Below, in pieces: positions 1-64,000 of a stretch of 64,000 bases of DNA; position 1 is the stretch's first letter; each line of letters begins with the position of its first letter. Both the position numbers and the translations under genes were made by a program. The stretch covers positions 59,681,484 to 59,745,483 of the forward strand of contig NC_057919.1 in assembly GCF_018873765.1 (NCBI RefSeq), given 5' to 3'. The notes beneath the pieces are model-generated. The model was given only the letters and a program-made list of their open reading frames with translations. It made no database searches and was not told the origin of the DNA. Source of the DNA: Telopea speciosissima (taxonomy: Eukaryota > Streptophyta > Magnoliopsida > Proteales > Proteaceae).

Positions 1-2
1 TT

Positions 3-407
3 GTTGGGGGAAATTTAGTCACCTGGAGAAGCAAGAAGCAACCTATGGTAGCTAGGTCAAGTGCTGAAGCAAAGTTTAGAGCCATGGCTCATGGTGTGTG
101 TGAAATCTTGTGGTTGAAGAAACTTGTTCAAGAATTGAGATTTGATACGACTGAACCTTTGAGTCTATATTGCGATGACAAGACAGCCATAAGTATTGCT
201 CACAACCCAGTTCAACATGACAGGACAAAGCATGTTGAGGTTGACAGACACTTCATCAAGGAGAAAATAGACTCTAAGACTATTTGTACTCCTTTTGTGA
301 AGACAAATGAACAAGTGGCAGACATCTTCACCAAAGGACTTAGCTCTTATCACTTTAGTTTTATGTTAGACAAGCTGGGCATGTATGACATATACCACCC
401 AGCTTGA
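3..407 (+). CDS. Ty1/copia polyprotein, C-terminal RNase H region (partial, cut by window edge)
   Basis: This is the C-terminal end of a copia gag-pol polyprotein, the RNase H part that degrades RNA in the RNA:DNA hybrid during reverse transcription. The frame is open from base 3 (reading V-G-G-N-L-V-T-W) to a TGA at 405-407. It shows the family signatures [13 protein letters not shown], the [14 protein letters not shown] block, [13 protein letters not shown] and VADIFTKGL. There is no stop in the visible part, so this segment is better preserved than the other copia fragments nearby. A polypurine tract and an LTR follow at once, as expected. The rest of the element lies left of the window. 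The family assignment is secure; whether the whole element is intact cannot be judged. Confidence 0.92.
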
Positions 408-414
408 GGGGGAG
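406..414 (+). promoter_or_regulatory. Polypurine tract of the left-edge copia element
   Basis: The purine run GAGGGGGAG lies directly before the 3' LTR and overlaps the polyprotein stop codon. It is the expected plus-strand DNA primer site. Confidence 0.85.
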
Positions 415-632
415 TGTTAAGAATAGTTGTAAGGGGTATATATGTACATAACCCCTCTTTTATGTATTCTTTGTGTCATTTGTATGAGGCCAAGGGCCTG
501 TGTGTAATTATATATTCTTTTCAATATAAGCATGTTAGTCTCTTGTTCTTGAGACATAACACACCAAACCAAAACCGTGGCTGCTCTCTGGAAGTTTCTT
601 CTCTTCTTCTTCTTCCACTCTAAAAGTTAACA
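415..632 (+). mobile_element. 3' LTR of the left-edge copia element
   Basis: This 218-bp LTR begins TGTTAA immediately after the polypurine tract and ends TTAACA, a perfect 6-bp terminal inverted repeat. A TATA-like run (TATATAT, 437-443) lies near the start. It is inserted in the gag of a - strand copia element: gag homology on the - strand begins directly at its right border. The partner LTR is outside the window, so the target-site duplication cannot be tested. Confidence 0.85.
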
Positions 633-1511
633 GGAACACCATCATGACCATCATCTGACACAACATGATTGGCCGACTGAGGTGCCCAATCTGGCTTACC
701 ATGCTTGTCCCAACAAAAATCAACAGTATGACCTGTCTTGTCACAATGAGTACATTTGCGAGTAGATCTATCACTGGATGAACTACCAGTACCTTGTCCA
801 CCACCACCACGACCACGCCCTGGACCACGGCCAGCAACAAGAGCAGAAGTATCCTTGGGAACAGAATCTGTCTTCTCAGGAGTAGAAATACGTTGAAGAC
901 GAGAGAACGTGTCAGCAAGAGTGGGAACAGACTCACCAGCCAGAATATGTCCCTTAACCGACTTCAATTCAGGATCCAATCCAGCCAAAAATTTGGAAAC
1001 AAAGAACTCATTCCTTTGGGCCTTTAGTTTGTCTATGTCAGTAGTGAGAGGCTAAAAACATTTAATTCTTCAACCAGCCCTTTGAAGGAGCTGTAGTAGT
1101 CCTGGAGAGGCTTATTGGATTGACGGAGCTGAAATAACTTTTCATAAAGATCATAGGCACGATTCATGTTCTTCTCCTGAGAGTAGGTGTCCTGCAAATC
1201 TTCCCAGACACCCTTAGCAGTAGTATGGAACATCACATTTGCAGCAATATCGGGTTCCATGCTGTTCCACAACCAAATTACGATAACAGCATTTTCCTGC
1301 ATCCAATCCTCATAGTCCGTAGCATCAGAGGCAGGGGGTCCAAGGTAATGTACTTGAGCTTCTTCCTAGCCATAATATATACTTTCACAGCTTGGGCCCA
1401 TAACAAATAGTTGGAACTGCCCTTAAGTTTAATGGAGGTGATAGTGACATTCACGGTTTCATAAGGAGAAGTAACAACAGGTGTAGTTTTATTGTCCCCC
1501 ATAATCAACAA
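633..1511 (-). pseudogene. Copia gag (UBN2-type), broken
   Basis: This is the capsid/nucleocapsid region of a second, - strand copia element. In order on the - strand it has an N-terminal block (TITSIKLKGSSNYLLWAQAV, about 1278-1511), a UBN2-like helical block (LWNSMEPDIAANVMF ... EDLQDTYSQE, about 1033-1302) and a C-terminal CCHC zinc knuckle (C-T-H-C ... H-T-V-D-F-C, C-x2-C-x4-H-x4-C) at about 700-770. The blocks lie in different frames, so at least two frameshifts are present. The 3' end is cut by the + strand LTR, which supplies the last codons and the stop. Its pol should lie beyond the left edge. It is not a functional gene. Confidence 0.88.
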
Positions 1512-1660
1512 TTAACACAACCAGCAGCAGGAACCTTCAATCAAAAGCTCAGATATAGGGAAGCAACACAAAACTCACAGCCAATATTAACACAACCAGC
1601 AGCTGGAACCTTCAATCGAACACTTAGATATAGGGCAGAAACACAAAACTCACAGCCAAT
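1511..1660. repeat. 75-bp direct tandem duplication
   Basis: Two adjacent 75-bp units (1511-1585 and 1586-1660) both start ATTAACACAACCAGCAGC and both end CACAGCCAAT, with about seven differences. They lie in the 5' leader of the - strand copia element, just upstream of its gag start. Confidence 0.9.
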
Positions 1661-2400
1661 GGCCTCACACCCAACTAGGATACCAGGAAGGCAACAGAAC
1701 AGCAATGGTTTCAAGGGAAACCAGCAATCAACCAATAAAAAGAAATACTGCCAAAAACAAAATCGACTGGAGCAGAAAAACCCCAAAACAGAGCACTTGC
1801 GGCTGCTATATAGGAGCTTTTTCAGAACTTACACACAGCAGGGTTTTAAGGGCTAATATGGTGATCGAAGATAGTACCTGGAGGGAGAATGAAACCCCAG
1901 AAGGGCAGGTGGAGAAAACGACCAGATTAGAACCTGTGAAGCCAACTCCAGGTCTCAAAAAAAAAACTCAGAAAACAGTGCATCCGACAGTGTGAATGAA
2001 GACATCCCAGAATTAACAGATCAGGCCACCACACCAGAACAAGAAGAGGATTGAGTCTCCTTCCAAATAGGTACAACCATCCCCCAAAATATGAGAAACA
2101 TCACTTGGCAGAAAATCACTTTTGTTTGAGCTCAACCAGAATTAGAAACTGGGCTCAAAAACTAGAAACTGAGTGCTATCAATGGCAGAATTTAGAACAT
2201 TATTTATCCTTCAATCAAATCTTCGAAGGGTCTTCAATCACTAGCAATCACAGCAACAGGGAGAACTCCTTTCATTCAAATAGGAGTCTTCAATCCATAC
2301 CAAGAAACACCAGCAACAAGTGCTACACACCAGAGAAGCTAGAATCTGAAAAGAAGATCAGCAGAAGGAGATTTAGAGGAACCCTTGTACTGATTAGTAT
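1661..2400 (-). other. Untranslated 5' leader of the - strand copia element
   Basis: This stretch lies between the primer-binding site and the gag start of the - strand copia element. It is AC-rich on the + strand. No convincing coding sequence is visible; the short open frames on both strands lack known domains. Confidence 0.6.
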
Positions 2401-2413
2401 GGCTCTGATACCA
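2401..2413 (-). promoter_or_regulatory. Copia primer-binding site (initiator tRNA-Met)
   Basis: The - strand reads TGGTATCAGAGCC, the standard plant copia primer-binding site complementary to the 3' end of initiator tRNA-Met. It directly follows an LTR end in CAACA, which fixes the orientation and the LTR border. Confidence 0.92.
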
Positions 2414-2562
2414 TGTTGCAGAACAGATCCTAACTAATCAGTAGAAGAGAGAAGAAGAAACTAGGAAAGAAGAGGAATAGAAGGGAAAGACAGACTGCCG
2501 AGAGATATGGAGAGAAGGAACAGCCTGCGGTAGTTAGGAATACACTACCGCAGAAACCAACA
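2414..2562 (-). mobile_element. 5' LTR of the - strand copia element (short)
   Basis: The inner border (TGTTGCAGAACAG on the + strand) is fixed by the adjacent primer-binding site. The best outer border is at CCAACA near 2562, giving a 149-bp LTR that begins TGTTGG on the - strand. It contains a small hairpin (TGCGGTAGT and its complement near 2526-2553). The outer end merges into a microsatellite, so that border is uncertain. Confidence 0.55.
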
Positions 2563-2604
2563 CACACACACACACACATATATATATAATAATAATAATA
2601 ATAA
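2561..2604. repeat. Microsatellite (CA)n-(TA)n-(AAT)n
   Basis: A compound simple repeat: about nine CA, then TA, then about five AAT units. It lies at the junction between the - strand LTR and the pol fragment of the neighbouring copia element. Confidence 0.9.
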
Positions 2605-2606
2605 AT

Positions 2607-5600
2607 CAACTCAGTGTAGCCTTCAATCCTCAAATGGTTGTGGCTGGTGTACAATAGCCATTTTTCCTAGGGTAGCCTTGAAGTACCTTAGGATGCGATA
2701 CACAACATCCAAATGCCTACTCTTGGGAGGATGCATAAACCGACTCACTATCCTAGCAACATAAGTAATGCAAAAAAAAATAAGAAGGATCGATGAACTG
2801 GTTGAGAACCGGAAAATTATAAGCCACTAGATGAGGGCCTTTTAGTTTGATGATGGAGATGGATGATGATGATAATTGATGGAGGTAGATAGTTTTGGCT
2901 GCTAGAGTCCACTAGAGCCCCACCAAGGAGATCCACCTTGGATATGATTGCTGAATCCACAGCCCACTTGAGTCCACAAGCTAAATCTCACAAGAGGGTT
3001 CTTTGTCTTCAAAATCTGGTGTTATAGAGAACAGCCCATGGTTTCATTATGTAGAGGGGAGGCAGATCCCATTTTCCTAATGTAGAAAAGTTAAACCAGA
3101 AAAGGAAAAAACAAAAACCGTGAGGATAGACGGCCTCCTGTCAAAAAAAAAGTTAAAAAAGAAAAAAAAGAAATGGCAGAGACCCCGAGGTTACAAAACC
3201 GGGCAAGGGGGGGAGGCTGGAAGAGGAAAATAGGCAAAATACAAAAGAAACCTTGTAATCTACGACCCCCTTGACCTTTAAGCCAAAACCAAAAAAAACT
3301 CACACAAGCCACTCATAAAATATACACATTTCCACATTAAAAGCCCTCATCTACCTTCATCAATTATCATCATCATCAACCACTAATGAAAAGACTTTTG
3401 GATTTTCAACACCAAGAAACTAAAACCAAGACATAGGGAACTACAACCAAGAAAATGACTTAGAAAAACTAAAAGACTCTTAATGACTAATAACTAATAC
3501 CTAGGTGTATGAACAACCTCATAACTCCACCTAGGAAACTGAAAAGACACGTATTAAGAGTAAATACTAGCCTAGGAAAATGAAAACGCAGAACCACTGG
3601 GTTTAATTTACCCAGGCCAGCATAGGTGTCGACCTCTGGGCTGGGCCTTTTAGGCCTGGTCCTGCTGGTTCTGCAGGCACAAATTTGGCCTTGGGCTAGG
3701 CCTGGCAGGCTGGCTGAATGCCCTACATCAATAAGTGATACTGGACGGGTCAGAGAGAGATCAGCTTCCCCACTAATCTTTGATACTTCCCTGTATCAAT
3801 TGAAGATGGTCCATAGTCTTCACAGAACTTGTGATTTTAGTCAATAGGTGAGTTGATTGGTTTACAACCCAACATTCCTGTTTCTTTCAACATATCCAAC
3901 ACAAACTTCCTTTGACAGATATTTAGCCCCTTACGTGACCTTGACACTTCCAACTCCCAAGAAATATTTCAAGGGTTCAAGGTCGTTGATCTTAAACTGT
4001 TGAGCTAAGTAAGGCTTCAATTTTTTTCTTCTCTCCTCTTGGTCATTTCCAATCAACATAATATCAACTACTTAGACAATTAGAGCTATAATTGTACCAT
4101 TACCTCGTCGAGTAAATAGAGTATGGTCAGTCTGACTCTAAGCGTATCCTTTCTTCAGAATAGCTTGTCTAAACTTCTCAAACCAAGCTTTCAGGGATTG
4201 TTTGAGGCTATATAGTGCTTTATTTAGAAAACATACTTTCTCTTCAGCTGAGGGAAACTTGAACCCTAGTTGGGTTTGCATATACACTTCCTCTTCCAAG
4301 TCACCATGGACAAATGCATTCTTCACATCCAACTGATACAATGGTTAGTCTCTTTTGGCTGCCAGTGATACGAGGACTCTTATCAAATTGTGTTTATTAG
4401 CCACATGGCAAATATCTCATGATAGTCAATTCCATACACCCGACTATATCCTTCGGCCACCAATCTGGCCTTATATCTCTCAGTAGTGTTATATGATCAG
4501 TACTTGATTGAGTAGACCCATCTACATCCAACCGGAACCCTCCCCTCTGGAAGATCAACAAGTTTACAAGTACAATTCTTCTCAAGGGCTATCATTTCCT
4601 CACTCATAGTTTCCTTCCATTTTAGGTCAGGCATGGCCTCAGTGACATTTTTGGGAATAGGGGTTGAGGAAAGAGTAGCTAAGAATGCAACACATGTAGG
4701 AGAGATAGAATCGTAGGAAACAAACTTGGCAATAGGATTAGTACAAGCTCTCGTTTTGTTTCGAACAATGATGGGGAAATTTAACTTAGAAGGGAGGGAA
4801 GGAGTATTACCTGAATCGGGAAGGTGGAACTCAGGATGAGGATCCAGAGAGAATTCTTGGCATGTCTTCCTTTCCCTTCTTTTGTAAACAAGTGACTCCT
4901 CCTTGTAAATTTTCTCAATACTAGGTTCCATTTCATTACTAGCTCCCCTTGAATTGTCTAAATCATCAACAACATCCACACCCTTGTGTTTCCCCACATC
5001 ATGCAGAAATAGAGGGATAAACAAAGGATGAAAAGGATGGGGAATAGTAGCAGCCTATTCACTTCTAGTACTCTCTCCATGAAGAGATTTTAGATGAGAA
5101 GTAAAGAAAGGTACAGATTCAAAGAATGTGACATCTTTGGAGAGAAGCTGCATTCAGGAAGATGGATAGTAGAACTTATAGCCTTTGGTAAAAAGAGCAT
5201 AACCAATGAAAATACATTTAAGGGCCTTACGATCAAGTTTAGTCTGAGCAGACTTATTATTAACATGCACATAGCACACCCACCCAAACACTTTGGGAGG
5301 AAGAGAAGGCAAAAACACGGAGGAACAAAATTTCTAAAGGACATTTGAAACCAAGGATACTAGAAGGCATACGATTCATCAAAGAAGATAGCTGTATGGA
5401 GAGCATCAGACCAAAAATTCTTAGGGACACGCATACCAAACAGTATACTCCGAGCGACTTCCAATAAATGTGATTTTTTCGCTCAGCTACCCCATTCTGT
5501 TGGGGTGTGTCAACACAAGCTAGCTGATGGACAATGTCAATATCGGTAAAAAAGTTTTGAAAGCCACCATACATATATTCCCTGTCTATCAGAACGAACA

Positions 5601-6003
5601 ATTTTGAGTCTAGTATCAAATTGAGTGCGAATCATCTGGTATAAATTTTTGAGAGCATCATAGACATCGCTTTTGTGTTTCAACAGAAAAACCCACATAG
5701 TACGGGAGAAATCATCAACAAATGACACAAAATAGCAATAAACCAAATAAAGAAGTGGTGGGAGCAAGTGTGCACAATATGAAAGGGAACTGTAGACCAA
5801 TTACCATGGTTAGGATAAGAAGAACGACATTGTTTAGCAAACAAACATTCATATTGGAATACATAGGAAGTAGAAATAGAAGAAAATAAGTGTGGCAACT
5901 GTTTTTTTCATGATACCAAAAGATGGATGGCCTAAACGTTGATGCCAAAGCATCAGTTGTTGTTCACTACGCCCGTACACATATGACTGAGCTATAGTAA
6001 AAA
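2607..6003 (-). pseudogene. Copia pol, heavily decayed, gag missing
   Basis: A third copia element on the - strand. From its 5' side (high coordinates): GAG-pre-integrase (LMLWHQRLGHPSFGIM, about 5890-5975); integrase core (FVDDFSRTMWVFL near 5700-5730, TPQQNGVAERKNH near 5470-5510); integrase tail and linker (4500-5024); RT start (LDVKNAFVHGDLEEEVYMQ, about 4280-4340); the RT active-site region, where YVDD has decayed to V-V-D near 4060; then LVGKLIYLSLTRP-like sequence near 3740-3790. The final piece (ARIVSRFMHPPKSRHLD, ILRYFKATLG, ending in I-E-G-Y-T near 2607-2760) stops short of RNase H. Many frameshifts and stops are present. A 959-bp insertion (2772-3730) splits the RT. No gag is found between the primer site at 6.33 kb and 6.0 kb. 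Confidence 0.9.
2772..3730. mobile_element. Unclassified 959-bp insertion inside copia RT, with imperfect 11-bp TSD
   Basis: The flanks are ATAAGTAATGC (2761-2771) and ATAAGTGATAC (3731-3741), 9 of 11 identical. Removing the insert plus one copy restores continuous copia RT homology (TRP-D-I-T-Y-V-A-R). The insert starts with an A-run and has no obvious terminal inverted repeats or coding domain. Inside, a ~40-bp block near 2845-2892 (GATGATGATGATAATTGATG) is repeated inverted near 3350-3385. The right part is rich in GGCCTGG/GGGCTGGG words on one strand. The class of the element is unknown. Confidence 0.6.
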
Positions 6004-6069
6004 AACAAAAGATGGCCTGGGTTCATGAAGATAGAGCCATTTCTCCTCATCTTCAACTGATATTTGATG

Positions 6070-6113
6070 AGAGAGGGAGAGAGGGAGAAAGAGAGAGAGG
6101 GAGAGAGAGGGTC
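6070..6113. repeat. (GA)n-rich microsatellite
   Basis: Purine-only GAGAGAGGGAGA repeat, in the leader part of the decayed - strand copia element. Confidence 0.85.
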
Positions 6114-6330
6114 TAAACCAAAAGGTTGGTGGTACCGCGTGTTTTCTTTTCTTGTTCTTCAATCTGTCTTCACAGCCTCAAGTCTTCTCCATTAAGTCTT
6201 CTAGTTGATGAGAAAACACCTTAAGAAGGTCTTCTTACATATTGCAGCCTCCATTTGAGCCCTCTACTCTTCTAGGGTTCCAAACAAGAGGCACAATGGA
6301 GATACAACCTGCTGGTCAACTCTCAAACCA

Positions 6331-6342
6331 GCTCTGATGCCA
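6331..6342 (-). promoter_or_regulatory. Degenerate copia primer-binding site
   Basis: The - strand reads TGGCATCAGAGC, one base away from the usual TGGTATCAGAGC. It lies just inside the putative 5' LTR of the decayed - strand copia element. Confidence 0.7.
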
Positions 6343-6607
6343 AGTTCAAAGTAATGGAAGACATCAAAGTGAGAGGAGAGGATGAGAGGAGGAAGAAGAA
6401 GAAAAAGAAGAGAAAAAGTGCGTGCAATCCTTGGGGAGAGAATCGATTTCTCTCCCCCTATATTGACTTACTTGCTTATTATTATATGAGGAATTACATA
6501 AATATCCCCATACTAACATTAGGTAGCCTAAGGAGGTAAAAAGGCAAAAATACAGTACAAGATAATAGCAAAGTACCCTAAATACCCTTATTACATGAAC
6601 TCTAACA
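6343..6607 (-). mobile_element. 5' LTR of the decayed - strand copia element
   Basis: The outer end reads TGTTAGAGTTCATG on the - strand (from 6607); the inner end meets the primer-binding site. Length is about 265 bp. The canonical CA at the inner end is not seen, so that border is worn. This LTR belongs to the pol remnant at 2.6-6.0 kb, which lacks gag. Confidence 0.6.
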
Positions 6608-8794
6608 CAGCCTCCCAATGTCCGGCCCACCATTGATCAGACCTATGCCATTGTAACTTCGTTCTCAAAATTTTAATTTTTTTAGTTGAAAAACAACCGA
6701 AAGTTGGGGTTTATTTTGCCATATGGTATGGTAGTTTCGGTCTTCAATGCACTGCAGAGTTGAGGTCAGAGTGTGATCGCCAACATGTGTGGTCATTTGT
6801 GTTGTAACACGGAAATGTTGCAGTGGCCTAGATTTCTTTGGTTTGTGGTTTACCTAAGCCAAGGGTTCTCGGTTTTAGAGCTGTAGGCTTTGAAGCCTGC
6901 TGTGCTTGGTTCTTTTACCACATGGAGAGATACTGTGGCAGATCCAAGTCACCCAAATATTTGGATCCTCGTGTAACTGTTGACTGTTCGTTGTCAACAT
7001 CATCCCCTGGCCCAACTTGTACTGGACTTTGATGCAGGAGATTGACTTTACATAAGGGAGAGTTTGGTGGGGAACAGTCGACTCAAGTATTAAGGTACTC
7101 TAGCAGCATTGTTCATGGTATTGTAGTATTTAGTAAAGTTATTTGAATCTTTTAACTGTCTTTTCTACTCAAGCTGTGACTGACTGAGATTAAATCACTT
7201 AATGCAACAGTTAGTGTGTCGTTCCCTGAGCATTTGGGCACTAAATCCCTACATAATGCATGCTGGGTAGGGAATGAGACATAATAAGGCTCCCTTGGCA
7301 ATGTGTATCTATATTCCTCTCACCACTACACCACTTCTACAAGTAAGAATGATCCAACGGTACAGCGATACAACCTGAGATTGTTTTTAGAGTTAGGAGT
7401 ACTATAAGGGGATCATCACAAAATTTGTTGCTGAAGTTTTAGAGAAAATCTGGTTGACCTTGAGGGCTTAAATATTCTTGATGTTTCTTAACAAGGCTTG
7501 AGAAATGGGCTCTTTTGCCGATGATGCATGAGGTATCTCCCGTGGGGCCAAAACTAGCCTCATGAAAGGGTATGACCTGGGTAAAGCATACACCATTTTT
7601 TTTTTTTTTTTGGCTGTCAACTAAGCTTCTATGCATCAGAAACAGCAATCTTGTATTGTCTAAACTGAAAACCAGGCATTTTATCCATACATACTGCAGC
7701 AAGTATTTTGACAATGTATCTTTACCATATTCCTGTAGGTACTTGTTCGTGACATATGGGTATTCGAGAAATCTATGTTCCACACTGATGCATATTGGCG
7801 CCTTTGTGGACGGATATCATTGTAGAATTGCTCCACAACTCAACCACAAGAACCAATCAGCCAAGAGCAAAGCTTTAATGAGCTGTGGCCCAATTTGAGT
7901 GGCAGTTATCACCAGGCAGAGGAGATGTCTTGGTAATTAATGGTGCCCATCCCCTAAATTTGAAGAGTTTTATTCCTCCCTTCCATCATAAAGAAGCTTG
8001 AAAGATTAATGCAGAGAACCAGATTAGAACCAGATTGATAGCTTTGAAGTTTTGAGAGTTCAATTCTTTACTATCGCCACAAACAAATGATTGCAAATGT
8101 AATTTTGTTTATCCCAATACTCACTTCCAGAGTACTTCTTTTCTTTTCTTTCTGCACCTGACTAATTAAGGAATAGAAAAATCATGGTTGGAAATATTGT
8201 GTGGTCTGAAAGATGGCTTTACCTATTTTTAGTTTTCTTTAAAAGAATTTTTTTTTTCTCTTTAATCTACCAGTGGCGAAAGCAACTGAAATGAAGATGA
8301 TTTGATTGAACCCATTGCATTATAGTAGGAAATTAATAGTTTAGAAATGTAAGAATACAGACATAGTAGTGCACCACTTTGAACATGACTGTATTCTTTG
8401 CTGTGAGAGGTCTAAAAGAAGCTATTTTTGTGGGATTCAAATGACTCAGGCTGCTGCCAGATTCTCAAGCGACTGTGTACTCAAAGGGAGAATCCCATGG
8501 CAATGGCAGGCACGGATTAAAAACCCGAATTGGTATCAAATCGGTCCCAGCTGATTCTAGTCCGGATCAGAACCAGAATAAGTCGGGGTCGGTCCCAATA
8601 AGCCCTAACTCTAGTTTCTGCATAGGGATTGGCCAATCTGAATTGATCAAACATTTGGGGTCGGTTCATCCTGATTTTTAACACACACATAGTGAGATGA
8701 TGTTCCCTCAGTCAAGAGGCCACTTTATGTGCAACGGCTTGTTAATTACAAACCATTTCGATATTATACATCTTTATAACATTGATTGATAATC
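6608..8794. other. Intergenic DNA, nothing recognised
   Basis: No coding domain, RNA gene or clear transposon border was recognised on either strand. A T16-T17 run lies near 7597. The last part (8510-8690) is a decayed GATTCGG/CCGAATT-rich repeat of a style that recurs near 10.05-10.2, 11.5-11.65, 14.3-14.45 and 21.3-21.65 kb. Confidence 0.5.
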
Positions 8795-8960
8795 CATGAG
8801 GGTGGTCCTTGGTGCAACGGTAATAAAGGTTGTTCTATTGTGATCAAGTGGTCACAGGGTCAAGCAAGAAGGTCTATCATGTGTGATGATGTTGAATAGC
8901 CCACAACAAAGCGGACCCCGAGGAGGAGAAACTTACCGTTGCACAAGGGCCACCCTCATG
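8795..8960 (+). mobile_element. Au-like tRNA-derived SINE with long inverted ends
   Basis: The left part (GGTGCAACGGTAA, then AAGGTTGTTCTATTGTGA, GTGGTCACAGGGTCAAG) has the look of a polymerase III box A/box B tRNA-type head, as in the plant Au SINE family. The right part (CGGACCCCGAGGAGGAG, TTGCACAAGGGCCACCC) resembles the Au tail. The ends also form a nearly perfect inverted repeat of about 28 bp (CATGAGGGTGG...CAACGGTAA against its complement). A foldback MITE is the alternative reading. Confidence 0.5.
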
Positions 8961-9259
8961 GAGGATGTTGTGCGTGCAAAGTTTGCAAGATGATGAGGTA
9001 ATGAGGTGGTAGTTCTATCTACCTTAATAATACAAACCGAGTTAAAGTTTTTTAAATAAAGAGATAAAATATAAAAAATTAGTCCAAAGATCTCCCACGG
9101 CCAAGGCTGTTTGTATTGGAGATAGTCCACCAGGTTTTTTGAATCCGTCCAAATTTCTATAGCTAGATTTGGTCTTCCCATAGAAATTGCACTTGTGATT
9201 TCTTGCAAGATACCTCCAGCTTCTGTTTCTTCTGCTGATCCTGCTACATCAAAGTTCAT
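8961..9259 (-). pseudogene. LINE RNase H-like (RVT_3) remnant
   Basis: The - strand frame encodes an RNase H-like segment: MNFDVAGSAEETEAG, ITSAISMGRPNLAIEIWTDS (the V-x-S-D strand of the fold), a W-E-I block, and FNSVCIIKVDRTTTSLPHH leading to LANFA. This matches the C-terminal RNase H of plant L1-type LINEs. The catalytic N-terminal aspartate block is not visible in frame. The last residues are contributed by the adjacent SINE-like repeat. It is a fragment, not a gene. Confidence 0.65.
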
Positions 9260-9282
9260 ACAGGCAGAAATAATTTTTTTGT

Positions 9283-9410
9283 GAGAAATTAATATTGATG
9301 CTCAGGCTCCATGTTTAGTAGATGATTATGTTAAGAAAAAAAACAAGAGAAATTAATATTGATGCCCAGGCTCCATGTTTAGTAGATGATTATGTTAAGA
9401 AAAAAAACAA
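9283..9410. repeat. 64-bp direct tandem duplication
   Basis: Units 9283-9346 and 9347-9410 are almost identical (GAGAAATTAATATTGATG ... AAGAAAAAAAACAA), with one T/C difference seen. It appears recent. Confidence 0.92.
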
Positions 9411-11818
9411 CTCCCAGAATGGCGATTTGCAGAAGAAAAACGGAATAGAGAAAGCACACAACGCACAACACAGAGATTTACGTGGTTCACCCCTAAGGTG
9501 GGAAGCTACATCCATGGCCGAGCAATAAAACAGATTTCACTATTTTTCTGGAAAATGTTACAAACCCTCTTGACCCCATCTCAAAGAGATATGAACATTA
9601 TATAGGGAAGCCCTAACCCTAGAAAGTAAAAAAGTGCCCTTGGCCCAAAATTGCCAAAAAAACAGGGCCGGACCAAAACATAACATATGGCTCAAAAGTT
9701 TCTAGGCCGAAAAAGCCCTCCGAAGATCTCAACCGCACTTTCTGGCCAAAATCAGGCTTCACCAACAACAGATTGATCGTAACTGCCATCTGAGATGATG
9801 ATTAGTTTGGCTTCAATTTGCAGATTTAGATAGAAATCCATTGGGGTCAAATAATTGATGGCTGCTGCTGGTTCTTTCTGAGCTGCTCAATATTGCTGAT
9901 ATATGAGTCTTAATATGCTTTACATGTAAAATATGGCTTTTGGGGTGTAAGATCTGAATGGGTTTGTGCCCGAAAGGATCACTGCATGTACCACTTACAA
10001 TGACATATAGCCCTAAAGGCTTGAATCAAGTGTGTTTTGTAGTGATTAAGGTTATTAAACCTGGAATCAGGTTCCAAATCCAGTCGATTCTGATTTGGCC
10101 AGAATTGATCGGAATCAGTCTGAACCCTAGAAACCAGTATGGATTGGCCGCTCTGGATCGGCTGGAATCGGGATTGGCTTTCTGGGTGTTGGATCCAAAT
10201 TCGGTTGTTAAATATCTACTTGAATTCGCAACTAAATTTCTTTGAATTGGAAAGAAAATAAAGATTACATCTGAAAAGTATAATGTTAAAAGTTGGTATG
10301 TTACATAATCATGATTATAAATTTCCCCCTCCCCCCTCTCCCCTTTTCAAACCAATTTCACTTTTCTTCATTTCCTCTTTACTTGCAACCAGATGGAGTT
10401 GTAATGGCAGTCTTGAAGTATCTTTCTTTACCATCTTAACCTGCTCATAGCTACATATGGCTCTTGGTTTGCTTTCTGGAATCTGGACCTAATTTATTGA
10501 TGATTCAACCCAAATCTTTTTAGATTTACATCAGCTACCATGGCTTTTGCTAGCGTTTGGGGTCAGGAGACCCATAAACCTAACTCAAATGAAAACTGAA
10601 TTTGTTTTTTTGTGTTAACCTGTCTTACTGACCATTTAAAATTCTCAATAATTAATCTAGAACTTACAAAACATAAGAACTGAAAGTTTTTCCAGAGAAA
10701 CTACCACCAGTATAGTATAATGGACAAACAGCTTTACTGTTTTTTTGGAAGAAAGTAGTCATTAGGATTCAAAAATGAACAACCGTTCAGGGTCGAACTA
10801 GAATTAAACATAAGTCGAAATACATATTGTTTCGAAGGTCTCGACGAGTCCAACACAATACATCGTCCTTGGTGGTGATGCATCCGCTTTTTAGGCCATC
10901 CGGGCTCCTTTTGAGGTGGAAACGGCCCTCCAAAGATCCTTTGAACCACTTTCTGGACCGAAATCAAGCTTCACCAATAACAATTTGCTCCACCTTACAA
11001 AAGTTTATTCTATTTTTGTTTTGGTAGAAAGAAATTCTATTTAGATAAAATATAAATGTTATTCAAGATTTCAAAAACATTTAGATTTAAAAACCAAGGA
11101 ATGGAATATGACCATGTCTTATATGTTATAGACGAGACATTCCGAATTAAAGAACGAACACAATCATTAACATCCCTAAAAATGAACCTGAAAGACCTGC
11201 TAGAATACGTTAAATGTATCCTTCTCACTTGATAGAACCACTACAGACATTGGGGCGTCAGACTTGATAATCATATTCGTCATACTAAAATGACCACAGA
11301 TGACAAACATAAGAGCAGTCAAATTAGACAGAAATTCAAAATTCCTCCTTTTGTCTGGTTTAATCACTATTTCAAAAATCAAAATCGGATTAGTCAAAGT
11401 AGTTGATGCCATGATGGATTTCAATTCTGAACGTTCCAGCAGTCAAATTAGTTGATTTCATGACGGATTAGTCAAAATTCCTCCTTTTGTTAGGATTCTA
11501 AGGTTTTGGTACTGGATTTTTGGGTTTTCAGATCTAGAGGCCAGATTCTAGGATTTTTGATATCCATCCAGCCGATTATAGTGTTTTGTCAATTCTCATT
11601 GATTCTGGTTTGTTCTGGATTGGACTTGGACCGATTCAACCCCAATTTCGAGTTTAAAATTCTTTGTTTAATTCACAAGAGATTGCTATAATGACTTTCA
11701 TGAAATTAAAATTAAATAATTTCTAATTTTTCTTTGGGAAAAGTATGTTGTCGAGTCATGTGCAGTCTACGGCCAGATACAACCCCCCTGAAATGACCGT
11801 TCCAACCCTTGTAAAATG
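9411..11818. other. Intergenic DNA with LTR-like fragments
   Basis: Positions 9470-9510 carry the common plant LTR-retroelement phrase AGAGATTTACGTGGTTCACC followed by a CATCCATGG block. Sequence at 9725-9775 (CTTTCTGGCCAAAATCAGGC, CTTCACCAACAACA) recurs, diverged, at 10944-10985, so two pieces of one repeat family are present. No open coding domain was recognised. GATTCGG-type decayed repeats lie at 10.05-10.2 and 11.5-11.65 kb. Confidence 0.5.
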
Positions 11819-11834
11819 AAAAATCCCCCTAGTC

Positions 11835-11992
11835 CCCCCAAGGGGTCAGCTCAGTTGGCAAAAGACCTACTCCTCAAATAAGAAGTCATGATTTCAAATC
11901 ACCTTGGGGCCTATCCCCATCCGCTACCCCCCCCCCTCCCCCCTCCCCCCTCCCATCCCTATTAAAGCTCTCCAATTCAAAAAAAAAAAAAA
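11835..11992 (+). mobile_element. tRNA-derived SINE with poly(A) tail and TSD
   Basis: The head AAGGGGTCAGCTCAGTTGGC matches a tRNA-like box A; a degraded box B (CATGATTTCAAATCACC) follows at the right distance. After a C-rich stretch it ends in about 18 A. The flanks are a target-site duplication: AAAATCCCCCTAGTC left of the head and AAAATCCCCCTAATC after the A-run (one mismatch). Polymerase III head, A-tail and TSD together make a SINE secure; the family name is not known. Confidence 0.8.
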
Positions 11993-12007
11993 AAAATCCC
12001 CCTAATC

Positions 12008-12989
12008 GATGTTACTGTGCGTCCTCTCAGGGGCCACGTTCTTCTTCCCTTTGCCTATAATGAGAAAGATCGAAAATATGGAACAAAGGCTAGAGACCAA
12101 GGTCTAAAAAAAAAAAACTAGGAATCGAATTGTTCATTGCTGATTTTGATCTGAATCAGCTGGAAACGAAGTAGAAATTGATTGGAATCGACTGTATTGT
12201 TCACAATTGAATCCGATTCCCAATTCTTAAAACCTTGCTAGAAACCCCACTGAAATTAACCTGAACAACCCCCATTGTAATCCAACAAACAAGAGGCCAA
12301 AGATAAAAATTGGGGGCTCCTCTATGACACACAAACATCCTCTCATCACTTAGGGAGGACATGCTAATACTTGTGAATTTGTACAGCTTTGGCCTCAATA
12401 TCATTTGGTAAACCCACCTACTTTTCCTTTATGTGAAATGAGACTTATAGCTGATCAGATCCCAATTACGATTATTATTCTCTCCAATTAGATCGGACCG
12501 TTGGATGCGGTAGTTGCCAGGTGTAGGCATCTTCACGTAACATTGCCGCACTGCCACACTTTAAAAAATTGAAGAGAATAATTTTCCACCTTTTTGAGGG
12601 GTTTCCTAAACCAAACCCACTGAGACATCTCCTATCACTTATGGTTTTATAGTTCTTCCTAGAGATTCATTCCTGTTTAAGTAGGACAAAACTCACATAA
12701 AACTCTCAACCAAACAGTCCCCAAGGTCCAAAACCATGGGTAGTTCCTATATATTTAGTCCCACATCGGTTTCTAAAAGAAACAATTCTTTTTTATATAA
12801 CAGTTTGGACGAACAAATTTTGTGTTCGTTGAAAGGAGAGACGGTTGGCATCTCCCCTGACAGGGACGGGAACAGCTTTCGGGCTTTCTTGTTACTACAT
12901 CCGGTTAAGGCTACCCACTTCGGTGGATCTTTACCCAAATTTTTTTCACATATTTTTCCTTTGCCCTCTTATCTCTCTGTTTTATTTTT
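12008..12989. other. Intergenic DNA, nothing recognised
   Basis: No gene, RNA or bordered element recognised. Short stretches (12240-12370) recur, diverged, at 16240-16400, next to the ALKBH10 3' end, indicating a dispersed repeat. Confidence 0.45.
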
Positions 12990-13795
12990 GGAAAAATCAG
13001 CTACTTTTGACTTTTATTTACAAAGCTGTCCTCTCTATGTTTGAGTTAACAAAAATAGACAAAAACAAGTCAAGGTTTACAAAATTGGACAAAATAGTGC
13101 CTCTCCTTTCCAAAATTACTCTTTTAGACATTTTTACCCCTGCCATTGCCTTCTTGCCTAGGCATCCTGTGTTCCTTGCAACCCACCCCTGTCCCCGCCA
13201 CCGCCATTCTCTGCTATCCAAACCCGCCCCTCCCTTCCCTTCCTTGTGATTACGCAGGATGCCTGGGCGAGAAGGCAATGGTAGGGGTAAAAATTAGACA
13301 TTTTTACCCCTGCCATTGCCTTCTCACCCAAGCATCCTGCGTTCCATGCAACCCACCCCTGTCCCTGCCACCGCCATTCTCTGCTACCCAAACCCGCCCC
13401 TCCCTTCCCTTCCTTGTGATTACGCAGGATGCCTGGGCGAGAAGGCAATGGCAAAGGTAAAAATGTCTAAAAAATTAAGTTAGGGTTTTTACCCCTGCCA
13501 TTGCCTTTTCGCCCAAGCATCCTGCGTTCCCTGCAACCCACCCCTGTCCCTGCCACCGCCATTCTCTGCTACCCGAACCTGCCCCTCCCTTCCCTTCCTT
13601 GTGATTACGCAGGATGCCTGGGCGAGAAGGCAATGGCAGAGGTAAAAATGTCTAAAAAATTAAGTTAGGGAGGGAGAGACACTATTTTGTCCAGTTTTGT
13701 AAACTTCAACTTGTTTTTGTCTATTTTTGTTAACTCAAACATAGAGTAGACAGTTTTGTAAATGAAAACCCAAAAATAGCTAATCATGTAAATTT
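12990..13795. mobile_element. Large foldback element with triplicated core
   Basis: Outer arms of about 120 bp (12990-13110 and 13672-13795) are inverted copies; both contain TATGTTTGAGTTAACAAAAA and AGACAAAAACAAGT. Between them lie three head-to-tail units (13131-13295, 13301-13465, 13486-13648). Each unit starts TTTTTACCCCTGCCATTGCC and ends with the complementary GGCAATGG..GGTAAAAA, so each unit is itself a foldback. No coding capacity is supported; the proline-rich open frames are low-complexity by-products. No convincing TSD was identified. Confidence 0.8.
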
Positions 13796-15515
13796 CCCTT
13801 TTTTTTGTCCCCTGTGGTTTCATTTCTGCGAATATCTACAAAGCTAGATAGATATATGGAATTTTGGAAAGAAAAAAAACCAAAATGAATTTAAGACTAA
13901 TTTTATAATAATTTATAAGAGATGTAAAAGTGGATATGGAAATGCCTACCCTGCTGATTTTGTGGATTTTGTGAGCCTATTCAACCTGTTTACCCAAAAA
14001 AAATGATCCTTTTGAACCTTAAAACCTAACTAGCAATCAAAAAAATAAATTTTCTTGTAAGGAAGAAGATTCTTTAAGTAAATGACATAGAGAAGAAACA
14101 CACTACTAATGAGATGCACTGGAATTATTTAATACATAGGAGGGCAGCAAGGTAATTTTATGAGAAGAAAGATAGAGATATGATGTTATTTATCATACTC
14201 TCCTCCTGTAGCTCAGCGAACCTTTTCCCGATTTTTTAGGGTTTTTAATCCCCAAGGATCTCATGTGACTTGGTCTTATCATCGTTCAAAAATTATATTC
14301 AGATTGGTCAAATTGACCTATTTGGATCAGAATCGATCATGACCAATCCTGATTTTGGTCGATTTGACATGACCTATTCTAGGTCCAAAACTTTAGAAGT
14401 TAGAATGCTGAGTTTTCAGATCTGAGGGCTGATTCTAGAGTTCTTTTTTCAGGACTAATTCACTACAATCCCCAATTCTGTGTTGTTAATCCTCGACTCT
14501 GATAGATCAGTGACTAATAAGTGTGGGTGTTTCTAAGAGGTTAACAAAGCTCCTATTTAAGTAATGACAACCATTGAACCTATTAAAAAAAAACACAAGG
14601 CTCTTGTATAAGTGAACTGTAATTGTTAACATAGTCGTAAAGTGATTCTCAAAGGACTTTACCGACTTAGAAGGAATATATTTGGTTAGATGCCAAATTT
14701 TTAATTGTATTGTCCACATCTCCCTTCATTCATGTGTTATATTTTAGTTAACGGGTCATTTTATTGATACTCTCAAGGTGTCAAATAATTTGTAATCTTC
14801 TTTTTTTTTTTTTTATATATATATTTTTTAATATTTTTTTGTCTTTCTAGTATTTCACACATGTTTTTTTCTTTCTAATGAGGATAATTATTATTATTTT
14901 ACATGTGTTGACAATGACACCCTTTGATAATGATGTGTTCACTTTCAAATTATCTTGAAAACCCTTTAATACCCTTAAATTAAAAGCTTTTGAGAATAAG
15001 AAAATCAACAATTAAAAGAAGGTGTTAAGTTCTGAAGTTCTAAATACACCTATATAGAAGTGTTATTCAAATGTCTCTCCTGTTAGTTAAAATCATTTCA
15101 CCTGATGTAATTTGAAAGTATAGGGAAAAGATTCAATGCATAGTGTGCTATAAATTGAGTTTGACGTTGAAACTTAATAAGTGACCGATTCACATGGTCA
15201 TCAATCTATTCAATTAATTATCGTGTGAGTTTAAGTCAGTTGTATGCTGGTTTGAGTGACAAAAATATATATACGGAAAAAAGAACGATGCATGGTCGTA
15301 TGGCCCTTGCGTCCAAACATAGGGGTGTACAAAATTACCGGCTCACCCCCCCCTCCATAAAATCAAAATTCCCATCCATGTTGATGCCACTGCGTGTGCT
15401 CTCATTGGTCCCTACGTTGGTGCAAGGGCGACATGAGTAGGCAGCGATCTCATGCTCTATATGTATATATAAAGAAAAAAAAAAAAAACTAAATGTTAAG
15501 GCATATTGTTGAGAT
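13796..15515. other. AT-rich intergenic DNA
   Basis: No gene recognised. A decayed GATTCTG-type repeat lies at 14280-14480. A ~150-bp dispersed repeat at 15290-15440 (TAGGGGTGTACAAAATTACC ... CTACGTTGGTGCAAGG) has a second copy at 22780-22915. Confidence 0.5.
15290..15440. repeat. Dispersed repeat, copy 1 (second copy 22780-22915)
   Basis: Both copies share, in order, GTGTRC-AAATTAC, GGCTCAC, CCATTCATG/CCATCCATG-TTGATG and CATTGGTCC-TACGTTGGTGCAAGG. Class unknown. Confidence 0.7.
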
Positions 15516-15991
15516 CATAGTTGAAAATCAGGTTTTGACTCGGGAGAATCACCCAAGTCGAGTCAAAAGTTTAGAAAACCTAGTCAGGAGTCATGTAGAC
15601 TCAACCAAGGTAAAAAATGACAAGACTAGATTATGAATCGTCAGAGTCAAAATAGGACTAGGCATTTTTACCGAGTCACTATAAACTCGACAAGTCAAAT
15701 AATTTTTTAAAATACTATTACACTAGTTCATTACTTTTAATGTTCACTTATATTATTGAACATATTTGCTGTGGTATAAACTCAAAATTCAATGATACAT
15801 GATTTCCCCCTCCCCCCCCTTTTCTTTTATATTTTTTCACATTTTACATTTTTTTTTGTTTTTTTATTATTAATTTACACATTATTAAAAAATTAAAAAA
15901 CGTTACGGGCACAGAATAGGTTTGACCAGGCCGAGTCACCAAGTTGTTCCGAAAGACGAATCAACTCAGAAAACCTGGTTTTCAAACTATG
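15516..15991. mobile_element. 476-bp terminal-inverted-repeat MITE
   Basis: The ends are inverted: CATAGTTGAAAATCAGGTTT at left and the complement CATAGTTTGAAAACCAGGTT at right. The flanks TGTTGAGAT (15507-15515) and GTTTGAGAT (15992-16000) agree at 7 of 9 positions and suggest an aged TSD. The interior is rich in GAGTC/GACTC words and codes for nothing recognisable. Confidence 0.65.
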
Positions 15992-16471
15992 GTTTGAGAT
16001 AAGACATGGAATTCGACATGCTAGCTCACCGGCATCGTGTTGACTCCCTGCCCATACAAAGAAAGAAAAAAGCTCCAAACAACATAATTTATACAAAATT
16101 CCTCCCCTTGCCAGGTTAATTCACAAGACACTCTACCATGATCACCTTCATGAAACTAAAACTAAATGATCTCTAAACTTCCTCAAACGAAATAAGGCCC
16201 AAAAGAAGGAAAGAAAGGCTACAGACCCCCTACTGGAATGGAAATGCACCTGCACAGCCCCCATTTTAATCCAAAGATAAAAGGTGGGCTTCCTCTTTGG
16301 CATACAAAGCTCCTCTCCACACTTGGGGAGGACAAATAAATACTTCTCTTGATTTTGTACACAGCTTTGGCCTTAACATCATCTGATAAACCAACCTACT
16401 CTTCTTGTTTGTGAGATGTACCGAAAACCCAAATCAGAGCTAAAAAACCAAAGGTAGCAAGCTAAAGTGTT

Positions 16472-19400
16472 TCACTCTTTTGCACCTGGATCGGATATAG
16501 GCTCTCCTGCTTGTGTTTCTACTGGTGAAGGTAATGCAAGAAGCCTTCCCTTTTGAGCCCTTGGTGGAAGATGCCTTGCTGGTTTCTTGGGTCCCACAGT
16601 CCAAGGCAAGAATACACCTGTGCCGCCACGTGGGATCTTTCTGGGGTTCATGACCATGGGACGCACTGGGGCTAACATGACCAGTGGAGCACGGAGGACA
16701 CCCCATTTAGGAACCATATCCATGGCTTCTTGGTACCCATTGAAGGCATCACTTGGCATCGAATATGGTTGTGGCACTCCTGGTTGCCACAATGTCATGG
16801 CCTTAGTCAGGGGAGGGATGGTTGATGACCGCATTTGGTTGGTGTCTAGCCGAACCTTAGAGAATGTGATGCTCACCCTCTTGTTTGAAGATGCACATAT
16901 GACATGTCTTGCCATATCAGCACTGTTTCCTCTCATTATTAGAAGTGACCTGCAAATAATAGTTCATAACGATCAGTTTATCATCTATTGATCATCTTAA
17001 CAGGGTTTTAAAACTCAGATTGAATCGCCCTATTTGGATCCCAATTCTACTCTTTAAAACCCTGGTTGTAGGGGTAGGGGTAAGGAAATTTTCAGAAAAT
17101 CTGTTCAAGATCAAAGAAGGAAGACAGTATTGACAATCAGGGAATTTGAAGGTTGGGGGAAGGTTTTTCACATCAGCACCATGGACAAAGGAATTTGCAG
17201 AGTTTTCCAGATGCCTAAGGTGTGTATTTTATGCTAATGGGCTACCAAGTTTGTGTGATTTCACAGATTTAATGGATTTTGAATGCATACCCTTCTTTAA
17301 TTGAAAGCATGAGTGGACCCTTAAAATTGCCTTGGCGATCATTCATGAGAATACGTCCAAATGCCATGGTTGATTCAGAGAGAAGAAGTGTTGATGTGGG
17401 TTGGTCCAAATGTGGTGGTTTCAGATAAGGTTGAGAGTATTCCCCCTACACAAGAGAAGAAGAACATGAATAGATATTCTAGTTGCAACTTACATGAACC
17501 AAATCTCACCTGTAAGTAAGAAAACAGAGAAAGAAATCATTGAAAGAAGATACCTACCTCATCAAAGAAATTAATAATGCAGCAGTTGGGTTTTCTACTC
17601 TCTGGTATCAGATGCCACTGAACCAAGTGATCAATAATTGCTTGGAGAACTGGTGGAATTGGTTCGATATTACCTACGAACAGACAAGGTACTGTCTAAC
17701 AAGACCTTCTAGAACAGGAATACAGGATGGATAAATATTATCAAAAAAACAGAACAGAATTTTTTGGTTTCTGAGGAACAAAATAAACCAATAAACTACA
17801 AATTCATGGAAGCAAAACAAAAGTATAAACTATGATGGTTTTAATCTTACTCCTTTGAGATTTGCTATTTGTTTCATCTTTAATCTGTCCAAAAATTGGA
17901 ACCCCAAGCTGTATTAGCTCTCTCTTGTTCCCCTTCAACTGCTTGTTGAATAAAATAAAAGTTTCTCCTATATTTACCATAAGATTCAGTTAGATATTTT
18001 GGAAACATAATCTAAAATTGACTCATGCATCATTTTGAAGATAGAATATCAAACAGTTTGATGCAATGCAGCTAAGATTACCAAAACAAACTTAATCCCA
18101 ACCAATGTCAGGTAATCCTCAATTAAGGGTCTCTACAATGTGAACATATCAATTGAGAAAGAGAACCCACCTGAGAGCTCTCCATTTCGACCAGCGAGGC
18201 GGAGTTGATTTACAAAGGAATTGAGCTTGGAGAGTTCAGAGTCTGTGAAGATGTCCTCATACATTTTTAGACCTTTCACCACATTGACCTGACAAGCACA
18301 CAATCAATAGTTGAGAGAAACATAATTCTGGATACTCTTATTTTTCATATTTCTTCTCAACAGTAAAGAGTTTATGATGAACAGAAAATAAAATGGAACA
18401 ATGGAACTTGCCATATGTCCCTTCACATGCTCCTTGGCTACAAAACCTTTAGTTGTCTTGATCTGGGCTCGACGATTCTCACAGTCTTTATGGTTTGAAC
18501 AAATTTGTGTGCTCTCCACAGGGAGCTGCTCTTCTTGAGATCCTAACCAAGAAAAACATAAAAACCAATGTTCATAATAGCAAAAGAAAACAATTCACAG
18601 AATCTGGTAGAAGATCTTTCAGAATGTCAAGTGTCCTCTGTTTCACTGTCCTGCTTTGAAGAGAGTGCCGAGTAGACTCAGGTAATTTGGAATTTTTTTT
18701 TTTTTTTTTTTGGATAAAAAACCTCAGGTAATTTGGACGGGTCACCGAGTTTAAAAAAAAAATTAATCGTTACAGAGACTTGAGACAAAATTTTCTTTTT
18801 TGGGTACATAAACGTGTTAGAAAAGTCAATACTGATGACAAATGTCACGGGCTTATTGGGATCAGACGGCTGGAATTGAACGCCGTTCATAATAAATGAT
18901 CTCGTACATCTCAACATAGGAAGCTAAATTATGACATTCACAACTTCCCAAAAATAACTGTAATACCTCGAAGTGCTCAAATCCACACAAGCCACAGGGA
19001 AATATTTAATGATTTTTTTGGGGTCCAATATTCAATAAAATTTCTGAAAAAATAATAATTAAATCAGAAAAAATGATTAAAATATTATTTAAAAAATTAA
19101 ATAATAATAAAAGATGTTTAAAAAAATCATAAATTACACTCATGAGCAAGAAACAGAATCAGTCGTGAAAGACTCCGATCGTTCCGAATTCCGACCGGTT
19201 GATGATCATCATCTCTAATTTCGAGAATTTGAAATGCGAAATGAATTCAAGTTTTTTCGAGAAATTCTGCTTAAATTAGAAGGAAAAAAAGGGAAAAAAA
19301 TGTCTCGAAGAAGAGGAAATCCTGAATATTCCAGTGGATTTTTTTTTGTTTTGACTATCAAATATTAAATATTGGAGGTTAATTCGATCCAACGTCACCG

Positions 19401-20287
19401 AAATTTTATTTTTCTCATCGATTTATGCGTAAATTGCGGAAAAGAATTGAGACATTTGATTTGCAGTAATTACGCTCTGGATTTATAGTTGGAGCTTTGA
19501 AGAACAGCTAAAAGCATGGAAATCATATTTTAGGAAAAAAAAGGATGAGAAACAGAGTTATGCAGCTGTTTTTTAAGAGATCGTAGTTCGGAAATTGAGA
19601 AAATTGAAAGTATGGAAATGAAAATTCCTGATTTTTCTCCTAAAACTTGGTAGCTTACACTGATCTCGAATTCAGAGAGCAAATTAGTTGCAATTTTCTG
19701 TCATCTACTACTCAGAGCATCACAACATCAAAGTGTATGTACTTACCTGCTTCATCGTCAGCTTTAGGATCTGATTGAGCGTCAACGGATGAATCTTCTT
19801 CCACCACTTCATCAACACCTTCAACTTTGCTCTCCTCCTTCTTTTCATCTCCGGATTCTCCATTCGCGACCTGAACACTGTTTGCGCCTTTGCAAGTGTC
19901 CTCCTCTTGATGGAAAAAACCCTTAGCTCCTTCAATCTTCTTCTCTTCTCCTTCCTCTCTCATCTTCATTTTTTTAGCCGCAACCTTCCTAAGTTCCAAG
20001 GCAACATCGGCTATAGAGTAGTATTTCTGCATCTGAAGGATCGGGATCCAATTCAATCGTCTCCTATGAATCGCAGCAAACACCGATTCATACTCTGCTT
20101 CCTGTCCGTCAAATCCATCCAACTGAGTCAGGTGGTTGCAGAGCGCGTCGATGATGGCGTTGGCCGCAGCAAATTCTCCCCTAAACCATGCGATAATGGC
20201 GTCCCTTGCGAACGTCTCCGAAGGCATCTGCGGCTCCTGCATAGGCATAGCTGAAGCCATCTGAGCTCCATCGGCCGCCGTCGGCAT
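16472..20287 (-). CDS. ALKBH10B-like: ALKBH10-type 2OG/Fe(II) dioxygenase, plant m6A RNA demethylase family (7 exons, 551 aa)
   Basis: Exons on the - strand: 19747-20287, 18412-18542, 18171-18288, 17851-17967, 17558-17673, 17291-17445, 16472-16949. They sum to 1656 nt and join in frame at every junction to give 551 aa. Domains: an N-terminal helical block (DAIIAWFRGEFAAANAIIDA, about aa 28-47, and the NWIPILQMQKYYSIADV block); a charged linker (aa 105-225); the AlkB-like core (VNVVKGLKMYEDIFTDSE, ETFILFNKQLKGNKRELIQL, INFFDE-GEYSQPYLKPPHLD); and a Pro-rich tail with WQPGVPQPY. Putative Fe ligands are H353, D355 and H408; the 2OG-binding Arg is probably R417. Family members remove m6A from mRNA in nucleus and cytoplasm. 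Intron 2 starts GC rather than GT. All catalytic residues are kept, so it looks functional. ALKBH10A versus 10B cannot be told apart by eye. Confidence 0.93.
18692..18722 (-). mobile_element. Near-minimal poly(A) retroposon with 15-bp TSD in ALKBH10 intron 1
   Basis: A 31-bp insert consists of a T18 run followed by about eleven other bases (GGATAAAAAAC) on the + strand, i.e. a short tail ending in poly(A) on the - strand. It is flanked by perfect 15-bp repeats CTCAGGTAATTTGGA (18677-18691 and 18723-18737). This is the signature of target-primed reverse transcription that stopped almost at once. Confidence 0.75.
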
Positions 20288-20437
20288 CTTTAGCTGAGCT
20301 GGTTTGTCTTCTCTCCTCCTATACTATCGTTTCGTGTCGTCGAAATCTCGGATATCGGACGATACGTTTCAGATGGGTTTTCGTAGAGAGTGAGAAACAG
20401 ATCGAGAGCGAGAGAAACTGTGGAAGTTTTTAGGAGA

Positions 20438-20444
20438 TTATATA
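20438..20444 (-). promoter_or_regulatory. TATA box of the ALKBH10-like gene
   Basis: On the - strand the sequence TCTATATAATC lies about 150 bp upstream of the start codon. A start of transcription near 20408 would give a 5' UTR of about 120 nt that is rich in CTCTCG/CTCC, as is usual in plants. This is inferred from sequence only. Confidence 0.55.
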
Positions 20445-20599
20445 GAAAGCCCTGGGTTTTGGGGTTTGGGGAGTGGGGGTTAATGGTGAAGTGTAAGCCA
20501 GATACACAACCACGTGGCGAATTGAGAAGGAGGTTTGTTGGCTCGGAGCTCAGAAGGGAAGTTGGAGCAAGTGTTTGACGGGAAGCACTGGGTACGTGA

Positions 20600-21670
20600 A
20601 ATTACAAGAATAGCCTTCCTGATTTTGGAAGTCGTTAGAAATTTTTTGCACGTGGGGAAATTCGATTATATTGGACATTTATGGAGATGAGAGTCATTAG
20701 ATCAGATGGTTGAGAATAGAATAGGTAGACGTGGCTGTTGTAAGGCCTTTAGATTGATTTGTGTTTCTGATTCTCCAACCGATCGGGGCCTGACTCTGAT
20801 ATAAAATTAAGGACATTTGTCTTACAATACAATTTCCACTTTTCTATAAAGCTCCTAGCGTGGCTCACGAGTGTTGGGGACTGGTGAATAGGGCCCCCAC
20901 ACTCTCAACTTTTACGTTTCACCGTTTGATGATGGATTAAAAATCTCGGAGAGTGGATCATCAAAAAAAAAAAAACTCTTGGAGAGTGGAGTATCTCCAA
21001 ATCTCTATTTGTCCGGGAGCATGGCCTCTGCGCCAACACGAAGGCTGTAGAAGCATTAATAAAGATAGGATTTCCCCCTTTCATTGAGGGCATGGCGATC
21101 ATTTCATGGGACATGTGTCTAGACGTAAGAGCCACATTATTGAACAAACTCCTTTTTGTCTTTCTATTTAGAAGTCAATTCTACGGCACAACTTCCATGC
21201 CATTATGCGACTATGTCTCTAGAAGGAGTATCTTTGAGTATGGACTTTGGACTTTGGATTTTGGTTTAGTGTTTCAAAGTTTGAAATGGATAGGTGGATC
21301 AATGGGATTTGGATTGAAATCGGTCATGATCAATCTTAATTCTAGAAGTTTTGATCCCACCAATTCTAGGGTTTTTGGAATTTAACTGCTAGGCTTTTAG
21401 TATGAGGGGTTGATTCTAGGTTTTTTGGGGTTGATTATGGTTTGATTCCAATCCAATCCAACCACTCTAGGGCTTTTGAGATCAGGTCATTGGGTTTTTA
21501 AATATGAGGAGTCGATTCCAGTGTTTGTTGGGCTGATTCCATTTGATTCTGATCCAATTGATGCTAGGGTTTTTGGGTTTAAATCGTTGGGTTTTCAATT
21601 TTGAAGAGTCAATTCTATGGCTTTTGGGATTAGATCATTGGGTTTTCAAATTTAGGATTCTAAGATTGAG
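20600..21670. other. Intergenic DNA, decayed repeats
   Basis: No gene recognised. The block 21280-21660 is a decayed array of TTCTAGG-GTTTTTGGG and GATTCTGATCC words, also seen near 11.5 and 14.4 kb. Part of 20990-21130 (CTCTGCGC-CA-ACA...GCAGAAG-ATTAAT style) resembles 24415-24470. Confidence 0.45.
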
Positions 21671-22161
21671 TAGGGGGTGCAAGTTTGGGCCTGATAGCCA
21701 AGCCTGCCCTGAACCCAAATAGGGTTTGGATTGAGATATTCTAGCCCTAGAGGACGGGTCAGGGGTAGGAATTTCTAGATTTGAGTCCGGCCCAGGTCAG
21801 GCCAGGGTTGAGGCATTGGAATGAGCCCGACTCAACCCAACCCAACCCAACCCTATCTTCTTCTTCATGTTCTTTCTTCTTTTTTGTCTTTTCCTTCTTC
21901 TTCTTCCTCGTCCTTTTCCTCTTCCTCTTCCTCCTCTTCTTCTTCTTCCCAGCTTGGCCAGCTCATGCATCTCCTTTCCACACCCCCCCCCCAATGGTTA
22001 GAACCAATCAGGGTCAACCCGGCTCAACTTTAAGGGCAGATCAAGGTTGGATTTTTGTAGCCCTAAGTTAGGGTCGGGTCAGGCCTGGGTCCAACTAAGG
22101 GAACTTAGGATTGGAATAGGATTTTAAAAGGCATAGCCTAACCGGACCTGTTGCAACCCTA
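21671..22161. mobile_element. hAT-like non-autonomous element (491 bp)
   Basis: The ends are inverted and of hAT type: TAGGGGGTGCAAG at left, complement TAGGGTTGCAACAGG at right. The interior is rich in GGGCC/GGTCAGG and contains a (TTCTTCC)n pyrimidine tract near 21860-21955. The 8-bp flanks do not match, so the TSD is lost or the borders are off by a few bases. Confidence 0.5.
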
Positions 22162-23979
22162 GTTTCAGTTAATTCCGTCCAACTAATTCAATCTTCGATT
22201 TTGAATCTAAAATCCTTAGTTGGATGTTTTGCATTTCTTATAGAAATTTTCTTTATTTATTATTTTATTATTTTTTTTAAAAATATTTAATTATTCTGGG
22301 GTGTAGGATACCCTATTGACTCAAGAGAATCCCTACCCATTAATCTATCACCTAAACCTGGGAACCGCGTGCTCATCAGTTGATGTCACGACTCACAACT
22401 CTCAATAATAAATGGTGTTCTTGTAGAAACCAAACTTTATTTTATAAATGCCAGTTTTCATTGGTGAAAAATATATAATTATAATTTTTTTTTTATTGTG
22501 GCAATGTGCATAGACTATAAAATATTTCATTCTTTTCATAGTTCTTGAATTTATTTTTTCCTTTAATCTTCCACCAAAAGCATGGAAATGGATCTTTTCT
22601 CAAGTAGAGAAAGAGAGAGATGGGAAGGTGAAGGGACGGTTGCCACTAAAATAAAGAAGAGAAATGTGATTTTAAAAAATTTTAATTATTTAAATAATTA
22701 GATTTATTTTTCTTTAATTATTGTGTTTCAAAATTAGATGATCTTCTAAATTATGATTAGGGAAAATTATTATTGTCATGTGGCTCTTGCTCTAGATATA
22801 GGAGTGTGCGAAATTACAGGCTCACACCCTTGAAATTGAAAATCCCATTCATGTTGATGATTCTGCGTTTGTTCTCATTGGTCCTACGTTGGTGCAAGGT
22901 CTACCCGATCGGGTAGTGTTCTTTTTCCGTTAGGATTATTATATACTTTACATGTATATTGCGAAGCACATAGTACCTTAAAAATTATACAACAACAAAA
23001 AATTCTTTAGTATCGGAATTTAAGAGAATTTTTTCAATATGAATATTATTATAATAATTAATAAAGTATTAAAATATCTTAATATTAATTTGTAGTTCAA
23101 GGCGATTAGAGGTAGTTATGTACTATGAAAGCGAGCAAGTACAATGTACACGAAAACTATGTTTTTATTATTAAATTTGAATTAAAAATATCATTCTAAG
23201 AATTGATGGTATATTACAAAATGTTAAAATAATTACTTTTTTTTGGTAAAAATTTAAAATAATTATTTGCAAGTAAATATTATGGTTTTTGATACACTAC
23301 TAAAGTATGAAAGGTACTGATTGTTACAGACCATCACCTTGTTTAATATTTGTCATTAGAATGTTAATTAATTATAATAGAAAATATATGATGTTTACAT
23401 TGCGGGAATGTAAAGAATTAATTAGGTCAAAACAACTATTTGATAGAGTATACATCACTTAATACTCTTAATCTCCACCCAAATTTTTTTTTTTAATGAC
23501 CTGCTTGTCAAGTTTATGTGGGGTTCTATATTGATTTCATAACGGCCAAGTATTAAACTTAGGAAAAAGATTCTCTAAGCAATCAGGGCAAAGTACACTC
23601 AGTGATTTAAAAATCGGATCAGATCAACCAAGGCTGGTCTTGATTTCGATTTGTCCACCGATCTGGATCAAGCCAATCCCAATTGAATTTGTAGTCCCTA
23701 ACATATAAAGGCTGATTATAACGCTTTTCAAGTTGGGAGTGATCCTGATCCCCATTCCGGGATTTTAAATCTTAGGTACATTAGCATCGCCGTGTTTATC
23801 TTTCTTCTTTTTACACGAAAGAATATTATTGCCCTTCAATATACGATACCATTTTATCGCACATCATTGGTATGTTCCCCTATGTTGTTTTCTTAGATTA
23901 GTCCTCTCATTAAACCTTTGGCCTAACATGTTGTTTCCATTGGGTAAACACCCGAAGATGCTAAAAAACATTTTCAATG
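22162..23979. other. AT-rich intergenic DNA
   Basis: No gene recognised. It holds the second copy of the dispersed repeat described at 15290-15440 (here 22780-22915). The rest is AT-rich and featureless to the eye. Confidence 0.45.
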
Positions 23980-23988
23980 CCTTAACAC

Positions 23989-24163
23989 CAATTGAGATCC
24001 TCTATTTCCACCTACCCGTACTGTCGTGTACGCCCCAGACACAGCAGGGTGGTGAAAATACTGCCTTACCCCTACTCGAGCGCGGGTAAGACGGTATTTT
24101 CTGCTTTGCTGTGTGTAGGGCGCACGGCAGTACCATGCAGGTGGAAGTAGAGGATACAGATCC
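23989..24163. mobile_element. Foldback MITE, Mutator-like (175 bp)
   Basis: Long inverted arms: GATCCTCTATTTCCACCTAC at left against the complement of GCAGGTGGAAGTAGAGGATA at right, continuing almost to the centre (ACTGCCTTACCCCTACTCG / CGGGTAAGACGGTATTTTC). Flanks CCTTAACAC (23980-23988) and CCTTAACAA (24164-24172) are a 9-bp TSD with one mismatch, the Mutator-type length. Confidence 0.75.
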
Positions 24164-24287
24164 CCTTAACAATGCCACGTTCCAACTTCCAACAACTGTT
24201 GAGAGTAGCTGGGCATAGTGCTGCTTGTGGTAGCAGTGACCATTGGCATGTCTCGTATTCAAGAGCCCCCCCTTAGTTGCCTATGGA

Positions 24288-24313
24288 CCCTCCCTCCCTC
24301 CCTCCCTCCCTCT
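24288..24313. repeat. (CCCT)n microsatellite
   Basis: About six CCCT units, pyrimidine only. Confidence 0.9.
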
Positions 24314-24498
24314 AGTTGGCCTATAGATAAAATAGATAAAAAAAATTGGCACATGGGAAAATGCAATTTCTAATAATTATTATATAAATTTAGGGGAAGT
24401 GATTCCTATGGAGAAACGTGGTCTCTGCGCACATTGGGGTCAATGAGAGTGTGCAGAAGTATTAACAGGACGTCATTTCACATTGTTGGTTTTTCAAA

Positions 24499-24963
24499 TC
24501 AAGCACTTACTGCTACACTAAAAGCAATTGGTAGTAATAAGGGCACAAATCTATTTCCTTATACAGGACAGGTGGTTAGTCCCAGAGTCACGAGGAGATG
24601 CTGACCTTTTATACCCAACAATCCCCTCTCAGTGTTTGCTGAGTGACTCAAACCTGCGAGTCTTTTGGATCAAACACTTATCAATGCACCAAAACCAATT
24701 TGTAATAGTGAGGGTACAACTTCATTTCCTTGTGCAAAGTGAATTGTTAGTCCCAGCGTCATGAAGAGACGCTAATCTTCTAGATCCAACAATCCCCCCT
24801 CAGCATTTGTTGAGTGACTTGAACTTGCGAATCTTTCAAATCAAATACTTATCATTGCACTAAAACAAATTGGTAATAGTGAGGGTACAACTTTATTTCC
24901 TTATGTAGGGTGAGTTGTTAGCCCCAGAGTCACAAAGAGACGCTGACCTTCTAGACCCAACAT
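24499..24963. repeat. ~170-bp tandem repeat, 2.7 copies
   Basis: Units begin near 24499, 24669 and 24840 with ATCAARYACTTAYY. Each carries GTARTARKRAGGGYACAA, a TTTCCTT block, AGTTGTTAG-CCC, GAGACGCTGA-CTTCTAGA-CCAACA and (units 1 and 2) a CCCTCAGTGTTTGCTGAGTGA hairpin-like block. The third unit is cut after CCCAACATGC. Divergence between units is about 15 percent by eye. Confidence 0.85.
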
Positions 24964-25074
24964 GCTTTAGAGCGATCATTTTGCCTCCCCATATATTTGG
25001 GTACATGCATCACGCTCCCCCATAGAAATCATTTTCCCATAAATTTATGGTGACCGGTGAGAATGTGCACTAAG

Positions 25075-25250
25075 TAATTACAAATTTAAATCATCTCCAA
25101 TTCCCTAAAAGTACAGTGCGGTTCAGTTCAAAACTGGGTCAATCAAGCTCAGCATTGTTGGATTTAACATTTTCCACGTGTCGAGCTCTCAGCCCGAAAT
25201 GCACTGCACTCACTTTTAGGGAATTGGAGAGGATTTTGATCCGTAATTTA
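25075..25250. mobile_element. Foldback MITE (~176 bp)
   Basis: Inverted arms share CATCTCCAATTCCCTAAAAG at left and CTTTTAGGGAATTGGAGAGG at right, extended by ACAGTGC / GCACTGC inward and TAATTAC / GTAATTTA outward. No clear TSD was found. Confidence 0.65.
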
Positions 25251-25302
25251 CCACATGGAAATTACTTTGGTTTGTGTAAAATCTGTTTCCTTGATTGATA
25301 TA

Positions 25303-25464
25303 GGGCAAGAGAACGCCACCCAGTCAGTGTAGCGCACCGCCACCCTTGTGCCTGGACACAGGAGCACGTGTAATTCTAGGGGATGCAGTGGTCATTATGT
25401 GCGCCCCTGTGTCTAGCGCAGGGTGCGGCTTGTGCTACGTTGATCGGGTGGCTTTCTTTCTCCC
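25303..25464. mobile_element. Mutator-like MITE with perfect 9-bp TSD (162 bp)
   Basis: Flanked by ATTGATATA on both sides (25294-25302 and 25465-25473). Ends GGGCAAGAGAACGCCACCC and, inverted, GGGAGAAAGAAAGCCACCC. The interior is a further inverted repeat (CTTGTGCCTGGACACAGG / CCCTGTGTCTAGCGCAGG). Confidence 0.85.
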
Positions 25465-25541
25465 ATTGATATATTAGTCCATTAATAAATAAATGGGACA
25501 GAGGGATAGGTATGTTAGTCGTATACCGTATGCTAGCACCC

Positions 25542-25571
25542 TATGTCTCTCTCTCTCTCTCTCTCTCTCTT
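25542..25571. repeat. (CT)n microsatellite
   Basis: About 14 CT units. Confidence 0.92.
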
Positions 25572-25853
25572 TCACCCTTTGAAAAGACTTCTTTACCCCT
25601 CAAAAGGAGGAAGAGAGAGATAGACACATAGGTTGCTAGCATAGCCACAACGTTTTCCCTAAATGGTGAGAGGACTTTAAAGATAATTAATGGAAAGGGC
25701 ATTATGGTCATTTTGAGGTCAAAGTCAAATTGTTGATGACATGTCATCTACATTGGATTCGGCAGGAGAGTGGTCCTAAAAAAGATAGGTAGCTTTGAAG
25801 TCATAGGCCGTGGGCCGTTGGTTGGGGGCCCACAGGGGGTGGGAGCTTTATAG

Positions 25854-27126
25854 TCTTTTTTTGGTTGAAAGAAGCTTTATTGGAAGAAAGGGCAAGTTAC
25901 AGCCGAGACATCCTAGTAACATAAATCTAGGAGCCAAGGATTGGAATTTAGCCAAATTGTCCTACGTGCAGAGGATAAGGCCTTCCTAGCTAGGAAATCG
26001 GCAACACCGTTCCTATCCCTAGAAACATGATTAAAGGCAATAGATGTAAACTGACTCGCTAAGCATCGAATATCATGGATGAAACTGCCAATAGATAGAG
26101 GGGCAGGATCATCACCGTTGATATAAGAGATCAGGGCGGCGCAATCAGATTCCACCATAATATGACTCACTCCAGCTTCCACTGCCACTAAGAGGCCTGC
26201 TCGAACAGCCATGGATTTGCCCATCAGAATATTACTCATAGTTACTGGATCTGATATGGCCAGAATGCTGTGTCCCAGATCATTCCTGATGATGAAGCCT
26301 ATTCCACCGTTGGACTCTCCTCTAGGTAAGGCTGCATCAGTGTTGAGCTTCACTTGACCGTGTGGAGGAGGAATCCACTGCCTCTGATCAGTGGACGGCG
26401 ACTCGACCAAGGACTGTGATGTGCAGATAAGACTTTGAGACAGCTTCCCAAACTCCTCGCAGGCCATCTGTGCATGATTAATTACTTCCTCAGGGGTCCA
26501 ACTTTTACGCTTGAAGATACGATCATTCCTAATGATCCATAAAGACCAACACATGAACGCAAACAAACTCAAGGTCTCCCTCCCCTCTTTCTTGCTTGCA
26601 AAGTTCAGCCGCTCCCAACTTTGAAGCACCCCTGCTAGCTTAATCTCTTCATTCGTAGGAATGATGAAGTTCAAATTACTTCCAAACCAAGAGGCTTTAG
26701 CAAAGTTGCAATTGAAGAGAATATGATCGGTGGATTCTAAAGCAGAACCGCAGGCAGAGCAGCTAGGATCTATAGGAACTTGCCTCTTAGCAAGCCCTTC
26801 CCCTGAAGCGATGCCGTGGGCACAACAGTGCCAGAGAAACGCTTTGATTTGGGGGGGGGGGGCATGCAGTTCCAAATACGTTTCCATTCTGACGGGGTGA
26901 TGTCCTCCCACTCGTTCCTTCTAGAAGATGAAGGTTGTAGTGACATGAGATGATCCCTCTGATTCGCTTGGACATGATAGGCTGACTTCACAGAAAAAAC
27001 CCCATTCATAGATCCTCCCCAAATCAGAATCTCTTCCCTCGGTGTTAAGCTTAAGGGAATTTTCAAAATCGCTGCAATGTCGAATGCTTGAAAAACCTGG
27101 TTAAGTATATCCACCTTCCAAGTACA
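25854..27126 (-). mobile_element. 5'-truncated L1-type LINE with 12-bp TSD
   Basis: The insert is bounded by perfect GGAGCTTTATAG repeats (25842-25853 and 27127-27138). Its 3' end on the - strand shows AATAAAG followed by a short A-run, as expected for target-primed reverse transcription. It carries only the 3' end of the LINE ORF2, so it was 5'-truncated on insertion. Confidence 0.92.
25913..27114 (-). pseudogene. LINE ORF2 C-terminus: zf-RVT plus RNase H, frameshifted
   Basis: On the - strand the first part (PLSLTPREEILIWGGSMNGV ... VKSAYHV) lies in one frame to about 26860. It then shifts at a C10 tract into the frame that encodes QIKAFLWHCC, the zinc-ribbon C-x2-C ... H-x3-F-x-C (PSCSACGSALESTDHILFNC), LFAFMCWSLWIIRNDRIFK and an RNase H domain (KLNTDAALPRG, IMVESDCAALISYI, FNHVSRDRNGVADFLARKA). 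Two catalytic Asp (N-T-D, E-S-D) and the late D are kept, but the Glu usually found before L-A-V-R-A-G appears as Lys (G-K-S-M-A-V-R-A-G). Together with the frameshift and truncation it is a dead copy. Confidence 0.88.
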
Positions 27127-27138
27127 GGAGCTTTATAG

Positions 27139-28299
27139 GGAATTGGTGGCTTAGAGATGAGGAAGGGAAGGGGGTAGTGGGTCCTTCTAGAGGAATTTTG
27201 GAGGGGTAGTTTGTTTATGTGGCCACCACAGCACCGTGCACTGACTGCGGAATGCTGCACATGACAACGATTCCCTGTACATCCGTCACCAACAACAACA
27301 CACCACGCAAAAGGTAGGCGCAACACTATATCACTACGTATCTGTACTATCATGTCTCACGTCACCTGCCAGGCAAGGTGGGCACTTGGGCTTTTGGTTT
27401 GGTTTTGTTGGCCTCTGTTGTGCCGCCGAATGTGCATCATCCCTCCGTCGATACTGTAGAGGATTTTAATACGTTGTGGAGCCCTAAACCCTATGCCTTT
27501 CAATTAAAGTTTTGAGGGATTTTAAAAAAAAAAAAAAAAAAAAACTTAGGGATAAAGAAATTGGAATATTCTGGTTTGGGTCATTTGAATCGATGAATCC
27601 ATTTACGGAATCTATGGTTACGACAGAGTATGATTGATTCTGTGTCTATTTCTAAAATACAATTGGGGAAGTGTTCTCTTGTTATTGGTGAAACCTGATC
27701 TTAGTACAGAAAGTGTTGTGATGATTCTTCACACGTTGGAATGACAAAAAAATGCATACTTCCGCGCCTTTGGTGTTGATCCCTATAGAGCTCATCGAGA
27801 ATTTCGATTGATATATATTTCGATCTATTTCGGTTCAGATTCGATCTATTACAGAGGCAGTTTTGTACCTTCAAATCTCCTAGTCCAACCTAAGAACTTG
27901 GCCTTCTACCAAACTCCTGCTCCTCATGTGTTAGATTGTGGCAATCTCCTAACAGAAGTTAAGTGCCACATTCCTTGTTTGTTTTTTTATTCTGAGGAAA
28001 AGGTACAAGTCATGGGTCATGACCCAACATTTGAGGGTTGGAACAAAAGAATAAAGGGAAGCTCTCCTAATTAGGCAAGGGAAAGAGTGGCATAGATTTT
28101 TTTGCTGGGTTGTTTTATGGTTTAATAATGGTACTTTTTCATGTCCTAAAGTCTAACTCATATCTTGTACTTCAATGAAGAGGGAACTTTCCCACTACTT
28201 TCCTAGCTTACATTAGAGTGATAATAATTTGTTTGGCTTTTTATCATTTAGATTAGCCCACCACTAAACCACTAACCCAATACCTCAACCATTACTACT

Positions 28300-28341
<42 letters not shown>

Positions 28342-28656
28342 GTCCCTTCCCATTCTTTTTGGACATTACAAATGACAAATTATATTATAAACTATTTCAT
28401 TATTTAGTTTAATTATATATAATGATTAAAGTTTTCACGGAGCCCTGTGGGAGGGTGGAGGAAGCACCACTAAGAGGAGATCTTTTTCCCTATATATAAT
28501 GATGAAATGATTAAGTAATACTATTCTTAGTTAAACTAAACATTAGTGAGAATATATAAAAGAAAAATCTTAACTGCAACGATGCCGCAAACCTTTGGAA
28601 ACTCTCAATTTGTTAATATATCTATATTAAAAATAAAGAGACAAACAATAGCAATG
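27139..28656. other. Intergenic DNA, nothing recognised
   Basis: No gene or bordered element recognised. A poly(A) tract of about 21 lies near 27523 and a (CT)n microsatellite of about 19 units at 28302-28339. Short words from the GATCCTCTGCAG-type foldback family appear near 27450-27470. Confidence 0.45.
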
Positions 28657-28886
28657 GATCTCCCCTTAGAAGAAAAATAAAAGGAAAAGGAGAGAAAATG
28701 AATTTTTTTTTCTAACTATTACCAATAATGAAAGTGTAGTCAACTCAAAAATGTATTGAAAATAACAATTAGAATGATTTCACTTTTCAACCAATTATTT
28801 TAATGTAAATAAAAATAATAAGGCTCATGAGTTAGTAATATATTTAAAAAAATTAGTTTATTATATTTATAAATATTTTAAGTTAA

Positions 28887-29024
28887 GGCCAAATGTTCTT
28901 TGTGTCGAGGGCGCAGGCTACACCCTGACACATGGGGGTGAGCGAAATGATCACCTTGCCCCCCTAAGTGGCAAGCCCATGTGTTTAGGCGCAGGTTGCG
29001 CTGCGGCACAGAAAACATCAGCCC
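28887..29024. mobile_element. Mutator-like MITE with 9-bp TSD (138 bp); empty site in copy B
   Basis: Flanked by TTAAGTTAA (28878-28886) and TTAAGTCAA (29025-29033). Ends GGCCAAATGTTCTTTGTG and, inverted, GGGCTGATGTTTTCTGTG. In duplicate B the site reads CAAGTTAATTACACAATCAT with no insert, which directly demonstrates the insertion and its TSD. Confidence 0.88.
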
Positions 29025-29898
29025 TTAAGTCAATTACACAATCATGATTTTTAAAATTCTTTTTCCTTGTGATAATAGCCTAAAGTAACAATCTATACTC
29101 AAAAACTTTCCCTCTCCTCTTTACCTTTACCAGAAATGATATTACACAGTTGTCATAAAGATTTGGACTTGTCAGGTAGCAAGATTCGTAGATGTTCTAT
29201 ATGAAAATGAAACATGAAATGAGTTCCTCTTTTTTCTTTAGATATCAAATTTGTTTTTGTCCATAATATAATAATCTGTGCCAACATGGTTTAAATCTTC
29301 CGCGGATAAAATTATTATAAAGAATGATTAATGTTCCACTAAGATCATATATAGTTTGAAGTGTACGTTGGTAAAAAATAGGCAAATTAGGCCAATGTCA
29401 GGATCACATTTACACAAAATAATAATGTTTTAAGTCTTCTTCTTCTTCTTCTTCCTTTTCTCTTTCCATATTTTGATAACAAAATATCAAGAAAAACTGA
29501 AACTTAATCACATTGAGATAAAAGGAAAATGAAACAATGAGAGATTGGTGCCTTATGGTGGACATGTGAGATCAAATCCATATAGCTTTCAGTTTTATTA
29601 TTTGAGAAAGGTGAGCTCAACCTTCTTGGTTTGTCATGTGAGAAAGAAATGACAACGCCAAACTTTATGTTACCTCTTTTTTGTTTGGGTGCTAAGCTTT
29701 TAATGCAACTTGATTATTCTTTTTTCGGTTCTTATCTCAATCATAAAAAAATATTCTTTTTGAGTGGTAATAACTTGATTTAAGTTGTTACTAGGTATGT
29801 ACAAATTGCAAACCACAACTGTGGCAAGGAAGAGCCATGACCCAATATGGGAAACCTTCATTTTTCTCATGAGTCACATAGCCAAAGTGGAAAAACAA

Positions 29899-29901
<3 letters not shown>

Positions 29902-29930
<29 letters not shown>
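29902..29930. repeat. (TA)n microsatellite
   Basis: About 15 TA units inside duplicate A, at the place where duplicate B holds a MITE. Confidence 0.92.
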
Positions 29931-29934
<4 letters not shown>

Positions 29935-30733
29935 ACATAGGTAACATAGGTAGTTAAGGCGTCAATCTATTTAAAGTTCATAATTAAGAATTACATTGTA
30001 AAAACTTAATCTTTTGTCTTATATGCATTACATAGAATGATGACATCTCATTGTAATCAATTTTTTAAGGTAAAATAAAAAACAAACTCGAAAGACCCAT
30101 ATTGAAAATTTCACTTTCAAGTCTTACAGGAAGAGTTTAGTGTTGACGATGACACATGTATAGGATGTCGACTCCAGATTCCATCCAGTTGTTGAAAAGC
30201 TAGTAGCTAAGTTGCTCTCAACTCGTGAGAGAGTTTCTTTCATGGCAAAAGTTTAGTAAAGGTCAGCTTTTGCTCCCACTAAAAAAAGCTTAGTAAGAGA
30301 AACTCTCACTCTTCAATACATGTGGCTAATCTCTAGAAGCTTGACTTGTCCTTTTATGCTTTAATGAAATAATTAAGTGGATGATGGACAATTTATATAC
30401 TCAACTCAACTGTCCTGTTCACCCACGGTTTTTGGTTTCTTGTAGCAAATTGAAGAGAGTTACGTACACAAATTGTCATTTTATTGGTCCACCAAAGCTT
30501 CAATCGATTGCAAATAAAAGAAAAGGGAGAGAAGTAAAATTAGTTTAAAAAAAGATAAAAAAAATTGTAATCATGATTGTATAACTACCTTAATATTTTA
30601 CTAAAATGATAATCATATTTTTCAAATGGAATCTTTATTTTTCTTCTTAAGAGCAAAGAACTTGACTGTAAAATGAAGTAAATTTAATAATCAGATTAAA
30701 ATATTTTGAAATCATGATTTGATAGTTGAATCA

Positions 30734-32636
30734 TTGGATACATCTTAGAAGAAAAATAAAAGGGAAAAAGAACGAAAAGGAAGTTTTTCTAACTATTACC
30801 AACTCAAAAAATGTATTGAAAATAACAATTAGAATGATTTCACTTTTCAACAAATTATTTAAATTTAAATAAAATAGTAAGCTCATGAGTTAGGAATATA
30901 TTTGAAAAAAAATTAATTTATTATATTTATAAATATTTCAAGTTAATTACACAATCATGATTTCTTATTATTATTATTTTTTTGTTAAAATAATTTTACT
31001 ACCCTTTATTAATTTTTTTTACACTTGTGAGAAGCGTTTAGAATAATAATCTATACTCAAAAACTTTCCCCCTCCTATTTACCCCCACCAGAAACGATGT
31101 TACATAGTTGTCACAATTTTATGCCTATCTGATGGTTAAAGTAGCAACCCTGTACATAACTTTGGCCATAAGATTTGGACTAATCAAAATTCTTGGATGT
31201 TCTATATGCATGTAACATGAAATGAGCTCCTTTGTTCTCTAGATATCAAATTTGTTTCCGTTCAATTTGTGACACAACATGGTTTAAATCTTCTAAGGAC
31301 AAAATTTTTCTAAAGAATGATTAAGGTTTCACTAATAGCCATATATGATTTGAAGTGGTGGTACAAAAAAAATAAATTAGGCTCAAGTCAGGATCACATT
31401 TACACAAAATAATAAGGTGTTTTAAGCTTTCTTCCTTTTCTCTTTCAATCTTTAGATATAGAAAAATCTCAAGAAAAAATTGGAACCTACACCAAATTGA
31501 GTTAAAAGGAAAATGAAACAATGAGAGATTGGTGCCTTGTAGTGGATATATGAAATCGGATATACATAGCTTTCAGTTTTAGATGAAGTGAATCTTGTTT
31601 GTTTGTCATGTTAGAATGACAATGACAAAGCCAAATTTTATAGTACCTGTTTTTTTGGGTGCTATGCTTTTTATGCATCTTGATCATTCTTTTTTGGGGT
31701 TCTATCCAAAAAAAAATAAAATATTAATTCATTTAGATTGGTAATAATTTGATTTAAGTTGTGATTAGGTAAGTATAAACTGCAAACCATAAAGGTGGCA
31801 ATGAAAAGCCATTACCTAACATGAAAAACGTTCTCAATAGTCATAGCTAAATTGTAAAATCAAAATACATATATACCGTAAGGGTTGATGTTCTTTGTGC
31901 CGCAGCGCAGCCTGTGCCCATACACATAGATCTGTCATTCAGGGGGGTAGGGTGTTCATTTTGCCCACCCCCATGTGTCTGGGAGCAGTCTGTGCCTCCG
32001 GCACAGAAAACATTCTCTCATATTGCAAATAGGTAACATAAGTAGCAAAGATGTCAACTTATTTGAAAATCGTAAAAATTATATTGCAATAATTTTTTTT
32101 TGTCTTATGTGTATCGCATAGGATGATGACATCTCATTGTAATCATTTTGTAAAGTAAAATAAAAAATAAACTCGAAAGGTTCATATTGAAAGATTTCAC
32201 TTTCAAATCTTAATGGAGGGAGTTGAGCGTTGACAATAACACGTGAATAGGATGTCGGCCTAGATTCCATACAATTTGTTAGAAGTTAATTGCTAAGTTG
32301 CTTTTGACTCGTGAGAGTGTTTCTTTCATGACAAAAGCTTAGTAAATATCAATTTTCACCCCAAAAAAAAACAGAAAAAAACTAAGGAAAAGAAACCCTC
32401 ACTCTCTAATTCATGTGGCCAATCACTAAGAAGCTTGACTTGTCCTTTTATGCTTTAATAAGATAAGTTGATTATTGGCAATTTGTATACTCAACCCAAC
32501 TCAATTCAACTCTGCTGTTCACCCACGGCTTAAGGTTTGTTTTAACAACTCGAGAACAAGTACGTACACAAATTGTCGTTTTATTAGTCCCACCAAGGCT
32601 CCACGATTACAAATAAAAGAAAAGGAAGAGAATAAC
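30734..32636. repeat. ~1.9-kb tandem segmental duplication, copy B
   Basis: Direct repeat of 28657-30540, separated from it by about 190 bp. It lacks the copy A MITE but holds its own MITE at 31882-32019. The interior has no recognised gene. Confidence 0.88.
31882..32019. mobile_element. Mutator-like MITE (138 bp); absent from copy A
   Basis: Ends GGGTTGATGTTCTTTGTGCC and, inverted, GAGAGAATGTTTTCTGTGCC. Flanks ATACCGTAA (31873-31881) and ATATTGCAA (32020-32028) are a worn 9-bp TSD (6 of 9). Copy A has ATATTGTAC without an insert at the same place. Same family as the elements at 28887 and 33229. Confidence 0.8.
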
Positions 32637-33228
32637 GGTGACCTTAGATTTGTGTGTGAATCCTTTGTTATGGTTGAACTTTCCCGTCAATTTAAGAGAA
32701 AACAAGTATAAAACAAGTATATAGTTTCATAAATAGGCACAACATGTATGGGGTCTTTCCTTCTGTTTTTTTAACTATCCACAGCTACTTTCTGAAGTTT
32801 GTCGATTTTCTGAATAGATTTTCACATATAATTTAAAATTGAACAAGAATAAATGATGATATGGAAAATATGTCTGACAAATTTGAATGCAAATCAAATA
32901 TTGTCACTCAGTAGATATGACTCATAAAGTGCCGAAACCTAGTGTGCACCCTCCTCTTTTCTATGAACAAAGGTTGTTAATTCATGCATCCTTTTTAATG
33001 AGTTTGGCTCAGGTCTTCGTACGAGGATGGTCCTTGGGAACTAAGCACCACCCATGTGGTATCGTTTCAATATAAATTATCATTCTTATTCTCTCTTTTC
33101 TCCCATACATTTTCATTATATTCGCGTCATTCTTCTTAAGGTATGTATGATTGGCAGGGAAAAAAAACATAGAAGTGAAACTTAGTATTCATTTTTCTTT
33201 TCTATTCAATTTTTGTTAATAAAAAATA

Positions 33229-33364
33229 GGGGCACTGTTCTCTGTGTTGCAGCGCAGGCTGCGCCTAGACACATGGGGGTAGGCATAATGACCACCCTAC
33301 CCCCTGAGTGGTAGATCCATGTGCCTGGGCGCAGCTTGCATTGCGGCACAAAGAACATTCTCCC
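33229..33364. mobile_element. Mutator-like MITE with perfect 9-bp TSD (136 bp)
   Basis: Flanked by TAAAAAATA on both sides (33220-33228 and 33365-33373). Ends GGGGCACTGTTCTCTGTG and, inverted, GGGAGAATGTTCTTTGTG, with a shared GCAGCGCAGGCTGCGCC inner arm. Third member of the family seen at 28887 and 31882. Confidence 0.9.
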
Positions 33365-33879
33365 TAAAAAATAACTTCCATTTTAGGAACCCCCCCCAAC
33401 ATAGAATCCCTTACCTAAGAATTTGTGTGTTAGAGATAGGTAAACTTTATCCTCCATTTTATGATCAAAGGTAGGACAAAACCTTCAAAGGTAGAAATAC
33501 TAGGAATATGCTTTGAGTTACCTAATTAATTTGGTTTGAATGAAATTGGAAGTATATAGAATAGATTTTATGTTTTTTTGGGGTAAAATATAGAATAGAA
33601 TAGTTACTAGGAATATGCTTTTAGTGTACACGTGCTCTCCTCTTTCTGAAAGTTTGGACGGTGTAGAATTAATTAGGCAATCAAAAAAAGTGTGGACCAT
33701 CCATCTCTCTCGCTCTCAAGTCTCAAAGTGAAACAAGGAATTAAACATATGGTGTGGAGACTGTCCATCACAGTCATCAATAATTTAAGGTGGACAAAAA
33801 ATCTTTTGGAATTCTTGGTGGGTTCCCATCAAAACCCAAGAGTTAGCCATTGCTCATTATTGGTCGAAAAGTTCGGTAA

Positions 33880-33946
33880 ATATAAACAACAACAACAATA
33901 AAACAATCCAGTCATATCTTGATTAAATGAGGTCGGCTATATGGAT
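33880..33946 (+). repeat. (AAC)n-linked dispersed repeat, interrupted by a hAT MITE
   Basis: The sequence runs AAACAACAACAACAATAAAA, then ATGAGGTCGGCTATATGGAT; AAC runs followed by a GGTCGGCTAYATGGAT motif are a common dispersed repeat of plant genomes. It resumes after the MITE at 34217 (ATATGGATCC). Confidence 0.55.
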
Positions 33947-34216
33947 TAGGGATGTAAACGAGTCGGATTCAGTTCGGATAGTGCTAAATTTGTATCTACA
34001 TTCGATTAGTTTTTGGACAGATTTGGATACTGTTAAATGAATACGGACACAGATATGGAACGAATATTTTATCTATTTACATGTAAATATAGCTTTTCGG
34101 ATAGCTATAGTCTATCCGTATGCGCATCCGTTTAGCTTTCCAATGGATTCGGATAGTGTTAAACGAAAACAGACACGAATATAGAAACGGATTTCGGCTA
34201 TTCATTTACACCCTTA
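33947..34216. mobile_element. hAT MITE with perfect 8-bp TSD (270 bp)
   Basis: Terminal inverted repeats TAGGGATGTAAACGA and TAAGGGTGTAAATGA, flanked by ATATGGAT at 33939-33946 and 34217-34224. An 8-bp TSD with TAGGG-TGTAAA ends is diagnostic of hAT. The interior repeats CGGATAG/TATCCG words and does not code. Confidence 0.9.
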
Positions 34217-34224
34217 ATATGGAT

Positions 34225-37200
34225 CCTTTCAAAACAATATAGGAAAAAATTGAGACAGTCTTTTCTGCCTTGTTCTATGTAAGATGCACGAAAGTAGGGA
34301 CAGCTCAGAAGTAGAGGATCCAGATCCGATCCTCACCAAGAAAGGAATAAAAGAGTGATGCAGAATAGAAAAAAAAAAAAAAAGAAATAAAAAATGAAAG
34401 TAATAGGAAAAAAGATACCCAATAAGATTTACACGTGTAAGTGTAAATCCCATGACTTATCATGTGAGGGATGGGAGAGAGAATCCCCATTCTCAAATCA
34501 TGGGAATCTTTTTGTTTAGATTCCTTCGGAATACGAATCTTCCATCAATTGTTTTATTTGAAAGAAAGAGAGAGCATTGACTCATATATCAACATACTAA
34601 AAAAAATTGAATTTATCACATTCAATAACATGCTTTAAGGGCTTTAAGAAAAACAGACATGCCATTTTCTATATAAAATCTCTTCATGGTGAAAGTTTCC
34701 TATATAGAATCTTGAGGGCTTGGCGTATGATCTGTTTTGCGGGTCATAATCTGACCCGTTGAACTGCCCATACACACTATGAGTTCTATGAAGCTATGAA
34801 TTCATATAGTGTTGATTCATATCAGCCCTTGATCATTTAGGGACCGTCAAATTTAGAGTAGCTTAAATTTGGTAATTCATCAAAACCTTTCCCTGCCTAA
34901 GGATTTTCTTTTGCACTTGCTCTATTGTGACCAAGGGGTCTCGGATTTGAGTTTTTGAAACAACTTCTTCGTGAAATAGGGTTAAGGTTGCATATATTAT
35001 GACTCTCTCTAGACCTTGCACTGACGGGAACCTTATAGTTGACCGAGTTGACTATATCGACGGAAGCCAAACGATCCTGCCAACTTGGACGGCTGATGTG
35101 GATTTTGTCAATGTGGGCCATTTCCTTCTGTAGCACTAAAGATGAACAACTCACCTACTCTCTCCCCTTCACCCATAAAAGTAAGTGGGGTTGACCGTCA
35201 ACACGCGCTCCAAGATTAAAAAAAAACAGACAAAACTTTTCTCCCTGCCTACTTTGACTGTGACTGTGACTGACATATGATACATCCATTCAAAACAAAA
35301 CAAGAAAAGAATAAAGAAAATATTAATCAGAGAGAATATTCTTATATCAGATCCCTCCCTATATAAGGTGGAGAAAAGATGCATTGTTTCTATTTTAGCC
35401 ATCACTTTTTACTTTATATGGATGCTTCGGAATAATGCTCTTTTAGGAATATTAAGCCCAATCCTCATGCTATTGTACGGTTAGTTTACAAGTGGTCGTC
35501 TGAATTAAATATTTGGGAGAGAGAGAAATGTTGCTTGGTCGCATAACCCTGTTATGCTAATGTGGACACCAACTAGAGCGCTTGTTCAGACATCCAACAT
35601 TGGAGGGGGGAGGGAGGCAAAGGGAAGGGTCATTTTGCTACATCCTGTGTTTGGGCATAGGGGCACACAACCAAGCAATGTTCTTTTTCCCGTCCCCCAA
35701 CTTGGTGTTCAAAATCATTCAGTTTGAATAATGAATGTGTAGGACCATCACAAGAATCGAAGATTCCTAGAATGTTTCGGAGATGCAACAAACAAGAGAG
35801 TATGGGTGGATAAATTTAACAATCTAAACGAAGTGAGTAGAAAGATGGTGACTTGTTTTTTTTTATGGAACAAAGGAGGGATGGCCTTGGGAACTGTTTA
35901 ATTTACTCTTAGATATGTCTTTTTTCTCTTTTTTTTAAAGATAAAAGTCGTTTGATCCTATAAATATACTGAAACAAAGTAGGAATGTCATCTTTGTTGC
36001 TCATGTAAGAGCAACACGATCTCGCATAATTAGGCTCTCAGAATCAGTTGTGGACTATGTTTGTAATTTTTTTTCAACAATTTAACAAAAAAAGAAAATA
36101 ATCACTTTTTTTTTTGGTAAAAGAAATTCTATTGATTGAAGCGTGAAAAAAAAAATAATCACAATGACCTTGAACGACTGGGATCTCAACCGGTCAATGG
36201 GTCCCATCCAATGACCTTGACAAGTCTAGATCACTTACCCATATGCTTCTTCATATATTAAAAGATGGTCTGTTTTACGCTGAGAGGCGGACTTTTAAGG
36301 CCAGTTCAAGGCCCATAAAGTTTGATTGGACCGGTGAGCAGCCCAATCCAACAACTTGGCCGTCGGTCTATTCTCCTTGGAGGCATTTGCCCAATGAGGG
36401 ATCAAGAACGTCTCCAGGGAGCAGGGAACACTCAGGGTGCTGCCAGCCGTTGGACTGTATCGCACACATCCCTAGGCATGCACCGAGATGTGTGCAGCAC
36501 AACTCAACCGCTGGTTGCCCCCTGTGTAGACACCTCCTTGGAGGCGAGCTAAATTGCCCAATGAGGCATCCGATGGCTAGACAGCTTGGCACACATCCCG
36601 ATGCATGCCAAACTAACCGTCGGATGCTCATTGGGCACTCATTGGACTGGCGCGTTCAAAGAGAGGAGTCAGATCCAACAACCTAAAAGGTGGGTTGGCT
36701 TAACTCTGCCAAAACCTACTGCTTACGTCGCTGCAGCTATTTGCAGCTAACATTGGGAGATGGAGTTTTAAAGCTGAGGGAAAACAAGCAATTGTAGAAG
36801 ACAATCCTTTGCCTGTTATGTTTGACCCTTTATAGGTAGCTCAAGTTCCTCTCCAAAGTTCAAACAGGGAATGGTTTTCTATTTTACTTGGATTCTTAGG
36901 AATGATGTTCTGTTTCGAACCAAAAAGGCCTAGTCCATATCAGACTCTGAAACTGATATATAAGTGGATGGGCGTGTGTAATGCATCTGTTGCAGTCCTT
37001 TAGGAGTTTCAGAGATTAACAGAAGAGATTATGAATCTTATAACATGTGATAGGTAGTTTTGAATCTTCCTCAGGCAGTGCTGGTGGGTTTCAATACTGA
37101 TATGAAGCCTTTCATCTATGAGGAGCTGATCTAACTTGGTCCAAAGCTCTATATAAATTGCAGACTTAATTATTTCACATGGAAAGTCAGATAAAGGCTG

Positions 37201-37864
37201 AAATTTCGAGCATAGGTAAGCTTTCTTTTGCTTAAGAAGTCCTTCACGACAAGGGTGTACTTGGAAGAACAACCCCCCCGGGGTGGTGCGAACACAATGA
37301 ATCACCTGAGTTGGAACGGTCAGTGTTAGGGGGATTAAGTCCCCTTAAACTCTTCATATATTAGGGACCTTGATTAAAAAATTAAACATGTTTTACAAAA
37401 ATTGGAAGTAACCCAAGAATAGTCAACATTGAAATTATTAAAATATCCCTGATAAGTCTCCAAGCCAGAAAGGCAGTCAAACAATACAGATGTTGACCAA
37501 TATTTTGGATTAGGTTTTCAAAATATGGTTTACCCAAAAGCGAGTTCTGGTGCAAGTGTTTCTATTTACCAAAGTTCAACTGAAGCAATGACAAGAGCTA
37601 AACACAAGCTTTCATAGTCTTTGCACATTAGAATTAGATGGGTCCAATTCCAATGAGGAAAGGATAAAGCATAAGCTGTAAGTGCACCTGGTGGGTGCCT
37701 GATTCTATGAGATGAGAAGCTGGCCTTGCCTTATTCAAAATCTTTCAAGCAAACATGGGTACTATATGATGTATAACAATGCTTCTAAGCTACATCTTAG
37801 TTACAATTGAATGAAAAGTCAGGGAATAAAAGATATCAGGTATCAGGAAACACCATGTGACCTC
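34225..37864. other. Intergenic DNA with foldback fragments
   Basis: No gene recognised. A foldback at 35515-35691 has arms ATGTTGCTTGGT / ACCAAGCAAT and GGGAGAGAG / TTTTTCCC ends but no matching TSD. The GC-richer block 36240-36690 contains repeated CTCCTTGGAGGC, GCCCAATGAGG and a GCACACATC / GATGTGTGC hairpin, looking like a composite of decayed elements. The last few hundred bases should hold the 3' UTR of the LIFEGUARD gene. Confidence 0.5.
35515..35691. mobile_element. Foldback MITE (~177 bp)
   Basis: Inverted arms: AAATGTTGCTTGGT at left against ACCAAGCAATGTT at right, with purine/pyrimidine outer ends. No TSD seen, so the borders are approximate. Confidence 0.5.
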
Positions 37865-40800
37865 CTACCCTTCTGATTGCATACCCCTGAGCACCCGCAA
37901 GATGGCGAGGAACAAATTGAGGATATCCAGATAGAGTACTGCAGAAGCCCATATGTACTCGTCGTAAGTGAAGCGCTTTATCAAGTTGTCTGTGTCATAA
38001 ACTAGATACCCTGAGAAAATCATGGCACCAATGGCACCATAAATTGCAACTGATGTTGGCCCAAGTGGGAAGAACATCTGCTTCATAAGAGACAAAGCAA
38101 AACAAAAAACAGAGGGTCCAAGTTAGATTTTTATCTTCACATGATAGTGCCAATGAGAATTCTAGTGAAATACGATTCCAAACATGCTTGTTGGACATCC
38201 AACAAGATAAAATATTTGCAAACATACAAACATGCATGTGGGTAAGGAAGCATGAAGAGACTAAGAGAGGACTAAAAAAGTCTAGTTGACCTGGATGAAG
38301 CCTGTAAGCATGAGGACAATGAGGGAGGAAAACAAGATTGGTCCAAGATAGCTGAAATCTTTGCCCTTCCTTGAAGCCCAGAATGTGTACCCGGTCAAGG
38401 AACAAACCACAGCTGAGGTTAAAATTAATGCTTCAAGTACAATTTTTCCTGCAAATTTTCGGCAATCATAAATAAGTAATGTAGATGAAGACCATTATGA
38501 ATGCCAGAAACTAGTCAAATGCCACCGGGTTCCCAGTTCTGTTCTTTAAGTGCTTCGATCAGAAGCGATAGCTTACAAAGATCACCAACCAGGAGGAGTA
38601 AAGATAACTAACCTTCCGTATTTGCACAGACTACCCCTACAGTGATACTCAGGGATGCAGTGAACAGCCCCAGAAATACAAAGTTCAATGGATGCTTCTG
38701 GTGATACATGTACAATGGCCACATAACTGCACAGTAAAATTCAGGGTCTGTGAGTAAGATATAGCTGAAAATAAGACATAAACTGCGTCAAATAAGTCCT
38801 GCAACATCTGTCAGCTCAAATAGATGAACGAGTGTGATGCAGGACAATCTTGGACTTGGCCGACCCAACTGGTGTACTACATTGGACCGACCCAAACCCA
38901 GTTGAACCAGGTCCAGTTTGAGTATTTGGATCTAGTAGGATTTTTAGGAAGTTTATTTTATTTGGGAAATTATTATGTAATCTTTTATTTTAAGGTGGTT
39001 GTTAGACATATAGGGAAATTTCCAATTTGAGTTTTATTGAGTTTCTATTTTAGTTAGCCTGGTTTTAGTAAGTAATTAGGAGTTTTTATTTTTGGGTGCC
39101 TTATCTTTCTCTTTATATATTGATGTAATTCCCCATTGTTTGAGATACGCAAGAATGAATTAAAAGAAAAGTGAGTTTGTGTGTGTGTGCAATATCTCCC
39201 CCCCCCCCCCCCCTTCTTCTCCCCACCCTCTGATTTCTTCTCAGATTTCCCCTCTCCTATTCTGTCCCCCATTATCTGGTATCAAAGCCAAAGGATCCCA
39301 TCTTCTTCCTTCACTTGTGATCTATTTCCCCCATTCTATTCTTGTCCCTCCCTTGTCTTTCCTATTCCCTCTTTCCTATTACAGTTCTGCAGTACAGTGA
39401 AAAAAAAATTTCCATCGATTCCCACTGCACCCGCCAGCCACTTTCTCCTACCCTCCATTTCCCCACCTTCTTCCCGCTGTGAAGCACCCATCCATTTGAT
39501 TCCCACAAAAAAAAAAAATCCCACAACCCACCACCCCCATCTTGGTTCCTCCCGAACCAGAAAAAAAAAAAACAAAAAACAAAAAAAAAAGGAGAGAAAA
39601 GATCAGAGAAGGGAGGAAATTGAGAGAGAGGAAGAGATCCCTGGTTCCCGTCGGTGTCGTCGGACCCCTGCACTCTAGCTCGGTTCCGTCGTCGCCGTGG
39701 GAGTCATCGTTGATTTTGAACTCCACCACCGCTGGCTCGAAATCTTTGCGCCATTAGTTTCTCCGCTGGATTCCTGCTAAAATTCCGCTGCCAGAGGAAG
39801 ACGACCCTCCTCGCCACGTCTTCAACTCCATGCGAAGGCTCTCTTCAGCCCTCTCAAACACGTCTTCCACCCTGCTGAGTGCTGAAACACGATAAGTCCT
39901 CTTTAAAGTCCTTTTTTTGTTTTTTCCCAATTTGCCCTCCCCTTTTCTTCATATTTGGGTTCATCCTTTCTTTTTGTTCTTTATTGTTCCAAGTTTGCCC
40001 CCCCATCTCTCCCGTGTCATTCAGAATTTTAGTTGAATCTCCATAATTACAAATCTGCCATCCATTTAGCAAATTTCAGTTTAATTACAATTCTGCCACT
40101 GTCCTTATAACCTTCATTGTATTTACAATTGTACTATCAATGTTCTACAAACCACCACCGAACCGAATTCGTTTAGTTACAATCCACCAGCTGCTCTATC
40201 CTATAACTGTAAAAGCGTTGCATCAAGTATTTTCTCCTCATGGATTTGTTGAAAAGATCAATATCTTTCATCAGTTTGCTATTGTTTGTCAAGCTTTTGT
40301 CCAATATCAGTCACTCCTGAGTGCCGTTTCAGCAAGGAATATTCTTCAAGGCCGTAATATTTATGATGATTGTTGTACACTGATCATCCAATTTTCATAC
40401 CTAAGTGAGGTACAATTGAACTACAAACGGTCAACGGGTTTCACGAACACATCCATGCCTTCAGAATAAAAAGACAGGAGAACTATGATTGAAGCATCAC
40501 CGACAGAATCACTTCTAGGAGATTCCAGTGCACTAACAGACGACTCTACTGAAGATGTCTCTGTTAAAGAGATTCAAGTCGACAAAGTTGAAGCGCCAAA
40601 AGACGAGCCGAATGGATTAACGCAAGTGGAAGAACAAATTGAAACTGGACATGATGATAGAGAAGAACAGAACGATCCGATCAAGATTGCAGCCGTGGAA
40701 CCGATCAATGGTCCGATTACAGTGGCAAAACCCTGTGGTCATATTCCAATCAAAGTCATATCATTTGTTGACGACCATCGGGAGATCGTAACAGTTGATC

Positions 40801-42747
40801 GGGAAATGTGCGGGATCATCACCCCATCTAAGCTTTTGATCATGGAAGCTGATCAAGTGGTGCTGATCCTTTCCTTCTTTAAAACTCATTGTTGAGTTTT
40901 TCTTAACCACGGGAGAGTTGATGCAGGACAATCTTGGACCGGGCCGATCCAACTGGTGTACTACATTGGACCGACCCAAACCCAGTTGAACCAGGTCCAG
41001 TTTGAGTGTTTGGATCTAGTAGGATTTTTAGGAACTTTATTTTATTTGGGAAATTATTATGTAATTATTTTAAGGTGGTTGTTAGACTTTCCAATTTGAG
41101 TTTTATTGGGTTTCTAGTTTAGTTAGCCTAGTTTTAGTAAGTAATTAGGAGTTTTTATTTTTGGGTGCCTTTTATTTCTCTTTATATATGATGTAATTCC
41201 CCATTGTTAGAGATATGCAAGAATGAATTGAAAAAAAAGTGAGTTTGTGCGTGTGCACTCACACCCCCCCCCTTCTTCTTCTTCTCACGGCTTCTTCTTC
41301 CCCCCTCCCCCCCCCCCCTGATTTCTTCTCAGATTTCCCCTCTCCTATTCTGTCCCCCATTAGAGTGACTGCTAACCAAAATTTTACATGGGCCAGGCAT
41401 GAATGGCCAGTTCATCTATTTTTCCTAAACTATCTGATTTATTGTCACTTTCTGAAATAAACAATATTACTTTAACTTAAAATGCAGAGAAAAAGAAAAT
41501 TCAAGCATTTGCAATCAACATATGAAAGAAGAAATTTACTCTCTCTGGATTCTTATTTTATCTATTGGTGCTAACAAGAAGATGATAAATCAAATAGCAA
41601 AACAAAGCAGACATGGCGCTACTGTAACTACTTCACATCCTACGACCAATTCATACAAACCAGAAAGAGAGTTAGGCCAACTTGCAATTTGAACTTCCTC
41701 TTTATTGATCAAGAAACATCCTGTACTATTGATAAGGAGATCTATCCAACGAAGTCTTGCAGTTCATATGTGACTCAAATTTTAATAGTTCATGGCATAA
41801 GCATGGTAATTCTTAATTTGAACCAGACCATTGTATGTGCTTCCCGACCACAATTTGGAACGAAGAAATTCAACCCACATACACCCTCCCCTTAAGCATT
41901 TCATGGAAATCCCTCCAAGACATGTATGGGAAAATACTTAATGATTTACATGCAATATCTTCATATAAAATCATCTAAACTAGCTTTATTTTTCAGATCT
42001 TCCCTGAAATAATACTCAGGTAAAGCTTGTGCCTTAGAGAACAGGGAAAGAATCACCCAACAATTAGTGAGCCAAAGATCAGAAAAGAGCCCTTGACTTC
42101 AATAGAAATGAAAGACAAAAAGAATTACATTCTTTCCAAAATTTCTAGCTATGATGAATCTGTCAAGCAAAAATAAAGAATTAAAGGACGCAACAAACGG
42201 AAATCACAACCATCCAGAAAATTAAAAGGCCAAGAAAAAGAAAGTCAACTTCTTTATGCCGATCAGGAAGAACAAGCAACAGCAAACATTACAAAGTCAT
42301 ATTCCCTAAAAGCAGAGGCAAAAGCAAGTAAATACAAACCTTTAAGTACGAAAAATTAAGACCCAGAATAAATTAATTAAAGAAAAAAAAGAAAGGTTAA
42401 CAACAAACATTCTTCAGATCCAAAAAAAACAACACAAAATCCAAACCCAAAAACACAATTAGCATAAAAAGTGTAGAAAAGGGGGGAAGAAGAGAATAAG
42501 GAGACATACGAATCATGGGCAAGAAGGCGAAGAACAACAATAGCCCGGGGCTTCCCTTAAGGAGTTCATTCATGGGAGTGTACAAGACGGTTGCAGAAGA
42601 GACGATCGTTGTGAGTACGATCTGGGCAGAAAGGATTCCGTATACCTTCCGTATGAATCCCCATCGAAGCTCGTTCTCTCCATAGCTCAACCCTGGGTAA
42701 AGCGTCCCCTCCTCTAAGTCTCCCTTGCTCACGCTCGTGAATCCGTA

Positions 42748-42750
<3 letters not shown>
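37865..42750 (-). CDS. LFG: LIFEGUARD / BAX inhibitor-1 motif family membrane protein (4 exons, 241 aa)
   Basis: Exons on the - strand: 42510-42750, 38613-38726, 38291-38448, 37865-38077; 726 nt in total, all junctions GT-AG and in frame. The protein starts MYGFTSVSKGDLEEGTLYPG, then the family block ELRWGFIRKVYGILSAQIVL, followed by about seven hydrophobic segments. Further family blocks are YMYHQKHPLNFVFLGLFTAS, GYTFWASRKGKDFSYLGP, and the C-terminal YLVYDTDNLIKRFTYDEYIW with LYLDILNLFLAILRVLRG. LFG/BI-1 proteins are multi-pass ER, Golgi or vacuolar membrane proteins that restrain cell death and affect Ca2+ balance; this role is family knowledge. Intron 1 is 3783 bp because an LTR element has inserted in it. 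The coding frame is intact. I cannot assign the LFG number. Confidence 0.94.
38830..38834 (+). repeat. Left TSD of the intronic LTR element (GAGTG)
   Basis: GAGTG here and again at 41363-41367 frames the element exactly. Confidence 0.9.
38835..39274 (+). mobile_element. 5' LTR of the intronic element
   Basis: 440 bp, TG...TA ends. TATA-like TTATATAT lies at 39113-39120, followed by (GT)n and a C-run near 39180-39212 that differs in length and composition from the 3' LTR. Confidence 0.9.
40140..40469 (+). pseudogene. Captured PTB-like RNA-recognition motif fragment (109 aa)
   Basis: The frame matches the second RRM region of plant polypyrimidine tract-binding proteins: NRIRLVTIHQLLYPIT (RNP2-type strand), LHQVFSPHGFVEKI, QAFVQYQSLLSAVSARN (RNP1-type strand), LQGRNIYDDCCTLIIQFSYL, VQLNYKRSTGFTNTSMPSE. 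Homology seems to continue through the TAA (SE-stop-K-D-R). PTBs of this type are about 400-450 aa, so roughly a quarter is present. Several family positions look altered, so neutral decay is likely after capture. The segment has no evident intron, hinting at capture through RNA; this last point is inference. It is not a host PTB gene: it sits wholly between the two LTRs. Confidence 0.8.
40485..40895 (+). other. Unidentified acidic open frame (136 aa) inside the intronic LTR element
   Basis: The frame starts MIEASPTESLLGDSSALTDD. Its first ~75 residues are rich in D/E/T/S; the second half is more folded-looking (KPCGHIPIKVISFVDDHREI, DREMCGIITPSKLL). I do not recognise the family. It may be a second captured fragment or ordinary element sequence. 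It ends just before the polypurine tract. Confidence 0.45.
40919..41362 (+). mobile_element. 3' LTR of the intronic element
   Basis: 444 bp, same ends as the 5' LTR. Differences by eye include CTTGGACC-GGGCCGATCC versus CTTGGACT-TGGCCGACCC, a missing ~11-bp segment near 41090, and different C/T-run lengths. Confidence 0.9.

Positions 42751-42751
<1 letters not shown>

Positions 42752-42785
<34 letters not shown>
42752..42785. repeat. (CT)n microsatellite in the LFG 5' UTR
   Basis: About 17 CT units on the + strand lie directly upstream of the LFG start codon, giving (GA)n in the transcript leader. GA tracts are common in plant 5' UTRs and promoters. Confidence 0.92.
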
Positions 42786-42789
<4 letters not shown>

Positions 42790-43456
42790 CTTCTCTCTGC
42801 AATTTTGGATTCTCCTCCCAAGAGTTGAAGAAACAAACTAGCGGAGAGGAGAAAAAGAAAAGAGATTGATATAATGATATGTGATTTCACACAAGAAGAC
42901 AAAAAAGAAGTCAATAGATTGACGAAACTAACCTCTTGAGGCGGAGATATACGAAGGTGTCCATTTGAGTCATTTCACATACTCTGATGAATAATGATGA
43001 GATTCCAGGAAAAGCAAGAAGATTAATTGATCTCACACCGTTCAAAGTTCAATCATAGGGTTCTGTTTACATCACCCTCGTTGGATGGTCAAGATTAGGT
43101 GGGGTCGATTTGGGGTCCATGTGGTTTTGTGAAATCACCTTTGTTGATATTTCCAGCAATTCAACGCTGTTGTGTAGGTCACTAGGTTGGTGACAGTTCT
43201 CTTTCATTTGTTAGGAAAGTTATAATGGGTGGGGGCCACTTTCAGGTGAGACATAGCTGAGAGAGACAGCTGTTTAACATGATAATTACGTTGGATCGGG
43301 TCGCCGGACGACCTCGTCGTTAATCATGGGGTGGATATTTTAGTCATTTCAAACAAGAGAAAGATGTCCTTTTGACTCCTTAATCCAAAAAGACGAAAGA
43401 GTCCCACTCGCTGACAGGGAATGATTACTCATAATTAATGGATTGGGGCGTGTAAC
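42786..43456. other. LFG upstream region, no clear TATA box
   Basis: This should contain the LFG promoter and the start of its 5' UTR (- strand). AT-rich words are present near 42868-42880 but no convincing TATA box. Nothing else recognised. Confidence 0.4.
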
Positions 43457-44584
43457 CGGGGTGTCAACTGGTCGGGTTCAGTCGGGTTTGATTGGGCTTA
43501 CCCGGGTCTCACGGTACTTAAAGCCTACATCGTGATGAATTAAAATCTTCTGCAGTACCCGGAAGGACGGCAGTGCACATCCGACTGCACAGTAGAGACC
43601 ATGTGTGCCACGTGAGCTCTGTTGTGCCGTTGGATGTGCACTGCTGGCCCACCGGGTACTGCAGAGGATCCTGGTCGCATCGTGATCTCCTGTTTAAGTA
43701 TTCGGGTCAGGTCTGGTCGGGCTCGGTTGGCTAGGTCGGTCTTTGGGCTATAATCGAGTAATATAATCAGTCCTTAACCGGGTCTTAAACGGTGCAAAGT
43801 TGGGCTATGGGCCTGTTTAAATATAAACGGGCTTTAAACGGTGCAGCCCATTAAAACTAAATATTTTAATTTTATTATGAATGGATGTCTGAATTTTTAC
43901 CATTGAACTGTCATTTGTTTTTACTTTTTGCCTCCTTGAGCTCAAAATATTTTGTGTTAGAATTGAATTTATACTGTTTGAAGCTATTTCTTTGCGTTGT
44001 ATGCTTGTATCAAAAAGAAAAAAATGGCTCACAGAGTCATTCAGTTTCAGTGCAACCCTCAGATTTTCATCTTACTTCAAGGGCTTTCTTATGGTTAAAA
44101 AGGACTCTAGCGTCGTCTCTTCGGTGATTGGCGACATTGTTTTTGAAAATTTATAGCTGGAAACCTTTCTTCTCCCTATGTAGTTTTGTTATTGGAGATG
44201 TCTATGGAATTGCAGAATTGCTACCTATGACAAGTGTACAAAGATTGTTCCAATATTTGGGGGTTTGCTTCCAAATATTAAAAAAATATACGGCCCAGCC
44301 CAACAAAAGTTAATGTTATAAATAGATTTGGGCCAACAAATCAAATAAGGCCCAAGCCCATAGCAAAGTTTACAAGTTAAAGGGTCGGGCTAGGTCGAGT
44401 TGTAACCGGTCGGGCCTAAAATTGGTCAGTCCGGTCAGGCGCCCGACAGGCTAGGACCCTACATTGGACCGCCCGGTTAGTAAACATGTCGGGCTCAAGC
44501 CCGACACGTTTAGTAAAAGGGCCGGGCTTTAGTCAGGCGGGCTCGATCGATTCTGCCGGGCCGGGCCTGGAATTGACACCCCTA
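43457..44584. mobile_element. hAT-like non-autonomous element (~1.13 kb) with a nested MITE
   Basis: The ends are inverted: CGGGGTGTCAACTGGTCGGG at left and, inverted, TAGGGGTGTCAATTCCAGGC at right, the usual plant hAT type. The arms are rich in GGGCC/CGGGTC words, the middle (43870-44290) is AT-rich and non-coding. Flanking 8-bp sequences do not match. The right border falls exactly inside one arm of a foldback MITE (44585 onward). A Mutator-like MITE is nested at 43537-43677. Confidence 0.65.
43537..43677. mobile_element. Mutator-like foldback MITE with perfect 9-bp TSD, nested in the hAT element (141 bp)
   Basis: Flanked by CATCGTGAT at 43528-43536 and 43678-43686. Inverted arms share TCTGCAGTACCCGG / CCGGGTACTGCAGAGGAT and GCAGTGCACATCC / GGATGTGCACTGC. 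Confidence 0.9.
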
Positions 44585-44740
44585 CCATGCTGCTTAGACA
44601 CAGGGCCGCATGCAATGACCACCTTATCCCCACCTAGGCAAGGCGCTCAGGCAGGGGTAAGGAGGTCATTGCATGTGACCCTGTGTCTATGCAGCATGGC
44701 CGTTGGGGCAGCCTGTGCCGTAGAGGATCTGGATCACAAA
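44585..44740. mobile_element. Foldback MITE, left arm truncated at the hAT border
   Basis: CCATGCTGCTTAGACACAGG and CAATGACCACCTTATCCCC at left pair with GGGGTAAGGAGGTCATTGC and CCTGTGTCTATGCAGCATGG at right. The right arm continues (CCGTTGGGGCAGCCTGTGCC, GTAGAGGATCTGGATC), but its left counterpart is missing where the hAT element begins. The intact relative is at 46323-46511. Confidence 0.75.
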
Positions 44741-44925
44741 ATTTTTGCAGTAATTTAACCTTTTGACTTTGCACATGCCTTTACTTGCTTTGAAAACAGT
44801 ATGGGCTTTATTTTTTGTGGATATTTCTCACTCTACAATGTAAACTATTCTATGATTTCACATACTAGTAGGACTAGGCAACAAACGATTTCCCCTCTCA
44901 CATATCTATTTCCCACAGCCAATAA

Positions 44926-46202
44926 GGGCCTGCATGATAACACTTCTAATTCTCTATTTCTCTACTTTTTTGTTTCTAGGAAGAAAAAAATAGTAGAAAT
45001 CAGTTTGTTAACACTGGTTCATTTTTTTGTTCCTAGGAATAAATCGTGACCGAAAAGTAGCTGAGAAATAGAAAAAAATAAAAAAAGAAGCTCCAATTTG
45101 GAACTTCTCTATTCCATAAATAAAATAGAGAAATAACAGGGTGGGGGTGTTCGACCTATCTCCATGACTCTCATCTCTACCAGACACCTTTGTCGCCGCC
45201 ACTGCCTCCACCACCACAACCATGATTACCACCTCCTCCACAGCCACCACCGCCACCGTCACCACCACCGCTACCATCACCACCACCACCTCTACCGCCA
45301 CAACCTCCTCCACCATTGCCACCACACTACCACCACCGCCATCGCACCTTCACCATTTCCACCACCTTCACCACTACCACCACCGCCACAACTTCCTCCA
45401 CCATTGCCACCGCACTGCCACCATTTCCACCACCGCCACCACCACTCCTCAACCACTGCCGCCACCACCACTGTTACCACCTCCACCACCACCATCGCCC
45501 CATCACCACCTCCACCACAGCTACCACCACTACCACCGCTACCTTCACCACCACCAACATTGCCGCCACCATCTCCTCCACCGCCACCTCCACCACCACC
45601 ACCATCACCATCACCATCACCTCTATCACTGCCACCACCACCACTCCTCTACCATTGTCTCCACCACTATCGCCACCCCCACCACCGCCACCATCATCAC
45701 CACCTCCTCCAGGACCACCGCTACCACCTCCACCACCTCCATCACACCACCACCACCTCCACCACCACCATCACCATCACCTCCACCACTGCCACCACCA
45801 CCACTCCTATACCACTATCGCCACTGCCACCACCACCACCATCACCACCTCCTCCACCACCACCCCTACCGCCTCCACCACTGCCGTCACACCACTACCA
45901 CCGCCACCTCCTCCACCACCACCATCACCATCACCTCCACCGCTGCCACCACCACCACTGCCATCACCACTACCTCCATCAAATTTTTGGATATGCAATG
46001 ACATTTTTGAAAATTTATTGAAGTTCTAGAAACAAAATTTCCTACACATAACAAACGGGTTTCCGTTTCTTTTCTGGCTCAGAAATAGAAGTTACCAAAC
46101 ACGTTGTTTTGTCAAGAAATTTGGTCTAGTAATAGAAATAGAAAAAGATACTTCTGGAATAGAAACATGGCCCAGAAATAGAAGTGTTATCATGCATGCC
46201 CT
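44926..46202. mobile_element. TIR element (~1.28 kb) carrying a (CCA)n satellite block
   Basis: The ends GGGCCTGCATGATAACACTT and, inverted, GGGCATGCATGATAACACTT form a ~27-bp inverted repeat ending in CTA. Further inverted AGAAATAG/CTATTTCT words occur inside each end. No TSD was seen. The interior is almost wholly a CCA/CCG/CCT triplet block. No transposase is present. The superfamily is uncertain (hAT or Mutator-like). Confidence 0.6.
45176..45982. repeat. ~800-bp (CCA)n-type trinucleotide satellite
   Basis: CCACCACCG, CCACCATCA and similar triplets run with almost no G on the + strand, so all three + frames stay open as Pro/Thr/His-rich frames of up to 285 aa. The open frames are a consequence of composition; no start context, domain or splice structure supports a gene. 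Confidence 0.92.
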
Positions 46203-46322
46203 AACACTACTCTCTCACGCTGCCACTAACACCCCCCCACTCACCTACACCCATCCCCTATGATTTTACCTCCCGCCTCTATATCCCCATTCCCTGACTC
46301 CCTCTCACAGCCATTCATAGCA

Positions 46323-46511
46323 CAATCCAGATACTCTACGGCGTAGGCTGCCCCAACGGCCGTGTTGCGTAGACACAAGGTGTTGCATAATGACCACCTT
46401 ACCCCTACCCGAGCACCTTGCTCCAGTGGGAGTAAGGCGGTCATTGCGCATCACTTTGTGTATGTGCAACACGACCGTTGGGGTAGCCTGCATCGTAGAA
46501 GATCTGGGTCC
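46323..46511. mobile_element. Foldback MITE (~189 bp), intact relative of 44585-44740
   Basis: Arms: ATCCAGATACTCTACGGCG, GGCTGCCCCAACGGCCGTG and TAGACACAAGGTGTTGC at left pair with CACGACCGTTGGGGTAGCC and GTAGAAGATCTGGGT at right. Flanks TTCATAGCA (46314-46322) and TTCACAGCC (46512-46520) are a possible worn 9-bp TSD (7 of 9). Confidence 0.75.
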
Positions 46512-46520
46512 TTCACAGCC

Positions 46521-47335
46521 ACGATTCCCCTCCTATAGTCCCATTTTTTACCCTATCACAGACAAAGCTCCCATCAACAACTCTCTTCTCCACTCCATTT
46601 TGGGCCCGTATAAACAATTCCCCCTAAACGATTATCCCTTCAACCCCACTCATCCCATCACTCATCCCATCACTCATCCTGACTATCCCAACCTCGACCA
46701 CCCAATGTGTACTTTGCCGCAACCTCAGTGTTGGTAACCCACTGTGTACATGGCTCCTTTATATCTTGTTGCTTGTATCTCATTTTGAAGTAGTTTTATT
46801 TGCAATTCTTTCTTTTGTAAATTTCTGCAGAAGCATTAGGGTGGCACTTCTCTTGTATCCCTTTGTCATTTCGCATTTCCTCTTATACATATTCTATCAG
46901 GTCTCTTTTTCTTGTTATTATATGTGCTATATTGTGCCAAACTTTTCTTTCTTGCTATTTGTTTGGCGAAGTGTGTTTTAGGCTGAGAAGGTATTACTAA
47001 TAGATATTTGTGGTCTCCATTGGTTTGTTGTGTTAGCTTTTGATGTTTCATCCTTCAACATATTTATTGTTTGGGAACCCATTGTCTTAAGCATAAGTGA
47101 TATTGTCCAATTTTCAAGCTGATTCTCTATCTTGATTAGATATATATTTTTTTATATTTAATCCTTGGGAAATTGTATATATTTTTATATTAAATATATC
47201 TATTTTCTTATAGTGGTGCATCAGGTTAGCAGTTGACACTTTAATATAATCGACCAATCACCTTTTGCATGGATCATTTTGTTTTATGGTCTTTTTTTTT
47301 CTCTTGATCTTATGTATTTTCATCATCTTTCTTTT
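46521..47335. other. Intergenic DNA, nothing recognised
   Basis: C-rich at the start with three CATCCCATCACT-type tandem words near 46643-46680, then AT-rich. No gene recognised. Confidence 0.45.
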
Positions 47336-47437
47336 AGGGCGTCCCCTGTAAGCGATGCGCCGTGCCAACGCCTGAATGCAGTGATAAGTAGATAATGGCA
47401 TGTGAGAGGAAATATTTTAGCCCAAAAGCATAGGATT

Positions 47438-48185
47438 AGATTAGCTTCTTGGAACATTGGATCCTTAATGGATAAGAGCTTGGAGTTGGTAGATGTTATG
47501 AGGAGTTGTAGGATAAATATTGCTTGTATCCAAGAGACAAGATGGAAGGATAACAAAGCTAAGATGTTAGATGATTTCAAACTTTGGCATTTCGAAAGAT
47601 CATAGTAATAGAAGCAGAGTGAGCATAATTATGGACAATGACCTAAAGAATGATGTGGTAGAGGTTAAAAGAATAGGAGACAAGATTATATCCATCAAAT
47701 TGGTTTTGGAGAAAGAGGTTGTTAACATTGTTTACACATACGCATCCCAAGTAAGATTGGAGGAAAGTAGGAAGTGTCAATTTTGGGAATACATGGATGA
47801 TTTATTGCAGGGTTTTAGCCAGGATGAATTGATTATTATTGGAGGTGACTTAAACAGACATGTTGGGAGTGATCATAGAGGATATGAAGGTGTCCATGGC
47901 AGTTACGGGGTTGGAGAGAGGAACGAGGAGGGGACCTGAATCCTAGACTATGAGGTAGCTTATGATATTTCCATTGTAAACCTTTCTTTGAAACAAGAAA
48001 AGACCACTTAGTTATCTATAAAAGTGGGAATCATACTAGCAAAAAAACACTTCTTTTTAATATTGAAGGGTAGACAAATTGGTGTGCAGGGATTGTAAGG
48101 TTATCCTGGAGAGAGCCTAACCACCCAACATAGACTAATGATCCTGCATATGTGCCTTAGTGAGCAGAAGTGTACGAGGAGGGGA
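47438..48185 (+). pseudogene. LINE endonuclease (APE/EEP) domain, frameshifted
   Basis: Two overlapping frames together give the exonuclease-endonuclease-phosphatase fold: RLASWNIGSLMDKSLELVDV (start strand, N of the N-I-G motif), INIACIQETRWKDNKAKML (catalytic E of Q-E-T), VVNIVYTYASQVRLEE (Y-A-P-like strand), ELIIIGGDLNRHVG (G-D-L-N catalytic motif) and GVHGSYGVGERNEEG. A frameshift lies near 47580 and a stop follows E-E-G-T at 47939. Cuts target DNA to prime LINE insertion in live relatives; this copy is dead. Confidence 0.85.
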
Positions 48186-48191
48186 CATATG

Positions 48192-49558
48192 TGTTGGAAA
48201 TGTGTGTCCATCAAACCCGAATTATTAAATTATTTTATTTAATATTTGCATATTATTAATTGTTTGGGCTTATAAGAATGTTCCATAAGTGTTAACCTAA
48301 AACTGGTCTGAACTGGGAATGGGACTGGACATCCTGTTTATATGGTTTCCATATCGCATGTTAAGAGAAATGGTGATTTTGGTGCATGGTTATGGGTACA
48401 CATCGAGAACGTGTATAGATAAGAATCTGGTACGTATATATTATATAATGCTACTGGTTGTGTAAGTGATACACGTACCTGCCACTCGATGGCCCTTTGA
48501 CCTGAGAGATTCTATTTGTTGCAGTGTGGTATTATGGGTTTTAGTAAACCTATGGTTGATGTTTGTTAGGACTATAAACTGGTGCACTGGATTTGTGGTC
48601 CCGCATTGTAAACAAAGAGGATTCTCAACATGGAATCCACTGCCCATTATAGGAATATCTAGGAGAGAGAAAGTTGGTGATTGGTCGGACAAAAATCTGG
48701 ATCCAGTGTTTATTCGAAATATTTTATAAATTTATTTTCAATATAAAATTAATAAATAATATATTGAATTTTGATTTCGAAGTTTACGGCTGTCCGATCG
48801 CAATCACATATTCTCTCGATCAACATATATGATGAATTGGGGATTAGTAGCATTAAAGTACATATCCTATAATTCATTATGTGATATTAGAAAAGTGTGG
48901 AAGGGCTTATGTATAATAAAAGAGTTTATTAGACACATGGCATTATATGGGAGAACAAAATATTTATGATTGAATATCTTTTTATATTATGGCAAGAGAT
49001 ATTATGAGAATATCTCATGAATCATAATTTAGAAAGATTGTATCTCTTTTGAGATTCTCTGTCTTCACTTTAGTAGCAAATTGGAGTTGTACAAATTAAA
49101 AGATTCACAAAACACCAAAATAGAAGATTGAATCAAGGCCAATATGGAAGGGGATTACTTGAGGTCTAAGGATTTTCAAAATTATAAAAGAGGGACAGGG
49201 AGGAGCCTCTCCACGATTTTGGTAATGCTCATTCCCCTCTCCACGTTTTTCACTCCCTCCTCTCTCTCTTGTGGTGTGTGAGTGAGTGAGAATTGAGTTT
49301 GAGAACTCAAGAGGCTTTGATGATTTTTGTGTTCTTCTAAAAGTTGCAAGGATTGAACAAGCATTCAAGTGTTGAACAAGTTTTCAATCTCTATATTTGC
49401 ACAAGTTGGAAGACCTATTATCTATAGGAGGAGTTATGCTTGCGACTCTAAGGTAACCATGTATTTTGTTTTGAAATTGTTTCTTCCCTACTCTTGACCA
49501 TGAACTACAAGCATTGACCCGATCCAAATTCCGCTGCTCATCGGGTTCAATTCTAACA
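48192..49558 (+). mobile_element. Solo LTR of a copia element (1367 bp)
   Basis: Starts TGTTGGAAATGTGTGTCC, ends CAATTCTAACA, with flanks ATATG (48187-48191) and ATATA (49559-49563), a 4-of-5 TSD. The start, a TATAAAAG box (49183-49190) and the CTCTCC-ACGTTTTT / CTCTCTTGTG block near 49235-49275 parallel the LTRs of the 9-kb element at 52.9 kb, so the families are related. No internal region or primer site is present, the hallmark of LTR-LTR recombination. Confidence 0.82.
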
Positions 49559-50650
49559 ATATATACCCTAAGATAAGGTGGTGGAGATTAAAAGGCGAGT
49601 CCCAAGGACATTTACAGATAATGTGGTCCAACAAGGAAAGAGGGACTTTGAGGGAGACACCAATGCAACGTGGAATGAGATGATGTCTTGTATTAAATCG
49701 GTTGCCAAAGAAATGCTAGGGGAAGCGAAGGGTAGTTGTTAGGCCCTTAGATAGATTTTGTGGTAGAACGGTGAGGTCCAAGTAACCATTAAGAGCAAGA
49801 AAGAGTGTTTTAAGACATGACAAAGAACTAAAGAAACAGAGGATAAAAAGAGGTATTATGATGCTAGAAATGAAGCTAGTAAGATTGTGGGGATGGTTAA
49901 GGTGAAGAAATATAAGGATCTTTATATATCAACTGATACATAAAAGAAAGAGAAATGGCTATAAGATAGCTAAGACCAGAGAAAGGAAGAGTAGAGATTT
50001 CGATCTAGTGAAATGTATCAAGGGTAATGACAGAAGACTGTTGGTAAGGGATGAGGACATTATGAAAGAATGGGATGAGTATATTTGTGACCTACTAAAT
50101 GGAAATAGGTCAAGTAGAAATGACCCGGACAATTACATTATTCAACAAGACACCACACATCATAGATATGTAAGAAAGGTTAGTGTGACAGAAGTTAAGA
50201 AAGCCTTAAGAAAGATAAAAGCAGGAAAGACAATAGGCCTGGATGAGATTCCAATAGAAATGTGGAAAATCCTAGGAGGTTGTGGGGTATATTGGTTAAC
50301 CAATTTGCCACAAGGAAGATGTCAGATGAATGGACGAGAAGCATTGTTGTCTTGATCTACAAAAACAAAGGTTGTATCCAATGTTGCAATAACTATAGAA
50401 ACATAAAGCTAATAAGTCACACTATGAAACTTGGGAGAAGGTTATTATAGCCCGTTTGAAAAGAGAGACTCATATCTCAGTGAACCAATTTGGCTTTATG
50501 TCAGGTAGATCCACGGTAGAAATTATCTATTTATTGAGGAGGCTCATGGAAAGATAAAGAGATAGCAAGAAGGATCTCCATATGATCTTTATTGACCTGA
50601 AAAAATCATATGACCAAATCCCTAGAGATTTAATTAGACATGTTTTAGTG
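49559..50650 (+). pseudogene. LINE reverse transcriptase N-terminal half, broken
   Basis: Continues the LINE after the solo LTR: KIRWWRLK linker (near 49570), RKSRDFDLVKCIKGNDRRLL, VTEVKKALRKIKAGKTIGLD and EIPIEMWK, then after a frameshift ATRKMSDEWTRSIVVLIYKN with NYRNIKLISHTMKL, NQFGFMSGRSTVEIIYLLRR and the motif A stretch HMIFIDLKKSYDQIPRDLI. The normal A-Y-D of motif A is S-Y-D here. Several stops and shifts; no Y-x-D-D box. Non-functional. Confidence 0.85.
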
Positions 50651-50682
50651 AAGAGAGGGGAGTCCATATTTAATTAGGCATG

Positions 50683-50990
50683 TTTTTTTTCAAATAAAAA
50701 AAAATCAATTGCATAGGACTGTGTTTTCCTATTGCGTTTCATATGTTGCAAGGGACTATGTTCCCCTTTGCATCTAAAAAAAAAATAAAAAATCATTTGC
50801 ATAGAATTGTGTTTCCCTGTTGCATTTTATATTTTGTACAGAACTGGGTTTCCCTTTGCATTAAAAAAATCATTTGTGTATAACTGTGTTTTCCTATTGC
50901 ATTTTATGTTTTGCAGAGGATTGTGTTTTCCTTTGTATCTCAAAAAATTTGCGTAGGATTGTGTCTCCTTTGCATTATCAACAATTTTGC
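50683..50990. repeat. Degenerate tandem repeat, 80-95-bp unit, ~3.5 copies
   Basis: Units near 50683, 50776, 50863 and 50942 each have an A-run, then TTTGCATAGRACTGTGTTT, a CCTATTGCATTTTATRTTTTG block and GGAYTGTGTTTTCCTTTGCAT. It lies exactly where the LINE 3' end should be. Confidence 0.75.
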
Positions 50991-52079
50991 AATCATGTGC
51001 ATAGGACTGCATTTCCTGAGCCTCTGATCTCAATCTCCGTAGTACTAGCATACTACCTGATTCCAATGGTATACATGTTGGATTGCTTTTCCATTTTCAT
51101 CATGGGCTTTTGTGCATGAGAATCAGACTACCGCAACAGATTTTGTACTTGAGGGCAAGAATGAGTTCGAATCCTTTTACCAGGCGTGTACCTGGTTATT
51201 TATAGCCTAGAATAATGGGTGAGGAGGTTGTGGAGAGTCTCAATTTGGTAAGAGTTCTAGTTATGGTAGGAGGTTTGGTGTGGCTTCCTTTTCGGCGAAG
51301 GTTTCCTCTTGGGGAGAGTCCTTCCTTAGTTAGGAATTAGGACACGACACTGGGCCATTGATTTGTCGGGCAAGCGATTACACTCGATGAGTTGGTGCTC
51401 AAGAATTCTCGATGTATGATTATCCAATTGTTAAGTTGGTTAAGTCGATTGATTAGGTTAGTCTGATCAGTTCTGATGTCGATCCTTCAAGGTTGGCCTG
51501 GGTGCTCTGAGGTCGACCTTATGAGATGGCCCATTGGCTTGTTCTCGGTATCGGGTATGGTCTTGGGGCTGACCATAGCAAAAACGGGAACGACAAAAAA
51601 ACGGAGTCTTACGGTATGGATTTTAAACGGTAAAAAATTGCCAACGAATGGTTAAATAAAATGGTAAAAAAAAAACAAAGAAAGGTAAAAAACAAAAAAA
51701 TGGACGATATAGGTTTTAAACGTTTATATTTAAAAAAAAAAATGACACTATTCTTATATAAATGGAGGTATTTTTATTTGAAATACATGCTTCTAAGTTG
51801 AAGGTGATATCATGAAAAATGTAGCCCTTCGAGTCATCTTTACGTTGGTGAAAGAATCAGGCCGATCAGAGTTCGGGAGAGAGAGAGAGATATGGTCACT
51901 TAAGTCCAAGGTCTTAAAAACCATCAAAAAAAATGGGAACGTGTTTAAAACGGGAATACATGCCATTTGCTGGTTTTTCCCATATGTTTGGGAAACATAC
52001 GAGAAACGTATTTAAAATAGTAAAAAAGGGGAATACATTTAAAACTCGTTTTAAACGTGTTTGTGCTAACAGTGGGGCA
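50991..52079. other. Intergenic DNA with decayed repeats
   Basis: No gene recognised. From about 51590 to 52060 the sequence repeats AACGGTAAAAAA and GGGAACGTGTTTAAAACGGG words, a decayed low-complexity repeat style. Confidence 0.45.
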
Positions 52080-52088
52080 GACCACACA

Positions 52089-52315
52089 TGGTTCTAAGTA
52101 TCGATATCGTATCGCCCATATCAGACGATACGTATCAATTTTGCTAGTCACCGATACCGATTCCATGCCGATACTGTATCGGTAGCACGGTACGGACAAG
52201 AGGTAAAATGATCGGAAAGCTCATTGTTCAAGGAAATTCAGGGGTAATTTTGTCTGATACAGCCGATCCAGGTCGATATCATATCGATTTTTTGATACCG
52301 TGCACTAAAACCATG
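52089..52315. mobile_element. Mutator-like MITE (227 bp), 9-bp TSD
   Basis: Flanks GACCACACA (52080-52088) and GACCACACG (52316-52324). Ends TGGTTCTAAGTATCG and, inverted, CATGGTTTTAGTGCACGGTATC. The interior is a dense set of ATCGATATCG / CGATACGTATC words that can fold extensively. Confidence 0.7.
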
Positions 52316-52324
52316 GACCACACG

Positions 52325-52875
52325 GTTTAGCCTTGGTGAGTTTTGGAATCCGTCTTGGAGCTAATTTCAGGGTTCTGCCTCGGTGAATTCCAAGATCTAT
52401 CGGCTCCGTCTTCATGAATTGCTTGCCGACCTTGGCTTGTCTAGCTTTTCCGCAGCAGACTGTGTTTGGTTGTCTACAGATAGATAGAAAAGAAAAGAAA
52501 ATAATCAAGATTCTGTACGAATTTCTTGGCTTTGATATTTTATCGCCGTTTGATTGTCGTTGCGTGATGAGAAGATTCTGAGGGTTCATTTGGAATGGTC
52601 CGACTAAAAATAGAGCAACCGACTACAAATCCTATTTCTCTCTTAAACCTCTCTCCTTCTCTTATTTTCTATTTGGTTTCATTTTGGAATGTTGGGGATG
52701 TACAGGAGAGAAGTAGAGAGAATAAGGCGGGGGATTAGTTGCAGGTTTGATACGGGTAATTAAGATGACGAATAGTTATTAGGAGTGAGTTTGTGGTGTA
52801 CATTTTATAGTCCATTGGATTGGCATAAGTTTTTTTCCTTTTTATAACATTTTCTTTTTGGTGAGTCATGGCGTA
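52325..52875. other. Intergenic DNA, nothing recognised
   Basis: Sequence between the MITE and the 9-kb copia element; no gene or RNA recognised. Confidence 0.45.
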
Positions 52876-52880
52876 TAGTG

Positions 52881-54585
52881 TGTTGGACAAGTGTGTGTCC
52901 ATCAAACCCGGTTTGGTCTGGTTCAACGCGGTTCACCTTTGTATTGAACATTTATGCATTTTAGTTTAATATTGTCACATGCGATATAAACTTTTTGAGC
53001 ATTATGTGTCCGTAAGTTATACTTAAAATGGTAGTCACGACTAGGGTTTGGGCTGGGCACCCTTATAATATGGTCGTCGCATTGGGTATGCCTAGAAATG
53101 TGATGTCAGGGTACGAATATGAGTGCTCACATGTTTGATGTGTGCATTGGCGAAGAATCTATTTTGTCGATTCCCTCATGTATTACTGCCAGATGTAGGA
53201 AGGGATAGACATGTGTCACCGACACTCACTGAGGGAACCCTGTCACGCAAAGTGTGATCGCATTCTTTGGTTCATCAATGACTGAGACTCAAGCGAGTCA
53301 AAGCCGGTGTTATGGGAATGCGTGAACACTTTGTGAGTGAAGGAGTTATCCAACACGGTCACCATGCCCGATTGGGGAACACCAAGATAGAGACTGCTCA
53401 GTGCATGGTCGGATCGAATCGGATCGAGATCGTTTGGAAATGGTTTTGCAAAATTTATTTTACATAAAATGATACATTATTTATAGTTATTTCAAATAAA
53501 GTGTTTTATCGAATTTTGCGGGACCCGATAGGATGCACAGACGCTCTTATATGGACATGTACTATGGATTGGGGTTTGGCAGTACATGTGTACATGCCCT
53601 AGATTCCATAATGATGGTGTTGATTAGTGGGGGGGGGTTGTTTATGATAAATTGTTATCATATAAGGAGTTATTTGGAATTTGCTAATTTAATTGGCTCT
53701 TTATTTAATTAATGGATTTGGTGCTAATTGTAATTATCCATTAATAATTAAATAAAGAATCTAATTAATACTTTCCCTATTAGATTCTGCTTCTTCACCT
53801 GTGTAGCACTTTGAGTTTAAACAGAACTGCCAGACTGAGAGATAGAGAGTCAGACTCTCACTAGGGCTCTATTAAATCTATCTAGGATTTAATTAAACCC
53901 TATTATTATAAATAGGGGACCAAAAATACGCAGAAGAAAAGCTCTCCCCGTTTTTGGAGCAGACACTCTCTCTCCTACGTTTTTGGTTTCTCTCTCTCCC
54001 TCTTGTGATCTCTCTTCTTCTTCTTGCTTCTCTCACCTGTGTTTGAGAGTTAGGGTTTGTGAAACCCTAGATCTGTGCTGAGGAGTTTGAGGGCATCTGG
54101 GATTGGCGTGTAGAACCTTGGTAGCACCATTGGAGGTTCAGATCTGTTTGCTTGGAGCGCTCATTGGAGGAAGAACCACTGTCTATTGGAGGAGCAACAC
54201 TTGAGGCTCACCAGGTTAGCAGTTCTTTATTAATTCCTTTTGTTCATTAATTATTAATATTTATGGGATGCGAAAGAAACTCGAATCGATTATTTTCCGC
54301 TGCGCATTCGAGTATGGGATGGATCCCTCTTGCCATGTGATGGACTAGAGACGAGTTTCTCCGTCCCTATTGTGATAATTAATTTTATGGAATGCAATAG
54401 GGAAGGAGAAACCCTAATAGGGATGCACCAGGGTTCCCATGGGCGACCATGGGAAACCCTAAAATTAAAATGGGGCACCCATGGGACACCATGGGCTAAC
54501 CCAGGGCGTGCAAAACCCTAAAGATAAATATCTTGGTCTCCCTAGGGAACCATGGTTTGATCCCTGGACCGTTGTTTAGCCAACA
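52881..54585 (+). mobile_element. 5' LTR of the 9-kb copia element
   Basis: Contains the core promoter TATAAATA (53907-53914) followed by CTCTCCCCGTTTTT and (CT)-rich sequence. Ends AGCCAACA directly before the primer-binding region. A few substitutions and small indels separate it from the 3' LTR. Confidence 0.95.
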
Positions 54586-54588
54586 GTG

Positions 54589-54601
54589 TGGTATCAGAGC
54601 C
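54589..54601 (+). promoter_or_regulatory. Primer-binding site of the 9-kb copia element
   Basis: TGGTATCAGAGCC, complementary to the initiator tRNA-Met 3' end, three bases after the 5' LTR. Confidence 0.95.
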
Positions 54602-56461
54602 ACCTTTCCCACCCATGAATATTAGATAATTAATGATTAATATGATTATCATGAGTGGGATGCAAGTTGGAACATGGGTGGTTAGGATATGGTTGTTGTA
54701 ACAACCTTCCCATGTGCACATGGGTAGTTACAAAGTTGTTAGTGTAACAACCTACCCATGTGATGATGGATTTGGTTTGTTTTATTTATTCCAATTATTG
54801 AAGCATGTATCCAATTAGGTTGTGATTACTAATTTTTATTTTAAAATTTTTTAATCATGTTCTATATGTGGGGGGGGGAGCGCACGCTGCCAAGCCTCTG
54901 TGCACGCCCTTCCCCATGAACCTACCCTTGTGCGCATCCCCTTGTGGGCTGCTGCCTGCGGGTAGCAAGCTTGCGGGCTGCGGGCCTGCAGGCTGCTGTC
55001 CGTGGGCTTTAGCCTATGGGCAGCAGGCCTGCGGCCTACAGCCCAAGGCTGCTGTCCGTGGGCCCTGTGCCTATGGGCTGCGCAGGGAGTGCCTGCAGCC
55101 TGCGCAAGTGGGCTGCATGCACCCCCCTTGTTTTCCCTCCAGTTTAACAAAAAAAAAAAAAAACAGATTTTTCAAAACAGAATTTTATTATTTTGTTTTG
55201 TTTTTGGAGGATGATGATGGGTGAAGAGATTCCCTCTTTATCCACTTGCAATTAAAATGCGATTTTAATTTTGTGTGCTTGGATGCATGATATCACATGC
55301 GATGTGGTGGTTCAATAATTGAAGGAATCCATGTTTTAATTTTTGGTTCACTTGCTTAATTGCCCATGCATGAAATTATATTATGATGTGATTATGGGAA
55401 TGGCATTCTAATAAATGGATGGATTGTTTATGTATGTGATACATGGGGTTATGGGTGGATGTGATGCTTCTCTCTCTTTCTCTCTCTCCCCCTTTCTTTT
55501 TTATAAACAAATGTACTCCACTCCATGGGCAACCCAAATGGTGGGTTGGTTTCTCCGTGCGGGGTTTATTTATTATTATGGAAAGAAAAGTGTATAGAAT
55601 TTTTTCTAGGTTTCCATTGTAATTTTAGAGGAGTTAGGACTCCCAGGGCATGTAGATGGTGATCCACATGTGGCGCTCAAAGCTTATGGAGATGCAAGTC
55701 ACCTACTTTGAAGACGTGATCGGGCGGAGGAGATGATCGAGGCGTGGCATCCATGGCATGATAAATGCACCCAAAGTTATTAGTTTTATTTTTATTGGGA
55801 GGGTTCTTTAATTGCTTCTGATAAAAATGCCGCCATCCCATAATCACTTTTAATTAATGTTGATTAATTATGTTGTTTAAATCTATCCATGTATGTGAGA
55901 GTTAATTAATCCCTCTTTATTCACAATACATGTATGATATGGACTAGTCTTAATCGGTAGACATGTCCATGGCCTCCTATTGAAGATAAATGTAGAAAAT
56001 GTGTGACATGACCCCGCATAAGCCGACAGGACATTGCCAGGACCTCTGTCACGCATTTATCTATATTTACCTCCATCTAGATACGTTAGGGTATGGATAG
56101 TGAGAGGGCACTGCGACAGTGGGCCATCTTTCATGATTCCATGATTCTAACTAATGCGATAGGTAAGAACATGACTTGGGTGTATGTCAGCCGACAGGAT
56201 CTGGACATGACACCTAGGTGGCCAAAAATATTGGAAGCCCATGAGGCGGACAGCTTAGTCCACACTACCATGGTGTGTATAATGACTCCCGACAGGATAA
56301 GTTATGCATGCAAGGGTTGTAGGTATCCAATTCATCTTTTGGGTTATGAGGGAAACCCAAATCATGAAAGACCATTGATGTGTGTGTGCTCAATTTATTA
56401 TTTTCAATGGTCATTAATTAGCATGTGGTTATTTACTTGTGCATGTGTAGATTAATATACT
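54602..56461 (+). other. Long leader of the 9-kb copia element
   Basis: Between primer site and gag. It contains a GC-rich imperfect repeat (54890-55125; GCTGCTGTCCGTGGGC and TGCGGGCTGCGGGCC words), an A14 run near 55149, and a 120-aa open frame at 56093-56455 (MDSERALRQWAIFHDSMILT) with no domain I recognise. Family members with long leaders exist; no function is claimed for this frame. Confidence 0.6.
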
Positions 56462-59400
56462 ATGGCTGCCGTTAATTCCAACCTGTTAACACTCATTAGC
56501 GAATATAAACTTAATGGTACAAACTATGTCGATTGGTACCGGAGCATTAAGTTGCTCCGATCTTGAAGGATGTACATAGTTCTAGATGAACAAGTTCCTC
56601 CTCAACCCGACCCGAACGATTTTGAGGCAAATGAAGAGATGCAAGGGTTCCTCATGAGGGATTCCAAGGCATCACTCTATATCCTAGGATCGTTGAAAAA
56701 ATCAGTTGTAGACTCAGTCAAGGATATACGCACTGCTGGGGGTAAAATGGATAAGCTTGCTAAATTATTCAACAGGCAGTTGACACACACATATTCTGAT
56801 GCGGTGAGTCAAATCCATAACTCCAAGATGTCTCAGGGGGACTCCAGTGATGGATCATGTAATGAAAATGATCAATCTGTTTAAAAAACTGGAATCCATG
56901 GGGACTGATTTCAGCCTACGATACAAGACTAATGTGATCTTAGCGTCACTCACTTCTACCTACGCACCTTTTAGGATGTCCTACAAGATGTCCGAGAAGG
57001 AGATGGAGCTCACCGAGCTTGCTAATGCACTGGTAGAGGCTGAAGCGTCCTTGAAAAAGGACAAGGCTGAGGTCAATGCAACTGAGGTAAAGCCTTCTTC
57101 AAATGGGAAGAAGAAGAAAAAGGGAAGTAAGGGCAAGACCCTGAAAGCCAAGGGTGGGAAGTCTGGCAATAAAGGCAAAGGCAAGTGCTTCTATTGCAAG
57201 AAGGAGGGTCACTGGAAAAGAAACTGTCGTGCTTACCTGGCAACTTTGAAAGACAAGAAGCCGGATGAAATAGAGGCTGCTAAAGAAGGTACATGTGATG
57301 TTCACGTTCTTTATGAGTCTAATTTGTCTTTTGAACCGATCAATTCTTGGTTGGTGGATAGTGGATCCACTGTTCACATTTGCAATGATTTGCAGGGGTT
57401 CAAGGAGACAAGGAACCTAGAAAGAAATGAAGTGCGTTTTCGGATGGGCACTGGAGCTGAGACCATGGCGTTGGCTGTGGGAACTTTTATTTTAAATTTT
57501 AGTTCTGCTAGTTTAGTTTTAAAGGATTGCTATTATGTACCCTCTTTCAAGAGGAAGATAATTTCAATTTCAAAACTTGTTTTGGACGGATATAGTTTTT
57601 CCTTTAATTCTAAATTGATTATTCGTTTTAATAATTCCTTTGTGGCATCCGGATATATGCAAAGTGGTTTGTATTTTCTAGATTGCCCTATTAGAACGAA
57701 TGTTGTTTCAAATGTTAATTTGAAACGGAAAGCAGCTCCAGTGAACTCAACATATTTGTGGCATCTAAGATTGGGTCACATTAATGTGGACCGAATCAGT
57801 AAATTGGTGAGGGATGGGTCCTTAGAGAGTCTGAGGGTGGAACCATTCCCCACCTGTGAGTCATGCCTTCAGGGCAAAATGACCAACAAATCCTTTAGCA
57901 ATAAAGGTGCTAGAGCCACAGATCTGTTGGAGTTGATACACACTGACGTGTGTGGACCCATAAACATACAAGCAAGATATGGGTATGAGTACTTTATCAC
58001 GTTCACCGATGATTACTCTAGATATGGTTACATATACTTGATGCGTAGGAAATCGGAAGCCTTTGATAAATTCAAAGAATTCTAAGCCGAGGTCGAAAGA
58101 CAGCTCGATAAACGTATCAAGTCCTTACGATCAGATCGTGGAGGGGAGTATCTATCGGATGAGTTTAAAGAACATCTCATATCCCAAGGGATAGTTAGTC
58201 AACTAACTAATCCAGGCACACCACAACAAAATGGTGTATCTGAACGACGCAATTGGACCCTATTGGATATGGTCAGGACGATGCTCACTTATAGTGAGCT
58301 GCCTCTTTCTTTCTGGGGGTATGCTTTAGAGACGGCGATATATATCTTGAATAGGGTTCCATCTAAGTCTGTAGCCAAGACACCCTTTGAGTTGTGGAAA
58401 GGGCGAAAGCCCAGTATTCAACACCTTAGGGTATGGGGTTGCATAGCACATGTGCGAAAGCAACAGACAGACAAGTTAGAATTCAGGACTTCGAGATGTT
58501 ATTTCTTAGGCTACCCCAAAGGCACGATAGGCTATTATTTCTATGACCCAGTTGACCAAAAGGTCATTGTAAGTAAACATGTCACATTTTTGGAGGAAGA
58601 AATGATGACCCAGAGGTCCGAACCAGTAGTCATAAAAGAGCTATCAGATGGCTTAGAAACATCACTTCCAGAAGTGAGACCAACTGACATACCCGCTGAA
58701 ATACCAACACCTGAGGAACCTCGACGCAGTGGGAGGACTGTTAGACCACCCACCAGGCTAACTCTTCTAACCGAAGAGGAAACAGTGGAAGAGTTCCACA
58801 TGGTATCGGTTGAATCGGATGATGATCCGATGACATACTCTGAGGCTCTAAAGGATGTTGATGCCACTAGGTGGCTGGAAGCAATGCGCTCTGCAATCGA
58901 TTCGATGCATTCCAACAAGGTCTGGACTCTAGTCGATCCACCACTTGGCGTCAAGCCGATTGGATGTAAATGGATCTTCAAGAGGAAGAAGGGCGCAGAT
59001 GGAAAGGTCAAGAGATTCAAAGCGAGACTGGTGGCAAAGGGTTATACCCAGAAAGAGGGTATAGACTATGAGGAAACCTTTTCACCAGTAGCGATGATGA
59101 AATCCATCAGGATTTTATTGGCTATCGCAGCACACTTTGATTATGAGATCTGGCAGATGGATGTGCAGACTGCATTTCTAAATGGATTCCTTCAAGAGAA
59201 AATCTACATGGAACAACCAGAGGGGTTCTCTTCCTTGGAGGAAGAAAGAAAGGTGTGCAAATTGCAGAGGTCCATTTATGGGCTGAAGCAGGCTTCCAGG
59301 AGCTGGAACATCAGGTTTGATCAATCAATCAAATCATTTGGTTTTGATCAAAACATGGATGAACCATGCGTTTACAAGAAGATCAGTGGGAGGGCAGTAT

Positions 59401-60225
59401 GTTTTCGTGTTTTATACGTAGATGACATATTGCTGATTGGTAACGATGTAGGATTCCTTTCATCAGTAAAACAATGGTTATCCACAACGTTTTCGATGAA
59501 AGACCTTAGTGAAGCTAGCTATATCCTTGGGATCAAACTCGTAAGAGATCGCCAGAAAAGGATGCTAGGCTTGTCACAGGCTACCTATATAGACAAAGTC
59601 CTGGCCAGATTTAGTATGGAGAACTCTAAGAGGGGAAGTGTTCCCTTCAGACATGGAGTCAGTCTTTCCAGATCTCAGTGTCCTCAGTCTTAGACAGACA
59701 TTGAAGAGATGAAGAGGATTCCCTATGCCTCAGCAGTAGGGAGTCTTATGTACGCCATGTTGCGCACGAGGCCGAACGTCTGCTATGCAGTAGGTATTGT
59801 GAGTCATTACGAGTTTAATGAGTGGAGGTCCCATTGTATAGAGGAGTACAAAATAGAAATCTATAGCCGATCCCTATTTTTATGAACACCTTGCATCATG
59901 TGATGCGTTTAATAAGGTGTTTGGGTAGGAAGTTCCTAACATTTCTGGAGTAGTCCCTGATCTTGTCAAGGGCCCTATTCCCCTGTTATGTGACAACAGA
60001 GGGGCCATTGCACAAGCTAAGGAGCCTAGGGCTCATCAGAGGAACAAGCATGTGCAGCGGAAGTATCACCTCATCAGAGAGATTATCCAGCAGAGTGACG
60101 TGAGTATCTCCAAAGTGGACACAACTGAAAATGTGTCTGATGCCATAACAAAGGGTTTGTCACCAGGAGTGTTTGAGAAACACATAGAGGGCATGGGTTT
60201 AAAATGTATGGGGAATTGGCTTTGA
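56462..60225 (+). pseudogene. Copia gag-pol, inactivated by stops, frameshifts and an RT-RNase H deletion
   Basis: Starts MAAVNSNLLTLISEYKLNGT (56462) but meets a TGA after L-L-R-S. Gag continues at 56570 (MYIVLDEQVPPQPDPNDF), shifts frame near 56850 and runs through the CCHC knuckle CFYCKKEGHWKRNC, protease WLVDSGSTVHICND, the GAG-pre-integrase/zinc region WHLRLGHINV ... CESCLQGK, and integrase (IHTDVCGPI, TFTDDYSRYGYIYL) to a TAA at 58083. After it: [12 protein letters not shown] (catalytic E), the RT with [13 protein letters not shown], then a TAG at 59691. RT C-terminal sequence breaks off near 59800 (GIVSHYEFN) and resumes in RNase H at about 59960 (VPDLVKGPIPLLCDNRGAIA ... KHVQRKYHLIREII), so several hundred bases are missing. 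It ends MGNWL-stop. Confidence 0.93.
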
Positions 60226-60227
60226 TG

Positions 60228-60241
60228 TACAAGTGGGAGAT
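60228..60241 (+). promoter_or_regulatory. Polypurine tract of the 9-kb copia element
   Basis: GTACAAGTGGGAGAT, directly before TGTTGG of the 3' LTR; the AAGTGGGAGAT form is common in plant copia elements. Confidence 0.9.
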
Positions 60242-61924
60242 TGTTGGACAAGTGTGTGTCCATCAAACCCGGTTCGGTCCGATTCAACCCGGTTCACCTT
60301 TGTATTGAACATTTATACATTTTAGTTTAATATTGTCACATGCGATATAAACTTTTTGAGCATTATGTGTCCGTAAGTTATACTTAAAATGGTAGTCACG
60401 ACTAGGGTTTGGGCTGGGCACCCTTATCATATGGTCGTCGTATTGGGTATGCCTAGAAATGTGATGTCAGGGTACGAATACAAGTGCTCACATGTTTGAT
60501 GTGTGCATTGGCGAAGAATCTACTTTGTCGATTCTCTCATGTATTACTGCCAGATGTAGGAAGGGATAGACATGTGTCACCGACACCCTGTACCTGAGGG
60601 AACCCTTCACTCGCAAAGTGTGATCGCATTCTTTGGTTCATCAATGACTGAGACTCAAGCGAGTCAAAGCCGGTGTTCTGGGAATGCGTGAACACTTTGT
60701 GAGTGAAGGAGTTATCCAACACGGTCACCACTGCCCGATTGGGGAACACCAAGATAGAGATGTCTGTGCATGGTCGGATCGAACGGATCCATGTCGTTTT
60801 GGAAATGGTTTTGCAAAATTTATTTTACATAAAATGATACATTATTTATAGTTATTTCAAATAAAGTATTTTATCGAGTTTTGCGGGACCCGATCGGATG
60901 CACAGACGCTCTTATATGGACATGTACTATGGATTGGGGTTTGGCAGTACATGTGTACATGCCCTAGATTCCATAATGATGGTGTTGATTAGTGGGGGGT
61001 TGTTTATTTTAAATTGTTATCATATAGGGAGTTATTTGGAATTTGCTAATTTAATTGGCTCTTTATTTAATTAATGGATTTGGTGCTAATTGTAATTATC
61101 CATTAATAATTAAATAAAGAATCTAATTAATACTTTCCTATTAGATTCTGCTTCTTTGTAGCACTTTGAGTTTAACAGCGCCGGAGAGAGAGAGTCGGAC
61201 TCTCACTAGGGCTCTATTAAATCTATCTAGGATTTAATTAAACCTATTATTATAAATAGGGGACCAAAAATACGGAAGAAAAGCTCTCCACGTTTTGGGC
61301 GAGACACTCTCTCTCCTACGTTTTGGTTTCTCTCTCTCCCTCTTGTGATCTCTCTTCTTCTTCTTGCTTCTCTCACTGTGTTTGAGAGTTAAGGTTTGTG
61401 AAACCCTAGATCTGTGCTGAGGAGTTTGAGGGCATCTAGGATTGGCATGTAGAACCTTAGTAGCACCATTGGAGGTTCAGATCTTTTGCTTGGAGCGCTC
61501 ATTGGAGGAAGAACCACTTGTCTATTGGAGGAGCAACACTTGAGGCTCACCAGGTTAGCAGTTCTTTATTAATTCCTTCTGTTCATTGATTATTAATATT
61601 TATGGGATGCGAAAGAAACTCGAATCGATTATTTTCCGCTGCGCATTCGAGTATGGGATGGATCCCTCTTGCCATGTGATGGACTAGAGACGAGTTTCTC
61701 CGTCCCTATTGTGATAATTAATTTTATGGAATGCAATAGGGAAGGAGAAACCCTAATAGGGATGCACCAGGGTTCCCATGGGCGACCATAGGAAACCCTA
61801 AAATTAAAATGGGGCACCCATGGGACACCATGGGCTAACCCAGGGTGTGCAAAACCCTAAAGATAAATATCTTGGTCTCCCTAGGGAACCATGGTTTGAT
61901 CCCTGGACCGTTGTTTAGCCAACA
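60242..61924 (+). mobile_element. 3' LTR of the 9-kb copia element
   Basis: 1683 bp, collinear with the 5' LTR; TATAAATA at 61251-61258. Small indels near 61155-61190 and 61280-61310 mark the differences from the 5' copy. Confidence 0.95.
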
Positions 61925-62109
61925 TAGTGTACGTACAATACCAGTCGATTTGCATCTAAAGCATGATTGTTTTATTAGATTTCTTTTCTTTTCTTTTCTT
62001 TTGCCAACTAAGCACAATGAAATTTGTTGTTTTGTTTTGTTTGTTTTTTTTTTTTTCTATTCAGTTCTTTACTTTTCTAGATTCTTTCCATTTTAGCGTC
62101 TTTCTTTAG

Positions 62110-62272
62110 GGAAAATTATCTCCTCCAGTTCCCGGCCCGGCCTAGTTCCCCAATTCCTCTAATATGGTGATGGTGGATCCCAATCAGGTAGGGGTAAGAT
62201 GATCATCCCAACCCCCCTTGTTAGAAGAAATGGGGAACTGGGCCACATAGGGAACTAGAGAAGATAAAGATC
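62110..62272. mobile_element. Foldback MITE, copy 1 of a tandem pair
   Basis: Arms AATTATCTCCTCCAGTTCCC and AGTTCCCCAATTCCTCT at left pair with AGAAATGGGGAACTGGG and GGGAACTAGAGAAGATAAAG at right. Related to the next element. Confidence 0.75.
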
Positions 62273-62285
62273 TAGTGCTTGATCG

Positions 62286-62472
62286 GATCTTTATCACCTC
62301 CAGTTCTTTGCTCGACCCAATTCCCCAATTCCTCTATCAAGGAAGGGGGGGGGGGGAGGCTGGAATGACCATCCTACCCCTACTTGAACATTCTACTTGG
62401 GTGGGTTCCACCACCCCCTATTAGAGAAATTGGAAAACTGGGCCGGATAGGGAACTAGAAGAGATAATTTTA
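62286..62472. mobile_element. Foldback MITE, copy 2 of a tandem pair
   Basis: Arms GATCTTTATCACCTCCAGTT and CCAATTCCCCAATTCCTCT at left pair with AGAGAAATTGGAAAACTGGG and GGAACTAGAAGAGATAATTT at right. A G12-13 run lies in the middle (near 62347). Same family as copy 1, 13 bp away. Confidence 0.75.
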
Positions 62473-63029
62473 CGTGCCGGTTCAGGCCATTGCATGAGGT
62501 CAGCGGTAACTTGGTTGAGATGATCTGTCACATGTCCCTGCCTCATTGGTTGGTGACAATTAGATTCATTATTTCCAATTCACCATATCGATACCAAATG
62601 ATAAATGCCAAATGAGAGACACAGGAACAGAAAGAGATAGTCAAAGAGATGGACACAATGGCAGAACAAAACTAGCCCATTTGTTTTCTATAAAACATCA
62701 CAAAAACCCATTCGATGCAATTTCCGAGGTCTGAGAGAGTCAAAATTAACATTCGGAGAATCAATCCAATATACACTCCATTGTCACAATCACATTCATA
62801 TTAATTCTGTGCAATGGCTTCAATCGGCATATTTTCTTGAAGAGGACCCCCAATTTACAGGGAGGGTTCTTTAAAGAAAACTGAATCCAAAATTTATTAG
62901 ATATACATCACAAAAAGAGGTAGTTACATACATACAGAGAAGTAGGAGACACACATGAAACCAAAAAAAAATAAACAGCAGAGAAGGAAGAGTAAAGTGA
63001 GCTTGATCAGAACAGAGCAGGGAAGAGGG
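62473..63029. other. Intergenic DNA, nothing recognised
   Basis: No gene or bordered element recognised on either strand. Confidence 0.45.
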
Positions 63030-63161
63030 GGTGAATGTTCACGTACATGAGCGTACGTGAACGACTCATAGCCATTCAGATGGAACATTTTCATAGAATA
63101 GATTCCATCTGAACGATTGTGAGTTGTTCACGTACGCTCACATACGTGAACATTCCCTGCA
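63030..63161. repeat. Strong palindromic foldback (~132 bp)
   Basis: Left arm GTGAATGTTCACGTACATGA, GCGTACGTGAACGACTCATA, CCATTCAGATGGAA pairs with TTCCATCTGAACGATTGTGA, GTTGTTCACGTACGCTCAC, ATACGTGAACATTC on the right; loop about 18 nt. The arms themselves contain sub-palindromes (GTTCACGTAC, TACGTGAAC). No TSD seen; a MITE is the likely explanation. Confidence 0.8.
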
Positions 63162-63243
63162 CTCAGCAGGCAATCAATCAAAAAAGATGTGTGGGACTCT
63201 CATAGAGAAGTTTGAATAATTTCCTCTTCTTCCATGATTGTAC

Positions 63244-63721
63244 TGTTAGATTAAGAGAATCCTTCTGGGTTCAAACAGTGATAAATCCTATCACTATCAT
63301 GCCCATATGAAATGAAGAACATAACTCTAATGAAATAGAAGGAAAGATTGTACCTTGCACCTCAATGTGTTGATGAAGAATAATTATAATAATGCCCAAC
63401 AATCTCCTCCTTAATCTGGCGTCTTAGACCAATAAACCTTGAAGGGATCTTCTGCAGTCTCCCGTTCCTCATCATGAAGACCCTTTCCTTATGAGAGAAA
63501 TAGGGAAGTGAAACTAAAGTGACTCCTGGGATCCTTCTTAATAGTATTTATATTAATATTGTCCCAAAACCCTAACCCACTTCCACAATGGGTTTGGGTT
63601 GGCCCATCCCAATCAGAACCGGGTGACATGCTTGAACCAGCTCCAGTATTAGGATCCTCACCAATTGAACTGGGCTAAGTAATTAATCAAGCCCATAAAA
63701 TTTCTTTGAAAATTTCTTACA
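63244..63721 (-). mobile_element. 3' LTR of a - strand copia-like element running off the right edge (478 bp)
   Basis: On the - strand it starts TGTAAGAAATTTTC directly after a polypurine tract and ends GAATCTAACA-type sequence (TCTTAATCTAACA). A TATA-like TATTAATATAAATAC lies near 63538-63556. Internal sequence lies to the right. Confidence 0.7.
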
Positions 63722-63733
63722 ATCTCCCACTTG
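63722..63733 (-). promoter_or_regulatory. Polypurine tract of the right-edge element
   Basis: The - strand reads CAAGTGGGAGAT, the same form as in the 9-kb copia element, directly before the LTR start. Confidence 0.75.
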
Positions 63734-64000
63734 GGCTAGATTAATTACTGAGTCCAAATCAATTGATGTGGCCATGGAATCCCTCTACCTTTATATGTCA
63801 CTACTTTGATTTACTCAATAACATATCATGTTGAATAACAGCAGGAGATATACCTCAATATACAGTATACAACTTTCTGTCATCATAAACATGACACACT
63901 TGTCAAATAAATCGCTTTGAGATGTGTGACCATGAAGCTGAAACTTCATTTAGGTCCTATATCTGATTACAAAATCAGAGTGCCTTAAACAACCTTATAG
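63734..64000 (-). mobile_element. 3' non-coding interior of the right-edge element (partial)
   Basis: No coding homology was seen on the - strand here; this is taken as the untranslated region between pol and the polypurine tract, with the rest beyond the window. Confidence 0.5.

Follow-up and report, generated by a model that had tools for sequence, protein, structure and literature searches.

An RNA-derived RRM2 of a polypyrimidine tract-binding protein carried by a non-autonomous LTR element family in Telopea speciosissima

We analyzed a stretch of 64,000 nt of the Telopea speciosissima genome (C4:59681484-59745483; the window, to which all coordinates without another label refer) and found in it a non-autonomous LTR element that carries the RRM2 of a PTB3-type polypyrimidine tract-binding protein (PTB). 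Very probably, the family of this element took one RNA-derived copy of the PTB3 RRM2 –likely from the gene on C1–, fused it to its own C-terminal module, spread through the genome, and recombined while doing so.

At the structural level, the window copy presented all the features of an LTR retrotransposon: paired TG LTRs, a target site duplication (TSD), a primer binding site, and a polypurine tract. A previous reading of the window, based on the sequence only, had described two LTRs with a perfect 5-bp TSD and an element lacking gag-pol. Both points were confirmed, since GAGTG stands at 38830-38834 and again at 41363-41367, and none of the six ORFs scanned in the element region matched a gag-pol family in Pfam. 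The gag-pol domains that define an autonomous LTR retrotransposon were therefore absent from these six ORFs. The TSD finding covers the window copy. The element totals ~2.5 kb, with an internal part of 1644 bp, and the TGGTATCAAAGCC at 39277 is presumably a primer binding site of the initiator-Met tRNA type. The features of the element and of its insertion site are the following:

38835-41362, + strand: whole element, non-autonomous LTR element with both LTRs present
38830-38834: left copy of the TSD, GAGTG (from the sequence)
41363-41367: right copy of the TSD, GAGTG (from the sequence)
38835-39274, + strand: 5' LTR, 440 bp, TG...TA, direct repeat of 40919-41362
40919-41362, + strand: 3' LTR, 444 bp, TG...TA, direct repeat of 38835-39274
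39277-39289, + strand: primer binding site TGGTATCAAAGCC, two bases past the 5' LTR (from the sequence, by inspection)
39275-40139, + strand: leader, 61% C+T (from the sequence composition)
40140-40469, + strand: frame with the PTB RRM2, 109 aa, ending in TAA (Pfam, PDB match, host comparison)
about 40153-40477, + strand: stretch homologous to the host PTB3 gene at the DNA level, made of five joined exons (blastn against that gene, GT-AG exon borders)
40470-40895, + strand: continuation of the chimeric ORF (its second half) in the same phase as the PTB frame, comprising the acidic module A and the conserved tail
40910-40918, + strand: polypurine-like tract CGGGAGAGT, before the 3' LTR (from the sequence, by inspection)
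42397-42750, - strand: frame with the first coding exon of an LFG/Bax1-I-like gene (Bax1-I E 2.6e-4, below the curated cut-off)
38600-38750, - strand, borders approximate: following exon of the LFG/Bax1-I-like gene (frame read by eye)

Because the exons at 42397-42750 and at about 38600-38750 flank the element, it reads as an intron insertion in an LFG/Bax1-I-like gene, antisense to it; we take this host gene to be LFG. The two LTRs of the window copy are 0.061 apart (K2P). LTR substitution rates are 0.4-1.3e-8 per site and year, so the insertion would be roughly 2-8 million years old.

Other repeats were seen by eye in the window: two long adjoining frames of 425 and 535 aa at 56808-59693, resembling a copia-type polyprotein, and a 335-aa frame at 25913-26920 on the - strand, resembling the RNase H end of a plant LINE. 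A long low-complexity C/T-rich stretch at 45137-46029 is open in several frames.

The frame at 40140-40469 had been read as a plant PTB RRM2, and database searches bore this out. Together with an upstream extension (40047-40466), it matched RRM_8 (1.2e-14) and RRM_1 (5.6e-5) in Pfam, and its top PDB match was PTBP1 RRM2 (4.9e-16, residues 12-108). Judged by these similarities, the match to a PTB RRM2 is far beyond chance. The extent of the frame needed a correction: the 109-aa RRM2 frame is there, but homology to PTB passes its stop, and the ORF to which it belongs is longer, the frame being its N-terminal part. Full PTB proteins carry more than one RRM. The element resembles a plant PTB3-type protein in carrying its RRM2 and flanks, and differs from it in having one, decayed, RRM; RRM2 alone matched, and the full RRM set is absent. 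A single-sequence fold of the frame was all-helix (mean pLDDT 50, pTM 0.30), too poor a model to inform, and it does not back an RRM fold.

For the host genes, we searched the 823-Mb genome (1287 contigs) using an Arabidopsis PTB3 protein without its RRM2 as the query, which retrieved two genes of the PTB3 type, one on C1 and the other on C7. In each gene, the RRM2 region is divided into five exons, and all of their borders (10/10 per gene) have ag upstream or gt downstream. The window fragment follows these exons one after another, and the four GT-AG introns are missing at the junctions, which lie near 40281-40285 and at 40349/40350, 40399/40400, and 40435/40436. Since the four host introns are gone at splice sites, the copy derives from spliced RNA, either directly or through a retrocopy. 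Capture from spliced RNA was also part of the sequence-only reading, and the host exon map agrees with it: no intron sequence was retained at the four junctions. The window fragment keeps 83% identity to the C1 exons over 128 bp and 85% over 65 bp.

The same intron-free junctions would result from capture through a DNA intermediate, in which a processed PTB3 retrocopy came first and was then taken up by insertion or recombination. However, a genome search with the other PTB parts (15 match rows, 26 candidates scored) retrieved no close multi-exon copy, and its two long single matches have an identity of 28-31%. The flanks were examined at 43 of the about 75 places with an RRM2, and five of the first 40 lack a repeat pair, which leaves some room for a retrocopy. 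On balance, we consider this route unlikely.

Further copies of the fragment are spread over the genome. In the DNA search, the 40 candidates scored (of 77, window included) all matched, with 81-100% identity, on C1-C11 and C20. In the protein search, 101/101 candidates were scored and 87 rows were listed: two are the host genes, and the other 85 correspond to 75 places when merged within 1 kb, window included, or to 69 when same-strand rows up to 12 kb apart are joined. Thus, the fragment belongs to a repeat family of about 75 places, a point that the earlier reading had missed. Sister elements with related LTRs and without the fragment are described below.

In 35/40 copies, the fragment is flanked on either side by a direct repeat lying within 1.5 kb (K2P 0.015-0.109, with three of the values coming from fewer than 150 sites). 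The repeat of L020 and L024 extends over internal sequence, and discounting these two leaves 33 plain LTR pairs. These two copies (C6:60.13 Mb) are PTB fragments lying 1.9 kb apart in one stretch with tandem internal regions. No flanking repeat pair was found within 1.5 kb at L010, L017, L032, L033, and L034.

A tree was built from 43 copies plus both hosts, and in it the copies formed one clade (ultrafast bootstrap 100). There are 14 sites where the hosts agree and at least 90% of the copies differ from them. Among these, sites 89, 126, 157, 188, and 240 (0-based) differ also in the four copies of an old clade (L002, L063, L081, and L082), and site 211 (0-based) differs in the three old-clade copies having a letter there. 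Copy-specific sites common to the old clade favor one capture, and a single capture of the PTB fragment seems most likely.

Regarding the donor, at the 18 sites where the hosts differ the copies match C1 541 times and C7 168 times. The synonymous distance of the copies is about 0.3 to C1 and about 0.45 to C7, with 0.22 between C1 and C7. Both results point to C1 as the likelier source. We suggest that the C1 gene was most likely the donor, bearing in mind that faster change in C7 would give the same pattern and that the tree has no outgroup. In the old clade, PTB homology starts about 2 nt or less from the 5' border of the exon; this would perhaps fit an element transcript spliced into the PTB exon, and the few upstream bases do not discriminate.

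We looked for an autonomous partner through the LTRs (best 40 of 1074 candidates scored, at least 45 matches), and found none in eight of the LTR loci and one 10-kb stretch. That stretch, a candidate partner at C4:13.14 Mb, was discarded, since it turned out to be a PTB copy that other insertions had split. By eye, the split copy (L067, C4:13.14-13.15 Mb) contains copia-like frames and one LINE-like frame.

The stop that closes the window frame is not general to the family. At 40467-40469, the window has TAA in place of the CAG (Gln) of both host genes, and the same codon is CAG or CAA in 12/16 of the copies L009-L024; the other four are the window TAA, one TAG, and two with another codon through a shifted frame. 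The frame is open through the tail SKLLIVD-DRVVLILSFFKTRGRVFLN-GRVDAGQSW in 8/40 copies, an ORF of at least 250 codons is found in 10/40, and in some copies (e.g., L010 and L029) the ORF crosses the 3' LTR border. Thus, a predicted hybrid ORF is present in copies of the family. TRIMs are defined by a miniature size, short LTRs, and no long ORF, and the element departs from them with its 2.5 kb, 440-bp LTR, and long frames in a quarter of those 40 copies.

We considered whether the second frame was another captured gene and rejected it: Pfam gave no match up to a value of 1, PDB gave none better than 0.69, and the frame matches the C-terminus of sister elements. The whole ORF of copy L010 gave weak, below-cut-off Pfam matches (PH_FAN, 0.0048; DUF4140, 0.093). 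Besides, a subfamily B presents a different middle module and the same tail as subfamily A. Within the old clade, both B and A are found, in L081 and L082, so 5' and 3' parts have been exchanged between subfamilies.

The sister elements, L003 and L004/L008 (L004 and L008 being one locus), carry another N-terminal domain. Their LTRs are 87-88% like the window 5' LTR, and further LTRs at sister loci are 85-87% like it. At the other end of the ORF, window 40620-41027 matches the C-terminus of the sister element L068 (50% over 137 aa, E 5e-28). Since this C-terminus is common to elements with another N-terminal domain, the PTB RRM2 occupies that domain's place. The sister domain was located as follows:

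L068:1549-1902, L078:1931-2350, and L079:1952-2371: sister N-terminal domain, beginning METHIF... / FVFKTRVRLPNGSTAILVVDERRRNN..., with an acidic linker

The sister domain is abundant (150/150 scored matched, these being the best 150 of 800 candidates). Because of this wider spread we take it as the older one, and we infer that PTB replaced a sister-type domain and not the reverse. The domain had no convincing match in Pfam or PDB: L068 gave none in Pfam and a best E of 0.55 in PDB, and L078 and L079 gave solely DUF740 in Pfam, below the cut-off (0.0065 and 0.0028). By eye it resembles a decayed retropepsin that lacks the active-site motif, an identification that was abandoned, as these searches gave no convincing match. 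L078 and L079 have direct repeats of 1.1-1.3 kb that are 98-99% alike, and so they look young. At L003:1042-1945 and L004:1500-2413, two LTRs lie head to tail, a few bases apart, adjoining the internal region.

At the protein level, we tested selection on the PTB part in the 40 copies nearest to the window (of about 75 places), with the old clade represented by L063 alone and the stem branch not treated separately. On internal branches, the changes at codon positions 1/2/3 were 23/37/32, a position-3 share of 0.348 vs. 0.325 ± 0.05 under neutrality. Simulations gave a value as low as this in 2/120 cases with an omega of 0.5, and in 0/120 with 0.3 and with 0.1. For 561 close pairs, the NG86 ratio was 0.69 vs. 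a simulated neutral value of 0.72. The PTB part changes close to neutrally in these 40 copies, and an omega of 0.5 or lower is disfavored on internal branches.

Purifying selection on the PTB part was thus not seen on internal branches or in close pairs, with weak contrary signs elsewhere. The terminal-branch changes were 98/98/114, and their position-3 share of 0.368, above neutral, was reached in 19/150 neutral simulations and in 5/150 with a CpG effect. Stop-free copies were 24/40, whereas neutral simulations averaged 16.1 and 13.6 and reached at most 33 and 28. Distant copy pairs presented NG86 ratios of 0.61 and 0.59, the neutral value of 0.72 being calibrated for close pairs only, and copies against host C1 ranged from 0.31 to 0.78, mixed with the host's own constraint. 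These other measures hint at a weak constraint on the PTB part. The sister domain had an NG86 ratio of 0.48 vs. 0.74 (15 non-independent pairs from six copies). For the C-terminal modules, codon positions gave no clear signal of selection in the 19 copies of module A (internal changes 38/45/52, position-3 share 0.385) and the 17 of module B (26/20/23, 0.333); the LTR control presented 9/10/12 and 0.387 in 22 copies.

Indels were informative as well. A 9-nt deletion takes away three residues inside what we assume, from the RRM topology, to be RNP1, and it was found in 11/40 copies. Nine of these 11 have a flanking repeat pair, so lineages having the deletion moved. The common indels of the PTB part are in frame (+3 in 39/40 copies, -6, and -9), and most of the rarer ones are out of frame. 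Within this small sample, the in-frame common indels allow past selection on the open frame.

One way to accommodate these signs is a transient role: after the domain swap, the chimera could for a time have bound the CU-rich leader and aided the RNA into the partner's particles, a Gag-like role lost later. Relics of that phase would then be seen in the common indels that are in frame and in the slightly low dN/dS of distant copies. To us, such a phase seems quite improbable.

The PTB part could also be, or have been, a selected domain of the element, with the chimeric protein binding the CU-rich leader for packaging or export in cis, a task in which it would stand in for the older N-terminal domain. 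PTB binds CU tracts, and the window leader, 61% pyrimidine, contains 59 CU tetramers vs. 44.3 ± 8.4 in mononucleotide shuffles, a weak excess. The common in-frame indels, the position-3 excess of terminal branches, the ratios of 0.59-0.61 in distant pairs, and the frames open over at least 250 codons (10/40) or through the tail (8/40) would agree with it. However, internal-branch codon positions fit neutrality and disfavor an omega of 0.5 or lower, close pairs are at 0.69 vs. a neutral 0.72, and 11/40 copies lack three RNP1 residues, nine of them having a flanking repeat pair. Moreover, the leader of the PTB-less sister L008 is equally CU-rich (82 tetramers vs. 52.6 ± 7.9), so a CU-rich leader does not depend on PTB, and we rejected a co-adaptation of PTB and leader on this ground. 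Overall, we find a selected domain highly improbable.

Finally, the sequence-only reading had suggested, as speculation, that the RRM fragment could influence host PTB transcripts. This is not supported: the PTB part changes close to neutrally in the 40 copies tested, three RNP1 residues are missing in 11 of them, and the window copy has a stop in place of a host Gln. Sense/antisense or small RNA from the about 75 copies might match the PTB3 mRNA through the segments at 83% and 85% identity to the C1 exons and alter host PTB expression, but few 21-nt stretches would match exactly at about 83% identity, and we give this effect a very slim chance.

We therefore return to the capture of a single RNA-derived RRM2 by the element family. 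Most likely, PTB3 mRNA and element RNA, or a spliced read-through transcript, would have been reverse-transcribed together by the enzyme of a partner. Template switching during reverse transcription would have placed RRM2 in frame ahead of the C-terminal module, and the PTB exon may have joined through an element transcript spliced into it. RRM2 would have taken the place of the N-terminal domain still carried by sister elements. The chimera would then have spread in trans via an autonomous partner to about 75 places, with subfamilies recombining during the spread, and the window element would be one of these copies, inserted antisense in the LFG-like intron. The PTB protein piece is now probably without function.

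This case represents a well resolved RNA-derived gene capture, with its host gene, exon junctions, domain-replacement architecture, and many datable descendants. It lets one ask about the fate of a captured RNA-binding domain, which here was carried and recombined with little sign of protein-level selection in the tested copies. Moreover, the sister elements indicate that this genome harbors a large repeat family, whose N-terminal domain lacks a convincing match in Pfam or PDB.

In the literature on gene capture, judged from titles and the first lines of abstracts, we found no capture of PTB by an LTR element. The closest system is maize Bs1, an LTR element with host gene pieces in a hybrid ORF (PMC13317346) that captured exons only (PMC4717578). 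The element described here is similar in both respects, with intron-less host coding sequence of five exons between its LTRs. It differs in that Bs1, as presented there, has pieces of three genes, whereas here one RRM of a splicing regulator occupies the position of another domain in sister elements and is found at about 75 places.

Host genes within LTR elements were also surveyed in rice and sorghum, and a higher share of the rice cases is reported as neutral pseudogenes (PMC3726574). Our near-neutral PTB part is in line with those rice cases, and the difference is that here one family was traced copy by copy together with its host gene.

Gene-carrying TRIMs are small LTR elements with a 5-bp TSD that made more copies after capture; the soybean TRIM GmaRetroS15 holds an exon-only fragment, exons 5-9 of a kinase gene without introns (PMC4717578). 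Our element shares the small size, the 5-bp TSD, the exon-only fragment, and the later copies, and differs from them in its length (2.5 kb vs. 1.2-1.4 kb) and in the long chimeric ORF of some copies. As far as these sources go, exon-only capture by small LTR elements followed by further copies is already known, and the PTB piece adds a case to it.
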